DNA of 57,811 bases, taken from NCBI GenBank assembly GCA_030841035.1, contig JAVEDI010000072.1:1-57811 (forward strand), read 5' to 3'. This document shows positions 1 to 57,811 of the stretch, one piece after another. The notes under the pieces are model-generated. The model was given only the letters and a program-made list of their open reading frames with translations. It was not told the origin of the DNA and ran no database searches. Position 1 is the first letter of the stretch, and each line of letters starts with the position of its first letter. The DNA is from Actinomycetota bacterium. GTDB lineage: Bacteria; Actinomycetota; Actinomycetes; JACCUZ01. The position numbers and the translations under genes were made by a program.

Positions 1-187
1 GGGTGAGGCCGCCGTTGATGCCGCGGCCCGGTGAGTCCGGGCCGGCTGCGCCCTCACCGGTATCGATCACCCAGTACGTCGCGTCACCGAAGCGGGTGAA
101 CCTCCAGCCGAACAGGTCGCCATAGAAGTCGATCAGCCGCTGGGGCTCGGACGCGTGAATCTCGAAATGCACGACGAGGTTCGCCAT
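1..187 (-). CDS. VOC (glyoxalase/bleomycin-resistance fold) family protein, partial
   Basis: The 62 visible residues start with a beta strand carrying His (NLVVHFEIHA), then a helix ending in DFYGDLFGWRF, then a strand with a TYWVIDTG turn. This is the first beta-alpha-beta-beta module of the vicinal oxygen chelate family, and FYGDLFGW is the usual signature. The ATG at 187 follows a GGGAGG ribosome site four bases upstream. The C-terminal half lies beyond the left edge, so substrate and metal ligands cannot be judged. VOC proteins of this kind are often annotated as glyoxalase-like with no known substrate. The family is clear; the function is open. Confidence 0.8.
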   Translation of the reverse strand, partial: MANLVVHFEIHASEPQRLIDFYGDLFGWRFTRFGDATYWVIDTGEGAAGPDSPGRGINGGLT

Positions 188-670
188 GTTGCCTCCCGGT
201 GGCTGCCTGGCTCACGCTACCTGCGCCGGCTGTCCATGGTCACCCGCCCTGACGGCCCGTGGTCGAGGCAACCAGCGGCAGGGTCTTGGTCGGGCACCAG
301 GTCGCCTGAGCCTTGGGCGGCAACGGTCCACGGCACCGACGTCCCGGACGGTGTCGATGAGCGGCGGCGCCGTGGCGGTTTCGTAGACCGCCAGCGCCAC
401 GACGAGCGCGGTCCGCCCCGGTCTCGGCCGGATGCACGGCGGTTCCACGCAGGCCGGTCGAGGCCCACGACGCATGACAGTCCAGCGACCGCCGCTCCCT
501 CTCCGAAGGCTCCATGGCCCCGCTCGCGGCAGAGCCCGCAACGAACACCGGCAAAGAGGTGGCCAACCGAGAACTCATCCCGGCACAGTCAACCCCAGCA
601 GAGACCCCAGCCAGTTGTGCCGGCTGGGCCAATGGGAAGCGATTATCCCGGGCGGGACCTCTAGGCCATC
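188..670. other. Intergenic stretch without a convincing gene
   Basis: About 480 bp between the VOC gene and the cytochrome cluster. Several frames are open on both strands, but none gives a recognisable domain, a good ribosome site or consistent GC third-position bias. The translations are Arg/Pro-rich, as expected from noncoding GC-rich DNA. It could hold a decayed gene or an untranslated RNA. I see no clear terminator hairpin or promoter. Confidence 0.5.
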
Positions 671-1678
671 TCAGCGCTGCGGGCGGGGATGCGCGCGGTA
701 GTAGTCGCGCCAGATCAGCCGGTGGATCGGGATCCAACGTGGCAACGACCGGATGCCGGGCAGGAAAGGGATCAGCAGGAGGCCGAGACTGAGGATCATC
801 ATGAGCCCCCAGACCAGCGCGTCGGCGTTCGGTGAGGATTTGAACGGCTCGATCTGGTACCAGAATGAATAGAGCCACATCCAGGACTGACCGGGGTAGC
901 TCTGGGTCTCGTTCATCATCCCCCACTGGTCGCCACCGAGATGCTCTGCAACCGCGTGATCCTCGAGGTAGGTGCCGTCGGCCAGGAACAGCACCGACTT
1001 GGTGTAATCGGTGTTGTAGAAGCCGCCCTCTCCCTGGATGACCGCCTGCAAGCCACCACCTTGCGCCATTGCCAGCAGGCTCGCGGTGAGCACCGGCACC
1101 GGTCCGTAGTCCCCCGCCGCGACCTTGGCCGGATTGCCACCGGCGGCCTTGCTGGCCAGAGCGTCGGAGTAGGCCCCTCCCCATTTCTGCTGTTGTGCGG
1201 CCGGTGCTGCCTTCCAGGACGCCAACGCCGCGGAAAGTTCCGGAGTAGCGGGCAGCGAGGACAATGGCGTGATCACGAAGTCGTTGACGGAGTCGACGGG
1301 GATCCGCACACCCGCGGCCTTCTGCAGGCCCAGCGGGCCGAGCTTCTGGTTTCCCCCCGTGCTGTTGTAGGGCCGTCCGAGCTCACTCTCGCTCACGCTC
1401 GTGCCCGCCAGTTCCGAGGCCGCGGTCGCGACGAAATCGTTCGGCGTGGCCTGCGCCCACGCCTTCACGGTGAGGCTCTTCTCATCGGGCGAGCTGAACA
1501 CGGCCGCGAGTCCGACCACGAGCGCACCGACGACCAGGACCGCGACCACGAACTCCATGACCAGGTCGTACTCGCGCCCGGCACCCGGCCACGGTCTGGC
1601 TGCGAAGTCATCGGCCGCCACCGAGTGCTGTCGAAGTGGGGACCGACTGCCGGCCGGTCGCGTCTGCTCGGTAGTCAT
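671..1678 (-). CDS. Two-helix membrane protein of a cytochrome b cluster (335 aa)
   Basis: Third gene of a coupled trio. Its ATG overlaps the stop of the cytochrome b gene as ATGA (1675-1678). It has a cytoplasmic N-terminus, a membrane helix at about residues 40-62, a roughly 220-residue outside domain, and a second helix at about 287-308. The tail (LPGIRSLPRWIPIHRLIWR) looks like the end of a cytochrome b C-terminal or subunit IV polypeptide. It has no cysteine, hence no CXXCH haem c site or Rieske cluster, and no PEWY quinol-site motif. I infer a partner subunit that has kept the last helices of a bc-type subunit and gained an outside domain. The exact role is unknown. Confidence 0.7.
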   Translation of the reverse strand: MTTEQTRPAGSRSPLRQHSVAADDFAARPWPGAGREYDLVMEFVVAVLVVGALVVGLAAVFSSPDEKSLTVKAWAQATPNDFVATAASELAGTSVSESELGRPYNSTGGNQKLGPLGLQKAAGVRIPVDSVNDFVITPLSSLPATPELSAALASWKAAPAAQQQKWGGAYSDALASKAAGGNPAKVAAGDYGPVPVLTASLLAMAQGGGLQAVIQGEGGFYNTDYTKSVLFLADGTYLEDHAVAEHLGGDQWGMMNETQSYPGQSWMWLYSFWYQIEPFKSSPNADALVWGLMMILSLGLLLIPFLPGIRSLPRWIPIHRLIWRDYYRAHPRPQR

Positions 1679-2313
1679 GGCGAGGTCTCCTCCCGCGCGT
1701 CCAACGGGGGAACGACACCATGCCGCCGAACGAGAAGTACGTGCCAAACCACGATCGCGCCCACGACCAGCGGCAGCAGCACGACATGCCACAGCAGCAT
1801 CTGACCGACGTTGACGACGTTGAACCAGGCGCCGATACCGACCGAGTTGAGCCCGTCCTTGGCCTCGGAGGAGATCCACTGCGAGTCGAAGTTCGTCTGC
1901 ACCAGGTAACCGGTAAACGCGGCGCCGATTGAGGCAAGGAACGACACGACACCGGTGATCCACGTCATGACCCGCCGGCCGCGCCACGCGGCCATCCAGA
2001 ACTTGCCCCAGAGGTGCACGACCATAAATACGAAGAACAGCTCCACGCTCCATAGGTGGACGCTGTTGACGAAGTGTCCGACCGCGGACACGTGATACCA
2101 CTGCGGCCCTTCCAGGGTCAGGACCACCCCACTCGCGACGATGAAGATCAACGCCGCGATGGTCGCCACACCGAAGACATAGATCCATGACGCGACGTAC
2201 TCCGGCTGCCTGTCCGGCAGCAGCTTGTCCGGCGGCAGGGCGACCTCGGCGCGCTCACGCACCCGACTCGTCCAGCTGCGGCGCTCGGCTGGGCTGTCAG
2301 CCCGCGTCGTCAC
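1675..2313 (-). CDS. Cytochrome b N-terminal domain protein (b6-like)
   Basis: A 212-residue, four-helix di-haem cytochrome b. Ligand pairs are H86/H100 (13 residues between) and H176/H191 (14 between), the spacing seen in cytochrome b6 rather than mitochondrial cytochrome b. Helices lie at about 42-65, 85-104, 117-140 and 168-196. It starts with GTG at 2313, overlapping the previous stop by four bases, and its own stop overlaps the next start. Proteins of this type pass electrons across the membrane between quinone and a partner. The usual partners (Rieske protein, cytochrome c1/f, subunit IV) are not encoded nearby, so it is probably not a standard bc1 or b6f complex. Confidence 0.85.
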   Translation of the reverse strand: MTTRADSPAERRSWTSRVRERAEVALPPDKLLPDRQPEYVASWIYVFGVATIAALIFIVASGVVLTLEGPQWYHVSAVGHFVNSVHLWSVELFFVFMVVHLWGKFWMAAWRGRRVMTWITGVVSFLASIGAAFTGYLVQTNFDSQWISSEAKDGLNSVGIGAWFNVVNVGQMLLWHVVLLPLVVGAIVVWHVLLVRRHGVVPPLDAREETSP

Positions 2314-2480
2314 GGCCGGCTCCTTTGCTTGGGGAACGGCAGCACGATCGCCAGGACGAACAGGACGACGATGAGCGCGATCACCAAGAGGTTCGCCAGC
2401 GAGATCTGGAACGGCCCCCAGCTGATGAAGTGCGCCTTACCGTCCAGCCCGACGGCCATCAACCGATCGGCTCTGCCCAT
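2310..2480 (-). CDS. Small single-helix membrane protein (56 aa), first gene of the cytochrome b trio
   Basis: ATG at 2480 is preceded by AGGAG five bases upstream. The protein has a short polar start, then HFISWGPFQIS, a membrane helix at about residues 28-48, and a basic tail (PKQRSRP). Its stop overlaps the GTG of the cytochrome b gene (GTGA, 2310-2313), which implies translational coupling. It resembles in size the one-helix accessory subunits (PetG/L/N type) of b6f complexes, but I see no sequence match. Assembly or stabilising subunit is an inference from position. Confidence 0.7.
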   Translation of the reverse strand: MGRADRLMAVGLDGKAHFISWGPFQISLANLLVIALIVVLFVLAIVLPFPKQRSRP

Positions 2481-2843
2481 GGCAACTCCTGCTGCTCACC
2501 CGTAGCCCGAACCGAATCCACGCTAGGCAGCAGATGCAGTCCTCGGACAGGGCACAAAGTACTCTCTTCAAGACCTGAGTTCGGCGACTGCGAACAGAAC
2601 AGGCGAAGACCCTGCAGAGCACAGGTGTTTGTCCGGCTTTGATCCCGATGGTCCCCTCGCCGCCAGGCCAAACGCTGCGCCGCCAAAGATGTCGACGGTC
2701 GTCCCCGAGCGCGTGATGCCGGCTGTGCTCCGGCAACCCGAATCGGGCGGCGGCGGCACGCAACCCCACGGGAGCGTCGAGCAGCGGTCCACCACGATGT
2801 CCGCGGTGAACACTCGGCGCGAGTGAGCCGTGGATTGGATCTA
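2481..2843. other. Intergenic region, promoter side of the cytochrome trio
   Basis: 363 bp with no supported gene. It must hold the promoter of the leftward cytochrome trio, but no clear -35/-10 pair stands out. The right end contains a short hairpin at 2811-2825 that may end the DUF389 transcript. Confidence 0.5.
2811..2825 (-). terminator. Possible terminator hairpin after the DUF389 gene
   Basis: CACTCG and CGAGTG form a perfect 6-bp stem with a 3-nt loop, 18 nt past the stop at 2844 on the minus strand. There is no T-run, which is common in actinobacteria. Confidence 0.4.
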
Positions 2844-3836
2844 CTAGTGAGGCGGGTCGTATGTGCGGCGGCGCTTCGCCCTGCTGCGGCGATCGGCTAC
2901 GACGGCAGCTCGTCGGGCTGAGAGCCGGCTCCAGGCCGACTGCTGGAACGCCAGGGTCGCCCAGCCGGCCAGGGCCATTCCGGCGAGGTTGAGCCCCAGC
3001 TGCAGCCCTGACCCGACGACCTCGTCCCAGGCGCCGAACGCGAGGCCCAGGGCGACGTTGCCGGACGCGGGAACGGTCGTCACCGAGATGAACACTCCGG
3101 ACAGCCCGCCGACCTTGGCCGAGGTCAGTGACAGCACGCCGGCGGCGGCTGCTATGAGTGCGACGATGAACGACCACTTGTCAGGGGTGTAGATGAAGTC
3201 GGTCTGCGGGCGCCGTCCGACCAGGTCCGACACCTCTATCCAGCCAGCCGCCCTGGCGGCGAGGGCGAGAACGGTGGCGACGGCGATCGAGACGGCGAAG
3301 CCGAGCAGCAGGGTCCGCACGGCGCGAGTGAACAGGCCGCGTCGACGGCGGACCAGCGCGAGGCCGAGCGCTGCGATGGGGACGAACTCCGGGCCGAGCA
3401 CCATGGCGCCGATGACCAGGACCTGAGAGTCCAGGACGATGGCGATGCTGGCGAGCAGGGTCGCGAGGCACATGAAGGACACGTACGTCCAGTTCAGCTC
3501 GGAGTCGTCGTAGGCCCGCTGGGTCACCTCCGCCCAGACGACCGCGTCGGCGCTGCTGCCCGGGGTCCGGCGCTCCGCGTCCAAGCCGACTTGGGAGAGC
3601 CACGCCTGTACGGGCTCGACGTGCACCGTTCCGCGCCTGTGTACGCCCATCTCGCATAGCCGGTCGACGATGGTGTTGACGCCTTCGCGGGCAACGTCGG
3701 CGAAGATGAGGTCACCAGCCGGTCGTCGTGACGCGCGCGTCAGGACCGCGAGGCTGCTGACCGCCTGGTCACCCTCGAGCATGGCGACGATCGCGTCGGT
3801 GAGGTCCTCCGGCGTGGCGATGCGCAGCTGCAGCAC
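2844..3836 (-). CDS. DUF389 domain integral membrane protein
   Basis: 330 residues from a GTG at 3836, with GGA and GAGG purines just upstream. An upstream in-frame ATG would add a low-complexity tail lacking family features. The N-terminal 130 residues form a soluble alpha/beta domain. About six membrane segments follow, with the family-typical stretches [30 protein letters not shown] and [20 protein letters not shown]. The Arg-rich C-terminus is cytoplasmic. DUF389 proteins occur widely in actinobacteria and cyanobacteria with no agreed function. It diverges from the APC permease gene across 242 bp. Confidence 0.85.
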
Positions 3837-4021
3837 GCCCTCATCCTGCCGGTTGCGCGCCGGGCATCCTGGCAAGCCGCTGCCTCGTGTCGACCGCGGC
3901 TCGACGTTGCCCGGACCGCAGGATGCCGCCGCCGCGCGGGTAGCTACAGCCTTCGCACACGTAGATGCTTGCTGATCACCGCGTCGGGCGGCTCCAGCCG
4001 GCGGGTCCACCTGATGCGATC

Positions 4022-4027
4022 TAGCAT
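4022..4027 (+). promoter_or_regulatory. Candidate -10 box for the APC permease gene
   Basis: TAGCAT fits the actinobacterial TANNNT -10. A start about seven bases later would place the hairpin at 4035-4056 at the very 5' end of the message. No good -35 is visible. Confidence 0.35.
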
Positions 4028-4034
4028 CTTTCGT

Positions 4035-4056
4035 GTCTGACCATCTGTGGCCAGAC
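4035..4056 (+). promoter_or_regulatory. Inverted repeat in the permease 5' leader
   Basis: GTCTG/CAGAC (5 bp), one mismatch, then CCA/TGG around a TCTG loop. This 22-nt imperfect palindrome lies just before the GGAGG of the permease gene. It may be an operator or an mRNA-stabilising 5' hairpin. Confidence 0.4.
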
Positions 4057-4078
4057 CTCCCTAGCCACGGAGGTCGTC

Positions 4079-5731
4079 ATGTCAGTCACGACGAGTGCCC
4101 CGTCCAGTCGCGGGACGTCCCTGCGGCGCGAGGTCGGCCTGGTCGGTCTCGCCTGGGCGTCGATGGGGTCGATCATCGGGTCCGGTTGGCTGTTCGGGGC
4201 GCAGAAGGCCCTGATAGTCGCCGGGCCGGCGGCGATCATCTCCTGGGTGATCGGGGGGGTCGTCATCCTCGTGCTCGCCCTGGTCCATGCCGAGCTCGGC
4301 GGCATGTACCCGGTCTCGGGTGGCACGGCACGCTTCCCGCACTACGCGTTCGGCGGTGTCGCCGGGGCGTCGTTCGGCTGGTTCTCGTGGTTGCAGGCGG
4401 CCACCGTGGCACCCATCGAGGTGTCGGCGATGATCACCTACGGCCAGCACTACTCCTTCGCGAACGGCTGGCTGAACCCGAAGACCAGCGTGCTGACCGC
4501 CAGCGGCATCGTCGTCGCGGTCGTGCTCATGGCGCTGCTGACGTCCATCAACTTCCTCGGGATCCGCCGGTTGGCGACGGCCAACAGCACCGCCACCTGG
4601 TGGAAGGTCGCGATCCCGCTGCTCACCATCTTCGTGCTGGCGCTGGCCAACTTCCATGCGTCGAACTTCACCGCCGCGAACGGCTTCAACCCGGACAAGG
4701 CGCACGGCATCCTCGCCGCGGTCTCCACCAGCGGCATCATCTTCTCCTACCTCGGCTTCGAGCAGGCCGACCAGCTGGCCGGAGAGAGCAAGAACCCCCG
4801 GCGCGACATCCCCATCGCCATCATCGGCTCCATCGTGCTCGGCATGGTCATCTACATCGCGCTGCAGGTCTCGTTCCTCGCCGCCCTGCCCTCCAGCGCG
4901 ATCGGCAAGACATGGTCGGACACGTCCAGCCACCTCTACTACACGACCTTCACCGGTCCGTTCGCGCAGGTCGCCACCCTGCTCGCACTCGGCTGGCTCG
5001 CGGGGTTGCTCTACGCCGACGCGATCATCTCCCCCGCCGGCACCGGCCTGATCTACACCACCGGCAGCTCCCGCGTCTCCTACGGGCTCAGCCGCAATGG
5101 TTACGTGCCGACCATGTTCGAGTGGACCAACGAGCGCGGCGTGCCGTGGGTCGGGCTCATCGCGGCGTTCGTCGCCGGCTGCATCTGCTTCCTGCCGTTC
5201 CCCAGCTGGCAGTCACTGGTCGGCCTGATCACCAGCGCGAGCGTCCTGATGTACGCCGGCGCGCCGCTCTCCCTCGGCGTGTTCCGACGCCGGCTGCCGG
5301 ACGCGGAGCGGCCCTACCGGCTGCCTGCGGCGGGCGTGCTGGCGCCGCTGGCGTTCGTCGTCGCCAACCTCATCATCCTGTGGTCCGGGTGGGACACCGA
5401 CTGGAAGCTGGGCATCGCGATCCTGCTGGGATACCTCATCCTCGTCGTGAGTCGCGTGTTCCACCTCAACGACAAGCCTCCGGTGCTCAACTGGCGAGCG
5501 GCGCAGTGGCTGCCGCCGTACCTGATCGGCATGGGACTGATCGTGTACATGAGCACGTTCGGGCCCAGGAGCTGGATCCCGCTCTGGTGGGACATCGTGG
5601 TGGTCGCTGCCTTCAGTCTCGCGATCTACTACTGGGCGATGCAGGTCGCACTGTCCCGCGAGCAGATCGAGGCCATGATCAACGAAGTGGTGCTGCCGGA
5701 GGAGGAAGGCCTCGCCGTCGCCCCGGCCTGA
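4079..5731 (+). CDS. APC superfamily amino-acid/amine permease
   Basis: 550 residues with about 12 membrane segments. The first helix carries WASMGSIIGSGWLFG, the unwound substrate-binding glycine motif of the amino acid-polyamine-organocation family. The GFEQADQLAGESKNPRRDIP segment, with conserved E and NP, marks helix 6 and the following loop. ACGGAGG lies 7-8 bases before the ATG at 4079. The C-terminus is a soluble tail of about 25 residues. It is a proton-coupled importer or exchanger by family. Substrate cannot be read from sequence, and no catabolic gene accompanies it. Confidence 0.9.
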   Translation: MSVTTSAPSSRGTSLRREVGLVGLAWASMGSIIGSGWLFGAQKALIVAGPAAIISWVIGGVVILVLALVHAELGGMYPVSGGTARFPHYAFGGVAGASFGWFSWLQAATVAPIEVSAMITYGQHYSFANGWLNPKTSVLTASGIVVAVVLMALLTSINFLGIRRLATANSTATWWKVAIPLLTIFVLALANFHASNFTAANGFNPDKAHGILAAVSTSGIIFSYLGFEQADQLAGESKNPRRDIPIAIIGSIVLGMVIYIALQVSFLAALPSSAIGKTWSDTSSHLYYTTFTGPFAQVATLLALGWLAGLLYADAIISPAGTGLIYTTGSSRVSYGLSRNGYVPTMFEWTNERGVPWVGLIAAFVAGCICFLPFPSWQSLVGLITSASVLMYAGAPLSLGVFRRRLPDAERPYRLPAAGVLAPLAFVVANLIILWSGWDTDWKLGIAILLGYLILVVSRVFHLNDKPPVLNWRAAQWLPPYLIGMGLIVYMSTFGPRSWIPLWWDIVVVAAFSLAIYYWAMQVALSREQIEAMINEVVLPEEEGLAVAPA

Positions 5732-5749
5732 CGTCGTCCAGGGTCCAGG

Positions 5750-6943
5750 TCAACGGAAGACGCCGGTGTGGCCGAGGGAGTAGCGGCCGGGCTGCGGGTA
5801 CACGCACAGGCCGTGCGGGCCGGCGCCGACCTTGATCTTGTGCAGCAGCCGTCCGGTGCGGGTCGAGATCGCGTAGACGACGCCGTCGTACCGGCCGGCG
5901 ACCCAGAAGACCCTGCCATCGGCCGAGATTCCGCCCATGTCCGGGCTGGCGCCTCCGCGGATGCGCCACTTCGCCACCAGCCGCCGTGAGCGCATGTCGA
6001 GCACCGAGATCGAGCCTTCGTCGCGGTTGGTGATCAGCAGTCGGCGCGAGTCGCGCGTGACGTACAACCCGTGTGCGCCCTTGCCGGTCTTGATGAAGCG
6101 CAGGATGCGGAACCTGAGCGCGTCCACCACCCACACGCCGTCGCGCTTCATGTCAGCGACGTAGAAGACGCGGCCGTCGGTCGAGAGCTTGACGTCCTGG
6201 GGCATCGACATCGACGAGCCGGGCAGCCGCCACGCCTTGCGCACCCGCATCGCGGCCGTGTCGACCTCGAGCAGCTCGCCGGAGAACTCGCAGCTGACCA
6301 GGAAGTACCGGCCGTCGCTCGTGAAGTCGGCGTGGTTCACGCCGGCGCACGGCACGTGAACTCTCTTGCGCACGCGCATCGTATGCGGATCGGCGAACAC
6401 CAGCTGGTGTCGGGCCGAGGCCATCACGATCGCAAAGCGCCCGTTGGGAGTGAAGTACAGGTTGTACGGATCGACGACGCGCACCCGCCGGCCGAACCGT
6501 CCCGTGGCCGGGTTGATCGGTGTGAGGGAGTTACCCAGGTCGTTGTTGACCCACAGCGTCCTGAGGTCCCACGAGGGCACCACATGTTGCGGCTCGTGCC
6601 CCACGGGCACGGTGCGCAGGACGCGGAAGGTACGGGGGTTGATCACGGTGACCGTGTCACTCTTGCTGTTCGGGACGTAGACGCGTTCCGGCATGCGCCG
6701 CACCGTCGGCGAGAGCGCGTTCGCGCGGTCCGCCGCCCAGACGTCGTCCGTGCTCAGCGGCTTGGGCATGCCCGCCAGCAGCTGCTGGGCCGGCGCGGCT
6801 GGTGGCGTTGCCGTACGTGGTTCCTCGCTGGTACGCCGGGGTGCGCTGCGCGTGGGACCGGGAGTCGCCGTGGGCTGTGCAGAGCAGGAGCAGGTGACAC
6901 CCGCTATCAGGACCGCGGCCATGGCGCGCGAGCGCCAGCTCAT
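5750..6943 (-). CDS. Secreted YVTN-type beta-propeller protein
   Basis: 397 residues. The ATG at 6943 overlaps the stop of the deacetylase gene (ATGA), so the two genes are coupled. The signal sequence MSWRSRAMAAVLIAGVTCSCS suggests export, possibly lipid-attached, although the lipobox is not canonical. After a Pro/Thr linker come about seven repeats of roughly 40 residues such as RVYVPNSKSDTVTVINPRTF and VFYVADMKRDGVWVVD, typical of YVTN/lactonase-like propellers. Such proteins act outside the cell as binding scaffolds or surface enzymes. No catalytic residues are identifiable. The deacetylase partner points to cell-wall or polysaccharide work. Confidence 0.85.
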   Translation of the reverse strand: MSWRSRAMAAVLIAGVTCSCSAQPTATPGPTRSAPRRTSEEPRTATPPAAPAQQLLAGMPKPLSTDDVWAADRANALSPTVRRMPERVYVPNSKSDTVTVINPRTFRVLRTVPVGHEPQHVVPSWDLRTLWVNNDLGNSLTPINPATGRFGRRVRVVDPYNLYFTPNGRFAIVMASARHQLVFADPHTMRVRKRVHVPCAGVNHADFTSDGRYFLVSCEFSGELLEVDTAAMRVRKAWRLPGSSMSMPQDVKLSTDGRVFYVADMKRDGVWVVDALRFRILRFIKTGKGAHGLYVTRDSRRLLITNRDEGSISVLDMRSRRLVAKWRIRGGASPDMGGISADGRVFWVAGRYDGVVYAISTRTGRLLHKIKVGAGPHGLCVYPQPGRYSLGHTGVFR

Positions 6944-7740
6944 GCGAGCAGCTCCGACACGGTCAGCGCCCGGAGGCCCTTCGTGGCGAGTCCCGAGAGC
7001 ACGGCGGGCAGCGCGTCGACCGTGCCGCGATGGCCCAGGTGCAGGCTGACGATGGAGCCGGGCCGCGCACGCGCGAGAACGCGTTGCGAGATGGCGAGGG
7101 CTCCTGGATCCGTCCAGTCCAGCGAGTCCACGTCGTAGGACAGGCACTCGGCGTAGCCGGCCCGCGCGGCGGCAGCGCGGATGATGCGGTTGGTGTGCTG
7201 GGTGCCCGAGGCGCGGAACCACCGGCCGGGTGAGCCGGTCAGCCGGCCAAGCACCCTCGCGCACTCGACGATCTCTCGATGAGCCGTCCGGGCATCCAGG
7301 CCGCGCATCGGCAGGTGGTGCTGGGTGTGGTTGCCCAGCTCGTGGCCTCCGCCGAGCACCGCTGCGGCCATGGCCGGCTGGCCCTCCAGCCACGTACCGA
7401 CGGCCAGCACGGTGGCATGCACGCGTGCCTGAGCCAGCTCATGGAGCACCGCACGAGCGATGCCCGGATCGCCGGCTCCGTGGAAGGTCAGCGCGACCCC
7501 CGACCCGGACCGGGGACCGTGCCCGAGCTCCGGCGCCGTCCCGCTCGGGTGCGCGGAGGACGGCGCGGACGACGCTGCGGACGACGGCACGGGCGGCGCG
7601 GGGCTCCGCGGGCCGATCGGTGTGGAGGCGCGGGTGGCGCGTCCCGCTCCGGCCCGCTGCGTGTCGTCACCAGGGGCGCAGCCGGCACCGAGCGCACCCA
7701 GGGCGGCGAGCTGCAACACCTCACGGCGGTTGAGCGTCAT
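6940..7740 (-). CDS. NodB-like polysaccharide deacetylase lipoprotein with altered motif 1
   Basis: 266 residues from the ATG at 7740. The N-terminus NRREVLQLAALGALGAGC has a Tat-like twin Arg and a lipobox with Cys21, so it is likely a lipoprotein. A Ser/Pro/Ala linker runs to about residue 80, then the NodB domain. Motif 2 (HTQHH, H138/H142) is intact. Motif 1, usually TFDDGP, reads TFHGAGD (85-91), so the Asp at the normal catalytic-base position is His. Later segments (WFRASGTQH, SLHLGHRGT) fit NodB motifs 3 and 5. I recall similar TFHG variants in other actinobacteria, so it may be a subfamily. Activity is uncertain. Confidence 0.8.
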   Translation of the reverse strand: MTLNRREVLQLAALGALGAGCAPGDDTQRAGAGRATRASTPIGPRSPAPPVPSSAASSAPSSAHPSGTAPELGHGPRSGSGVALTFHGAGDPGIARAVLHELAQARVHATVLAVGTWLEGQPAMAAAVLGGGHELGNHTQHHLPMRGLDARTAHREIVECARVLGRLTGSPGRWFRASGTQHTNRIIRAAAARAGYAECLSYDVDSLDWTDPGALAISQRVLARARPGSIVSLHLGHRGTVDALPAVLSGLATKGLRALTVSELLA

Positions 7741-7901
7741 GCCCCGTACCGCAGGAACGGCAGGGTCCGACCGTGGTACGTCATGCATCCAGGATGGACC
7801 AGGCCCGGCCGGCGTCCTTCCCCGGTAGGCCACGCACAGCGGTCACCGGACCACGGGTGGCGCAGCCCGACGTCGGTCGGAACACGTCCGTGGGTCGAGG
7901 G

Positions 7902-8891
7902 CTAGCCGAACCGGTCGTAGTGGACCCGGTCGAGGGGCACCGGCTGCTCCCGGAGCAGCGCCAGGACGGCGTCGACCATCGGCGGCGGTCCGGCGAGGTA
8001 GACCTCGGCATCGAGCAGTCCCTCGGAGTGCGCGCCGATGCAGTCGGTGACGAACCCAGCCGTACCGTCCCAGCCGGCTCCCGGCGTGACGAGCGCGGCA
8101 TGCGCCCTGCCGTCCGGCAGGGTCGCGACCAGCTCCTGCAGGTCGCTCCAGCGGACCAGCTCGGCGAGCGAAGCGGCCCCGTAGAACACCCGCACCGGGC
8201 GGGGGTCCGCGGTCGTGGACAGCTGGCGCGCAAGCGCGAGGACGGCCGAGATACCGGTGCCGCCGGCCACCAGGAAGATGGGGCGGCCGGAGGGACGGAT
8301 CCACATGTCGCCGTACGGCAGCTCCATGGAGACGGCGGTACCCAGCGGCAGCGTCGACAGCAGCCGGCTGGCCGCTCCGCCCGGGTACTGCTTGGAGATG
8401 AACTCGACCGACCGAGAGCCGGCGTGGCCGACCATCGAGAAGCACCGTCGTAGCCCCGGGCGCAGCTCGAGAACGGCGTACTGCCCGGCACGGTAGGTGG
8501 CAGCACGGTCGAGCTCGTAGGTGAACTGGCGGATGTCCGGGCCCAGCACCTGCACGGCGACCAGCCGCGCCTCGTAGTCGGCGGTCGACAGCTCGGGTCG
8601 TGGCCGGGGACTGACCCAGGTGGGCCTGATGACGACATCCGAGAGCGGCGTGGCCTGACAGGTGACGGTACGCCGGCGGCGCGCGTCGCGCGGGGTGACC
8701 GCCGGCGCACCGTCGAAGAGCAGCGCTACCTCGCCCTCCAGCAGGCTCACCTTGCACGTGCCGCACGAACCCCAACCGCACTCGAACGGCAGCCACACCC
8801 CGTGCCGACGGCCGGCGGAGAGGATCCGCTCGTTGTCCTGGACCTCGAACGACTCACCGCTCGGTGCCACCGTGACGCGGTAGGTGGTCAT
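7902..8891 (-). CDS. tmoF: Monooxygenase reductase component (2Fe-2S, FAD, NAD), TmoF-like
   Basis: 329 residues. The N-terminal plant-type ferredoxin domain has C38, C43, C46 and C78. Next comes a ferredoxin-NADP-reductase-like FAD domain with the RCFSMV motif (R-x-x-S binds FAD). The nucleotide domain has GGTGISAVLA and the closing AGPPPMVDAV segment. It passes electrons from NAD(P)H to the Rieske ferredoxin encoded by the third gene of the operon. It is the last of six genes, 27 bp after tmoE. The length matches TmoF of toluene 4-monooxygenase. Confidence 0.9.
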   Translation of the reverse strand: MTTYRVTVAPSGESFEVQDNERILSAGRRHGVWLPFECGWGSCGTCKVSLLEGEVALLFDGAPAVTPRDARRRRTVTCQATPLSDVVIRPTWVSPRPRPELSTADYEARLVAVQVLGPDIRQFTYELDRAATYRAGQYAVLELRPGLRRCFSMVGHAGSRSVEFISKQYPGGAASRLLSTLPLGTAVSMELPYGDMWIRPSGRPIFLVAGGTGISAVLALARQLSTTADPRPVRVFYGAASLAELVRWSDLQELVATLPDGRAHAALVTPGAGWDGTAGFVTDCIGAHSEGLLDAEVYLAGPPPMVDAVLALLREQPVPLDRVHYDRFG

Positions 8892-8918
8892 CGCGCCCCT
8901 GTCATGAGGCGTTCGTGA

Positions 8919-9923
8919 TCAGAGCCCGCACGCTTGGAGGTGGTCTCGGGCCTGCGTCCCCGTTGCGGAGACGACGTCCGTCGCGGCGAGGCCCACGGGC
9001 GCCTCGTCGAAGGGCTGGGCCAAGGCCTTCACCGCCGCCTCGATGCGGGGCGTCCACGCCGCCGTCCAACCTTCCATGACCTGGCGGAGGTCGGGCTGGC
9101 GGCCCAGGGCGTACTGCGCCAGATCCGCGGACCACTTCCGGCTCCGGTTGCTGTCCTGCTGGAACTCCGCCAGCAGCGCAGCGAGGAAGTGGTCCCCGTT
9201 CCGCTCGGCGAGCTCGGAGAGCCTCCAGTTCACCACCGCGTCGAGGGAAGGCTTGACCACCAGGTTGAGCGCGACGAACGCCTCCCCCCAGTCATAGGCG
9301 ATCAGGAGGTTCTCCAAGGTCTCCCGCAGTGGTTGCCACACCGGGTCCTTCTCCCAGGCGCTCCGGGCGGTGGCCGTGGCGGCCAGCTCGTCGCCGTGCG
9401 CGTTGGCGAGCATCTTCGTCGAGTAGGCGATCCGCTGGATCCTGCGCAGCTCGTCGGCCGCCTGGAAGTTCGCGCAGTTGGTGATGTACGCCGAGGGGGC
9501 CATCTGTCCGACGTACAGGCCGACCATCTGCAGGATGTGCAGCGGGAACCGGAGAGGGATGTACAGCTCGCGCAGGGTCGAGACCCATTCGTCGCTGAGG
9601 CCCTCCACGCTCGCGGACTCTTCGTGACGGTCGATCAGCTTGTCGACGTACGTCTCCCTGTCGTGCTGGAGCGCGACGTAGTCCTTGTACGTGAGCTTGT
9701 ACGGGTCGCGGAAGTCTTCCCAGTCATCGACCTGGAAGGGCGAGCCTTCCCGGTTGCGCAGGTACCAGTCGTTGAGGGGCATCCCGGGATGCTCGAAGGG
9801 CGTGGGCTCGCGTCGGAAGTGGTAGTGGAACTTGGCCGTCACCGCTTCGTACGCACTCGGACGTCGACGTACGTCGCCGAGCAGACTCCAGGTCTTCGGC
9901 TGCTGACGCTGTCTTGTCGCCAC
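8919..9923 (-). CDS. tmoE: Diiron monooxygenase hydroxylase beta subunit, TmoE-like
   Basis: 334 residues from a GTG at 9923, two bases after the effector-gene stop. This is the all-helical ferritin-like fold of hydroxylase beta subunits, without iron ligands. Family signs are KFHYHFRREPTPFEHP near residue 32, a DPYKLTYKDYVALQHDRE stretch, and NCANFQAADELRRIQRIAY in the middle. It pairs with the alpha subunit in the (alpha-beta-gamma)2 hydroxylase. The length is close to TmoE. Confidence 0.9.
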   Translation of the reverse strand: MATRQRQQPKTWSLLGDVRRRPSAYEAVTAKFHYHFRREPTPFEHPGMPLNDWYLRNREGSPFQVDDWEDFRDPYKLTYKDYVALQHDRETYVDKLIDRHEESASVEGLSDEWVSTLRELYIPLRFPLHILQMVGLYVGQMAPSAYITNCANFQAADELRRIQRIAYSTKMLANAHGDELAATATARSAWEKDPVWQPLRETLENLLIAYDWGEAFVALNLVVKPSLDAVVNWRLSELAERNGDHFLAALLAEFQQDSNRSRKWSADLAQYALGRQPDLRQVMEGWTAAWTPRIEAAVKALAQPFDEAPVGLAATDVVSATGTQARDHLQACGL

Positions 9924-9925
9924 GG

Positions 9926-10231
9926 TCAGTCCTGCCTCTCGAGGTACCAGACGATCTCTTCATCGGTGGTGTGCATCCGGCCCGCGAAGCCGGACAGTGC
10001 CGGCTCCAGGCGCGACAGGTCGAAGGTCGCTTGTCCCAAGGCCTCTTGCATGCTCGCCCGGGTCAGGCGGCACCGGTCTGCCACGTTGATGCGGATATAG
10101 CCGCCCTGGTCCTCGACGACGACCTCGGCGTCGGGGTTGTCGGCCTCGACCGCGCTGATCACCGCGTCCGCGAGATCTGCGTCGACCCCACGGATCAACG
10201 GGCCCACGAGCTTCACATGCTGTGCACTCAT
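9926..10231 (-). CDS. tmoD: Monooxygenase effector (coupling) protein, TmoD-like
   Basis: 101 residues, MmoB/DmpM family. It binds the hydroxylase without any cofactor and gates oxygen activation at the diiron site. The sequence VKLVGPLIRGVDADLADAVISAVE and the later YIRINVADRCRLTR are typical of the family's core. Its start overlaps the Rieske ferredoxin stop by four bases (ATGA). The length agrees with TmoD (about 103). Confidence 0.9.
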   Translation of the reverse strand: MSAQHVKLVGPLIRGVDADLADAVISAVEADNPDAEVVVEDQGGYIRINVADRCRLTRASMQEALGQATFDLSRLEPALSGFAGRMHTTDEEIVWYLERQD

Positions 10232-10608
10232 GACTGTGCCCTCTCGCTGCTGCTGGCGCGGTGGTGATGGCTGAGCCCGTCCTGGGCGATACCGACTCGT
10301 ACCTTGTCGTCGGAGACGGCTACGCGGTACTGGTACAGCTGACAGCCGGCGGGGTTGATGCCGGCGCCGGTGCGGAGGTCGAACTCCCAGCGGTGACCGC
10401 TGCACAGCAGGCGCCCGGTCGACTCGTCCCACTCGCCGTCGACCAGCAGCACCTCCTGGTGCGGGCACAGCCCCTGGTACGCCTTGATGGATCCCCCCGG
10501 CAGGTGCACCAGGAGAACGGGCTCTCCGTCCAGCTCGACATCGGCGATGTCGCCCTCCCACAGCTCGTCGAGGGAGAGGGCGTCGACCCAACGGACGGCT
10601 TGGCTCAT
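10228..10608 (-). CDS. tmoC: Rieske-type ferredoxin of the monooxygenase, TmoC-like
   Basis: 126 residues. Cluster ligands are C48-x-H50 and C69-x2-H72 (CPHQ ... CSGHRW). It shuttles single electrons from the reductase to the hydroxylase. A Rieske ferredoxin separates four-component alkene/toluene monooxygenases from three-component methane and phenol systems. The start at 10608 overlaps the gamma-subunit stop by four bases. A 15-residue His/Ser-rich tail after the core is slightly longer than in TmoC. Confidence 0.92.
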   Translation of the reverse strand: MSQAVRWVDALSLDELWEGDIADVELDGEPVLLVHLPGGSIKAYQGLCPHQEVLLVDGEWDESTGRLLCSGHRWEFDLRTGAGINPAGCQLYQYRVAVSDDKVRVGIAQDGLSHHHRASSSERAQS

Positions 10609-10850
10609 GTGTAGCTGACCTGCAGCACGTCCATCGGTGCCACTCCGGCGCTGACCACGGTCGCATCCGGGGCCAGGGTGTTGCCCTGATGGCGTACCTG
10701 CATGGGCCGTGGCTGGGGGGCCACGCGCCGGCCGACGGTGTGATGAGCGATCTTCTCCGCGACGAGGGTCATGGGGTCTTCGTCGTCGATGGGGACGAGG
10801 ACCACGACGAAGTCGTGCTCGAAGATGCCTTGTACCGGGAACAAAGCCAT
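10605..10850 (-). CDS. tmoB: Monooxygenase hydroxylase gamma subunit, TmoB-like
   Basis: 81 residues with a ubiquitin-like start (MALFPVQGIFEHDFVVVLVPIDDEDPM), as in TmoB/TouB. The end ATVVSAGVAPMDVLQVSY also fits the family. It binds the alpha subunit in the hydroxylase. It sits 45 bp after tmoA, and its stop overlaps tmoC. Confidence 0.88.
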   Translation of the reverse strand: MALFPVQGIFEHDFVVVLVPIDDEDPMTLVAEKIAHHTVGRRVAPQPRPMQVRHQGNTLAPDATVVSAGVAPMDVLQVSYT

Positions 10851-10895
10851 GGTCGTCCAATCCTGGCGTCTGCTGGAGTGTCACCTGCCCGAGCG

Positions 10896-12407
10896 TCACG
10901 TCCCAGGGACGGCCAGCTGCTTCTCGAATGCCCACGCGTAGTTGGTGGCGTCCTGCCCCATCTCGGCCAGGGACAGCGACATGTAGGCCAGCGCACCTTC
11001 CATCGTGGGTGGCTGGATGTGCCCCGCGAGGAACCGGTCGACGAGCGAGAGCTGTCCCGCGAACCGAGCCGGGTTCTGCTCGTACACCCACTTGCAGGGT
11101 TCGGAGCAGAACAGCAGGCGTCGACCATCACGGTCGACGATGAGCGGTTCCGGATGCGCCAGCCTGCCCGCGTTGAACCCTGCCGGGTTCACCAGCGGGA
11201 TCTGGCACATGTTGCAGATCGTCGGGAAGGTCTCGGGGAGCGTCAGCTCCGGGTGCCCGTCGCGCACGTTGGCCGTGATGACGTCCCAGTACTGCCCGAA
11301 GCTGTCGTTCCAGCCGGGGTACTTCTCCTCGAGCCACTCGCGCTCAGCCGGCGACACTCCTGCATCGGGGTTCCACCAGACCGTCGGGCGCCAGAACCAC
11401 ACGCCCAGGTGGAGCGCGTGGTGGTACCAGTCGAGCTCGGGCAGGAAGTGCTCCTTCCAGTACCACGGCACCTCGAGGCCGAAGTCGCGGAACTGGTCCA
11501 TGAACTGCTTGACGATCAGCTCCTCCATGAACTCCTTGAAGGAGTGGGTGCGGTGCTCCAGCGGCGTGTAGTAGTCCATCGAGAGTCCGGTGAGCAACGC
11601 GAACACGTGCCAGCTGCGCCAGAACATGTGGTCGACCAGCTTCTGGGCCACCTCACCCTGGCCGTTGGCGATCAGGATCTTGACCGTCGGTTCGCCCTGC
11701 TGCGAGTGGCGCGCCTCGTCGGTCTGGATCGAGGAGATGAGGGCGCCGAAGTCGACGTCGCCGACCTTCATCGCGTCGGCTGCCATGCCGAGGAACTGCA
11801 GGTTGGTGAAGCCGGTCTCGAAGGTGAAGGTGAGCTGGATCGCGGTGGAGACCGCGTCGTTCGCCGTGAACATGTCGTCGAACAGGCTGCGCGCGGCGAT
11901 CGCGCCCCACTCGTTGGTGTGCATCGTCTTGTGCGCCCAGTCCGCGCGCGGCTCCTTCGCCAGCAGCCCGTAGGGGAAGTACGTCTGGATCTGTCCGTGC
12001 CTGGTCTCGTCGAGCGTGCCGTACGTCGCCATGTTGCGCCACGCCGCAGCGCGCCCGAACCGCCCCATGCGCGCCTCGCCGATACCGGCCAGGTACTCAG
12101 GGACGGCGATGGCCCCGTAGTGCGCGAGGATCGCGGACTTCCAGCCGGGGTCGAGCTCCTCGAAGATGCGGGAACGACTCAGCACCGCGTTGATCGAGTA
12201 GACCGAGGCGTCCTTGCCGACCTGGTTGTGCACGTACTCCGGGTAGGTGATCTTGTATGGTTCGTCCCATCCCCACCACTTCTCGGTAGGTATCCCATAG
12301 CTGTTCGAGAGATCCTGCGGCCAGACGTCTTCGTCGCTGACGTAGGACAGGGTCCAGTTCATGTCGCGGGTGAGGTCGTACCACTCCGAGCGGGCAAGTC
12401 GTGGCAT
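10896..12407 (-). CDS. tmoA: Diiron monooxygenase hydroxylase alpha subunit, TmoA-like
   Basis: 503 residues, the active-site subunit. The iron ligands fall at the numbers known from toluene 4-monooxygenase: E104, E134, H137, E197, E231 and H234, with the oxygen-gate T201. The pocket keeps I100, Q141, F176, F196 and F205. Position 103, Gly in TmoA and a regioselectivity determinant, is Pro. The C-terminus has two Cys pairs, CNMC (398, 401) and CSEPC (434, 438), like the zinc/YHS-type site of some phenol and alkene hydroxylases and absent from TmoA as I recall it. It hydroxylates or epoxidises an aromatic or alkene substrate with O2. The substrate is not known. It is the first gene of the six-gene operon. 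Confidence 0.93.
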   Translation of the reverse strand: MPRLARSEWYDLTRDMNWTLSYVSDEDVWPQDLSNSYGIPTEKWWGWDEPYKITYPEYVHNQVGKDASVYSINAVLSRSRIFEELDPGWKSAILAHYGAIAVPEYLAGIGEARMGRFGRAAAWRNMATYGTLDETRHGQIQTYFPYGLLAKEPRADWAHKTMHTNEWGAIAARSLFDDMFTANDAVSTAIQLTFTFETGFTNLQFLGMAADAMKVGDVDFGALISSIQTDEARHSQQGEPTVKILIANGQGEVAQKLVDHMFWRSWHVFALLTGLSMDYYTPLEHRTHSFKEFMEELIVKQFMDQFRDFGLEVPWYWKEHFLPELDWYHHALHLGVWFWRPTVWWNPDAGVSPAEREWLEEKYPGWNDSFGQYWDVITANVRDGHPELTLPETFPTICNMCQIPLVNPAGFNAGRLAHPEPLIVDRDGRRLLFCSEPCKWVYEQNPARFAGQLSLVDRFLAGHIQPPTMEGALAYMSLSLAEMGQDATNYAWAFEKQLAVPGT

Positions 12408-12583
12408 CGCGGTTCCATCTCGTGGAAGGACGGTCGCCCGGGCCGGCAGTGCATACGCTCGGATTTCGGGCGGCCTAGGAGGCTCGCGGTTGGCGCTTGA
12501 CGCGCACAGTGTGACGGGAACGGCGCGACTGACAAGGGACGTGTTCCTTCATGCGGAATCCCGTTCTGGAAACGGGAACGTCG
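12408..12583. other. Region upstream of tmoA
   Basis: 176 bp between lysE and tmoA. Any operon promoter must lie here or further upstream. On the minus strand, a TTGTCA near 12535 is followed 16 bp later by CACACT, a weak sigma-A-like pair. No regulator gene is adjacent. Confidence 0.35.
12559..12577 (-). terminator. Hairpin after lysE, upstream of tmoA
   Basis: TCCCGTT and AACGGGA form a perfect 7-bp stem with a 5-nt loop, starting 6 nt past the lysE stop. It is a likely terminator that insulates tmoA, though an operator role is possible. Confidence 0.5.
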
Positions 12584-13225
12584 TCATGCCTCGACGGCCA
12601 GCCGGATGGCGAAGGCGATCAGCACCGTCCCGGTCATCCGGTCCAACCGCTGACGCACGCGCGGGTTGCCCAACCACCCCACGACGCGCTGTGCCAGCAA
12701 CAGCAGCAGCGCGAAGTAGACAGCCGTCTCCACCAGGAAGATCGCGCCGAAGACCAATGACCCGACGCCGACGGACTGCCCGGCCGGTGTGAAGCCCGGC
12801 AGGAACGTCACGAAGAAGACCCCCACCTTGGGGTTGAGCAGGTCGGTGGCCAGTCCCGCGCCGAAGCCGCGCCCGAGCCAGCCGCGCCGGGTCGCGAGCC
12901 GGACATCCCGCTCGGCGAGGGCGGTGCTCGAGGGCGGGGCGGCGATGCGCAGACGCATCGTCCGCACGCCGAGCCACAACAGGTAGGCGGCGCCGGCCAG
13001 CCGCAGCACGGTGTAGGCGGCCTCGCTGGCATGCAGCACCGCGGCCAGTCCCAGCGCCGCGGCGCCGATCCACACGCCGACGCCGGCGAGCACCCCTGCT
13101 GCCGTCAGCGCAGCCGTCCGGCGCCCGTCGCGCACCAGGTTGCGCAGCACCACCAGGGTGTCGGGTCCCGGCAGCAGCACGATGAGCACCGCTGCGAGCG
13201 CGAAGGTCACCGAAGCCGTCAGCAT
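12584..13225 (-). CDS. LysE/RhtB family exporter
   Basis: 213 residues with six predicted helices. The first helix ends in VLLPGPDTL, the family's PGP motif, and the conserved LVRDGRR loop and GAAYLLWLGVRTMR segment follow. These proteins export amino acids or related small molecules. AGGATCGGCCG gives a ribosome site before the ATG at 13225. It lies upstream of the monooxygenase operon on the same strand, but a hairpin separates the two, so a joint job is not implied. Confidence 0.88.
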   Translation of the reverse strand: MLTASVTFALAAVLIVLLPGPDTLVVLRNLVRDGRRTAALTAAGVLAGVGVWIGAAALGLAAVLHASEAAYTVLRLAGAAYLLWLGVRTMRLRIAAPPSSTALAERDVRLATRRGWLGRGFGAGLATDLLNPKVGVFFVTFLPGFTPAGQSVGVGSLVFGAIFLVETAVYFALLLLLAQRVVGWLGNPRVRQRLDRMTGTVLIAFAIRLAVEA

Positions 13226-13273
13226 CGGCCGATCCTGCCACCCGTCCCGGTGCGCGCGCAGGCAGTCGCGGCG

Positions 13274-13912
13274 TCACGCCACGGTGACCGCCAGCTCGCC
13301 GCCCAGCTCGTAGCCTGCCGCCAGGCCGAGCTCGTCGCCGCTCCAGAACCGGCCGGGGTCATACCACCCGGGTCGCCGACCGGACGGCAGCAGGCCCATC
13401 GCCTCGTAGGTCAGCGCCACGACCTCGGCGCAGAAGGCGAACTCGAGACCGCCCTCCCGCGGCGTCCCGCCGTGCCGCCGCGTCGGCAGCCGCCCCCGCA
13501 ACCAGCCGGCCGCCAGCCGTGCGGTGGACGGGAACGGCGTGCCGTCCAGCCGCGCGATGGTGCGCAGCAGCGCCTCGTCCATCTCCGGCGTGACCGGTCG
13601 GTCGAGCTGGCGCACCCACGCGCGCTGCCCGTACCGGTGCGCCCACACCTCGACCGCCGCGCGCAGGTCGTGCAGCTGCACGCCGCGCTGGTGCTCGCCG
13701 GTCCACAGGTCGGGCAGCGAGCGGCCGAGCTCCGCGTGCCACATCAGCGGCGGCAGGTCATCGAGCACGACCGACATGCCGACATGGTTGACCGGGCTGT
13801 TCGTCGTGACCCGGATCGCCCGGTCGGCTGCCGAGCTGCCGCGGAACAGCCACAGGTCACCGGTGCGGGTCAGGTCGAGTGCCTCGGCGAGGCGGAGAGA
13901 GGACGTCGGCAC
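13274..13912 (-). CDS. Putative permuted papain-fold (NlpC/P60-like) protein
   Basis: 212 residues from a GTG at 13912 that appears leaderless. The order is His first (SPVNHVGMSVVL, about residue 40) and Cys later (FAFCAEVVALTYEAMGLL). This is the circularly permuted arrangement of YiiX/LRAT-like cysteine hydrolases, where His precedes Cys. Between them lies PSTARLAAGWLRGRL with Arg-rich turns. There is no signal peptide. Substrates of this family vary (peptidoglycan, lipids). The assignment rests on motif order only. Confidence 0.55.
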   Translation of the reverse strand: MPTSSLRLAEALDLTRTGDLWLFRGSSAADRAIRVTTNSPVNHVGMSVVLDDLPPLMWHAELGRSLPDLWTGEHQRGVQLHDLRAAVEVWAHRYGQRAWVRQLDRPVTPEMDEALLRTIARLDGTPFPSTARLAAGWLRGRLPTRRHGGTPREGGLEFAFCAEVVALTYEAMGLLPSGRRPGWYDPGRFWSGDELGLAAGYELGGELAVTVA

Positions 13913-13918
13913 GGGCCG

Positions 13919-13924
13919 TAGCCT
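13919..13924 (+). promoter_or_regulatory. -10 box of a leaderless gene (rightward)
   Basis: TAGCCT lies six bases before the GTG at 13931, so transcription should start at or beside the start codon. It overlaps the leftward -10 box TAGGCT. Confidence 0.6.
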
Positions 13925-13925
13925 A
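13920..13925 (-). promoter_or_regulatory. -10 box of a leaderless gene (leftward)
   Basis: TAGGCT on the minus strand lies seven bases before the GTG at 13912. It shares five of six base pairs with the rightward box, giving a bidirectional leaderless promoter. Confidence 0.6.
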
Positions 13926-13930
13926 GGGAC

Positions 13931-14113
13931 GTGCGGTGGTGGAAGGTGCTCGGACTGGCCGGTGTCGCGGGTGTGGCCGCGACCGGCGTGGTCGTCGCGC
14001 GAGCCGAGCGGCAACGCCGCGCCTACACGCCCGACGAGGTCCGCGCGCGGCTGCACGCCAAGCTTGCCGAGGTTCACCCCGAACCAGCGCCCGACACCCG
14101 ACCGGCGCCCTGA
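13931..14113 (+). CDS. Small membrane-anchored protein (60 aa)
   Basis: A start of RWWK leads into a hydrophobic helix (VLGLAGVAGVAATGVVVARA, residues about 5-24). A basic, charged tail YTPDEVRARLHAKLAEVH follows. It looks like a one-helix protein with a cytoplasmic amphipathic tail. Similar short proteins are common in actinobacteria and unassigned. It is probably leaderless, and divergent from the papain-like gene. Confidence 0.65.
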   Translation: MRWWKVLGLAGVAGVAATGVVVARAERQRRAYTPDEVRARLHAKLAEVHPEPAPDTRPAP

Positions 14114-14162
14114 CGAGGCGCTCGGGGCGGGCGGACCTGGCTGCGGCACCATGGTGGACCTC

Positions 14163-15473
14163 ATGGTGTCCTCCCGGCGTGCGTGGCTGATCTGGTCCAT
14201 CGGGGTGACGGCGTACGTCGTCGCCGTCCTGCAACGTACGTCGCTCGGGGTGGCGGGCATCGACGCCGCCCACCGCTTCCACGCGAGCGCCAGCGTCCTG
14301 GCCCTGTTCGCCGTCCTGCAGCTGCTCGTCTACGCCGGCCTGCAGGTGCCGGTGGGCCTGCTGGTCGATCGCCTCGGGCCGCGCGCGCTGATCGTCGGCG
14401 GCGCCGTGCTGATGGCGCTCGGCCAGGTGCTGCTCGCGCTCAGCGTCAGCATCGGTCCGGCCGTGCTCGGGCGGGTGCTGGTCGGCGCGGGTGACGCCGC
14501 CACGTTCATCAGCGTGCTGCGACTGGTCACCAGCTGGATGCCGCCGCGTCGCGCGCCGCTGATGACCCAGCTGACCGGCATCGTCGGGCAGGCCGGTCAG
14601 GTGCTCAGCGCCTTCCCGCTCGTCGCCCTGCTGCACGGTCCCGGCTGGACCACCGCCTTCCTCTCGGCAGCCTCGCTCAGCGCCCTGGTCGCCGTCCTGG
14701 TGGCACTCGTGGTGCGCGACGCGCCGGCAGGGGCACTGCGCCATCACGACGCCCCCACGGCGGCCAAGGTCGCCCGTGACCTGCGCAGCGTCTGGCGGCA
14801 TCCCGGAACGCGGCTGGGGCTGTGGACCCACGTGACGGCGCAGTTCTCCGGCACGGTCTTCGCGCTCCTGTGGGGCTACCCGTTCCTCGTGACAGGAGAG
14901 GGGCGCAGCCCGCGCAGCGCATCGACCCTGATGACGGTGTTCGTGGTTGCCGGCATGCTCGTCGCCCCGTTCGTGGGTGTGCTGGTGGAGCGCCACCCCT
15001 TGCGCCGCTCCTGGCTGGTGCTCGGCATCGTCGCGGTCTGCGTGACGGCCTGGACTGCGGTGCTCGCCTGGCCCGGCCCGAGCCCCCTGTGGCTGCTGGT
15101 CGCGCTCATGCTCGCCCTGGCGATCGGCGGGCCCGGCTCGATGATCGCCTTCGACTACGCGCGCACCTTCAACCCGCCCAACCGGCTCGGCACCGCGACA
15201 GGCATCGTGAACGTCGGCGGCTTCGTCGCCTCGCTCGTGACGATGCTGCTGGTCGGTCTCATCCTCGACCTGCGCAGCTCCGGCACAGGCGACTACTCGC
15301 TCGGCGACTTCCGGGTCGCCTTCGCCTCCCAGTACCTCGTCTGGGCAGTAGGTGTCCTCGGCATCGTGCTGACCCGGCGCAAGGTCCGCGCCCGCATGGC
15401 CCACGAGGGCGTCGTCGTGCCGCCGATCCGCGACGCTATCGCGCGGCGTCGCCGCGGCGGCGGCGCACCCTAG
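14163..15473 (+). CDS. Major facilitator superfamily transporter
   Basis: 436 residues with 12 predicted helices. The motif-A loop after helix 2 reads GLLVDRLGPRALIVGG, the classic MFS signature. The start (RRAWLIWSIGVTAYVVAVLQRTSLGVAG) is typical of a nitrate/organic-anion or 'CynX/NarK-like' actinobacterial subgroup. ATG at 14151 is an equally possible start, and neither has a strong ribosome site. Its TAG shares the palindrome CTAG with the stop of the convergent acVLRF1 gene. Substrate unknown. Confidence 0.9.
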   Translation: MVSSRRAWLIWSIGVTAYVVAVLQRTSLGVAGIDAAHRFHASASVLALFAVLQLLVYAGLQVPVGLLVDRLGPRALIVGGAVLMALGQVLLALSVSIGPAVLGRVLVGAGDAATFISVLRLVTSWMPPRRAPLMTQLTGIVGQAGQVLSAFPLVALLHGPGWTTAFLSAASLSALVAVLVALVVRDAPAGALRHHDAPTAAKVARDLRSVWRHPGTRLGLWTHVTAQFSGTVFALLWGYPFLVTGEGRSPRSASTLMTVFVVAGMLVAPFVGVLVERHPLRRSWLVLGIVAVCVTAWTAVLAWPGPSPLWLLVALMLALAIGGPGSMIAFDYARTFNPPNRLGTATGIVNVGGFVASLVTMLLVGLILDLRSSGTGDYSLGDFRVAFASQYLVWAVGVLGIVLTRRKVRARMAHEGVVVPPIRDAIARRRRGGGAP

Positions 15474-16129
15474 ACCGGGCCGGGCGCGTCCACGATGCGC
15501 ACCTGCACGGCCCGGAACTGCGCCGGCGTGGCCTGCAGCACGCTGAGGCGCGGGTCGGGCACGTCGAGGCGCACCGGCGAGACCAAGGGCCGCAGGCGCT
15601 GGAGCCGTCGGTCGTCGAGCACCGTCTCCAGGGCTCGCCGGTCACCGCCGGTCACCACCGCGTCGAGACCGTCGACGACCGGCAGCAGCACCCGCACCGC
15701 CACGTCGGCGGCCGAGGCGAGCGCTACGCGCACCTGACCCTCCCGGCGTCGGGCGAACCGCTGCTGCGACCAACCTCCTGCCGAGCTGCGGCCGTGCACC
15801 TGGCGCGAGCCCACCTTCGACGTACGCAGGGTCGCACCGTCGAAGACACCGGCGGCGTGGCCGCCGAGCCGCACCAGGAGCACGCCGACGCAGCGCGGCG
15901 CGAGTGCGTGCGCCACCACCCCGCCGTACGGCGCCTCCGGCTGGGGCGGCAGCGGCGGGAACGGCACCGTCAGCTCGGCACGGGCACCGTCACCGGCGTG
16001 CAGGGTCACGGTCTCCGGCGACGCCTCCCAGGTGGCCGCACCGTGGCGGTCGGCAAAGCCCTCGAGCCATCGTTGCAGGCGCTCGGGACCGACCTGCACC
16101 ATGCGCCCGGCGGTCGGGTGGGTGGGCAC
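15470..16129 (-). CDS. acVLRF1-family peptidyl-tRNA hydrolase / release factor-like protein
   Basis: 219 residues from a GTG at 16129, two bases after the flavoenzyme stop. The key block is KVGSRQVHGRSSAGGWSQQR (about residues 104-123), the glycine- and glutamine-rich catalytic loop of Vms1/VLRF1 release factors. The ERF1-like core (VRVLLPVVDGLDAVVTGGDR) follows. Members are thought to hydrolyse peptidyl-tRNA on split or stalled large ribosomal subunits. Pairing with a metabolic flavoenzyme gene is probably incidental operon structure. Confidence 0.82.
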   Translation of the reverse strand: MPTHPTAGRMVQVGPERLQRWLEGFADRHGAATWEASPETVTLHAGDGARAELTVPFPPLPPQPEAPYGGVVAHALAPRCVGVLLVRLGGHAAGVFDGATLRTSKVGSRQVHGRSSAGGWSQQRFARRREGQVRVALASAADVAVRVLLPVVDGLDAVVTGGDRRALETVLDDRRLQRLRPLVSPVRLDVPDPRLSVLQATPAQFRAVQVRIVDAPGPV

Positions 16130-16131
16130 CG

Positions 16132-18588
16132 CTAGCACTTCACGCGCAGCATCTGCGGGTCGTACAGCGGCCGGAGGGACGCCCGGGCGGGGTAGAGGCG
16201 CCCCGCGACGTCGACCTCCCAGTCGCCGCCCTCGACGTAGGCGCGGTCCACCGGCTCGCCAGCGTCGACCATCGCCAGCCCGACCGCCCCCCCGAGGGTG
16301 TGCCCGTAGGACGCCGCGCGCACGTAGCCGACCGGCTTGCCGTCGCGCAGGACCGGCTCGGCATGGAACATCAGCGGGTCCGGGTCGGTGAGCAGCACCT
16401 GCACCAACCGGCGGGTCAGCGGCCCCTCGGCCTTCTTGGCGAGCACCGCGTCGCGACCGAGGAAGCCACCGGGCTTGTCGAGGTCGACCGCGAAACCCAG
16501 TCCTGCCTCCAGCACCGAGTCGGTGTTGTCGATGTCGTGGCCGTAGTCGCGGTAGCCCTTCTCCATGCGCAGGCTGGCGAGCGCCTTCAGACCGGCGTGT
16601 CGCATCCCGTAGGCCACTCCGGCCTCGACGATCCGGTCGTAGACGTGGGCGCCTTGTTCTGTGGGGATGTAGAGCTCGTAGCCCAGCTCGCCGAGATAGG
16701 TGATCCGCACGCACAGCACCGGTGCATACCCGATCGCGATCTCCCGCGCGGCGCGGAAGGGGAACGCCTCGTTGGACATGTCCGCGGTCGTGACCGACTG
16801 CAGCAGCTCACGCGACCGGGGGCCCTGCACGTTCAGCTGCGACCACCCCGACGTGACGTCGGTGACGAACGCGTGCGTGCCCTCGTCGAGATGGCGGCGC
16901 ATCCACGTCTGCGCGTGCCGGTGCGCGGTGTCGGAGGCCACCACCCAGAAGCGGTCGTCCTCGAGCTTCGTCACGGTCAGGTCTGCCTCGAGCGTGCCGG
17001 CGTCGTTGAGCCACTGCGTGTAGGTGATGCGTCCGCTCTCGGCGTCGACGTCGGCGCAGGAGAGCCGGTCGAGGAAGCGCCCGGCATCGCGCCCCTGCAC
17101 GAGGAACTTCGCCATGAACGACATGTCCATGCAGATGACGCCCTCGCGCGCGGCCCGGTGCTCGGCGGCCCACCACGGGAACCAGTTCTGCCGTCCCCAG
17201 CTGAGCGGGCCGGCCACGGCCGGCGTGCCGTCGGGCGTGTACCAGTCAGGGCTCTCCCAACCGCTCACGTCGCGGAAGTAGGCACCAGCCGCCGCCAACC
17301 GGTCGTGGAACGCGGAGACCTTGGCACCACGGGCGGTCTGCATCGACCTGCTCGGGTAGTGGCACTGGTAGACCGCGCCGAGGCTCTCGACGGTGCGGGT
17401 GGCGCGGTACTCCGGCGTGGACTGGTAGCGGTGCAGCCGGTCGATGTGGAAGCCCGTCACGTCGATGTCGGGACGGCCCTCGACGATCCAGTGCGCCAGC
17501 GCGCGGCCCAGACCACCACCGGTCAGGATACCGATCGAGTTCAGCCCGGCCGCGACGAAGTAGTTGCGCAGCTCGGGCGCCTCGCCGACCACCGGCTGCA
17601 GGTCCGGGGTGAAGGACTCGGGGCCGCAGAAGAACTTCCGGATGCCCACGTCGAGCGACACCGGGACACGGGACATCGCCTTCTCGAGGTAGGGACCCAT
17701 CCGCTCCCAGTCCGGCGGCAGCTCGCCGAAGGAGAAGCCGTCCGGCACTCCCCCGACCTGCCACGGCGCGCACTCGGCCTCGAAGAGCCCGATCATCAGG
17801 CCCCCGCCCTCCTCGCGGAAGTACCCGTAGGAGGCAGGGTCCTCGAGCACCGGCCAGGTCCCCGACATCTCCGGGATCGTGTCGGTGATCAGGTAGTAGT
17901 GCTCCGCGGCCTGCAGCGGGATGGTGACCCCTGACCGCTCCCCCAGCTGCCGTGCCCACATGCCGGTGCAGTTGAGCACGTACTCCGCCTCGACGTCACC
18001 GACCGGCGTGCGCACCCCGGTCACCGCGCCACGGCGGGTGAGCACGTCGGTGACCGGCACGCCCTCCACGATGCGCGCGCCGGCCTGCCGCGCCCCCTTC
18101 GCGAGCGACATCGTCACGTCCACGGGGTTGACCCGGCCGTCCTGCTCGACGTAGAACCCCGCGAGGATGTCGTCGGTGCGCGCGAGCGGGAACAGCTGCC
18201 CGACCTCGGCCGCCGAGATCTCGTGGACGTCCACCCCGCAGTGCCGGTTGAAGGCAGATACCCGCCGGTACTCCTCGAGGCGGTCCGCGTCGGTCGCCAC
18301 CTCGATGAACCCGACCGGCGTGAAGCCGGTGGCGAGACCGGTCTCGGCCTCCAGCCGGGCGTAGAGGTCGCGGGTGTACGTGCGCAGCCGCGTGGACGTC
18401 TCCGACGTGGAGCCGAAGGTGACCATCAGGCCGGCCGCGTGCCAGGTCGTGCCCGACGTCAGCCGGTCCCGCTCGAGCAGCAGTACGTCGCAGCCGAGCC
18501 GCGCGAGGTGGTAGGTCACCGAGGTGCCGATCACGCCGCCACCGACCACGACGACCCGGGCGCGCTGTGGCAAGGGCGACTCCGACAT
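16132..18588 (-). CDS. Dimethylglycine/sarcosine dehydrogenase-like flavoprotein with GcvT domain
   Basis: 818 residues in four parts: an FAD-binding DAO domain (1-380, GGGVIGTSVTYHLARLG near residue 16), a short FAO_M linker domain (about 385-440), and GcvT-like tetrahydrofolate-binding domains (about 440-710 and 720-815). TTWHAAGLM holds the His that covalently binds FAD in mammalian dimethylglycine dehydrogenase. The family oxidatively demethylates N-methylglycines and passes the C1 unit to tetrahydrofolate. No sarcosine oxidase beta/gamma/delta genes are nearby. Substrate (dimethylglycine, sarcosine or another N-methyl amine) is undetermined. The start at 18588 looks leaderless. Confidence 0.88.
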   Translation of the reverse strand: MSESPLPQRARVVVVGGGVIGTSVTYHLARLGCDVLLLERDRLTSGTTWHAAGLMVTFGSTSETSTRLRTYTRDLYARLEAETGLATGFTPVGFIEVATDADRLEEYRRVSAFNRHCGVDVHEISAAEVGQLFPLARTDDILAGFYVEQDGRVNPVDVTMSLAKGARQAGARIVEGVPVTDVLTRRGAVTGVRTPVGDVEAEYVLNCTGMWARQLGERSGVTIPLQAAEHYYLITDTIPEMSGTWPVLEDPASYGYFREEGGGLMIGLFEAECAPWQVGGVPDGFSFGELPPDWERMGPYLEKAMSRVPVSLDVGIRKFFCGPESFTPDLQPVVGEAPELRNYFVAAGLNSIGILTGGGLGRALAHWIVEGRPDIDVTGFHIDRLHRYQSTPEYRATRTVESLGAVYQCHYPSRSMQTARGAKVSAFHDRLAAAGAYFRDVSGWESPDWYTPDGTPAVAGPLSWGRQNWFPWWAAEHRAAREGVICMDMSFMAKFLVQGRDAGRFLDRLSCADVDAESGRITYTQWLNDAGTLEADLTVTKLEDDRFWVVASDTAHRHAQTWMRRHLDEGTHAFVTDVTSGWSQLNVQGPRSRELLQSVTTADMSNEAFPFRAAREIAIGYAPVLCVRITYLGELGYELYIPTEQGAHVYDRIVEAGVAYGMRHAGLKALASLRMEKGYRDYGHDIDNTDSVLEAGLGFAVDLDKPGGFLGRDAVLAKKAEGPLTRRLVQVLLTDPDPLMFHAEPVLRDGKPVGYVRAASYGHTLGGAVGLAMVDAGEPVDRAYVEGGDWEVDVAGRLYPARASLRPLYDPQMLRVKC

Positions 18589-18594
18589 GACGGG

Positions 18595-18600
18595 AGCCTA
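18595..18600 (-). promoter_or_regulatory. -10 box of the leaderless flavoprotein gene
   Basis: TAGGCT on the minus strand, six bases before the ATG at 18588. No Shine-Dalgarno is possible in the remaining space. Confidence 0.55.
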
Positions 18601-18685
18601 GTGCGGCGGGCAGCGAGCGCCATTCGTCCGATCGCGCGATGCGCCTCCCGCGTGGCCATCAGACGATCGGGACACGGACCTGTCC

Positions 18686-19120
18686 ATGACGGGGGTGAGC
18701 GGCGTGACTGAGGGCCCGGACAGCGCCTGGGTGTCGACCCCGGCGCTCCTGCACTGCACAGAGGGCACCACGGAGGCACGCGTCGAGTGGGCCTACTTCG
18801 CCGACACCCCCTTCACGATCCACGTGCTCGTGGCGGTCGACCCCGACACGACGGTCAGCGTCGTGTTCGCCCGGGACCTGCTGCTGTGCGGCCTGCGGAC
18901 CCGGGTCGGCCTCGGGGACGTGCAGCTCGGACCGGGGTTGGGCAACGCGCGGCACGGATCGCTGTGGCTGCAGCTGCGAGCGCTGCGCGGCGTCGTCGTG
19001 CTGGAGGTGCCGCGCGAGCCCGTGGCCACCTTCGCGGTCGCGACGTACGACGTGGTCGCCCCCGGGTTCGAGAGCTGCCACCTGGGACTGGATGCGGAGC
19101 TGCGGTCGCTGCTCGCCTAG
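18686..19120 (+). CDS. SsgA-like (SALP) sporulation/cell-division protein
   Basis: 144 residues. Family features are the paired strands ARVEWAYFADTPFTIHVLVA and VSVVFARDLLLCGLRTRVGLGDVQLGP (about residues 32-84), the core of SsgA-like proteins. In Streptomyces these guide septum-site selection and peptidoglycan remodelling. In-frame GTGs at 18695 and 18707 are alternative starts, the latter with a GGGGGTGA ribosome site. No ssgR-type regulator is adjacent. The stop shares CTAG with the convergent PucR gene. Confidence 0.85.
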   Translation: MTGVSGVTEGPDSAWVSTPALLHCTEGTTEARVEWAYFADTPFTIHVLVAVDPDTTVSVVFARDLLLCGLRTRVGLGDVQLGPGLGNARHGSLWLQLRALRGVVVLEVPREPVATFAVATYDVVAPGFESCHLGLDAELRSLLA

Positions 19121-20826
19121 CCCCCCTCGGTGCCCGGCTCCCGCACGGCCCGCAGGGTCGCGAGCGCGCGCGTCGCGAGCTCGAGGTTGAAGCGGGCTCC
19201 CGGATCGGAGATGTCGACGCCCGAGATGTCGCGGATCCGCTGCAACCGGTACTTCAAGGTGCTCCGGTGCACGGCGACGGCGTCGGCGGTCGCGTCGTAG
19301 CTGCCGCCCATCTCCAGGTAGCGGCTCAGGGTGGTGACCAGCTCGGTGTGCCGCTCGGCGTCGTAGTCGAGCAGCGGCCCCAACCAGTGCCGCACGAACT
19401 GCTCGATGCTGTCGGGGTCCTGGACCTCGGCCAGCAGCCGGTAGACACCCAGGTCGTCGTAGTGCGAGACACCGGCCTGCCGGCCCGCGATGTGCAGCAT
19501 CCGCAGGGCCACCTCGGCCTCCCGCTGCGAGCGGGGGAAGTCGGCCACCGATCGGCAGGCGCCGCCCACACCTATCCGGCAGATCTCCCCGCCCATGTAG
19601 CGCGCAACGGCCCCGACGAGCCCGTCCTCGTCGACGGCTGTGTCGACAAGGAGCAGGACCGTGGGGCCACGAGCCACCACCAACGCCGGTGCGTCGACGC
19701 TGACGGCCGCCCGGCGCACCACCTGCAGCAGCTCGACGTGACGTCTGTCGAGATCGGCGGCGGTCATGGCGAACACCCGGTGCGGCCGGGCGACGTCGAA
19801 GCCCAACCCTCTGGCGTGCTCGAGGACCTGGGTCGAGGCCGTGCCGGCAAGCAGCTGGTCGACGAGATCACGTCCCAGCCGCAGCTCGGTGTCGGCGACG
19901 CTCTGCAGGCGGGCGAGCTCCATCGCGAGCACGGTGGCACCGTGCTCGAGCGCCGTGCGGTCGTCCTCTGCCGCGCTGCCGTCGGGGTCGACCAGGGCCA
20001 GCACGCCGACGACGTCGTCGCGTGGTGAGGCGATCGCCACGAGCCGGCCCCCGGAGTGCACGGCATGCTCGCCCGTCCGGACCTGAGCCAGCCACCTCTC
20101 CCGCGCCTCGAAGCCCATGAGCGGATAGGGGTCCGCCGGGGGCGTTCCCGCCGAGGCGATCAGGTTGCCCGTGCGGTCCTCGATCACGACGGCGTAGCCG
20201 GTCAGCTCGTGGAGCGCGGTCGCGATGCCGTCCAGTCCCTCTCCCGAGGCGGCCGTGCTCGTGAGCCGGTCGTGCACCGCTGTGCTGCGCTCGAGGGCAC
20301 CGACGGTCGAGGCGAGCGCGGCGTTGGCGGTGCGCAGCTCGGCGGTCTTCGCGCGTTCCCGGGCGTGCAGCCGGGCGTTCGCGACGGCGATGCCGGTCTG
20401 CTGGGCCAGCACCCGCAGCAGGAACTGGGTCCCCGGCGACGGGGCCGCCGGCCGTCCGATCAGCATGAAGCCGAAATGTCCCTCGAGGCTGCGCAGCGGG
20501 TACGCCCATCCCCAGTCGTCACCCACGATCGCGACCGGGCCACCGGCGCTGCTGAGCACCGCCAGCTGGGCCTCGAGCTCGGCATCCAGCTGCTCGTGCG
20601 CGCTGCGTCGCTGCGGCGGGCGCCAGCCCTCGCCCAGGACGTAGACGCCGTGCAGCCGACTGGCGTCCAGCGACGGTACGGCGGTCGATGCCAGCTGCAG
20701 GATGCGCTGCTCGTCGCCGGCCTCGGTCATCAGCATCGAGAGCACCAGCAGCCCCTGCATGCTCGAGAACTGGTCGCGCAGGTCGACCTCGGCCTCGCCG
20801 ACGGGCGGCAGTGGACCGGCACTCAT
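19117..20826 (-). CDS. GAF/PucR-type transcriptional regulator (CdaR-like HTH)
   Basis: 569 residues. A GAF-like sensor occupies about residues 20-165. It is followed by a coiled-coil linker (AKTAELRTANAALASTVGALERS) and a second sensor/GGDEF-like CdaR middle region. The C-terminus is a PucR/CdaR helix-turn-helix, LSRYLEMGGSYDATADAVAVHRSTLKYRLQRI (about 505-536, split here for description only). Such regulators control purine, polyamine or secondary-metabolism genes, usually neighbours. Here the gene is convergent with the SsgA-like gene and divergent from the LuxR-type gene. The ligand is unknown. Confidence 0.85.
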   Translation of the reverse strand: MSAGPLPPVGEAEVDLRDQFSSMQGLLVLSMLMTEAGDEQRILQLASTAVPSLDASRLHGVYVLGEGWRPPQRRSAHEQLDAELEAQLAVLSSAGGPVAIVGDDWGWAYPLRSLEGHFGFMLIGRPAAPSPGTQFLLRVLAQQTGIAVANARLHARERAKTAELRTANAALASTVGALERSTAVHDRLTSTAASGEGLDGIATALHELTGYAVVIEDRTGNLIASAGTPPADPYPLMGFEARERWLAQVRTGEHAVHSGGRLVAIASPRDDVVGVLALVDPDGSAAEDDRTALEHGATVLAMELARLQSVADTELRLGRDLVDQLLAGTASTQVLEHARGLGFDVARPHRVFAMTAADLDRRHVELLQVVRRAAVSVDAPALVVARGPTVLLLVDTAVDEDGLVGAVARYMGGEICRIGVGGACRSVADFPRSQREAEVALRMLHIAGRQAGVSHYDDLGVYRLLAEVQDPDSIEQFVRHWLGPLLDYDAERHTELVTTLSRYLEMGGSYDATADAVAVHRSTLKYRLQRIRDISGVDISDPGARFNLELATRALATLRAVREPGTEGG

Positions 20827-21157
20827 GGCCGAGCCGCCTGGGGGCTGGTCACCACGTTGCTCGCGACCTCCCTGTCGGACCGTGCGGCGGGTTCCGGGGC
20901 CACGCCACTCGACCGACCTCGTCACTCTAGGTCACCTGGACCCGGACGTCACCCGGCCGTGCGTCCGCCGGCCGGCCCTCGGCCGATCCGACCCGGCGGG
21001 ACGAAGCACCGACCCGCGGTTAGGCCCGTGAGGACGTTGCCGACCCGCCCCGGGTGCCGGCTACCCCCGATGGCCTGGGCGGCTTAGAGGTTTTTCGTCC
21101 TAGCGTGTCCTGGTCCGCCGGTGCACCGCGGCGCACGCTCGGGCGGAGGTGATCGCC
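20827..21157. other. Intergenic region between two divergent regulators
   Basis: 331 bp without a supported gene. On the plus strand a TAGCGT at 21101-21106 could be the -10 of the LuxR-type gene, but no -35 matches. No strong hairpin was seen. Confidence 0.4.
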
Positions 21158-23257
21158 ATGACAACGACGACCTCCCCGGTCCTGGGAGAGCCCGATGTGG
21201 TGTCGGTGGACACCACAGCGACATCCGCGGCGCTCGACGGTCCCGAGAGCGAACGGCTCGCCGCGCTCTCCGCCGGCACCCGCCAGTTCCTGGAGGTGGC
21301 CGCCGTCCTCGGCGCCGCCTTCTCCCTCGACGAGGTGGCCGCCGTGCTGAGCGACACCCCCGCGGCGGTGCTGCCGTACGTCGACGAGGCCCTGCACGCC
21401 GAGCTGATCGAGTGCGTCCAGGGAACGTGCCGGTTCCGCGGGCCGCAGGTGCACGCGGCGTTCTACGGACGGACCCCCGCACCGCTGCGCCTGGCCCTGC
21501 ACCGCCAGGTGGGCACCGCCCTTCTGGAGCAGGGCGGTGCGGCTGCCGCCGCTGCCACGCACCTGACGCGCGGCGCGCGGCTGGCCAACCGGGACGACCT
21601 GTGCGCCCTCGACCGGGCGGCCGAACTGCTGTGCGAGACGGCCCCGCGACAGGCCGCCAACGTCGCGTTGAGGGCCCTCGAGCTCACCAGTCAGGACGCG
21701 CGCGCGACGCGCGCAGCAAGGGCTGTGGAGATGCTCGTCGCGGCCGACCGGGCGCCCGAGGCCCGGGTGCTGGCCGACGAGACGCTGGCCTCTCCCGGCG
21801 CGGACAGCGCGTCCGGCTCGCGGCTGCGCGCGGCACGCGCTGCCCTGCGACTGGCCGCCGGGGAGCCGACTGCCGCGCTGGCCGACGCCGAGGCGGTGCT
21901 GGCCCAGCCGGGTGCCCCGGCCGAGGCCGGCGACGCCGCCGGCACGACCCGCATCGCGAGCCTCCTTGCCCGTGGTGACATGCCCGCCGTGGAGCGGGTC
22001 GCCTCGAACGTCCTGGGCGGCCGTCACGAGCCGTGCGGCGAGCGGACCCTGGCGGCGGCGCTCACCGCGCTCGGCCGCGTCTCGTGGGATCGCGGCGAGG
22101 TCCGGGCGGCGCTCAGCCTGGTGGCCGCGGCAGCGGAGCGTGCCGACCGCGCTCCGACGGCGTGGCAGGAGCCGCGGTTCACCCTCGCCTGGATGTGCAC
22201 CGCGCTCGGCGAGCTGGACACGGCCGCGCACACGCTGGACACGGCAGAGGCGCGCCTGCGGGTCACCTCGGACAGTCTCGCTCGACCACTGCCTGCGCTG
22301 CTACGTGCCCGACTGGCTCTCGCCGGCGGGGACCTGAGTGCGGCCGCGTGGCACGCGCAGCGTGCCGAGGTCCTGGCCGACGAGCTCGGCAACGGCCTGC
22401 TCCTGCTGCCTGCTCTGACGCTGCTCGCGCAGATCGCGCTGCTGACGGGCAGCGTGGCGACCGCGACCAGCATGCTCAGCCGGCGCGACGCGGCGGCGCC
22501 GGCGGACGCGCCGTGGGACCCGGGCCAGACCTGGGTGGCCGCCCAGGTAGCCGAGGCAGGGGTCGGTCCCGTGGCGGCGTACGACGAGATGGCCGCGGCA
22601 CTGGTCGCCGAGTTGGCCGAGCGGCCGCGGTTGCTGGTCAGCGAGCCGCTCGCCGCGCCCTGGTTGACCCGGCTGGCCCTGGCCGCCGGTCACCCAGAGG
22701 GGGCGGACGCCGTCGTCCGGACCGCGCAGCGGCTCGCCGTGGCCAACCCCGGCCTGCTGTCGCTGCAGGTCTCGGCACGGCACTCCCGCGGGCTGCTGGA
22801 GCGCGACGCATCGGCCCTGCGATCGGCCGCAGACGGTCACCGGCAGGCCTGGCCGGCGGCGGTGGCCGCGCACGACGCCGGCGTCGTGCTGTGCGGCACC
22901 GGCGACCGGTCGGACGCAGAGGCGTTGCTGGACCGGGCGCTGTCGGCCTTCTCGGCCATGCAGGCCGACCGGATGGCCGCGGAGGCACGCCTCGGCCTGC
23001 GCAACCTCGGCGTGCGCCGAGGACACGGCACCCGCGCGTCCCGCCCCGTCTCGGGCTGGGAGAGCCTGACCGACGCCGAGGTGCGGGTGGCCCGGGCGGT
23101 GTCGGAGGGGCTCACCACCTCGGAGGCGGCGCGGCGGCTGTTCCTGTCCCCGCACACCGTGAACAGCCACGTGCGGCATGCGTTCCGCAAGCTCGCCATC
23201 CGGTCGCGGGTCGAGCTGACCCGCATCGTCCTGGCACATCCGGAGGAGGGGGTCTGA
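21158..23257 (+). CDS. LuxR-family regulator lacking the usual ATPase domain (LAL-like remnant)
   Basis: 699 residues. The C-terminal HTH is LTDAEVRVARAVSEGLTTSE followed by the recognition helix in SPHTVNSHVRHAFRKL (about residues 633-685). Most of the protein is an Ala-rich helical-repeat (TPR-like) array. The first 80 residues resemble the winged-helix that follows the NTPase in MalT/LAL regulators, but no Walker A or B motif precedes it. So the STAND ATPase is missing. ATG at 21158 is chosen over a GTG at 21149 because GGAGG lies seven bases before it and overlaps the GTG. Effector and targets are unknown. Confidence 0.8.
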   Translation: MTTTTSPVLGEPDVVSVDTTATSAALDGPESERLAALSAGTRQFLEVAAVLGAAFSLDEVAAVLSDTPAAVLPYVDEALHAELIECVQGTCRFRGPQVHAAFYGRTPAPLRLALHRQVGTALLEQGGAAAAAATHLTRGARLANRDDLCALDRAAELLCETAPRQAANVALRALELTSQDARATRAARAVEMLVAADRAPEARVLADETLASPGADSASGSRLRAARAALRLAAGEPTAALADAEAVLAQPGAPAEAGDAAGTTRIASLLARGDMPAVERVASNVLGGRHEPCGERTLAAALTALGRVSWDRGEVRAALSLVAAAAERADRAPTAWQEPRFTLAWMCTALGELDTAAHTLDTAEARLRVTSDSLARPLPALLRARLALAGGDLSAAAWHAQRAEVLADELGNGLLLLPALTLLAQIALLTGSVATATSMLSRRDAAAPADAPWDPGQTWVAAQVAEAGVGPVAAYDEMAAALVAELAERPRLLVSEPLAAPWLTRLALAAGHPEGADAVVRTAQRLAVANPGLLSLQVSARHSRGLLERDASALRSAADGHRQAWPAAVAAHDAGVVLCGTGDRSDAEALLDRALSAFSAMQADRMAAEARLGLRNLGVRRGHGTRASRPVSGWESLTDAEVRVARAVSEGLTTSEAARRLFLSPHTVNSHVRHAFRKLAIRSRVELTRIVLAHPEEGV

Positions 23258-23350
23258 GGGCTCCCGTCCACACCCGCGGTCGCGATCCGCCGACCGCCGG
23301 GACCCTCCCGTGGCGCGGCTCCTCGGAGAGGGGGATGATCGGGCCCGGTG

Positions 23351-23366
23351 CGGCGCGGCCGCGCCG
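23351..23366. promoter_or_regulatory. Perfect 16-bp palindrome upstream of the GAF/PP2C gene
   Basis: CGGCGCGG|CCGCGCCG is a perfect dyad 23 bp before the GTG at 23390. It could be an operator (for example for the adjacent LuxR-type protein) or a chance GC-rich palindrome. Confidence 0.3.
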
Positions 23367-23389
23367 CCCGTGACCCCCGAGGAGCGCGT

Positions 23390-26300
23390 GTGGAGCAGAG
23401 CCTCCGGCTCGACGACCGGCCGGACGCCGTCGCGAGCGCACGCCGGCTCGTGGTCCAGGCGCTGCGAGGTACGCCGGCGGAGGCCGTCAGCGACGAGGCG
23501 CAGCTGGTGGTCGGTGAGCTGGCCACCAACGCGCTCATTCACGGTGCGGCTCCCGCCGTGCTGCACGTCCGCCACGACGGCACCACCGTGCGCCTCGAAG
23601 TGGCCGACCGCTCACGGCTCGCGCCGCTGCAGGCCCTGGTGCCGGGCGAGGCGATGACCGGCCGCGGGCTCTCGCTGGTCCAAGCCGTCAGCCAGCGCTG
23701 GGGCGTCGAACCCCGCATCGACGGGAAGGTCGTGTGGGCCGAGCTGTCCGCCGACCCGGCGGGGCGGAGCGCAGCCGACGTGACGGAGCCGGCCGGCGCG
23801 GCCAACCAGCTCGACGACGGTCCCTGGTCTCGCGGGGTCGGTGACGAGAGCCCGCGCTACCGCGTCACCCTCGGCGACGTGCCGACCGACCTGCTGCTGG
23901 CCGCCAAGGCGCACGTCGACGGGCTGGTGCGGGAGTTCACCTTGGCGGCCACCGGTGCGGCGAGCGGGCACACCGCCGAGGTGACCCCTGCGCTGGCGCG
24001 CCTCATCGAGACGGTCACCACGCAGTTCGCCGAGGCCCGCCAGGCCATCAAGCGCCAGGCCGTCGCTGCCGCGGCAGCCGGCGAGCAGCGCACCCGCCTG
24101 ACCCTCAACCTGCCGCTGTCGGCGGCCGAGGCCGGCCGCGACTACCTGGCCGCCCTCGACGAGGCCGACGCCTACGCCCGGGCCGCCCGGGTCCTGACCG
24201 TCGAGTCGCCACCGGAACACCGGGCGTTCCGCCAGTGGTACGTCGCGGGCCTGATCGAGCAGCTGGGCGCGGCCGGCCGCGGCGAACCACCGGTCGAACC
24301 TGTGACCTTCGAGCAGTTCCTGCTGTCCGAGCTCGCTTCGGTCGCGGCCGCGCACCGCGTCACTGACCGCGCCGCTCGGTTGCAGGCCGTCACGGCGGCC
24401 CTGGCCGGCGCCACGGTCGCCGAGGAGGTCGCCGACGCGGTCGTGTCCCAGGGCGTCGACGCCCTCGGGGCGTCCGGGGGCGCCTTGATGGTGGCGGGTG
24501 AAGGCGAGCACCTCGGCGTGGCCGCCACCGTCGGCTACAGCAGCGAGCTCGTCGCCCGGCTGCGCGCCGAGCGCCGCGACGCGCCGTTGCCTGCCGCCAC
24601 GGCGCTGCGCACCGGTCAGCCGGTGTGGCTGGAGAGCCGCGAGCAGCGCGAGAGCCTGTTTCCCGCGCTGACCGGGCTGGAGCCGGGCACCACGTCCATG
24701 TGCACGGTCCCCTTGCTGCTGCCCGACCAGGTCGTGGGCGTCCTGCGGTTCAGCTTCACCATGCGGCGACTGTTCGGTGCCGACGAGCGCGCGTTCGTGG
24801 AGGCCCTTGCGGGCCAGGCCGCCCAGGCCCTGGCCCGCACCCAGCTCGCCGCAGCCGAGCGCACCGCGCGGCGGGAGGCCGAGCTGGCCGCGGAGCGACT
24901 CAGCCGGCTGCACCGCGTCACGGCCGCGCTCGCGAGCGCGAGCGACACGGGCGAGATCGCCGAGATCGTGGCCAGGGAGTCCGCCGAGACCCTGGGCGCC
25001 TCGCTCTCGGTGCTCAGCCTCCTCGATGACGACGACGACGCCACGCTGCGCGTCGTCAGGGTCCACGGCGGCAGCGGCCGCACGGCGCGGGCCTGGTCGA
25101 CCTTCCCCGTCCACGCCGACCTGCCGGCCAGCGAGGCGTTCCGCACCCAGACCCCCGTGGTGCTCACGGCCACCGAGCAGCTGTTCGAGCGCTACCCGCT
25201 GCTGGCCGGCGAGGTCGTCCTTCCGGGCTCGCTCGCCTGCGTCCCGCTGCTGATCAACGCGCGCGCACTCGGCACGCTCACCCTCTCCTTCCCGCCCGAG
25301 CACGTGATCGATGCGGCCGAGGTCGACGTGCTCACCACCATCGGACGCCAGTGCGGCCTGGCCCTCGAACGGGCCAGGCTCTTCGACCTCGAGCGGCGGG
25401 CCAAGGAACGCTCCGCCTTCCTGGCGGACGCGACCGCGCGGCTGGCGGCGTCGCTCGAGCCGGCCGAGACGCTCGGCACCCTCGTCGACCTCGTGGTGCC
25501 CGCGCTCGCCGACTGGGCGGTCGTGTTCCTCACCGATGCCGAAGGGCACGTCGACATCGGGGCGGTGCGCCACCGTGACGCCGACGTGACCGACTACATG
25601 CGCACGGAGCAGGCACACACCATCGAGATGTCGGCCAAGGGCGGGCTCGGCGAGGTCATCCGCTCGGGGCGCAGCGTCCGCTACGAGACGGTGCCCGACA
25701 GCCTTCGGGCCCGCATCGACGACCGTGCCGACGACGAGGACCTCGCCGCCCGCATCGCGCCGAGCACGGCGCTCGCCGCCCCGCTGTCCACCGGCGGTCG
25801 GGTGCTCGGTGCGATCGCTCTGGCCCGCACCGACGGGGCCGCCTATACCGCTGACGACCTCATGCTGGTCGAGGACGTCGCCGCTCGGGCCGCCGTGGCC
25901 GTGGGCAACGCCGCGCGCTTCGGTCGCGAGCGGGACGCGGCCCTGACGTTGCAGCGGAGCCTGCTGCCCCAGCAGCTGCCCCGCATCGAGGGCATGTCCT
26001 TCGCCTGGCGCTACCTGCCGGGCAGCGCGGGCACGCACATCGGTGGCGACTGGTACGACGTCATCCCGCTCGAGCAGGGCAGGGTGGCCCTTGTCATCGG
26101 AGACGTGATGGGCCGCGGGCTGCGGGCGGCGGCCGTGATGGGCCAGCTGCGCGCGACGGCGCGGGCCCACGCCTCCGCAGAGCTCTCGCCTGCCGAGGTG
26201 TTGCACCGCCTCGACGCTGCCGTCGTGCGACTGGAGCAGGAACAGATCACGACGGCGTTGTTCGCCCTGCTCGATCCGGTCAGCCGCACCGTCACCATCG

Positions 26301-26695
26301 CCTCCGCGGGTCACCTTCCGCCGCTGGTCACGGCTCCCGGGGTGCCACCGGCGTACCTCGATGTCGAACCGGGCCCCCCGCTCGGCGCCGACAGCGGCGA
26401 CTACCCGCAGACCGAGGTGGTGCTCCCCGAGGGGGCGACGCTGCTGCTGTTCACCGACGGCCTCGTGGAGGATCGCCGGCTCCCGGTCGAGACCGGACTG
26501 GCCACGCTGCTGGAGTCAGCGCGCTCCGCCGCGACACCCGAGGAGCTCTGCGACCGCGCGCTGGTGGCACTGGGCCGCGACGTCGCCCATGACGACGACA
26601 CGGCGATCCTTGCCGTCGGACTCGTGGGTCCGGCGGCGCAGGTCACCGCCCCACGGTGCACCGAGGCCGACCGGGACCGCTCCGACCTGCGGTGA
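23390..26695 (+). CDS. Multidomain RsbW-like kinase / triple-GAF / PP2C (SpoIIE) phosphatase
   Basis: 1101 residues from a GTG with GGAG six bases upstream. Order: a GHKL ATPase domain (about 10-125, N-box ELATNALIHG, G-box GRGLSLV); an unassigned helical domain (150-290); three GAF domains (about 320-465, 480-640, 660-830); and a PP2C/SpoIIE phosphatase (845-1080) with GGDWYD, GDVMGRG, TDGLVE and DDDTA metal motifs. It thus joins anti-sigma kinase-like and phosphatase activities used in partner-switching control of alternative sigma factors, with sensor GAFs between. Streptomyces OsaC has a similar order. No sigma factor or STAS antagonist is encoded nearby. Confidence 0.88.
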   Translation: MEQSLRLDDRPDAVASARRLVVQALRGTPAEAVSDEAQLVVGELATNALIHGAAPAVLHVRHDGTTVRLEVADRSRLAPLQALVPGEAMTGRGLSLVQAVSQRWGVEPRIDGKVVWAELSADPAGRSAADVTEPAGAANQLDDGPWSRGVGDESPRYRVTLGDVPTDLLLAAKAHVDGLVREFTLAATGAASGHTAEVTPALARLIETVTTQFAEARQAIKRQAVAAAAAGEQRTRLTLNLPLSAAEAGRDYLAALDEADAYARAARVLTVESPPEHRAFRQWYVAGLIEQLGAAGRGEPPVEPVTFEQFLLSELASVAAAHRVTDRAARLQAVTAALAGATVAEEVADAVVSQGVDALGASGGALMVAGEGEHLGVAATVGYSSELVARLRAERRDAPLPAATALRTGQPVWLESREQRESLFPALTGLEPGTTSMCTVPLLLPDQVVGVLRFSFTMRRLFGADERAFVEALAGQAAQALARTQLAAAERTARREAELAAERLSRLHRVTAALASASDTGEIAEIVARESAETLGASLSVLSLLDDDDDATLRVVRVHGGSGRTARAWSTFPVHADLPASEAFRTQTPVVLTATEQLFERYPLLAGEVVLPGSLACVPLLINARALGTLTLSFPPEHVIDAAEVDVLTTIGRQCGLALERARLFDLERRAKERSAFLADATARLAASLEPAETLGTLVDLVVPALADWAVVFLTDAEGHVDIGAVRHRDADVTDYMRTEQAHTIEMSAKGGLGEVIRSGRSVRYETVPDSLRARIDDRADDEDLAARIAPSTALAAPLSTGGRVLGAIALARTDGAAYTADDLMLVEDVAARAAVAVGNAARFGRERDAALTLQRSLLPQQLPRIEGMSFAWRYLPGSAGTHIGGDWYDVIPLEQGRVALVIGDVMGRGLRAAAVMGQLRATARAHASAELSPAEVLHRLDAAVVRLEQEQITTALFALLDPVSRTVTIASAGHLPPLVTAPGVPPAYLDVEPGPPLGADSGDYPQTEVVLPEGATLLLFTDGLVEDRRLPVETGLATLLESARSAATPEELCDRALVALGRDVAHDDDTAILAVGLVGPAAQVTAPRCTEADRDRSDLR

Positions 26696-26738
26696 CGGAG
26701 GGGCTGGGTCCCCGCCGGCCCCCCGGACACCACCGCAC

Positions 26739-28046
26739 TCAGACGCCGAAGTCGTGGCGCAACGGGTAGCCGGAGCGGCCGTCCTCGTCCGTGCGGGTGG
26801 CGAGGACCTGATGCAGCTGGATGCCGTTGCGCTCGAAGGCCAGCCGCGAGCCGGACAGGTACAGCCCCCATACCTTGGCCCGGGCGAGACCCGCCTCTGC
26901 GACGCAGTCCTCCCAGTTGGCCACGAGGTTGTCGCTCCACCCCCGCAGCGTGCGGGCGTAGTGCACGCGCAGGTTCTCGTGGTGCTGCACCTCGAGCCCG
27001 CAGTCCTCGACGGCACGCACGATGTCACCCGAGCCGGTCAGCTCGCCGTCGGGAAACACGTAGCGGCCGATGAAGCCGCGCCGCGGGAGGCCTGCGTGCT
27101 CGTTGTCAGGGCGCGTGATGCCGTGGTTGAGCAGCCGCCCGCCACTGCGCAGCTTTCCGCGCAGGAAGGCGAAGTAGGACGGGTAGTTCTTCACCCCGAT
27201 GTGCTCGATGAGGCCGATGGAGCTGACGGCGTCGAAGTCGCGCTCGCGCACGTCGCGGTAGTCGAGATGGCGCACCTCGGCGAGATCACCCAGGCCGTCT
27301 CGCTCGATCCGGGCCTGCGCCCAGGTCGCCTGCTCGCGCGAAAGCGTGACGCCGAGCGTCCGCACGCCGTACTCCCGGGCGGCGTGGCGCACCATGCCGC
27401 CCCAGCCGCAGCCGACGTCCAGCAACCGCATTCCCGGCTTGAGGCCCAGCTTGCGGGCGACCAGGTCGTACTTGTGCGCCTGCGCCTGCTCGAGCGTCGC
27501 GTCCTCGCTGGTGTAGCACGCACAGGTGTAGGTCATCGACGGCCCGAGGACCATCTCGTAGAACCGGTTCGACACGTCGTAGTGGTGGCTGATCGCCGAC
27601 GCGTCGCGGGCGCGGCCGTGCCGCAGCCCGATCTTGCTGGTCGCCCGCACCTCCTGCGGCGGCGGGCCGGGCGGCAGCAGCGTGCGGAGGCCGAGCGCCT
27701 GCAACCAGCGCAGCGCCTCGGCGGCCGCGGGGCGTTGCATGCGCAGCTCGTCGTCGATGATGCGCAGCGCCTCGTAGGGGTCGCCCGGGTGCACCCCCGA
27801 GACCTCCAGGTCGCCCTGGATGTAGGCGCGGGCCATGCCCAGGGAGCCGGGGGCCGTCACGAGGTAGGACGCTCCGCGCGGCGAGGCGAGGTGCAGGCCG
27901 AGCGTCGCGTCGGGCCGCCCGGCGGAGCTGCCGTCATACGCCGTGAACCGAACGGGCGCGTCGGGTCCGAAAAGCCGGGAGAAGATGTCGCCGAGGGTCA
28001 CCGTCGGCTGTCGGCCGTTCCCGGACCTCTCCAGGTGCAGGGTCAC
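26739..28046 (-). CDS. tmsB: 10-methylene fatty acid methyltransferase (TmsB/BfaB), CFA-synthase family
   Basis: 435 residues of the cyclopropane-fatty-acyl-phospholipid synthase family. The SAM site is LLDVGCGWGGM (208-218). Family residues HHYDVSNRFYEMVLGPSMTY and CACYTSEDATLEQAQ precede it. It overlaps the FAD-oxidoreductase gene by four bases. That pairing is the tmsAB/bfaAB arrangement (Rv3720/Rv3719 in M. tuberculosis). TmsB methylates oleoyl lipid to a 10-methylene intermediate, and TmsA reduces it to 10-methylstearate (tuberculostearic acid). A plain CFA synthase is the alternative, but the partner argues against it. Confidence 0.82.
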   Translation of the reverse strand: MTLHLERSGNGRQPTVTLGDIFSRLFGPDAPVRFTAYDGSSAGRPDATLGLHLASPRGASYLVTAPGSLGMARAYIQGDLEVSGVHPGDPYEALRIIDDELRMQRPAAAEALRWLQALGLRTLLPPGPPPQEVRATSKIGLRHGRARDASAISHHYDVSNRFYEMVLGPSMTYTCACYTSEDATLEQAQAHKYDLVARKLGLKPGMRLLDVGCGWGGMVRHAAREYGVRTLGVTLSREQATWAQARIERDGLGDLAEVRHLDYRDVRERDFDAVSSIGLIEHIGVKNYPSYFAFLRGKLRSGGRLLNHGITRPDNEHAGLPRRGFIGRYVFPDGELTGSGDIVRAVEDCGLEVQHHENLRVHYARTLRGWSDNLVANWEDCVAEAGLARAKVWGLYLSGSRLAFERNGIQLHQVLATRTDEDGRSGYPLRHDFGV

Positions 28047-29482
28047 CGTCGCTTCACCGCCTTCGCATAGAGGTCGAGCAGCCTCGACTCCGGGTCGTAA
28101 CGCCGCTTGGCGCCCCGGTAGTCCGGGCCGCCATAAAGATCCCAGAACTCCGCCTCGCCGTAGTAGGCATCGGAGTAAAGGGACTTGTGTCCCTCGTGGT
28201 CGGCCACGGCGCGCTCGACGGCCCGGTTCACGTCACCGTCGCCGGCGCCCTCGGCAATGGCCACCGTGGACCAGAAGCCGACGTTCACGTACGTCTCGCC
28301 GACCCGCAGCGGGTACAGCGGCCAGGGTGCGGCTTCCCGGTCGCCGGCGGCGAGGGTCGCCGTCGCACCGCTGTCCCGCAGCTTGATCGGGCAGAGCCAG
28401 ATCGGCTCGATGGGCACCTCGCGAAGGAACCAGTGCAGGAAGGCGGCCGTGCGCGCCAGCGGGATCTCGACATCCTGCACGACGCGCTCCCGCGGCGGGC
28501 GCCCCTTGCGCCGGTCGAGCCACGCGGCCACGCCGTAGCGGTTCTCCAGGCGGATGAGCTTCCAGTAGACGTCGCTGCGCAGCCAGCGCTTGGGCCACAG
28601 CCGGCGGATGCGCGGGTTCTGGGCGCCGAAGGCGCGCGAGCACCAGAACCAGTCGGTGTCCCAGCGCCACAGGTAGTCGCGGACGGTCAGGTGGTCGATC
28701 TCGCGCGACCGGATCGACCGGTAGTAGACCTGCACGCCGGTGTAGTCGCTCGGGGTGACGCCGGGCGGCAGCTCGTCGGCCCACGAGCCCAGCGTCAGGT
28801 AGGCCTCGTCGGCGGCGAACACCGTCCCGTCGAGGAAGTGCACCGGCTCGCCGTCCCACGCCTGGCTCGCCACGATGCGCCCGATGGCGCCGGTCAGCTC
28901 CTCGAGGTCGTGGAACCGGACGTGCCGCAACCTGACGTAGGGCGACACCGGCACGAGGTCGATGCGCAGCCGCAGGGCGTAGCCGAGGGTCCCGTAGGAG
29001 TTGGGCAGCGTCCGGAACAGCTCGCTGTGCTCGCCCTCGGCGGCGGCGACGACGACCTCGCCGGCGCCGGTGAGGACCTCGACCTCGCGCACCGACTCGT
29101 GGGGCAGGCCCGCGCGGAAGGAGCTCGACTCGATGCCCAGGCCGCTGAAGGCGCCCCCGATGGTGATGGTCTTGAGCTGGGGAACGACGGTGGGCATCAG
29201 CCCGTGCGCGAGGGTGGCGTCGAGGAGGTCCTCGTACGTCGTCATGGCCTGCACGTCGGCGACGCGGGCCTGCGGGTCGACCGACAGCACCCCGTCGAGT
29301 GCGCGGACGTCGAGGCCGGGCGCGGCCTGTCGTTCGCGCGGGCGGAACAGGTTCGACGTCCGTTTGGCCAGCCGCACCGGTGCACCGGGCGGGATGGCGG
29401 CGTACTGCGCCAGCAGGTGGTCGCGCGCGCTCTCGTGGGCCAGGTACGCGTCGCCGACCCCGTGAGTCGCCGCCTGGGTCAT
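28043..29482 (-). CDS. tmsA: FAD-dependent 10-methylene fatty acid reductase (TmsA/BfaA)
   Basis: 479 residues of the FAD-binding type-4 (DHCR24/VAO-like) family. The flavin loop is TITIGGAFSGLGIESSSFRA (about residues 108-127), after a substrate-entry segment with TTYEDLLDATLAHGLMPTV. The C-terminal part is rich in aromatic residues (WRWDTDWFWCSRAFGAQNP), as in the delta-24-sterol-reductase-like branch. It starts at 29482 and is followed, with overlap, by the methyltransferase. A TAAGGT box at 29520-29525 on the minus strand may be its -10. It acts on membrane acyl chains and should need NADPH. Confidence 0.82.
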   Translation of the reverse strand: MTQAATHGVGDAYLAHESARDHLLAQYAAIPPGAPVRLAKRTSNLFRPRERQAAPGLDVRALDGVLSVDPQARVADVQAMTTYEDLLDATLAHGLMPTVVPQLKTITIGGAFSGLGIESSSFRAGLPHESVREVEVLTGAGEVVVAAAEGEHSELFRTLPNSYGTLGYALRLRIDLVPVSPYVRLRHVRFHDLEELTGAIGRIVASQAWDGEPVHFLDGTVFAADEAYLTLGSWADELPPGVTPSDYTGVQVYYRSIRSREIDHLTVRDYLWRWDTDWFWCSRAFGAQNPRIRRLWPKRWLRSDVYWKLIRLENRYGVAAWLDRRKGRPPRERVVQDVEIPLARTAAFLHWFLREVPIEPIWLCPIKLRDSGATATLAAGDREAAPWPLYPLRVGETYVNVGFWSTVAIAEGAGDGDVNRAVERAVADHEGHKSLYSDAYYGEAEFWDLYGGPDYRGAKRRYDPESRLLDLYAKAVKRR

Positions 29483-29609
29483 CCCATCCCCGCCACGTCG
29501 CAGTCGATCTGTCGCGGGCACCTTACCGGCGCGGACACGACCTGGAGACCGAACCCCCGCGACAGAGGCGCCGCCGGACGCGGGGGCCCGCGCTCCGCGG
29601 CGACGCAGC

Positions 29610-29873
29610 TCAGCCCGACAGGTCCGAAGGCGCCGCGTCGAGCGCGTGCAGGATGGCCTCGGCCAGGGCCCGGGCGGCACCCGGCTCGAGCTCCACGGCG
29701 ACGCGCGCCGACGCGCCCTGCGCCGGATTGCGCAGGTCGACGTTGAGGGTGTGCTCGGCCTGCGCGTGCACCGGGTGGTCGAGGTAGACCGAGGCGTCGG
29801 TCACGGCGAACCAGCCGTGCGGGCCCTTGGCGCTGCCGGCGACGGCGAGCCGTTCGGTGCGGTAGGTGCACAT
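29610..29873 (-). CDS. Small conserved protein (DUF6295-like, 87 aa)
   Basis: Starts MCTYRTERLAVAGSAKGPHG, then FAVTDASVYLDHPVHAQAEH and a C-terminal helix (GAARALAEAILHALDA). I recall this N-terminus from small actinobacterial proteins grouped as DUF6295. The ribosome site is AGGGGA before the ATG. It lies 32 bp after the hydrolase gene and is probably cotranscribed with it. The conserved His and Cys near the ends hint at metal binding but prove nothing. Confidence 0.65.
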   Translation of the reverse strand: MCTYRTERLAVAGSAKGPHGWFAVTDASVYLDHPVHAQAEHTLNVDLRNPAQGASARVAVELEPGAARALAEAILHALDAAPSDLSG

Positions 29874-29905
29874 GTCATCCGTCCCCTTGCGTGTCGGCCC
29901 GTTCC

Positions 29906-30649
29906 TCAGGCGGCCAGGTAGCGCTCGAACCAGGTCAGCACCCGCCGCCAGCCGTCGGTGGCGGCCGCCGGGCGGTACGCCGGCCGGTCGACCGCGAAGA
30001 ACGCGTGGCCCGCACCGTCGTACCTGTGCAGCTCGTAGGTCTTGCCCGCCTCGACGAGCAGCCGCTCGAGCTCGTCGACGTCGCTCGGCGACGGACGGGA
30101 GTCCTCGTTCCCGAACAGCCCGAGCAGCGGGCAGGACAGCGCCGGAGCGAGGTGCCCGATCGGGGTCACCTCGATCGGGAAGTCCGCGGGCGGCTGCCCG
30201 GTCACGAAAGCCCCGTAGCAGTCGACGGCCGCGTCGAGATCCAGCGAGCACGCGGCCAGGAAGGCCTGGCGACCGCCGGAGCAGTAGCCGATCACACCGA
30301 CCTTGCCGGTGCCGCCGCGCAGGGCCCGCAGGTAGGCCGCCGCACCGGCGACGTCGCCGACCAGCCGCTCGTCGGGCACGCCGCCCGCGGCGCGCGACGC
30401 GGCGGCGGCGTCGTCGGGGTCGGCGCCGGGCGCGTCGCGCTCGTGCAGGTTGGGGCAGACCGCGTCGAAGCCGTTCGCCGCGAAGCGCCGGGTGATCTCC
30501 TTCGTCGCGCTGTCCCAGCCGGGCATGTGGTGCACGACCACGACGCCGCCGCGCGACGGCACGCCCTCGGGCCGAGCGACGTACGCCGTCACCTGGTCGC
30601 CGCCGTGCCCGGTGAAGGTCACCTCTCGGGCGGTGAGCGCCTCGTCCAT
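29906..30649 (-). CDS. Dienelactone hydrolase family protein
   Basis: 247 residues, alpha/beta hydrolase. The nucleophile is Cys123 in GYCSGG, as in true dienelactone hydrolases. Asp183 (GNEDSRPS) and His215 (GAGHAFF) complete the triad. AGGGGAGCAGGC precedes the ATG. It is not beside chlorocatechol genes, so its substrate may be any lactone or ester. A link with aromatic oxidation by the monooxygenase 18 kb away would be speculation. Confidence 0.88.
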   Translation of the reverse strand: MDEALTAREVTFTGHGGDQVTAYVARPEGVPSRGGVVVVHHMPGWDSATKEITRRFAANGFDAVCPNLHERDAPGADPDDAAAASRAAGGVPDERLVGDVAGAAAYLRALRGGTGKVGVIGYCSGGRQAFLAACSLDLDAAVDCYGAFVTGQPPADFPIEVTPIGHLAPALSCPLLGLFGNEDSRPSPSDVDELERLLVEAGKTYELHRYDGAGHAFFAVDRPAYRPAAATDGWRRVLTWFERYLAA

Positions 30650-30754
30650 GCCTGCTCCCCTGTCGCTGCGGTGGGCGTCGGCGGGCACGCTACCCCCGAG
30701 CGCGACCGGGTCGCCGAGCTGTCGCAGGTGCGGCGGTCCAGCAAGGCTGCAGGT

Positions 30755-30783
30755 TTGACAGGATACAAACAAGTCTCTAGCGT
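30755..30783 (+). promoter_or_regulatory. Near-consensus sigma-A promoter with overlapping operator-like dyad
   Basis: TTGACA (30755-30760), a 17-bp spacer, then TAGCGT (30778-30783). The -35 sits inside GTTTG-8 bp-CAAAC (30753-30770), a dyad that could bind a repressor. It is by far the best promoter match in the window, and is unusually AT-rich for it. Confidence 0.65.
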
Positions 30784-30855
30784 TGACCGTCTCGCGTCCC
30801 GGACGACATCCTTGTCCCGGGGCCCGCCAGGCACACCGACCGGCAGGGGTATCCG

Positions 30856-31452
30856 GTGTTCGTCATGACCGTCGACCAACGCCACAGCCGGCGCGGCCGC
30901 GACCAGGTCGAGGATCTCCTCGCGCGGTGGGCCAGCCCGGCGCAGGGCCTGGTCCGGCCCTGGGAGCGGACCGCGGGTGACGAGGTGCAGGCGGTCCTGG
31001 ACCGTCCGCAGGTCGTCGTCGACCTGTCACTGGCCCTCGTGCGGCTGGGGAACTGGAGCGTGGGGATCGGGATAGGGCCGGTCCACGAGCCGCTGCCCGC
31101 CAGCACCAGGGCCGGGTCGGGGGCCGCCTTCGAACGTGCCCGGCGCGCGGTCGAGCGGGCCAAGTCCGCTCCCTCCCATGTCACGGTCGCCGCCCGCGAC
31201 GAGGCGGCGGGCCGGCCGACGCAGACGGTGCTCGACCTGCTGGCCGCCCTCCTGCAGCGGCGCAGCGAAGCGGGTTGGGAGGCGGTCGACCTGCGGGCGC
31301 AGGGCTTGTCGCAGAGCGAGGTCGCGCTCCGGCTGGGCATCAGCAAGCAGGCCGTGTCCCAGCGGCTGATCACCGCCACCTGGGCGCCCGAGCTGGCCGG
31401 CCGACAGCTGGCGGCCCAGCTGCTGGCCGAGGCGGAAGGGCCGGAGCGATGA
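30856..31452 (+). CDS. SatD-like protein with C-terminal helix-turn-helix
   Basis: 198 residues from a GTG with AGGGG upstream; an ATG at 30865 is the alternative. The N-terminal 110 residues (RPWERTAGDEVQAVLDRPQVVVDLSLALVR, noted as a segment near 30-60, and WSVGIGIGPVHEPLP) match the SatD-type nucleotide-cyclase-like fold as I recall it. The C-terminus has a clear HTH: LSQSEVALRLGISKQAVSQR (about 153-172). It is translationally coupled (ATGA) to a membrane protein gene. It may repress its own strong promoter at the dyad near 30753-30770. The signal is unknown. Confidence 0.65.
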   Translation: MFVMTVDQRHSRRGRDQVEDLLARWASPAQGLVRPWERTAGDEVQAVLDRPQVVVDLSLALVRLGNWSVGIGIGPVHEPLPASTRAGSGAAFERARRAVERAKSAPSHVTVAARDEAAGRPTQTVLDLLAALLQRRSEAGWEAVDLRAQGLSQSEVALRLGISKQAVSQRLITATWAPELAGRQLAAQLLAEAEGPER

Positions 31453-32066
31453 CCGTCGTCGCGCTCGTGCTGCTGGCGCTCACGGCCGCCGGGCCGGTGC
31501 TGGCCCTGCTGCTCCGGCGCCGGTGGGCCGACCCGACCCTGCCGGTCGCGGCCACGAGCGTCGTGCTGCTGGCGGGCGCCGCGGCCCTCGCGGCGGCAGC
31601 GGGCGACGTCGACGGGTGGCGGGCGGCCGCCGGCCGGGTCCTCGCGGTGGTGGCCGCGACCACCGCGGGCAGCGACGTCGTCCGTGCGGTCTTCCGGCTG
31701 GTGCGCCGCGACGTCGACCTCCACCACGCCCCCGTCCCGGGCCGCCCGCAGCAACCGCCCGACGCCCTGGCGGACGCGCCGGCGCGGCAGCCGACCGCTG
31801 CGCCTCTGGAGCACCCGGCGGGGGCGGTCCTGCGCGGCGGGATCTGGATCGGCTACCTCGAACGGGCGGCCGTCTCGGCGACGCTGCTCGCCGGGTGGCC
31901 GGAGGGCATGGCGCTGGTGCTGGCCGTCAAGGGCGTCGGCCGCTACCCCGAGCTGAGGGGCCCGCAGTCCAACGAGGCCAACGCCCCGGAGGCGTTCATC
32001 ATCGGCACCCTGGTCAGCGTCCTCTGGGCCGCGGGGGCCGCCGGCAGCTCCTGGCTGATCGGCTGA
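31449..32066 (+). CDS. Membrane protein partner of the SatD-like regulator
   Basis: 205 residues. Helices lie at about 1-20, 30-50 and 60-78, then a Pro/Ala/His-rich cytoplasmic or outside loop (85-125), and two further helices at the C-terminus (about 140-160, 180-203). GGIWIGYLERAAVSATLLAGWPEG and KGVGRYPEL are probably conserved contact segments. The start overlaps the regulator's stop. A regulator-plus-membrane-protein pair suggests sensing at the membrane, but no transport motif is present. Confidence 0.7.
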   Translation: MTVVALVLLALTAAGPVLALLLRRRWADPTLPVAATSVVLLAGAAALAAAAGDVDGWRAAAGRVLAVVAATTAGSDVVRAVFRLVRRDVDLHHAPVPGRPQQPPDALADAPARQPTAAPLEHPAGAVLRGGIWIGYLERAAVSATLLAGWPEGMALVLAVKGVGRYPELRGPQSNEANAPEAFIIGTLVSVLWAAGAAGSSWLIG

Positions 32067-32098
32067 TCCGGCTGCGCTCCCCCTGCGCGGGAAGGCCG

Positions 32099-32104
32099 TA
32101 AGGT
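32099..32104 (+). promoter_or_regulatory. -10 box of the leaderless epimerase gene
   Basis: TAAGGT is seven bases before the GTG at 32112. Confidence 0.55.
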
Positions 32105-32111
32105 GCGGCAG

Positions 32112-33104
32112 GTGCGCATCCTGGTCGTCGGAGGCACCCGGTTCATCGGGCGGCACGTCGTCGCAGCGGCGCTCGCCGCCGGGCACGACGTGACCGTGTT
32201 CCACCGCGGACAGACCGGGCCCGAGCTCTTCCCCGGCGTCGAGCACCGTCTCGGTGACCGCGACACGGACCTGAGCGCGCTGGGGCACGACAGCTGGGAC
32301 GCGACGGTCGACACCTGCGCCTACGTCCCGCGCCAGGTGCAGTCGCTGGCCGACGTGCTGGGCGGACGCGCCGGGCACTACCTGCTGGTCTCCAGCGTCT
32401 CGGCCTACGCCCCGCCGCAGCGCCGTGGCTACACGGAGCAGGCCCCGCTGGCCCAGCTGGACGACCCCACGGTCGAGGACGTGACCGAGCAGACCTACGG
32501 CGGCCTGAAGGCGCTGTGCGAGCGAGCCGCCACCGAGCGGTTCGGCCCGGGCACGCTCGTCGTCCGGCCGACGTACGTCGTGGGTCCCGACGACTACACC
32601 TGGCGCTTCCCGTGGTGGGTCGCGCGCCTCGCCGCCGGCGGGGAGGTGCTGGCACCCGGGCCGGTCGACGCGCCCGCCCAGGTGATCGACGTGCGCGACC
32701 TGGCCGGGTGGATGGTCGGCCTGCTCGAGGCGCGCACCTCGGGACCGTTCCATGCCGCCGGCCCGTCGGCGACGTTCACCTGGGGCGAGCAGCTCGAGAC
32801 GGCGGCCCGGGCGGTGGCCCCTGCAGGCACCCGTCTGGCGTGGGTCGACGACGACTTCCTGCTCGCCGCCGGGGTCGACGGGCAGTCGCTGCCGCTCTGG
32901 AGCGGGGGCGACCCCGACGTCCTGATGCTCAGCGCCGACCCTGCCGCGGCGCTGGCGACCGGCCTGGCCCTGCGGCCGCTCGAGGAGACGGTGCGGGACA
33001 CGCTCGCCTGGACGCGCACGGTCGAGCAGCCCCCCACGCCGGGGCTCGACCGCGAGCGGGAGAGCGAGCTGCTCGCCGGCTGGCACGCGCAGCGGGGCGG
33101 CTGA
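32112..33104 (+). CDS. NAD-dependent epimerase/dehydratase family (extended SDR)
   Basis: 330 residues. The Rossmann motif VGGTRFIGRH begins at residue 6. The usual YxxxK is replaced by TYGGLKALCE (Y-x3-K present as YGGLK). The sequence resembles the CSP41/epimerase-like group common in actinobacteria. The start at 32112 is set by the leaderless -10; nothing resembling a ribosome site lies upstream. Substrate, probably a nucleotide sugar or isoflavone-like compound, is unknown. Confidence 0.82.
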   Translation: MRILVVGGTRFIGRHVVAAALAAGHDVTVFHRGQTGPELFPGVEHRLGDRDTDLSALGHDSWDATVDTCAYVPRQVQSLADVLGGRAGHYLLVSSVSAYAPPQRRGYTEQAPLAQLDDPTVEDVTEQTYGGLKALCERAATERFGPGTLVVRPTYVVGPDDYTWRFPWWVARLAAGGEVLAPGPVDAPAQVIDVRDLAGWMVGLLEARTSGPFHAAGPSATFTWGEQLETAARAVAPAGTRLAWVDDDFLLAAGVDGQSLPLWSGGDPDVLMLSADPAAALATGLALRPLEETVRDTLAWTRTVEQPPTPGLDRERESELLAGWHAQRGG

Positions 33105-33115
33105 GCCTCTCCGTT

Positions 33116-33158
33116 CGGGCCGGGCGAAGGGCCCGCGACCCGGGAGCCTCGCGGCTCC
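33116..33158 (+). terminator. Double hairpin after the epimerase gene
   Basis: CGGGCC/GGCCCG (33116-33121, 33130-33135) followed by GGAGCC/GGCTCC (33143-33148, 33153-33158, 4-nt loop). Two GC stems in a row 12 bp after the stop suggest transcription termination without a U-tract. Confidence 0.5.
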
Positions 33159-33254
33159 GCCGCGTCCACTCATCGGCGTGCACCGGGCTTCGCGGACGCC
33201 ACGCTGGGTACTCAGGCAGGGAGCGCGACCCCTGCCGAACCGCGAGGAGCAACC

Positions 33255-34085
33255 ATGAGCCACATCCCCCTCTCCGGCGCCCGTCGCGCCGAGGGCACCG
33301 CGCGCCAGGTGGCCGACAGCGACGCCTTCGAGAAGGCCGCCCGGCTCGGCTTCCTCGCCAAGGGCCTGGTCTACGCCCTGATCGGGGTGCTGGCCTTCCA
33401 GGTGGCGCTCGGCGGCCAGCAGCGGACCGACCAGAAGGGCGCCCTGCAGAAGGTGGCGCAGCAGCCGTTCGGCACGTTCGTGCTGTGGCTGATGGTCGTC
33501 GGCTTCGTGGCCTACGCCGGCTGGCGATTCAGCGAGGCCGCCTGGGGTCGCCGCGACGAGACCGACGAGAAGAAGCGGACCCTCAAGCGCATCGGCTCGG
33601 CGCTCAACGGCCTGGTCTACCTCGGGTTCGGGCTGCTCGCCCTGCGCACCGCGACCGGGTCGTCCTCGTCCTCGTCGCAGGCGGGCTGGACCGCCAAGGC
33701 CCTCGACCACACGGGCGGCAAGACGCTGGTCGTGATCGCCGGGCTGGTCATCATCGGCATCGCCGCTGGCCTCACCTGGCGCGGGCTGAAGACCGACTTC
33801 GAGAAGCACCTCGACCGTAGCCGCATGAGCGCCCGCACCTACGACGTCGTACGCCGGCTCGGGCAGGCGGGCTACGTCGCCCGCGGCGTCGTCTTCGCCC
33901 TCGTCGGCATCTTCGTCATCAAGGCCGCGCTGGACCATCAGCCGGGCAAGGCCGGCGGTTTCGACGTCGCGCTCAAGAGCGTGGCGACGGCACCCTACGG
34001 TCCGGTGCTGCTGATGGCGACCGCCGTCGGGCTGATCTGCTTCGGTGCCTACTGCGCCGCCGAGGCACGCTTCCGCCGCCTCTGA
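33255..34085 (+). CDS. DUF1206 integral membrane protein
   Basis: 276 residues after a GAGGAG ribosome site. It has three repeats of two helices each, with the repeat start seen as LGFLAKGLVYALIGVLAF, IGSALNGLVYLGFGLLAL and LGQAGYVARGVVFALVGIFV. This internal triplication is the hallmark of DUF1206. Function unknown; the family is frequent in actinobacteria and cyanobacteria. Confidence 0.88.
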   Translation: MSHIPLSGARRAEGTARQVADSDAFEKAARLGFLAKGLVYALIGVLAFQVALGGQQRTDQKGALQKVAQQPFGTFVLWLMVVGFVAYAGWRFSEAAWGRRDETDEKKRTLKRIGSALNGLVYLGFGLLALRTATGSSSSSSQAGWTAKALDHTGGKTLVVIAGLVIIGIAAGLTWRGLKTDFEKHLDRSRMSARTYDVVRRLGQAGYVARGVVFALVGIFVIKAALDHQPGKAGGFDVALKSVATAPYGPVLLMATAVGLICFGAYCAAEARFRRL

Positions 34086-34098
34086 CACCCCCGCGTCG

Positions 34099-34920
34099 CT
34101 ACGACGACGGCTCTCCCCCGGCGCGCCGGGTCGCCCACAGGGCGACCGCCGCGGCAGCGGCGACGTTGAGGCTGTCGACGGCGCCGGCCATGGGGATGCG
34201 CACGACGAGGTCGGCCGCCGCGACCGAGGCAGGTGACAGGCCGTCGCCCTCGGTGCCGAGCAGCAGCGCCAGCCGGTCGGGCACGGTCCGCGACAGCTCC
34301 CCCAGCTCCACCGAGTCCAGCGCCGGCGTCAGGGCCGCGACGACGAAGCCAGCCGCTCGCAGCCGGTGCAGCCCGTCCGGCCACGGCTCCAGCCGGGTCC
34401 AGGGCACCTGGAAGACGGTCCCCATCGAGACCTTGACCGAGCGCCGGTACAGCGGGTCGGCGCACCGCGGGCTCACGAGCACCGCATCGACGCCCATCGC
34501 CGCGGCGCTGCGGAACACCGCCCCGACGTTCGTGTGGTTCACGATGTCCTCCAGCACCACCACCCGCCGCGCGCCGCGCAGCACGTCGGCGACCGACGGG
34601 AGCGCGCGGCGGTCCATCGCAGCGAGCGCCCCCCGGTGCACCGGGTAGCCGGTCACCCCTTCCAGCAGTGCCGGCGAGGCGACGTACACCGGTGCGTCCG
34701 AGCCGTCGAGCACGTCGCGCAGTGCTGCCACCCAGCGCGCTTCGAGCAGCACCGAGCGAAGGCGGTAGCCCGCGTCGACCGCGCGGCGGATGACCTTCTC
34801 CCCCTCGGCCATGAACAGGCCGAGCGCGGGCTCGGTGCGCCGGCGCAGGGCCACGTCGGTGAGCCCGACGTAGTCGGACAGACGAGGGTCGTGCGGGTCG
34901 TCGACTGGCGTCAGCCGCAC
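34099..34920 (-). CDS. TrmH/SpoU family RNA 2'-O-methyltransferase
   Basis: 273 residues. An N-terminal RNA-binding domain (KVIRRAVDAGYRLRSVLLEA) precedes the SPOUT knot with motif 1 EDIVNHTNVGAVFRSAAAMG, motif 2 LLLGTEGDGLS and motif 3 IPMAGAVDSLNVAAAAAVAL. It should methylate a ribose in rRNA or tRNA using SAM. The GTG start lies three bases after the tauE stop, so the two form an operon. Confidence 0.9.
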   Translation of the reverse strand: MRLTPVDDPHDPRLSDYVGLTDVALRRRTEPALGLFMAEGEKVIRRAVDAGYRLRSVLLEARWVAALRDVLDGSDAPVYVASPALLEGVTGYPVHRGALAAMDRRALPSVADVLRGARRVVVLEDIVNHTNVGAVFRSAAAMGVDAVLVSPRCADPLYRRSVKVSMGTVFQVPWTRLEPWPDGLHRLRAAGFVVAALTPALDSVELGELSRTVPDRLALLLGTEGDGLSPASVAAADLVVRIPMAGAVDSLNVAAAAAVALWATRRAGGEPSS

Positions 34921-34923
34921 GGG

Positions 34924-35676
34924 TCAGCGCGCCAGGATCTGCACGATTGCCGCGACACCCACGAGTGCGACCAGGCCGCGCAGCACACCAGGACGGATGC
35001 GACGTCCGACGCGCGCACCGATCAGGGCGCCGATCACCGAGCCGACGGCGATCAGCCCGGCGGCCGCCCAGGCGACGTGCGAGACGAGGACGAACAGCAC
35101 CGCCGCGACGCCGTTCACGATGGCGGCGAGCACGTTCTTGGCCGCATTGACCCGCTGCAGGTGCTCGTCGAAGAACAACCCCAGCAGCGCGATGAGCAGC
35201 ACACCCTGGGCGGCCCCGAAGTAGCCGCCGTAGATGCCGGCGAGGTAGACGCCCACGAACAGCGGGACGCCGCCGTGCTCCGGGTGACGCGACAGCGAGG
35301 CGACCCGCGACGTCAGCCACGGCTGCACGAGCACCAGCACGCAGGACAGCGCGATGAGCGCCGGCACGATCGCCCGGAACGCGCCCTCCGGAAGGGTCAG
35401 CAGCAGCACCCCTCCCGTGAGGCTCCCGGCGAAAGAGGCCACGCCCAGCTGGCGCAGCCGCCGACCCTGCCCGCCCAGCTCGGCCCGGTAGCCGATCGCC
35501 CCGCTGATGGAACCGGGCGTGAGGCCTACGTTGTTGCTGACGTTCGCGACCAGGGGCGAGTAGCCCACGGCGAGCAGCACGGGAAACGTGAGCAACGTGC
35601 CGGAGCCGACCACGGTGTTGACCGCCCCCGCCCCCACACCGGCGAGCAGCACCGCGACCGCCTCGAGCCAGCTCAT
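34924..35676 (-). CDS. TauE/SafE family anion exporter-like membrane protein
   Basis: 250 residues, eight helices. The helix 1 motif is LAGVGAGAVNTVVGSGTLLT and helix 5 holds LAGIYGGYFGAAQGVLL, the repeated signatures of this family (sulfite, sulfoacetate and others). Its ATG is leaderless by position (TAGAGT eight bases before). Confidence 0.88.
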   Translation of the reverse strand: MSWLEAVAVLLAGVGAGAVNTVVGSGTLLTFPVLLAVGYSPLVANVSNNVGLTPGSISGAIGYRAELGGQGRRLRQLGVASFAGSLTGGVLLLTLPEGAFRAIVPALIALSCVLVLVQPWLTSRVASLSRHPEHGGVPLFVGVYLAGIYGGYFGAAQGVLLIALLGLFFDEHLQRVNAAKNVLAAIVNGVAAVLFVLVSHVAWAAAGLIAVGSVIGALIGARVGRRIRPGVLRGLVALVGVAAIVQILAR

Positions 35677-35684
35677 CGTCGCGG

Positions 35685-35690
35685 ACTCTA
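35685..35690 (-). promoter_or_regulatory. -10 box of the leaderless tauE gene
   Basis: TAGAGT on the minus strand, eight bases before the ATG at 35676. Confidence 0.45.
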
Positions 35691-35770
35691 TGTGACGGCT
35701 CGGCGGTGCGTGCGCGTCCGGGTCACGGCGCCCAGGTCAAGCCGGAGGCGACACACGCCGACGTAGGAGT

Positions 35771-36850
35771 GTGAGGAGCCCACGTCGTGCTGCGCTGGTG
35801 GTGATCGCCGGTCTGCTGCTGGCGATCGTCCCGGTGCGCCCCGCGGGCGCCGATACCGCAGCGGGCGCCCGCGCGGCCGCACACCAGGCCGCCACGGAGG
35901 TGGCAGCCGTGCAGCCGCAGGTGCAGCGCGCCCTGCGTGACTACGAGCGCAGCCTCAGCGACCTCTCCGGCCGGGTGTCGCGGACCATCTCGGCCCATCA
36001 GGACCTCGACGTCGCGGCCCGGCGGGCTGCTGCCGAGCAGCGCTCCACGGGCCGGCGCATCCGCACCCTGTACATGGCCGGGGGCTCCACGGCCCTGCTG
36101 GCCAGCGTGCTCACGGCACCCGACGCGAGCGACGCGCTGCAGCGGGTCGCCTACGTGCAACGGCTGGTCGCCACGGGCTCCCGCGACTCGACCGACGCTG
36201 CCGCCGTCGCGCAGCTCGCCGTCGAACGCGCCGCCACGTTGCAGGCCGCCACCGAGCGCAGCGTCGTCACCGCCGGTGAGGTGACCAGGCGCTACGAACG
36301 GCTCGCGGCGCTGCTCGCGGCGGCCGGTCAGCGCCTGACGCGCCTGACGACGCGGGCACGCCACCTCGCCGAGGCCGAGGCCGCGGCGGCCGCGCTGCGG
36401 GCGCTGTCCGCAGCCGCCTCGCGCTCCGCGGCCGAGCGGATAGCCACGGCGCACGCGAGCGCGGTCCCGCCGGACTTCCGGGCGCTGTACGTCGGCGCGG
36501 CCAAGACCTGCCGCGGGTTGTCCTGGACGGTGCTCGCCGCGGTCGGCCAGGTCGAGTCGGGGCACGGCCGTAGCCCCGCGACGTCGTACGCCGGAGCCCA
36601 GGGGCCGATGCAGTTCCTGCCGTCGACCTTCGCGGCGTACGCCGTCGACGGTGACGGTGACGGCGCCACGGACATCCAGGACCCGGCCGACGCGATCTTC
36701 ACGGCCGCCCACTACCTGTGCGCCAACGGTGCGGGTCGCGGCCAGGCGTCGCTCTACCAGGCGATCTGGCACTACAACCACGCCGACTGGTACGTCCAGC
36801 TGGTGCTCAAGCTGGCGGGCGAGCTGGCCGCGGCTCCGGCCGCGAGCTGA
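35771..36850 (+). CDS. Secreted lytic transglycosylase with coiled-coil N-terminus
   Basis: 359 residues. A signal peptide (RRAALVVIAGLLLAIVPVRPAGA) is followed by a long Ala-rich coiled coil (30-220) and an SLT-like domain (235-350). The catalytic Glu is in GQVESGHG, and GAQGPMQFLPSTF is the conserved substrate loop. It cleaves peptidoglycan glycan strands. The start is GTG at 35771; the GGAG only one base upstream is too close, so start assignment is uncertain. Its TGA and the TCA of the convergent SPFH gene abut as TGATCA. Confidence 0.85.
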   Translation: MRSPRRAALVVIAGLLLAIVPVRPAGADTAAGARAAAHQAATEVAAVQPQVQRALRDYERSLSDLSGRVSRTISAHQDLDVAARRAAAEQRSTGRRIRTLYMAGGSTALLASVLTAPDASDALQRVAYVQRLVATGSRDSTDAAAVAQLAVERAATLQAATERSVVTAGEVTRRYERLAALLAAAGQRLTRLTTRARHLAEAEAAAAALRALSAAASRSAAERIATAHASAVPPDFRALYVGAAKTCRGLSWTVLAAVGQVESGHGRSPATSYAGAQGPMQFLPSTFAAYAVDGDGDGATDIQDPADAIFTAAHYLCANGAGRGQASLYQAIWHYNHADWYVQLVLKLAGELAAAPAAS

Positions 36851-37771
36851 TCAGACCGGCTGGATAGGTGGGTGCGGCGCCGGCTCGGACCCGTCGCCGC
36901 GACCGCCCAGCATGCCGCCGATGCCCTTGAGCGCCTCGCCCAGCTCGCTGGGCACGATCCACACCTTGTTCGAGTCGCCACGCGCGATCTGCGGCAGCAT
37001 CTGCAGGTACTGGTAGGCCAACAGCTTCTGGTCCGGGTTGCCGGCATGGATCGCGTCGAACACCCGCTGGATCGCCTGCGCCTCGCCGTCCGCCCGCAGG
37101 ACCGCCGCCTGCGCGTCGCCCTCGGCCTTGAGGATCGCGGACTGCCGCTCCCCCTCGGCCGTGAGGATCTGCGACTGCTTGAAGCCCTCCGCCGTCAGGA
37201 TGGTCGCGCGCTTCTCCCGCTCGGCGCGCATCTGCTTCTCCATCGAGTCCTTCACCGACGCGGGCGGCTCGATGGCCTTGATCTCGACGCGGTTGACGCG
37301 GATGCCCCACTTGCCGGTGGCCTCGTCGAGCACACCTCTCAGCTGGGCGTTGATGTGGTCGCGTGAGGTCAGGGCCTCCTCGAGGTTGAGGTTGCCGACC
37401 ACGTTGCGCAGCGTCGTCACGGTCAGCTGCTCGACACCCTGGATGTAGTTGGCGATCTCGTAGGTCGCGGCCTTCGGGTTGGTGACCTGGAAGTAGAGGA
37501 CGGTGTCGATGCCGACCACCAGGTTGTCCTCTGTGATGACCGGCTGCGGCGGGAAGGACACGACCTGTTCGCGCAGGTCGATCAGCGGACGCAGCTTGTC
37601 GATGAAGGGGACGAGGATCGCGAGGCCGGGGTCAAGGGTGCGGGCATAGCGACCGAGCCGCTCGACCACACCCGCGCGGGCCTGCGGGATGATTCGGACC
37701 GTCTTGCCCAGTGCGACGAGGACGAGCACCGCCACGACGGCCAGGAGGACGAGGGGGACCACTGAGTCCAC
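36851..37771 (-). CDS. SPFH/Band 7 (stomatin-like) membrane protein
   Basis: 306 residues. One N-terminal helix (VVPLVLLAVVAVLVLVALG), the Band 7 domain (about 25-190), then a Glu/Ala/Gln coiled coil with repeated ILTAEG, ILKAEG and VLRADG turns. It forms large ring or cage assemblies at the membrane and partners NfeD. The start overlaps the nfeD stop by one base (TAGTG). Confidence 0.92.
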   Translation of the reverse strand: MDSVVPLVLLAVVAVLVLVALGKTVRIIPQARAGVVERLGRYARTLDPGLAILVPFIDKLRPLIDLREQVVSFPPQPVITEDNLVVGIDTVLYFQVTNPKAATYEIANYIQGVEQLTVTTLRNVVGNLNLEEALTSRDHINAQLRGVLDEATGKWGIRVNRVEIKAIEPPASVKDSMEKQMRAEREKRATILTAEGFKQSQILTAEGERQSAILKAEGDAQAAVLRADGEAQAIQRVFDAIHAGNPDQKLLAYQYLQMLPQIARGDSNKVWIVPSELGEALKGIGGMLGGRGDGSEPAPHPPIQPV

Positions 37772-38211
37772 TAGATCTCCGCTTCATAGACGATCGCGGT
37801 CGCGCCGTCGATCTGCACGACCTCGACGTTCCGGCCCGCCGCGATGACGTGGGAAGGGTCGTAGGTGCGGGCGGACCACACCTCGCCCTTGAGCTTGATG
37901 CGGCCGTCGTGCTCGTCGATGCGCTCGGTGGCCACGGCCTTCTGACCCACGAGCGCGGCCGTGCCGGTGCGGATGGCCAGCGGCGTGCGCAGGTGGCGCA
38001 GTGCGACCGGGCGCACGACGGCGAGCATGGTCACCGCCACGACGAGCGAGACGAGCGCCTCGATGACCGGGTTGTCGGTGACCAGCGCCGTCACGGCGCC
38101 GGCCAGCGCCCCACCGGCAAGCATCAGGAAGAGCAGGTCGAGGCTGGTCACCTCGACGATCCCGAGCACGACGGCCAGCCCGAGCCAGAAGGCCCAGTCG
38201 AGGTCCCTCAT
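37771..38211 (-). CDS. NfeD family protein
   Basis: 146 residues: two or three N-terminal helices (LDWAFWLGLAVVLGIVEVTS; LDLLFLMLAGGALAGAVTALV) and a C-terminal OB-fold (GQKAVATERIDEHDGRIKLKGEVWSAR). NfeD proteins act with SPFH partners in membrane quality control. It is in the standard order, upstream of the SPFH gene. Confidence 0.9.
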   Translation of the reverse strand: MRDLDWAFWLGLAVVLGIVEVTSLDLLFLMLAGGALAGAVTALVTDNPVIEALVSLVVAVTMLAVVRPVALRHLRTPLAIRTGTAALVGQKAVATERIDEHDGRIKLKGEVWSARTYDPSHVIAAGRNVEVVQIDGATAIVYEAEI

Positions 38212-38270
38212 CAGATCCGCCGAGCAGGCCGCATGCTGTGCATCCTAGGAGTTTGCGCTCGCCTCAGGCG

Positions 38271-39062
38271 TCAGACGCCGTCGGTCGCTCGTGCCGTCCA
38301 ACGACTGCCCTGGCGCTGCAGTTCCAGCGGGAGGCCGAAGGTGGCCTGCAGCGCCGCAGCAGTCAGCGTGGTCTCCGTCGGACCGGCCGCGACGACCCGA
38401 CCGCCCCGCAGCAGCAGCACATGGGTGAAGCCGGGCGGGATCTCCTCGACATGGTGGGTGACGAGCACCAGCGCCGGCGCGTAGGGATCGGCGGCGATCC
38501 CGGAGAGCCGACGTACGAGGTCCTCGCGCCCCCCGAGGTCCAGCCCGGCCGCCGGCTCGTCGAGCAGCATCAGCTCCGGGTCGGTCATCAGGGCGCGGGC
38601 GATCTGCACACGCTTGCGTTCGCCCTCGGACAACGTGCCGAAGCGCCGGTCCGCCAGCCCGGCGACGCCCAGTGTCTCCAGCAGCCCGTCGGCCCGCGCG
38701 GCGTCGGTGTGGTCGTACCTCTCACGCCAGCGGCCCACGACGGCGTACGACGCCGTGAGGACTACGTCGCGCACCGTCTCGCGCCCCGGCAGGCGGTCGG
38801 CCAGCGCCGCGCTGGACAGCCCGATGCGCGGCCGCAGCTCGAAGACGTCGACCGCCCCGAGCCGCTCCTGCAGGATCTCGACGGTGCCGCGCGTCGGGTG
38901 CAGGTTGGCGGAGGCGACCTGCAGCAACGTCGTCTTGCCCGCGCCGTTGGGGCCGAGCACCACCCAGCGATCGCCTTCCTGGACGTGCCAGTCGATACCG
39001 TCCAGCAGCGTGGCGCCGTCGCGGCGCACCGTCACGTCGGACAACCGCAGCACGTCGGGCAC
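38271..39062 (-). CDS. ABC transporter ATP-binding protein
   Basis: 263 residues. Walker A GPNGAGKTT (about 38-46), signature LSEGERKRVQIARA, Walker B LMLLDEPAAGLDLGG, H-loop VLVTHHVEEIP. It has no permease gene nearby, as in stand-alone ABC ATPases. The start at 39062 is GTG and leaderless (TAGGTT six bases upstream). Confidence 0.9.
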   Translation of the reverse strand: MPDVLRLSDVTVRRDGATLLDGIDWHVQEGDRWVVLGPNGAGKTTLLQVASANLHPTRGTVEILQERLGAVDVFELRPRIGLSSAALADRLPGRETVRDVVLTASYAVVGRWRERYDHTDAARADGLLETLGVAGLADRRFGTLSEGERKRVQIARALMTDPELMLLDEPAAGLDLGGREDLVRRLSGIAADPYAPALVLVTHHVEEIPPGFTHVLLLRGGRVVAAGPTETTLTAAALQATFGLPLELQRQGSRWTARATDGV

Positions 39063-39068
39063 TCCCGC

Positions 39069-39074
39069 AACCTA
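39069..39074 (-). promoter_or_regulatory. -10 box of the leaderless ABC gene
   Basis: TAGGTT on the minus strand, six bases before the GTG at 39062. Confidence 0.5.
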
Positions 39075-39104
39075 TCGACCTGCCGCACGGCGCTCGGGCG
39101 CACC

Positions 39105-39110
39105 TAGGCT
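39105..39110 (+). promoter_or_regulatory. -10 box of the leaderless hypothetical gene
   Basis: TAGGCT, seven bases before the ATG at 39118. Divergent to the box at 39069-39074, 30 bp apart. Confidence 0.55.
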
Positions 39111-39117
39111 CTGCAGC

Positions 39118-39849
39118 ATGCACGAGCTGCCCGCCGCGGCGCGGCTCGCGGCCTGGGGAAGCGCCGCGCTCGAGGGCGCCGTGAGCCTCGACGAGGCGGC
39201 CGACCGGGTCACGGGCCTCTACGACGCACCGCACCGGGTCTTCAACCTGCCCGCAGAACCCTCGGGCGTGAACGTCGCCTATGCGCTCGGCCGGCTGCGC
39301 GCACAGGGCGTGAGCGCCCTACGTCTGGTGCTGCCGCGGCCCGGGGACGCGACCGGCCTACCGGGCCCGCCCCCCTTCAATGAGAGCGCCGTCGCACGTG
39401 GCGCAGCCGTGCTCACCGTCGGCGGCGTCCCGCCGCTCGGCGTCCTGGACGAGACGCGGGGCGCGTGGACCGTCCACCCGGTGCGCCCCGACCCGCGTAC
39501 GCCGATGTCGCTGCGCGAGGCGGAGCGCGACCTGGCCCGGGTCATGCGCGAGTCCACCGACCTGCTCATGAGCCTCGCCGTCGCCCGCTGGGAGCCGGCG
39601 GCGGCCGAGGTGCTCGCGCACCACTCGTCGCGGGTCCCGGCCGTGCTGCCGCCCACCGCCCCGCCGCCGGCACATCGGGTGCTCGAGGGCGCGCAGCGGC
39701 TGATGCTCATCGTCGACGCGGCGCGGGCCGGCGAGGGCGCCGCGATCACCGCGGCGGAGTCCAACGCCCGTGCGCTGGTGCTGCGCGACCTGGATGCGGC
39801 GGCCCGACGCGGGATCGAGGCGGCCTGCAGCGGCCCGGGTGCCGGATAG
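39118..39849 (+). CDS. Conserved actinobacterial hypothetical protein (243 aa)
   Basis: Soluble, no signal or membrane segment. The N-terminus (LPAAARLAAWGSAALEGAVS) and the mid region (LREAERDLARVMRESTDLLMSLAVARWEP) are helical. GGVPPLGVLDETRGAWTVHP forms a central beta part. I recall similar genes next to ABC ATPases of this type in other actinobacteria but know no function. The leaderless start and good codon bias make it a real gene. Confidence 0.7.
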   Translation: MHELPAAARLAAWGSAALEGAVSLDEAADRVTGLYDAPHRVFNLPAEPSGVNVAYALGRLRAQGVSALRLVLPRPGDATGLPGPPPFNESAVARGAAVLTVGGVPPLGVLDETRGAWTVHPVRPDPRTPMSLREAERDLARVMRESTDLLMSLAVARWEPAAAEVLAHHSSRVPAVLPPTAPPPAHRVLEGAQRLMLIVDAARAGEGAAITAAESNARALVLRDLDAAARRGIEAACSGPGAG

Positions 39850-39865
39850 CGCCCGCCCGGCTCGG

Positions 39866-39898
39866 CGGCTCAGCGCACTCAGCGGCTCAGCGGCTCAG
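39866..39898. repeat. Short tandem repeat CGGCTCAG at the glgA 3' end
   Basis: CGGCTCAG at 39866, a variant CGCACTCAG, then CGGCTCAG at 39883 and 39891. The last copy contains the TGA stop of glgA on the minus strand. Probably slippage-prone DNA. Confidence 0.6.
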
Positions 39899-41076
39899 CG
39901 CAGCGACTGGTAGAGGCCGAGCGTGCGGGTCGCCACGGCCGGCCAGGAGAAGTGCTCGACGGCGCGCTGCCGACCGGCCAGGCCCATCGCCCGGGCCCGG
40001 GTCGGGTCGGCCACCAGCTCGCCCAGTCGCTGCGCCAGCTCGGTCTCGAACGTCACCGGGTCGAGCGGGCTGCCGGTGCCGTCCTCGACCTGCTCGATCG
40101 GGACGAGCAGCCCGGTCTCTCCGTCGGCGACCACCTCGGGGATGCCGCCGGTCGCCGTGGCGACGACGGGCACCTCACAGGCCATCGCCTCGAGGTTCAC
40201 GATGCCCATCGGCTCGTAGATCGAGGGGCAGGCGAACACCGTCGCGTGGCTGAGGATCTGGATGACCTCGGCCTTGGGCAACATCTCCTGGATCCAGATC
40301 ACCCCGTCCCGCTCGGCCTGCAGCGCGTCGACGAGCACGGTGACCTCGGCGAGGATCTCCTCGGTGTCCGGAGCGCCCGCGCACAGCACCAGCTGCACCG
40401 CCGGGTCGAGCGCGCCCGCTGCGCGCAGCAGGTAGGGCAGCCCCTTCTGCCGGGTGATCCGCCCGACGAAGACGACCGACGGTCGGTCGGGGTCGATGCC
40501 GTACCGCTCGAGGACATCGGTGCGCCGGTCGGGCTGGTACTGCCGGGTGTCGATGCCGTTGTGCACCACGTGCACCCGCGAGGGGTCGACGAGCGGGTAG
40601 CAGCGGAGGACGTCGTCGCGCATGCCGGCCGACACGGCCACGACCGCGTCGGCCGCCTCGATCGCCGTCCGTTCGGCCCAGGAGGAGAGGGCGTAGCCCC
40701 CGCCGAGCTGTTCGGCCTTCCACGGCCGCAGTGGTTCGAGGCTGTGCGCGGTCATGACGTGGGGCACGCCGTGCAGCAGCTTCGCGACGTGGCCGGCCAG
40801 GTTGGCGTACCAGGTGTGCGAGTGCACGAGATCGCTGCCGGCACACCCGGCAGCCATGCTCAGATCGGTTCCGAGAGTTCGTAGGGCCGCGTTGGCGTCG
40901 GCCAGCTCGCCCGGAGCGGCGTACGCGGTGACGCCCGGTTCGTCACGAGGCGCCCCGATGCAGTGCACGCGGGTGTCCAGCATCCGACGCAGCTCACGGG
41001 CCAGGTACTCGACGTGCACGCCGGCGCCGCCGTACACCTCGGGCGGGTACTCACGGGTCAGCAGGTCCACGCGCAT
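39895..41076 (-). CDS. glgA: Actinobacterial GT4 glycogen synthase (GlgA/GlgM type)
   Basis: 393 residues of glycosyltransferase family 4. Features are [20 protein letters not shown] near the start, [18 protein letters not shown] in the middle, and the donor-site block [20 protein letters not shown] with its E-x7-E. In mycobacteria the equivalent (Rv1212c, GlgM) joins ADP-glucose to glucose-1-phosphate to give maltose-1-phosphate for GlgE, as well as acting in glycogen synthesis. It is divergent from glgC, with only 35 bp between the starts. GlgE is not in the window. Confidence 0.88.
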
Positions 41077-41098
41077 GCGTCGATCCTGGCGCACCGGG

Positions 41099-41104
41099 TA
41101 CGGT
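41099..41104 (+). promoter_or_regulatory. -10 box of leaderless glgC
   Basis: TACGGT, seven bases before the ATG at 41112. Confidence 0.55.
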
Positions 41105-41111
41105 GCGCACC

Positions 41112-42347
41112 ATGCCGGACCGGGTCCTTTCGATCGTCCTCGCCGGCGGCGAGGGCAAGCGCCTCATGCCGTTGACGGCCGATCGCGCGAAACCGGCCGT
41201 GCCGTTCGGGGGCATCTACCGGCTCATCGACTTCGTGCTGTCCAACCTGGTCAACGGCGGCTACCGCAAGATCGTGGTGCTGACGCAGTACAAGAGCCAC
41301 AGCCTCGACCGCCACATCGCCTCGACCTGGCGGCTCTCGGCGATGCTGGGCAACTACATCGCGCCGGTGCCGGCCCAGCAGCGGCTCGGCCCGCGATGGT
41401 TCGCCGGCTCGGCCGACGCGATCTACCAGAGTCTGAACCTGATCGGCGACGAACGGCCGACGCACGTCATCGTCTTCGGCGCCGACCACATCTACCGCAT
41501 GGACCCCAGCCAGATGGTGCGCCAGCACATCGAGTCGGGCGCAGGCGTGACGGTCGCGGCGATCCGCCAGCCGATCGAGATGGCCGACCAGTTCGGTGTC
41601 ATCGAGACGGCCAACGACCGTCGGATGATCGCGGCGTTCCGCGAGAAGCCGACCGACGCCCAGGGTCTGCCGGGCGACCCGACCAAGGTCTTCGCGTCGA
41701 TGGGCAACTACGTCTTCTCGACCGACGTACTGCTGGACGCGCTGCGCCGCGACGCCATGGACCCGTCGAGCAAGCACGACATGGGCGGCAACATCATCCC
41801 GATGCTGGTCGAGCGCAGCGAGGCCCAGGTCTATGACTTCCAGGACAACGACGTGCCGGGCTCGACCGACCGCGACCGCGACTACTGGCGCGACGTCGGG
41901 ACACTCGACGCGTTCTACGAGGCGCACTCCGACCTCATCGCGGTGCACCCGGTCTTCAACCTCTACAACAACGACTGGCCCATCTACACCTCGCACGAGC
42001 CGCTGCCGCCGGCGAAGTTCGTGCACGCCGCGCAAGGACGGCTGGGCCACGCGGTCAACTCGTTCGTCTCCAGCGGCGCCGTGGTCTCGGGGGCGCGGGT
42101 CGAGGAGTCGGTGCTCTCGCCGTGGGTCACCGTGAACTCATGGGCCGAGGTGACCGGATCGGTGCTGATGAACAACGTCACCGTGGGCCGCAAGGCGATC
42201 GTGCGCAACGCCATCGTGGACAAGAACGTCGTGATCCCCGAAGGCGCCCGGCTCGGGGTCGACCAGGAGGAGGACCGGGCGCGGGGCTTCGTCGTGTCCG
42301 AGGGCGGCATCACCGTCGTCGGCAAGGGCCAGCGCGTCTCCGTATAG
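41112..42347 (+). CDS. glgC: Glucose-1-phosphate adenylyltransferase
   Basis: 411 residues. [20 protein letters not shown] is the nucleotide-binding loop with its catalytic Arg/Lys. [10 protein letters not shown] carries the metal Asp, and [19 protein letters not shown] the substrate part. A left-handed beta-helix with hexapeptide turns ([18 protein letters not shown]...) ends the protein. It makes ADP-glucose for the divergent GlgA. The ATG at 41112 is preferred over a GTG nine bases earlier because of the leaderless -10. Confidence 0.95.
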
Positions 42348-42409
42348 CCCGCGCCCCCCGCCGCCCCTGGCCGCCACCCTCACCACCCGCGCCGCCGCCC
42401 CCCTCCGCC

Positions 42410-42462
42410 GTGATCGTGTGGGGATCCAGCACCAATCCGGTGCCGATCCCCCTCACGATCAC
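42410..42462. repeat. 53-nt extragenic palindrome, copy 1
   Basis: Stem: GTGATCGTG with CACGATCAC (9 bp), GGGGATC with GATCCCC (7 bp), CACC with GGTG (4 bp), loop AATCC. A small internal loop (T against CT) separates the outer stems. It may terminate glgC or act as a REP-like element. Confidence 0.85.
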
Positions 42463-42536
42463 CGCCAGGACCCGGCCGAGCCCCCCGCCGCCCCTGGCCG
42501 CCACCCTCACCAACCGCGCCGCCGCCCGCCTTCGCC

Positions 42537-42589
42537 GTGATCGTGAGGGGATCCAGCACCAATCCGGTGCCGATCCCCCTCACGATCAC
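42537..42589. repeat. 53-nt extragenic palindrome, copy 2
   Basis: As copy 1, 127 bp downstream. Here the base after GTGATCGTG is A, pairing with T, so the stem is better with a single bulged C. This compensating difference keeps the structure. Confidence 0.85.
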
Positions 42590-42666
42590 CACCAGGACCC
42601 GGCGGCGTCCGCCTCGCGGGCCGAGCCTGACCCCTTGGCCGCAGGTTCAGTAGCGTGAGCGTCCTC

Positions 42667-43884
42667 ATGGCGACCCAGTCCCCCGGCACGCTGCTCGTGA
42701 CCGTCACCGGCCGCGACCGGCCCGGCGTCACCTCAGCCCTGTTCGAGTCGCTCGCCCGCCACGACGTGACCGTGCTGGACGTCGAGCAGGTGGTCATCCG
42801 CGGCCGGCTCGTCCTCGGGGTCCTGCTGCGCGGCGCCCGTCAGCTCGAGGCGCCGGTGCGCGCCGCGCTCGACGACGCCCTCAGCCCGCTGGCCATGGAG
42901 GTCGAGGTCGCGGCGGGCGACGACGACGGCGCCGGGCGGGGCAAGGGTCGCAGCCACGTCACGGTGCTCGGGCACCCGCTGCGGCCGGCCGCGATGGCGG
43001 GCATCGCCGGTGTCATCGCCGACTACGGCGGCAACATCGACCGCATCGTGCGCATCGCCCGCTACCCGGTCACGGCAGTGGAGCTCGAGGTCTCGGGCAT
43101 CGACCCGGTCGAGCTGCGGACCCGCCTGGCGCTGTCCACCGCCCGGCTCGGCGTCGACGTCGCCGTCGAGCGCTCCGGGCTGCAGCGCCGCGCCAAGCGG
43201 CTGGTCGTGCTCGACGTGGACTCGACCCTCGTGCAGGGCGAAGTGATCGAGATGCTCGCGGCGCACGCCGGCTGCGCGGACGAGGTCGGCGCAGTCACCG
43301 AGCGGGCCATGCGCGGCGAGCTCGACTTCGCCGAGTCGCTGCGGGCGCGCGTTCGGCTGCTCGCCGGGCTCGACGCGCGCGCCCTCGACGACGTACGTCG
43401 AGACCTGGTGCTCGCCCCCGGCGCGCGGACGTTCGTGCGCACCCTCAAGCGTCTCGACTACCGGCTGGCGATCGTCAGCGGCGGCTTCACGCAGGTGACC
43501 GACGCCCTGGTCGCCGACCTGGGCATCGACTACGCCGCCGCGAACACCCTCGAGGTGGTCGACGGGCGTCTGACGGGCAACCTCCTCGGTGAGGTCGTCG
43601 ACCGTGCGGGTAAGGCCGCCGCACTGGAGCGGTTCGCCGCGCAGGCCGGCGTGCCGGTCTCGCAGACCGTCGCCATCGGCGACGGCGCCAACGACCTGGA
43701 CATGCTGGCGCGGGCCGGACTGGGGATCGCCTTCAACGCCAAGCCCGTGGTGCGCCAGGCGGCCGACACCGCCCTGACGGTGCCCTACCTCGACGCGATC
43801 CTGTTCCTGCTCGGCATCTCGCGCGAGGAGATCGAGGCGGCGGACGCCGAGGAGGGCATCGAGGTCGCCACCCCGCCGACCTGA
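42667..43884 (+). CDS. serB: Phosphoserine phosphatase with tandem ACT domains
   Basis: 405 residues. Two ACT domains (about 8-85 and 96-165; TVTGRDRPGVTSALFESLAR is the first) precede a HAD phosphatase with LDVDSTL (nucleophile D183, acid D185), VSGGF and GDGANDLDML. It performs the last step of serine synthesis and is probably regulated by an amino acid bound to ACT. The ATG at 42667 is preferred; a GTG 12 bases upstream lies in the TAGCGT -10-like box. Confidence 0.93.
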   Translation: MATQSPGTLLVTVTGRDRPGVTSALFESLARHDVTVLDVEQVVIRGRLVLGVLLRGARQLEAPVRAALDDALSPLAMEVEVAAGDDDGAGRGKGRSHVTVLGHPLRPAAMAGIAGVIADYGGNIDRIVRIARYPVTAVELEVSGIDPVELRTRLALSTARLGVDVAVERSGLQRRAKRLVVLDVDSTLVQGEVIEMLAAHAGCADEVGAVTERAMRGELDFAESLRARVRLLAGLDARALDDVRRDLVLAPGARTFVRTLKRLDYRLAIVSGGFTQVTDALVADLGIDYAAANTLEVVDGRLTGNLLGEVVDRAGKAAALERFAAQAGVPVSQTVAIGDGANDLDMLARAGLGIAFNAKPVVRQAADTALTVPYLDAILFLLGISREEIEAADAEEGIEVATPPT

Positions 43885-43902
43885 CCGCCGGCGGCACCGG
43901 CG

Positions 43903-44394
43903 CTAGAGCGCGCAGAAGTCGACCAGCTGTCCGGTGCTCTCACCGACCGACGACCACCGCTGTTCGAGCTCGATGATCGCCGCGGCACCCGGCCGGAACC
44001 CCCGTGGCTCTCCCGTCAGCGCGGCGTGCACCGCCTCGATGGTCGGGTTGTGGCCCACGAGCACGATCGCGCCCGTCTCGTCGGGCAGATCCCGCAACAG
44101 CGCCAGCACGTCACCCGGTCCGGCGTCGTAGAGGTCGTCGCGCCACACCGGATCCGGCGCGGCGGGCAGGCCGGCGCGCAGCGCCGTGGTGGTCTGCCGC
44201 GCGCGCACCGCCGAAGACGACCACAGTACGTCGACCATCGCGAGCCGGGCAGCGAGCCAGCCGCCCAGCGCGTCGGCGTCGGCGCGGCCCTTGTCGGTCA
44301 GCGGCCGGGCCCGGTCGCCACCACCGGAGGAACCGACCGCCTTCGCGTGTCGGACCAGGACGAGACGACGGGGCTCGGTGCGCGACGCGGTCAT
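43903..44394 (-). CDS. sixA: SixA-type phosphohistidine phosphatase (histidine phosphatase family)
   Basis: 163 residues. RHG motif VRHAKA with R15-H16, LTDKGRADADALGGWLA, SSAVRARQTT, and the second catalytic His in LVGHNPTIE. It removes phosphate from His of a partner protein. It follows the NPD gene by 26 bp. Confidence 0.88.
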   Translation of the reverse strand: MTASRTEPRRLVLVRHAKAVGSSGGGDRARPLTDKGRADADALGGWLAARLAMVDVLWSSSAVRARQTTTALRAGLPAAPDPVWRDDLYDAGPGDVLALLRDLPDETGAIVLVGHNPTIEAVHAALTGEPRGFRPGAAAIIELEQRWSSVGESTGQLVDFCAL

Positions 44395-44420
44395 CTGCGC
44401 ATCATGCCGGAGCGCACGAG

Positions 44421-45404
44421 CTAGACGAGGCCGGCGACCGCGGCATCGGCCTCTGCGGCGAGGATGCCCACCAGCCGGCCTGCCGGGCACGACCTGGCCA
44501 TCGGTCCGCCCTGGCCCGCGAGCATCGGCGGCTCGGCCTGGTAGGCCCGGGGCAGCGGGTAGTCGGGTGGCTCGACGCCGCTGGCCTCGAGCCGGTCGAC
44601 CATCGAGGTGCGGACGGCGCGCGCGGCGCGCCCGGTCAGGACGCGCGTCACTGTCGTGTGCTGCACGAGTGCGGCGCGGTGCTGCGGGCTGGTGCCCGCC
44701 TCATCGGTGTTGAGGAACGCCGTGCCCAGCTGCACCCCCTGGGCACCGAGCGCCCGCGCCGCAACGATGCCGCGACCGTCCATGATCCCGCCGGAGGCGA
44801 GGACGGGCACCGAGACGGCGTCGACGACCTGCGGCACCAGCGCCAACGTGCCGACCAGCGACTGCGAGACCTCCCCGAGGAACGTCGCGCGGTGGCCACC
44901 CGCCTCGTAGCCCTGCGCCACGACGGCCTGGGCACCGCCCGCCTCCAGCGCGAGCGCCTCCTCGACCGTCGTCGCCGTGCCGATCGTGAAGGCATCGACG
45001 CCGTCCAGCGGCGGCAGGCCGAACGTCCAGCTGAACACCGGTACCCGCTGCTCGACGACGACCTCCAGCTGGTCCTCGAACCGAGCCAGGCGTGGCGCAT
45101 CCGGGACCACGGCACCGGTCACCTCGGCCCACTCGTCGGTGCGGTCCCACGTGGGCGGTGGCAGCGGGGCGAAGAGGTTGACCGCGAACGGCCCGTCGGT
45201 CAGCGAGCGCACCTCACGGATCGCGTCGCGCAGCGCGCCGGGTGCGAGCGGTGCGCCCGCGACCGAGCCGAGCCCACCCGCCTCGGTCACCGCGGCGGCA
45301 AGCCGCGGCGTGGAGGGGCCCCCGGCCATCGGGGCCTGCACGATCGGCACGCGCAGGCCCAGGCGACGGGACAGCGCCGTGTCCGACCAGGCCACGAGGG
45401 ACAC
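44421..45404 (-). CDS. Nitronate monooxygenase-like (NPD) flavoenzyme
   Basis: 327 residues, FMN TIM barrel. PIVQAPMAGGPSTPRLAAAV starts the barrel, and QGYEAGGHRA carries the catalytic His and FMN loop. ASGGIMDGRGIVAARALGAQGVQLGTAFL is the phosphate-binding part. The family oxidises nitronates such as propionate 3-nitronate. Ten bases after the GNAT gene; probably same transcript. Confidence 0.87.
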   Translation of the reverse strand: MSLVAWSDTALSRRLGLRVPIVQAPMAGGPSTPRLAAAVTEAGGLGSVAGAPLAPGALRDAIREVRSLTDGPFAVNLFAPLPPPTWDRTDEWAEVTGAVVPDAPRLARFEDQLEVVVEQRVPVFSWTFGLPPLDGVDAFTIGTATTVEEALALEAGGAQAVVAQGYEAGGHRATFLGEVSQSLVGTLALVPQVVDAVSVPVLASGGIMDGRGIVAARALGAQGVQLGTAFLNTDEAGTSPQHRAALVQHTTVTRVLTGRAARAVRTSMVDRLEASGVEPPDYPLPRAYQAEPPMLAGQGGPMARSCPAGRLVGILAAEADAAVAGLV

Positions 45405-45414
45405 TGTGCCACGC

Positions 45415-46062
45415 TCACGTCGAGGGCAGTCCGAACAGGGGGCGGCAGGGGTCGAAACCCCCGATCAGGACGCCGTCGGCCAGACCCGTCGCGAGCCACT
45501 CGTCACGGGTCATGCGCAGGTGGCTCAGGATGTCCGCTGCCCCGTCGCGGGCGAGCAGCGAGACCCCGTTGGGCCGGTATCCCAAAGACCGGGAGACACC
45601 CAGCGACGCGTGGTTGTCGTGCCACGCCGAGCTGACGGCGGCCTGCGCCCCGAGCGGTCCGAAGGCCAGCGCCAGCACGGCGGCCCGCATCTGCTTGCCG
45701 AAACCGAGACCGCGAGCCTCGGTCACCAGGAACGAGGACGTGTCCACGGTGCGCAGCGTGCGGAAGTCGTTGCCCTCCAGCTCCTGCATGCCGATCGCCT
45801 CCCCGGCCCGCCGGACGACGAACTGCAACCGCCAGGCGTCCACGGACCAGGTCCCGTAGTGCTTCCAATAGGTCTGATGCAGCACGGTCCCACGACGGGT
45901 CCGCGGGTCCGCGACGTCGTACGTCGTCGCCGCCGGGTCCTGCTCGACATCATCCGGAAGCAGGTCGCAGAGCGCGGCCAGGTCGTCCTCGGTCATCGGC
46001 CGCAGCTCGAGGTCGGCGGTGGACAGCCGGAGGTCGAACAGCGGCCAGTAGCGGTGCGTCAC
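45415..46062 (-). CDS. GNAT family N-acetyltransferase
   Basis: 215 residues. LRPMTEDDLAALCDLLPDDVE is the N-terminal GNAT part, and EARGLGFGKQMRAAVLALAF is motif A with the acetyl-CoA loop (Q/RxxGxG/A). It starts with GTG at 46062. Substrate unknown. Confidence 0.85.
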   Translation of the reverse strand: MTHRYWPLFDLRLSTADLELRPMTEDDLAALCDLLPDDVEQDPAATTYDVADPRTRRGTVLHQTYWKHYGTWSVDAWRLQFVVRRAGEAIGMQELEGNDFRTLRTVDTSSFLVTEARGLGFGKQMRAAVLALAFGPLGAQAAVSSAWHDNHASLGVSRSLGYRPNGVSLLARDGAADILSHLRMTRDEWLATGLADGVLIGGFDPCRPLFGLPST

Positions 46063-46110
46063 TGCGCGTCCGCCCGCACCGTTGGCCCCGGGTCCCGCAG
46101 CCCGCGACGG

Positions 46111-46878
46111 TCAGGCGCCCATGGCGTGCACGCCACCGTCGACGTGCACGATCTCTCCGGTGGTGCGGGGGAACCAGTCGGACAGCAGCGCGACGCAGGC
46201 CCGGGCGGCGGGCTCGAAGTCGGAGACGTCCCACCGCAGCGGCGCGCGCTGCGACCACACGCCCTCGAACTCCTCGAACCCCGGGATGGACTTGGCGGCC
46301 GTCGTCTTCAGCGGACCGGCAGCGACCAGGTTGACGCGGATGTCCGACGGGCCCAGGTCGCGGGCGAGGTAGCGCGCGGTCGACTCGAACGCGGCCTTCG
46401 CGACGCCCATCCAGTCGTACTTGGGCCACGCCACCGTGGCGTCGAACGTCAGGCCGACCACCGAGCCACCGTTGGGCATCAAGGGCTGCGCCGCGACGGC
46501 GAGGGCCTTGAGCGAGTACGCCGAGATCTGCACCGCGGTCGCGACGTCCTCCCACTCGGTCTTGAGGAAGTTGCCGCCCAGAGCCGCCTCCGGCGCGAAG
46601 CCGATCGAGTGCAGCACACCGTCGATACCGTCCACGTGCTCGCGCAGTCGCTCGGACAGCAGGTCGAAGTCCTCCGCCCGGCTCGCGTCGAGCTCGAGCA
46701 CCGGTGGCGTGCTCGGCAGCCGCCTGGCGATCGCCCGGGTGATCTTCATGGTGCGACCGAAGGACGTCAGCACCACCTCGGCGCCCTCCTGCTGCGCGAT
46801 GCGCGCGACGTGGAAGGCGATCGAGGAGTCCATGAGGACACCGGTGACCAGGATCTTCTTGCCGTCGAGCAGTCCCAT
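46111..46878 (-). CDS. inhA: Enoyl-[acyl-carrier-protein] reductase (InhA/FabI)
   Basis: 255 residues. GVLMDSSIAFHVARIAQQEG is the modified Rossmann loop of InhA, and Y154-x6-K161 (WPKYDWMGVAKA) the catalytic pair. HSIGF (residues 90-94) is the site corresponding to S94 in M. tuberculosis. It completes fatty-acid elongation with NADH. It follows fabG by 56 bp, the same order as mabA-inhA of mycobacteria. Confidence 0.95.
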   Translation of the reverse strand: MGLLDGKKILVTGVLMDSSIAFHVARIAQQEGAEVVLTSFGRTMKITRAIARRLPSTPPVLELDASRAEDFDLLSERLREHVDGIDGVLHSIGFAPEAALGGNFLKTEWEDVATAVQISAYSLKALAVAAQPLMPNGGSVVGLTFDATVAWPKYDWMGVAKAAFESTARYLARDLGPSDIRVNLVAAGPLKTTAAKSIPGFEEFEGVWSQRAPLRWDVSDFEPAARACVALLSDWFPRTTGEIVHVDGGVHAMGA

Positions 46879-46934
46879 GTCTGTCTGCGCCTCTCGGGAG
46901 TGGGGTCGTCGTCGGTAACGGCGTACGCCGGTTG

Positions 46935-48722
<1,788 letters not shown>

Positions 48723-48748
48723 CCACCGCACCCACGTCGGAGGAGCAC

Positions 48749-50257
48749 GTGCCCGCCGAGACAGACGCCACCTTCACCGAGCTGCCCCTGCGCCGGCTCG
48801 CCGACGCTGCGCTGAGTCGCCTGCGTGAGCTGGGCTGCGAGCACGGCGACTTCCGCCTGGAGCGCATCCAGGACCGGCACCTCGCCCTGCACGACGCTCG
48901 CCTCGACGGTGCGCAGGACAGGGAGGACCTCGGCTTCGGAGTGCGGGTGGTGCACGACGGCTCGTGGGGCTTCGCCTCCGGGGTCGACCTGACCCCCGAG
49001 TCGGCACAGCGGGTCGCCGAACAGGCCGTCGAGGTCGCCAAGCTGTCACGACCCCTGTCCACCCAGCGGGTGGAGCTGGCCGACGAACCGGCGTACGGCG
49101 ACGTCACCTGGGCGTCGCCCTACGACATCGACCCGTTCACGGTGTCCGACGCGGACAAGGTGTCGTTGCTGGCCGACTGGAGCGCCGGCCTGATGGCCCA
49201 CGACGTCGTGGCCCACGCCGAGGCTTCACTGCACCATGTGCGGGAGAACAAGTTCTACGCCGACCTCGCCGGCACGACGACCACACAGCAGCGGGTGCGC
49301 CTGCAGGCGGCGCTGGAGATCCTCGGCATCGACAAGGAGTCCGGCCGCTTCGACACCATGCGCACCCTCGCGGCACCCGTGGGGCGCGGCTGGGAATGGC
49401 TCACCGGTCCGCACTACGACTGGGCGGGCGAGCTCGACGAGATGCCCGACCTGCTCGCCGAGAAGCTGCGGGCACCGTCGGTCGAGGCCGGCGACTACGA
49501 CCTGGTCATCCACCCTTCGAACCTCTTCCTCACCATCCACGAGTCGGTCGGGCACGCGACCGAGCTCGACCGGGCGCTCGGTTACGAGGCCAACTACGCC
49601 GGCACGTCGTTCGCGACGTTCGACGAGCTCGGGTCGCTGCAGTACGGCTCACCGGCGATGAACGTCACGGGTGACCGCACCGCCGAGCACGGTCTCGCGA
49701 CGGTCGGGTACGACGACGAGGGCGTTGCCGGTCAGTCGTGGGACATCGTCACGGACGGCGTGCTCGTCGGCTACCAGCTGGACCGCGCGATGGCCCGGCT
49801 GAAGAGCCTGGGCCGCTCGAACGGCTGCGCGTTCGCCGACTCGCCGTCACGGGTGCCCATCCAGCGGATGGCCAACGTCTCCTTGCAGCCGGCCGAGGGC
49901 GGCCCGTCGACGGACGAGCTCATCAGCCGGGTGGACCGCGGCATCTACATCGTCGGCGACAGGAGCTGGTCGATCGACATGCAGCGCTACAACTTCCAGT
50001 TCACCGGTCAGCGGTTCTTCCGCATCGAGAACGGTCGGCTGGCCGGCCAGCTGCGCGACGTCGCCTACCAGGCGACCACCACCGACTTCTGGGGGTCGTT
50101 GGAGGCGGTGGGCGGCCCGGAGACCTACGTGCTCGGCGGCGCGTTCAACTGCGGCAAGGGCCAGCCCGGGCAGGTGGCAGCGGTCAGCCACGGCTGCCCG
50201 ACGGCGCTGTTCCGCGGCATCCGGGTGCTCAACACCGTCGCGGAGGCAGGGCGATGA
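48749..50257 (+). CDS. tldD: TldD metalloprotease subunit
   Basis: 502 residues after a GGAGGAG ribosome site. The catalytic motif HESVGH (264-269, HExxxH) binds zinc in TldD. VHDGSWGFASGVDLTPESAQRVA and GVLVGYQLDRAMA are family segments. With TldE it forms a protease that trims peptides such as microcin B17 precursor and the CcdA antitoxin in enterobacteria. The start of tldE overlaps by four bases. Confidence 0.92.
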   Translation: MPAETDATFTELPLRRLADAALSRLRELGCEHGDFRLERIQDRHLALHDARLDGAQDREDLGFGVRVVHDGSWGFASGVDLTPESAQRVAEQAVEVAKLSRPLSTQRVELADEPAYGDVTWASPYDIDPFTVSDADKVSLLADWSAGLMAHDVVAHAEASLHHVRENKFYADLAGTTTTQQRVRLQAALEILGIDKESGRFDTMRTLAAPVGRGWEWLTGPHYDWAGELDEMPDLLAEKLRAPSVEAGDYDLVIHPSNLFLTIHESVGHATELDRALGYEANYAGTSFATFDELGSLQYGSPAMNVTGDRTAEHGLATVGYDDEGVAGQSWDIVTDGVLVGYQLDRAMARLKSLGRSNGCAFADSPSRVPIQRMANVSLQPAEGGPSTDELISRVDRGIYIVGDRSWSIDMQRYNFQFTGQRFFRIENGRLAGQLRDVAYQATTTDFWGSLEAVGGPETYVLGGAFNCGKGQPGQVAAVSHGCPTALFRGIRVLNTVAEAGR

Positions 50258-51657
50258 CCGCTGCGAGGACCGTGCGGCCGCAGGACGTCGTGGAGCGGGC
50301 CCTGGCGCTGAGCGGCGCCGACGGGTGCATCGTGATCGCGCAGGAGACCAGCGAGGCCAACCTGCGCTGGGCCGGCAACACCCTCACGACCAACGGGGTC
50401 ACCCGCGGGCGGCGGCTGACCGTGATCGCCACCGTCGACGGCCAGGAGGGCATCGCGGCCGGTGTCGTCTCGCGCAGCAACGTCGGCCTCGACGAGCTCG
50501 AGGCCGTCGTGCGCGCGGCCGAGGACCAGGCGCGAGAGGGCCGCAGCGCCGAGGACGCCGCGCCGCTGGTGACCGGGGCCGGTTCCGGCGCCGACTGGGA
50601 CGACGAGCCCGCCGTCACGTCGATCGACGTCTTCTCGGCCGTCGCCCCGGCGCTCGGCGAGTCCTTCACCGCCGCGCGCGCCGAGGGCCGCGACCTGTTC
50701 GGGTTCGCCGAGCACCAGCTCTCGACGACGTACCTCGGCTCCTCCACCGGCCTACGGTGTCGCCACAACCAGCCCACCGGCCGCATCGAGGTGACCGGCA
50801 AGCTGAGCGCCGACTGGTCGCACTCGACCTGGGTCGGTCAGAGCACCCGCGACTTCTCCGACATCGACGTACCGGCGATCGACGCCGAGCTCACCCGGCG
50901 CCTGGGCTGGGCGGGCCGACGGATCGACCTGCCCGCCGGCCGCTACGAGACGCTGCTGCCGCCCAGCGCGGTCGCCGACCTGCTCGTCTACCAGTACTGG
51001 TCCTCGGTCGCGCGTGACGCCCACGACGGTCGCACCGTCTTCAGCCGCCCGGGCGGCGGCACGCGCATCGGCGAGCAGCTGACCTCCGTCCCGGTGCGGA
51101 TGTGGAGCGACCCGGCCGCCGAGGGGCTGCAGTGCGAGCCGTTCGTGGTCGCCGAGGCGTCCAACGCCTCACAGTCGGTGTTCGACAACGGGCTGCCGAT
51201 CGGTGAGACCGACTGGCTCCGCGACGGTCAGCTGCGCGCGCTCATCCAGACCCGCCACTCGGCCGAGCTGACCGGGCAGCCTGTCACGCCGGGCGTCGAC
51301 AACCTGTTGTTCGCCGCACCCGGCGCCGCCCGGGGGCTCGAGGACATGATCGCCGCCACCGACCGCGGACTGCTGCTCACCTGCCTCTGGTACATCCGCG
51401 AGGTCGACCCGCAGACCCTGCTGCTCACCGGCCTCACCCGCGACGGCGTCTACCTGGTGGAAGCCGGGGAGATCGTGGCCGAGGTCAACAACTTCCGCTT
51501 CAACGAGAGCCCGGTCGACCTGCTCGGACGGCTCTCCGAGGTGGGGCGCACCGAGCGGACCATGGCACGGGAGTTCGGCGACTACTTCACGCGCACCGCG
51601 ATGCCGACCTGGCGGGTGGCGGACTTCAACATGTCATCGGTCAGCCAGGCCAACTAG
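50254..51657 (+). CDS. tldE: TldE (PmbA) protease partner subunit
   Basis: 467 residues, same fold as TldD but without HExxxH, as expected for TldE. SEANLRWAGNTLTTNGVTRG is the N-terminal hairpin, and ETDWLRDGQLRALIQTRHSAE the active-site lid. Coupled by ATGA to tldD. Confidence 0.92.
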   Translation: MTAARTVRPQDVVERALALSGADGCIVIAQETSEANLRWAGNTLTTNGVTRGRRLTVIATVDGQEGIAAGVVSRSNVGLDELEAVVRAAEDQAREGRSAEDAAPLVTGAGSGADWDDEPAVTSIDVFSAVAPALGESFTAARAEGRDLFGFAEHQLSTTYLGSSTGLRCRHNQPTGRIEVTGKLSADWSHSTWVGQSTRDFSDIDVPAIDAELTRRLGWAGRRIDLPAGRYETLLPPSAVADLLVYQYWSSVARDAHDGRTVFSRPGGGTRIGEQLTSVPVRMWSDPAAEGLQCEPFVVAEASNASQSVFDNGLPIGETDWLRDGQLRALIQTRHSAELTGQPVTPGVDNLLFAAPGAARGLEDMIAATDRGLLLTCLWYIREVDPQTLLLTGLTRDGVYLVEAGEIVAEVNNFRFNESPVDLLGRLSEVGRTERTMAREFGDYFTRTAMPTWRVADFNMSSVSQAN

Positions 51658-51670
51658 AGCGCTGCCGGGC

Positions 51671-51883
51671 TCAGGCGTCCTCGAGGCGGAAGCCCACCTT
51701 CATCCCGACCTGGAAGTGCTCGACGGCGCCGTCGACGACGTGCCCGCGCATCTCGGTGACCTCGAACCAGTCGAGATGGCGCAGCGTCTGGGCGGCACGG
51801 GCCAGGCCGCTTCGGATCGCGTCGTCGATGCCTACTTCCGACGTCCCGACGATCTCGGTGACCCGATAGGTGCGACTGGACAT
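51671..51883 (-). CDS. Dodecin (flavin-binding dodecamer)
   Basis: 70 residues from ATG at 51883, AGGGAG six bases upstream; an in-frame start five codons earlier is less likely. Trp39 in LDWFEV stacks the flavin. R46 and Q58 (HFQVGMKV) are the other flavin contacts. It stores or buffers flavins or CoA as a hollow 12-mer. Confidence 0.92.
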   Translation of the reverse strand: MSSRTYRVTEIVGTSEVGIDDAIRSGLARAAQTLRHLDWFEVTEMRGHVVDGAVEHFQVGMKVGFRLEDA

Positions 51884-51912
51884 ACCCAACTCCCTCATCG
51901 ACCGGACTGACC

Positions 51913-51918
51913 TACTGT
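51913..51918 (+). promoter_or_regulatory. -10 box of the leaderless DUF3099 gene
   Basis: TACTGT, six bases before the GTG at 51925. Confidence 0.5.
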
Positions 51919-51924
51919 GGGGCG

Positions 51925-52275
51925 GTGACCCCCACTCGCGGTTCGGACGGCGCGGACGCCCCGCACGGGCTCCGGGGCCGCCGGGGCCGCAAGCAGGACA
52001 CGGTCTACCAGATCACCGAGGCCCGCCGCGGCGTGCGGGACGACGTCAACAGCCGCACGAAGCGCTATCTGGTCTCGATGGGCGTGCGCACGGCCTGCTT
52101 CGTGGGCGCGGTCCTGGTGGGTGACGGCTGGTTGCGCTGGGTGCTGATCGTGGCCGCCGTGATCCTGCCCTACCTCTCGGTGGTCTTCGCCAACGGCGGC
52201 CGCGAGCGCATCGAGGAGAGCCCGCTGATCGACCACTACGGGGAGGGGCCGGCCATCACGGGGCCGGACAGGTGA
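51925..52275 (+). CDS. DUF3099 membrane protein
   Basis: 116 residues. VYQITEARRGVRDDVNSRTKRYLVSMGVRT is the DUF3099 core (about 27-56 as a whole), followed by two helices (ACFVGAVLVGDGWLRWVLIV and AAVILPYLSVVFA). It is a small actinobacterial membrane protein of unknown role. Confidence 0.87.
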   Translation: MTPTRGSDGADAPHGLRGRRGRKQDTVYQITEARRGVRDDVNSRTKRYLVSMGVRTACFVGAVLVGDGWLRWVLIVAAVILPYLSVVFANGGRERIEESPLIDHYGEGPAITGPDR

Positions 52276-52333
52276 CACCGATCCATGCAATACTGCCGGC
52301 CAACGTCCGGGAGTCCAGGCTCGCGGCGCTGAC

Positions 52334-52373
52334 GCGATGCCGGGCGGCTCCCCCCGTGGCTGCCCGGCATCGC
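52334..52373 (+). terminator. 12-bp perfect hairpin after the DUF3099 gene
   Basis: GCGATGCCGGGC (52334-52345) and GCCCGGCATCGC (52362-52373) pair perfectly, loop 16 nt, followed by CCTTCCC. It is the strongest stem-loop outside the 42-kb repeats and a likely transcription terminator. Confidence 0.65.
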
Positions 52374-52424
52374 CCTTCCCGGTCCGCACTGCGGTACCCG
52401 GCGCCCTGCTGACACACTCCACCT

Positions 52425-52652
52425 GTGACCGACGCCGAGGACGCATCGCCGATCTGCTCGGCCAGAGGTTGCCGGGAGCGCGCGGTGTGGGTGCTGTCGT
52501 GGAACAACCCGAAGCTGCACACGCCGGACCGCCGCAAGTCCTGGACGGCGTGCGAGGAGCACCTCGAGTACCTGCGGAGCTTCCTGGACACCCGCGGCTT
52601 CCTGCGCGAGGTGGCACCGAGCGCGGCGCAACCGGACCCCAGCGCCACCTGA
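52425..52652 (+). CDS. Small putative zinc-binding protein (75 aa)
   Basis: CSARGCRERAVWVLSWNNPK contains Cys-x4-Cys, and SWTACEEHLEYLRSFL a later Cys-x2-His, together a plausible zinc site. The remaining C-terminus is disordered. I have seen this small Cys/His protein next to DUF3099 in other actinobacteria. GTG start at 52425, no ribosome site. Function unknown. Confidence 0.7.
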   Translation: MTDAEDASPICSARGCRERAVWVLSWNNPKLHTPDRRKSWTACEEHLEYLRSFLDTRGFLREVAPSAAQPDPSAT

Positions 52653-52683
52653 GGCCGGCGCGGCGGTCTCTGGCAGCCGGGGC

Positions 52684-53670
52684 TCAGCCGCCGATGGCCG
52701 ACATCGGACGCACCGGCTGCAGAAAGCCCGGGTCGTCGATGCCGTGCCCTGCGCGCTTGGCGAGCAGGTTGGCCTCGAGCAGCCGCGCGAGCTGCTCGTC
52801 GCTCGCCTCCGAGCGCAGCGCGGCGCGCAGGTCGCTCTCGTCACGCGCGAACAGGCAGTTGCGCACCTGACCGTCCGCCGTGAGCCGCACCCGGTCGCAC
52901 GTACCGCAGAACGGCCGGGTGACCGAGCCGATCACCCCGACGCGTCCGGGGCCACCGTCGACCAGCCACTCCTCCGCGGGTGCGCTGCCCCGCTCCTCGG
53001 CGCCGACGGGCACCAGCGAGAACGACTCGGCCAGCCGGGCCAGCACCTCGTCGGCGCTCACCATCGTCGCCCGGTCCCAGCCGTGCTGGGCGTCGAGCGG
53101 CATCTGCTCGATGAAGCGCAGGTGGTAGCCGTGCTCGAGACACCACCGCAGCAGCGGCGCGGCCTCCTCGTCGTTGACCCCGCGCATCATCACGGCGTTG
53201 ACCTTCACCGGTGTCAGGCCCGCCGCCGCTGCCGCCTCCAGCCCGGCCAGCACGTCGCAGAGCCGGTCGCGCCGGGCCAGCGTCGCGAACTTCTCGGGGT
53301 CCAGCGTGTCCAGCGAGACGTTGACCCGGTCCAGCCCGGCGTCGCGCAGCGCCTGGGCGGTCCGCGCCAGCCCGATGCCGTTGGTGGTCAGGGAGATGTG
53401 GGGGCGCGGCTCGAGCGCCGCGGTGCGCCGCACGATGTCCACCAGCCCGCGGCGCAGCAACGGCTCGCCGCCGGTGAACCGGATCTCCGTGACACCCAGC
53501 CCGACCGCGATACGGATGACGCGCAGGACCTCGTCGTCGGTCAGGACCTCGTCCCCCGGAAGCCACTCGAGACCCTCGGGCGGCATGCAGTAGGCGCAAC
53601 GCAGGTTGCAACGATCGGTCAACGAGACGCGCAGATCCCTCGCGACGCGGCCGAACGTGTCGATGAGCAC
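52684..53670 (-). CDS. moaA: GTP 3',8-cyclase (molybdenum cofactor synthesis)
   Basis: 328 residues. The radical-SAM Cys triad is C21-x3-C25-x2-C28 (CNLRCAYC). The C-terminal cluster has C-x2-C-x13-C (CGTCDRVRLTADGQVRNC), and the protein ends in the functional GG. It converts GTP to the 3',8-cyclo nucleotide, the first step of molybdopterin synthesis. No other moa gene is in the window. Leaderless GTG start. Confidence 0.95.
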   Translation of the reverse strand: MLIDTFGRVARDLRVSLTDRCNLRCAYCMPPEGLEWLPGDEVLTDDEVLRVIRIAVGLGVTEIRFTGGEPLLRRGLVDIVRRTAALEPRPHISLTTNGIGLARTAQALRDAGLDRVNVSLDTLDPEKFATLARRDRLCDVLAGLEAAAAAGLTPVKVNAVMMRGVNDEEAAPLLRWCLEHGYHLRFIEQMPLDAQHGWDRATMVSADEVLARLAESFSLVPVGAEERGSAPAEEWLVDGGPGRVGVIGSVTRPFCGTCDRVRLTADGQVRNCLFARDESDLRAALRSEASDEQLARLLEANLLAKRAGHGIDDPGFLQPVRPMSAIGG

Positions 53671-53676
53671 CCGCCC

Positions 53677-53682
53677 ACCCTA
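53677..53682 (-). promoter_or_regulatory. -10 box of leaderless moaA
   Basis: TAGGGT on the minus strand, six bases before the GTG at 53670. TACCGT (53704-53709), eight bases before the divergent GTG at 53718, is the matching rightward box. Confidence 0.5.
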
Positions 53683-53717
53683 CGTCCCCGGGTCTTCGCG
53701 AGTTACCGTCTTGGATC

Positions 53718-54494
53718 GTGTACCGCTTCCTGATCAGCCGCCGTTGGCTCGGGCTGCTCGCCGGTGCGGTGCTCGCAGCGGCGGTCTGCGTGGCCCTCGG
53801 CGACTGGCAGCTGCACCGCCTCTCCTACCGCCACGAGCGGAACCACCTGATCCGGACCAACCTCAGCACGGCACCGGTCCCGCCGCAGGGTCTCATGCGC
53901 GTCGGACAGGAGCCTGCCGCGGCCAGCGAGTGGCGCCGCGTGCGGGTGACCGGCCACTGGGACACCGCCCACCAGCTGGTCGTGAGGTTGCGCCCGTTCG
54001 AGGGCAACGTCGGCTTCTACGTCCTCACGCCGCTGGTCACCGACAGCGCAGCGGCCGTCCTGGTGAACCGGGGCTGGGTGCCGGCGGGGGCCGGCGGCAC
54101 CAGCGTGCCCAGGATCCCGGCCCCTCCTACCAGCGACGTCACGGTCACCGGCCGGCTGCGGTCGAGCGAGGACCCGGCGACCGGCGCGAAGCCTCCCGCC
54201 CCCCAGGTGACCCGCATCGACGTACCGGGCATCGCCAAGGCTCTGCCGTACCCGGTCTACGGCGGGTTCCTGGAGCTGACCCGGCAGACCCCGCCCGGCC
54301 GGCGCTCGAGCGCCGCCCCGCAACCGCTCCCGCCGCCGGAGCCCAGCGAAGGGCCCCACCTGGCGTACGCCGTGCAGTGGTTCCTCTTCGCGTGCATGGC
54401 GCTGGGCGGCTACGTCGTGCTGGCCCGGCGCGAGGCCGCGGACCGGCGACTCGCCGGGCCGTCCGCCGCGGCGACGCCGGTCCCGGCACGGTAG
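53718..54494 (+). CDS. SURF1 family protein
   Basis: 258 residues. The N-terminal helix LGLLAGAVLAAAVCVALGDWQLHRL and C-terminal helix (AVQWFLFACMALGGYVVLARR) enclose an outside domain with VNRGWVP, the family signature. SURF1 assists cytochrome c oxidase assembly. It precedes the GH15 gene by nine bases. Confidence 0.88.
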   Translation: MYRFLISRRWLGLLAGAVLAAAVCVALGDWQLHRLSYRHERNHLIRTNLSTAPVPPQGLMRVGQEPAAASEWRRVRVTGHWDTAHQLVVRLRPFEGNVGFYVLTPLVTDSAAAVLVNRGWVPAGAGGTSVPRIPAPPTSDVTVTGRLRSSEDPATGAKPPAPQVTRIDVPGIAKALPYPVYGGFLELTRQTPPGRRSSAAPQPLPPPEPSEGPHLAYAVQWFLFACMALGGYVVLARREAADRRLAGPSAAATPVPAR

Positions 54495-54503
54495 GAAGGC
54501 GGC

Positions 54504-56321
54504 ATGCCGGTACGCATCGAGGACTACGCCCTGATCAGCGACCGGCTCTCGGCCGCCCTGGTGGGCCGCGACGGATCGATCGACTGGCTGTGTTTCCCGC
54601 GTTTCGACTCCGACGCCTGCTTCGCCGCCCTGCTGGGCGACGAGAACAACGGCCACTGGCGGCTGGCGCCCCTCGACGGGGAGAAGTGCTCGCAGCGCCG
54701 CTACGTCGGCGACACACTCGTTCTGGAGTCGGAGTGGAACAGCCTGCAGGGCTCCGTGCGGGTCACCGACTTCATGCCCGAGCGCGGCGACGCCCCGGAC
54801 GTCGTGCGGATCGTGGAAGGGCTCTCCGGCCGCGTGCAGATGCGCAGCGAGCTGCGGCTGCGCTTCGGCTACGGCGACGTCATCCCGTGGGTCCGCCACC
54901 TCGACGGGATGCTCGCCGCCGTGGCGGGCCCCGACGCGGTCTGGCTGGCATCCGACGTGCCGCACCACGGCCGCGACTACGCGTCCTACGGTGACTTCAC
55001 CGTGGGCCCCGGCGATCGCCGGGCCTTCGTCCTGACGTGGCACCCCTCGCACCTGCACCGGCCCGCGAGCGTCGACCCCTACGAGGCGCTCGAGGAGACC
55101 CGGCGGTTCTGGGAGGGCTGGTCGGGGCGCTGCACCTACGACGGGCCCTACCGCGATGCGGTCGTGCGCTCGCTGATCACGCTCAAGGGGATGACCTACG
55201 AGCCCACCGGAGGGATCGTCGCGGCGACCACGACGTCGTTGCCCGAGGACCTCGGCGGCGAACGCAACTGGGACTACCGCTTCTGCTGGCTGCGCGACGC
55301 GGGCTTCACCCTGGCCGCCCTGGTCAAGACCGGCTACACCGAAGAAGCCCGCGACTGGCGGGAGTGGCTGCTGCGTGCCATCGCGGGGTCACCCGACCGG
55401 CTGCAGATCCTCTACGGCGTCGCCGGCGAGCGCAGGGTGCCGGAGTTCGAGCTGCCCTGGCTGTCCGGGTACGAGGGATCGCGACCGGTCCGCGTGGGCA
55501 ACGGGGCCGTGGACCAGCTGCAGCTCGACGTCTACGGCGAGGTGATGGACACCCTGTGGCTGGCCCGGGCGTTCGACATCGACGCCAACGAGGACGCGTG
55601 GCGCATGCAGCGCGGCCTGATGAGCTGGCTCGAGAGCCACTGGCAGGAGCCCGACGAAGGTCTCTGGGAGGTGCGCGGCGGCCGGCGCCAGTTCACCCAC
55701 TCCAAGGTGCTCGCCTGGGTCGCGGCCGACCGGGCGGTGCGTACGTTGCAGGACTACCCGGAGCTGGCCGGCCCGATCGAGCGCTACGAGGCGCTGCGCG
55801 ACACGATCCACGCGGAGGTGTGCGAGAAGGGGTACGACGCCGAGCGCAACACGTTCACGCAGTACTACGGCTCGCGCGGGCTGGACGCCGCCCTGCTGCT
55901 CATCCCCCAGGTCGGCTTCCTGCCGCCGACCGACGAGCGGGTGCGCGGCACCCTGCGAGCGGTGCAGCGCGAGCTGTCGGTCGACGGGTTCCTCCGGCGC
56001 TACGACACCACCGAGGCCGTCGAAGGTGTGAGCGGTGACGAGGGAGCGTTCCTTGCCTGCAGCTTCTGGCTGGCCGACGCGTTGGTGCTCGACGGCCAGC
56101 TCGACGCGGGGCGCGCGGTGTTCGAGCGGCTGCTCGGCCTGCGCAACGACGTCGGCCTGCTCGCCGAGGAGTACGACGTCGCACGCGGCCGCCAGCTGGG
56201 CAACTACCCGCAGGCCTACAGCCACCTGGCGCTGGTCAACTCGGCGCTGCATCTCGCGGCGCCCGATCCCGTCGCCGACGCGAGCCGCGAGACCACCCTC
56301 GACGACGTCGCCGCGACCTGA
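54504..56321 (+). CDS. Glycoside hydrolase family 15 (glucoamylase/trehalase-like)
   Basis: 605 residues with AGGAAGG before the ATG. IEDYALISDRLSAALVGRDG starts the beta-sandwich, and ERNWDYRFCWLRDAGFTLAA is the (alpha/alpha)6-barrel catalytic signature with the general acid region. In mycobacteria a similar protein (Rv2402) is a trehalase, so trehalose or short alpha-glucans are candidate substrates. Confidence 0.88.
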   Translation: MPVRIEDYALISDRLSAALVGRDGSIDWLCFPRFDSDACFAALLGDENNGHWRLAPLDGEKCSQRRYVGDTLVLESEWNSLQGSVRVTDFMPERGDAPDVVRIVEGLSGRVQMRSELRLRFGYGDVIPWVRHLDGMLAAVAGPDAVWLASDVPHHGRDYASYGDFTVGPGDRRAFVLTWHPSHLHRPASVDPYEALEETRRFWEGWSGRCTYDGPYRDAVVRSLITLKGMTYEPTGGIVAATTTSLPEDLGGERNWDYRFCWLRDAGFTLAALVKTGYTEEARDWREWLLRAIAGSPDRLQILYGVAGERRVPEFELPWLSGYEGSRPVRVGNGAVDQLQLDVYGEVMDTLWLARAFDIDANEDAWRMQRGLMSWLESHWQEPDEGLWEVRGGRRQFTHSKVLAWVAADRAVRTLQDYPELAGPIERYEALRDTIHAEVCEKGYDAERNTFTQYYGSRGLDAALLLIPQVGFLPPTDERVRGTLRAVQRELSVDGFLRRYDTTEAVEGVSGDEGAFLACSFWLADALVLDGQLDAGRAVFERLLGLRNDVGLLAEEYDVARGRQLGNYPQAYSHLALVNSALHLAAPDPVADASRETTLDDVAAT

Positions 56322-56326
56322 CGGCG

Positions 56327-57811
56327 TCAGGCGAGGGCGGGGACCTCGAGGACGAGGGTGCCGGCGTCGGCGTCCAGCTCGGCCGCGACACCGAGCGGCA
56401 CGGTCAGCGCCGGGACCCCGTGGCCGAACGGCAGACCGGCGAGCACGGGCACGCCGAGCTGCGCCAGCCGCGCCGCAACGACGCTCTCCGCGTCCGGCGC
56501 GCAGTCGACCCAGGTCCCCATGGCGACACCGCGCACCCCGGCGAACCAGCCGCTGCGCACCAGCTGGGTCAACCGGTTGTCGAGGCGAAACGCCGGCTCG
56601 CCGACGTCCTCCAGCAGCACGATTCCGCCCTCAGCGGGGCGCGACTCGAGGCAGCCGACGCTCCCCGCGAGCAGTGAGAGCGTGCCGCCGGTCAGTACTC
56701 CGCGCGCGGTGCCGCCGCGCACGGCCCGGACGTCGCCGGTGCCGATCGTCTGCACGGTCTCGGGCTCGAAGAGGGTACGTCGCAGGTGCTCGACCGTCGT
56801 GGCGTCGCGCGACTCGCTCGCCACGACCGCCGTCGCGACCATCGGCCCGAACAACGAGGCGAGCCCCAGATGCGTGGCCACCGCCTGGTGCAGGGCGGTC
56901 ACGTCGCTGTAGCCCACGAGCAGCGTGGGACCCGCGGCGCGCATCGCCGGCCAGTCGAGCCGGTCGAGGACCCGCGCCGCCCCCGACCCGCCACGGGCGA
57001 CCAGCACCGCGGCGACCGATGGGTCGCACCAGGCGGCCTGCAGGTCGCCGGCCCGGTCGGCGTCGGTCCCGGCGTGGTGGGCGAAGACGGGCTCACGGTC
57101 GAGCGCGTGCTGCCCCACCTGCACCGTCAGCCCCCACGACTCGAGCAGCGCCACTGCCCCGGCAAGGCGGTCCGCGACCAGCGGCCCGCTGGTCGCGACG
57201 ACCGCGACGGTGTCGCCCGGCACCAGCCGACGCGGCCGGTGCAGCGACCGCAGGGGTGCGCGCGTCATCCCGCGAGGGCGCCGAACCAGGCGTGGCAGCG
57301 CCTCGCCGATCGGGTCACGCAGCACGGCGGAGGCGGCGCCGTCGTACGGCGTGGGGTCGCGGTTGACGATCACCAGGCGCGCGCCGGCTGCCACCGCCAC
57401 GTCGACGAGGCCCGCGGCGGGATGGACCTGCAGGGTCGTGCCCACGGCCAGCATCAGGTCGCAGTCCTGTGCGGCCCGCCGGGCCGCACGCAGGACCTCC
57501 GGGCGCAACGACTGGCCGAACGAGATGGTCGCGGCCTTCTGGATCTCCCCGCAGACCAGGCAGCGCGGGTCGGGCTCCCCGGCCTCGACGCGGTCGAGGT
57601 TCTCCCGGATCGGCGTGCGACGAGCGCAGCCCAGGCACTCCACGTCGTACAGCGTCCCGTGGATCTCGATGACCCGCGCGCTGCTGCTCCCGGCGCGTTG
57701 GTGCAGCCCGTCGATGTTCTGCGTGACGATCGCCCGCAACCGCCCGGCGCGCTCGAGGTCCACGAGCGCCCGGTGGCCGTCGTTGGGCTGCGCGTGCCAC
57801 GCCGGGTGCTC
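56327..57811 (-). CDS. In-frame Sir2-family deacylase / LD-carboxypeptidase (S66) fusion, partial
   Basis: At least 494 residues, N-terminus outside the window. Right part (57269-57811): Sir2, with TQNIDGLHQRAGS, the catalytic His in IEIHGTLYDVECLGC, zinc pairs C-x2-C/C-x2-C, and LAVGTTLQVHPAAG. Left part (56327-57268): peptidase S66, with RPRRLVPGDTVAVVATSGPL, ARGGSGAARVLDRLDW and the nucleophile Ser in LLVGYSDVTALH. There is no stop between the two. An internal ATG at 57268 could start S66 alone (313 aa), but the Sir2 frame still reads through. Sir2 removes acyl groups with NAD; S66 trims murein tetrapeptides. Fusion, or a missed frameshift, are both possible. Confidence 0.75.
   Translation of the reverse strand, partial: EHPAWHAQPNDGHRALVDLERAGRLRAIVTQNIDGLHQRAGSSSARVIEIHGTLYDVECLGCARRTPIRENLDRVEAGEPDPRCLVCGEIQKAATISFGQSLRPEVLRAARRAAQDCDLMLAVGTTLQVHPAAGLVDVAVAAGARLVIVNRDPTPYDGAASAVLRDPIGEALPRLVRRPRGMTRAPLRSLHRPRRLVPGDTVAVVATSGPLVADRLAGAVALLESWGLTVQVGQHALDREPVFAHHAGTDADRAGDLQAAWCDPSVAAVLVARGGSGAARVLDRLDWPAMRAAGPTLLVGYSDVTALHQAVATHLGLASLFGPMVATAVVASESRDATTVEHLRRTLFEPETVQTIGTGDVRAVRGGTARGVLTGGTLSLLAGSVGCLESRPAEGGIVLLEDVGEPAFRLDNRLTQLVRSGWFAGVRGVAMGTWVDCAPDAESVVAARLAQLGVPVLAGLPFGHGVPALTVPLGVAAELDADAGTLVLEVPALA

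Follow-up and report, generated by a model that had tools for sequence, protein, structure and literature searches.

Cytochrome b is familiar mainly as the core of complexes that depend on a Rieske protein. In a stretch of 57,811 nucleotides from an Actinomycetota bacterium (assembly GCA_030841035.1, contig JAVEDI010000072.1; hereafter the window), a cytochrome b6-like gene lies between the genes for a 56-aa protein and a 335-aa protein (Table 1). The question raised by this locus is what such a core does without the partners of a standard bc complex. The initial annotation suggested that the three genes may encode a distinct module for quinone-linked electron transfer whose outside domain is new.

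Table 1. Features of the gene trio, its upstream region and the di-iron monooxygenase cluster in the window.
Feature	Position	Strand	Remarks
Gene 1 (P0003)	2310-2480	-	56-aa single-helix peptide; ATG start; homologue in 77/80 loci directly upstream of gene 2
Gene 2 (P0002)	1675-2313	-	212-aa di-haem cytochrome b6-type protein; GTG start; PF13631, E 1.2e-14
Gene 3 (P0001)	671-1678	-	335 aa; two TM helices and a large outside domain; ATG start; no library or PDB match
Codon of H86 (P0002)	2056-2058	-	outer haem ligand, helix B; invariant in 79 sequences
Codon of H100 (P0002)	2014-2016	-	inner haem ligand, helix B; invariant in 79 sequences
Codon of H176 (P0002)	1786-1788	-	outer haem ligand, helix D; invariant in 79 sequences
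Codon of H191 (P0002)	1741-1743	-	inner haem ligand, helix D; invariant in 79 sequences
TM helix 1 of P0001	1496-1564	-	residues 39-61; position of subunit IV helix E (AlphaFold2 model)
Outside domain of P0001	890-1483	-	~195 aa, about residues 66-263 (AlphaFold2)
GDQWGMMNE...PGQxWxWL motif of P0001	872-934	-	residues 249-269, before TM helix 2; (near-)invariant in 80 sequences
TM helix 2 of P0001	764-826	-	residues 285-305; position of subunit IV helix F (AlphaFold2 model)
Degenerate DosR-box-like site AGTACTTTGTGCCC	2550-2563	-	70-83 bases upstream of gene 1; 4 mismatches to strict core
FAD/2Fe-2S reductase	7902-8891	-	di-iron monooxygenase cluster
Phenol_Hydrox subunits, two	8919-9923, 10896-12407	-	di-iron monooxygenase cluster
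MmoB/DmpM effector	9926-10666	-	di-iron monooxygenase cluster
Rieske-type match	10354-10590	-	within di-iron monooxygenase cluster

The three genes form a tight operon with overlaps of 4 bases each, at 2310-2313 and 1675-1678; coordinates, lengths and overlaps were all as initially annotated. Relatives of P0001 were collected in one genome-contig scan, which confirmed 221 of them, and the best 80 were taken as the locus set. Among these best 80 of 221, homologues of P0001 and P0002 were present in 80/80 loci and the complete trio in 77/80, always in the order P0003-P0002-P0001. No match to P0003 was found in loci L016, L057 and L071, and the sequence of L016 ends inside gene 2. The 4-base overlap was observed between genes 1 and 2 in 66 and between genes 2 and 3 in 49 of the 80 loci, both counts being lower bounds with start codons picked automatically. 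In locus L083, genes 2 and 3 are a single continuous frame (9338-10924) encoding a natural 529-aa fusion; its host is an AT-richer Actinomycetes MAG. The trio is a conserved unit, well above what chance would produce.

It is also an accessory yet widespread module. The 335-aa protein was detected in 40/394 sampled genomes of the class (~10%) and in 11/396 sampled from the phylum, and was not found in the one same-genus relative examined. Trio hosts extend from small genomes of 1.4-2.0 Mb up to Streptomyces. In one genome of another class, the b6-like and 335-aa genes are present in two diverged versions (L135 and L136), which are useful for telling essential from lineage-specific residues. A trio in a MAG labelled Acidobacteria (L028) may be mis-binned actinobacterial sequence. 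An origin from a mobile element or phage was discarded after P0001 gave no plasmid match and P0002 no phage match, and so was a defence-system reading after PADLOC gave no match. Elsewhere, the minus strand of the window encodes a soluble di-iron monooxygenase cluster at 7902-12407 and an acVLRF1/baeRF-type release-factor-like protein at 15470-16714.

P0002 exceeded two Pfam cut-offs (PF13631 with 55.1 bits vs. 27; PF00033 with 27.4 vs. 27.2), and its best solved relative in phmmer was Chlamydomonas cytochrome b6 (1q90_B, E 9e-10). The haem ligands proposed initially, H86/H100 and H176/H191, were invariant across 79 family sequences, with 14 residues between H176 and H191. The haem-packing glycines G48, G62, G121 and G135, whose spacing we take to be that of cytochrome b, were invariant in a 23-row alignment, and the inner loop KFxMAAWRGxRxxTW as well as the C-terminal end VRxxGVVPP were b6-like. 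Thus, P0002 is like cytochrome b6 (PetB) and the N-terminal part of cytochrome b (PF00033, PF13631) with respect to its four helices, bis-histidine b haems, glycine pairs, 14-residue helix D spacing and inner-side C-terminal end, and by these sequence features it is a genuine di-haem cytochrome b6 homologue. The trio is a variant of the cytochrome b6-type core and not an altogether new kind of protein.

The outer face of P0002 reads differently. The outer cd loop, which in b6 and bc1 bears the quinol-oxidation helix, has the sequence GYLxQxNFDSQWI..AKDxLNxxGxGAxFNV, i.e., QxNFDSQWI instead of a PW(G/D)Q-type motif. Unlike b6, which has one cysteine for haem ci, P0002 has no conserved cysteine. 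The other trio proteins have none either, so that the trio lacks a CxxCH haem c site. The best NCBIfam match of P0002 was ExtP, a b-type cytochrome of the Geobacter ext operon (NF040969, E 3.4e-13), with 49.9 bits, below the equivalog cut-off of 290. Like ExtP, P0002 is a protein of the cytochrome b6 type that is not part of a bc operon; ExtP, unlike the trio, is encoded in one cluster together with several putative c-type cytochromes (PMC5877670).

P0001 lacks cysteines and PEWY/PDWY, as had been noted initially, and 69/80 aligned family sequences were cysteine-free, with one cysteine in the remaining ones. Its 23 aligned relatives share 47-78% identity with it. Searched by sequence against Pfam, NCBIfam and the PDB, as a single sequence or as a 24-sequence profile (to E 10), P0001 gave no match; membership in a known family was thus dropped, as no homology was detected in the libraries searched. 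The AlphaFold2 model had a mean pLDDT of 72.6, with values above 90 in much of the outside domain (93-97 at residues 71-90 and 131-210) and poor ones at about residues 91-130 and 241-270. Foldseek returned no fold match for this model in the PDB (best E 4.3), and therefore the outside domain is without a solved counterpart at Foldseek sensitivity. From the model, it may represent a new fold.

Where cytochrome b has P(E/D)WY, the consensus before the second helix of P0001 is GDQWGMMNETGNYPGQxWxWLYxFWYQ; P(E/D)WY was absent from P0001 and from the family alignment, and PGQxWxWL stands at that position. The diverged copies L135 and L136 (34-38% identity) retained QWG, ETGNYPG and W.W, but not MM. 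A metal site formed by the MM pair was dropped, since the pair is lost in these copies while the rest of the motif stays. Taken at the level of sequence, the b6 core is canonical (four ligands, four glycines, inner loop and C-terminal end), but the canonical outer quinol-oxidation motifs are gone and other conserved ones stand in their place, namely QxNFDSQWI..AKDxLN in P0002 and QWGxxNETxxxPG..W.W in P0001. Since the replacing motifs are strongly conserved, the outer site is judged to be rebuilt and under constraint, not decayed.

The tail of P0001 had been described as resembling subunit IV. In the profile searches against cytochrome b C-terminal and b6f subunit families (Pfam, hmmsearch, hhalign) P0001 remained without a match, and hhalign found no similarity to QcrB. 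The resemblance thus has no sequence-profile signal, and is based on the architecture, on the L083 fusion and on a fold match, weak but whole-length, between this fusion and QcrB. As for subunit IV (PetD) and the C-terminal part of cytochrome b, the P0001 gene lies just after a b6-like gene and its two helices take the E and F positions; in L083, its fusion to the b6 part is reminiscent of the single-chain cytochrome b of bc1. The model of the fusion (pLDDT 71.6, pTM 0.65, membrane part of low confidence in places) was aligned by Foldseek along most of Mycobacterium and Corynebacterium QcrB (prob 0.99-1.00, E 4e-3 to 8e-3, TM 0.25) and also to Rhodobacter cytochrome b, with prob 0.98-1.00, E 4e-3 to 3.5e-2 and TM 0.25 over all matches. 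This model alignment supports, without proving it, that P0001 occupies the place of subunit IV. Unlike subunit IV, P0001 lacks helix G and PEWY, bears the insert of ~195 aa on the outside and shows no detectable profile similarity. P0003 was confirmed as a one-helix protein with the conserved positions wG, N, M and PFp; by charge, its orientation is predicted to be N-out/C-in, and it is like the small single-helix b6f subunits in position only.

The upstream regions point to the regulation of the trio. In many loci, GGGACC(TT/AA)nG(G/T)CCC occurs 50-100 bases before gene 1. The exact DosR box (GGGNCYWWNGNCCC) was found within 150 bases upstream in 22/77 loci, while 0.29 were expected from the pattern density elsewhere in these loci; the pattern was fixed after the first scan had been seen, which flatters this enrichment somewhat, though hardly by two orders of magnitude. 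When similar upstream regions were removed, the box was still present in 17/68 loci, as compared to 0.14 in shuffled sequences, and none of the permuted motifs (n = 500) reached the observed count. The form of the box agrees with the published site CGGGACCTTCGGCCCT of OsdR, the Streptomyces orthologue of DevR with the consensus AGGGCCGATCGGCCCT (PMC5069765); the main text of that paper nowhere uses the word cytochrome. In the window, AGTACTTTGTGCCC was the best conserved upstream block in the alignment with L009 (GGGACTTTGTGCCC) and L010. It sits where L009 has a near-perfect box and, with its mismatches, is weak in the window host.

Genes of the DosR-regulon type were located within 10 kb in 22/80 loci, i.e., about a quarter, several closely related Arthrobacter included. 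They encode USP, a DevS-like GAF kinase, Acg-family oxidoreductase, PNPOx(-like) proteins, phosphoketolase and P-type ATPase, and one neighbouring Acg-family oxidoreductase exceeds its NCBIfam cut-off. Thus, many trio loci resemble the DosR/DevR (OsdR) regulon both in their regulon-type neighbours and in boxes upstream that have the published form. The host itself encodes USP, a DevS-like kinase, a DevR-like regulator and an Acg-type oxidoreductase in a row on contig C72 (L113), a small dormancy-type island. The kinase shares 43% identity with that of L011 (E 2e-125), and the best PDB match of the regulator is M. tuberculosis DevR (E 5e-75). The trio genomes were not enriched for the regulon marker Acg (15/40 vs. 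174/354, counted by hand from two genome lists), so that no positive association was seen at the genome level; many trio hosts are small genomes without Acg. The DosR link covers only part of the family. Over a substantial part of the range of the trio, its induction by the hypoxia/NO system DosR/DevR (OsdR) is probable.

No gene beyond the trio was shared as a neighbour among the 80 loci, and no redox gene was a constant neighbour. The neighbourhoods were unrelated, comprising either DosR-type islands or housekeeping genes (ftsY/amt/glnD/ffh, recG, purine synthesis, glutamine synthetase). As stated in the initial annotation, partners of a standard bc complex are absent at the locus, since neither Rieske nor cytochrome c/f was a shared neighbour in the 80 loci. 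The search around the 335-aa protein thus yielded a trio that is always together and no fixed further partner, and such a partner gene was rejected across the neighbourhoods surveyed. As no partner gene is constant, the trio complex would be autonomous, and its reactant would be either made by the trio itself or generally available, such as quinone, a small molecule or a common protein.

We consider it an even chance that the trio is a three-subunit transmembrane electron module that is linked to quinone, is independent of Rieske protein, has a rebuilt outer site and, over part of its range, is controlled by hypoxia/dormancy. The three proteins would form a complex; in it, P0001 would lie against the b6 core in the manner of subunit IV and cover the outer site with its insert. 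The path of the electrons across the membrane would lead via the two b haems and would connect the menaquinone pool with the rebuilt outer-face site, and quinone would bind at the inner site, as suggested by homology. A Rieske protein, cytochrome c or electron bifurcation would have no part in this path. The initial proposal of a distinct quinone-linked module with a new outside domain thus stands as regards a self-contained unit without Rieske or cytochrome c and an ectodomain without PDB relatives, whereas electron transfer and quinone binding are what we infer. The wide conservation and the link to DosR boxes and hypoxia had not been part of the initial annotation.

The same self-containment would also suit a small-molecule oxidoreductase like superoxide oxidase (CybB), in which superoxide, NO or another species reacts outside and electrons pass via two haems to quinone inside, or in reverse. 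A four-helix enzyme of this kind, superoxide oxidase (SOO), is described in PMC11869295. The two b haems, the conserved outer site without cofactors and the upstream boxes of an O2/NO-responsive regulator class in part of the range are in line with such a function. SOO, however, is a single chain that belongs to another cytochrome b family and lacks a large ectodomain, and we regard this explanation as unlikely, if still worth considering. Somewhat less probable is that the trio anchors an extracytoplasmic enzyme encoded at another place and conducts electrons for it, the outside domain being the docking platform, comparable to the cytochrome b subunits of periplasmic hydrogenases and formate dehydrogenases. 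A large cofactor-free outside domain, two membrane-spanning haems and conservation on the inner side would fit this role, but no candidate enzyme was a constant neighbour in more than 90 loci, and the hosts span 1.4-Mb genomes to Streptomyces.

The trio might alternatively be a cytochrome b that borrows QcrA (Rieske) and QcrC from the canonical operon in a variant bcc complex. It resembles actinobacterial QcrCAB (cytochrome bcc) in occurring in the same organisms and in its quinone-linked cytochrome b core, and QcrB was the best fold match of the fusion model. On contig C110, the host encodes a standard pair of QcrA (CTHVGC...CPCHQS) and QcrB (PDFY). A second qcrB paralogue with PDWY on contig C44 (about 90871-92100, L089) has, unlike that pair, no Rieske motif in ~1.2 kb upstream. 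Superficially, the C110 genes supply the Rieske and PEWY-type subunits missing from the trio; QcrA and the PDFY QcrB, however, are a separate pair with its own cytochrome b. P0002 shares only 22-25% identity with the host QcrBs and has no operon with Rieske, whereas QcrB carries PDWY/PDFY, works with QcrA and QcrC (di-haem c) and is encoded separately. Canonical qcrB was present in the host and in 14/14 other trio genomes tested, which would be in line with borrowing; it also makes the trio an addition and not a replacement. Since P(E/D)WY and the outer cd1 loop motif for Rieske-side quinol oxidation are missing, other residues being strictly conserved there, and since the domain of ~195 aa takes up the outer face, a variant bcc complex is improbable. 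A non-catalytic redox/haem sensor or haem carrier in which the outside domain serves for signalling, for which stress-type regulon genes nearby in part of the range and the lack of cofactors in that domain could be cited, is very improbable given the conserved residues around the haems on both membrane faces, the lack of a cytoplasmic signalling domain and the lack of a signalling gene as constant neighbour.

For the Rieske-independent, quinone-linked module, the probable induction by DosR/DevR (OsdR) suggests redox balance or the upkeep of membrane potential when the oxygen-dependent chain stalls as the likely role. A description of the trio, a Rieske-less b6-type complex, a DosR-regulated cytochrome b or the motif was not found in the open-access literature and family libraries searched, which is no proof of absence; the trio was thus not recognizable there as an already described family. 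It is conceivable, and we propose it tentatively, that the trio represents a new class of cytochrome b complex in Actinobacteria that is independent of Rieske protein, with its own outer active site and a new-fold roof, turning over the quinone pool in hypoxia or dormancy. As the 335-aa protein is unannotated in the libraries searched, the module is invisible in routine annotation. A widespread version of cytochrome b without Rieske or cytochrome c and with another outer site would be a natural case for learning which other functions this core can serve. The link to a hypoxia regulator makes the trio a candidate for maintaining redox balance and membrane potential in non-growing Actinobacteria, with Streptomyces and Arthrobacter as environmental hosts in which this may be tested.
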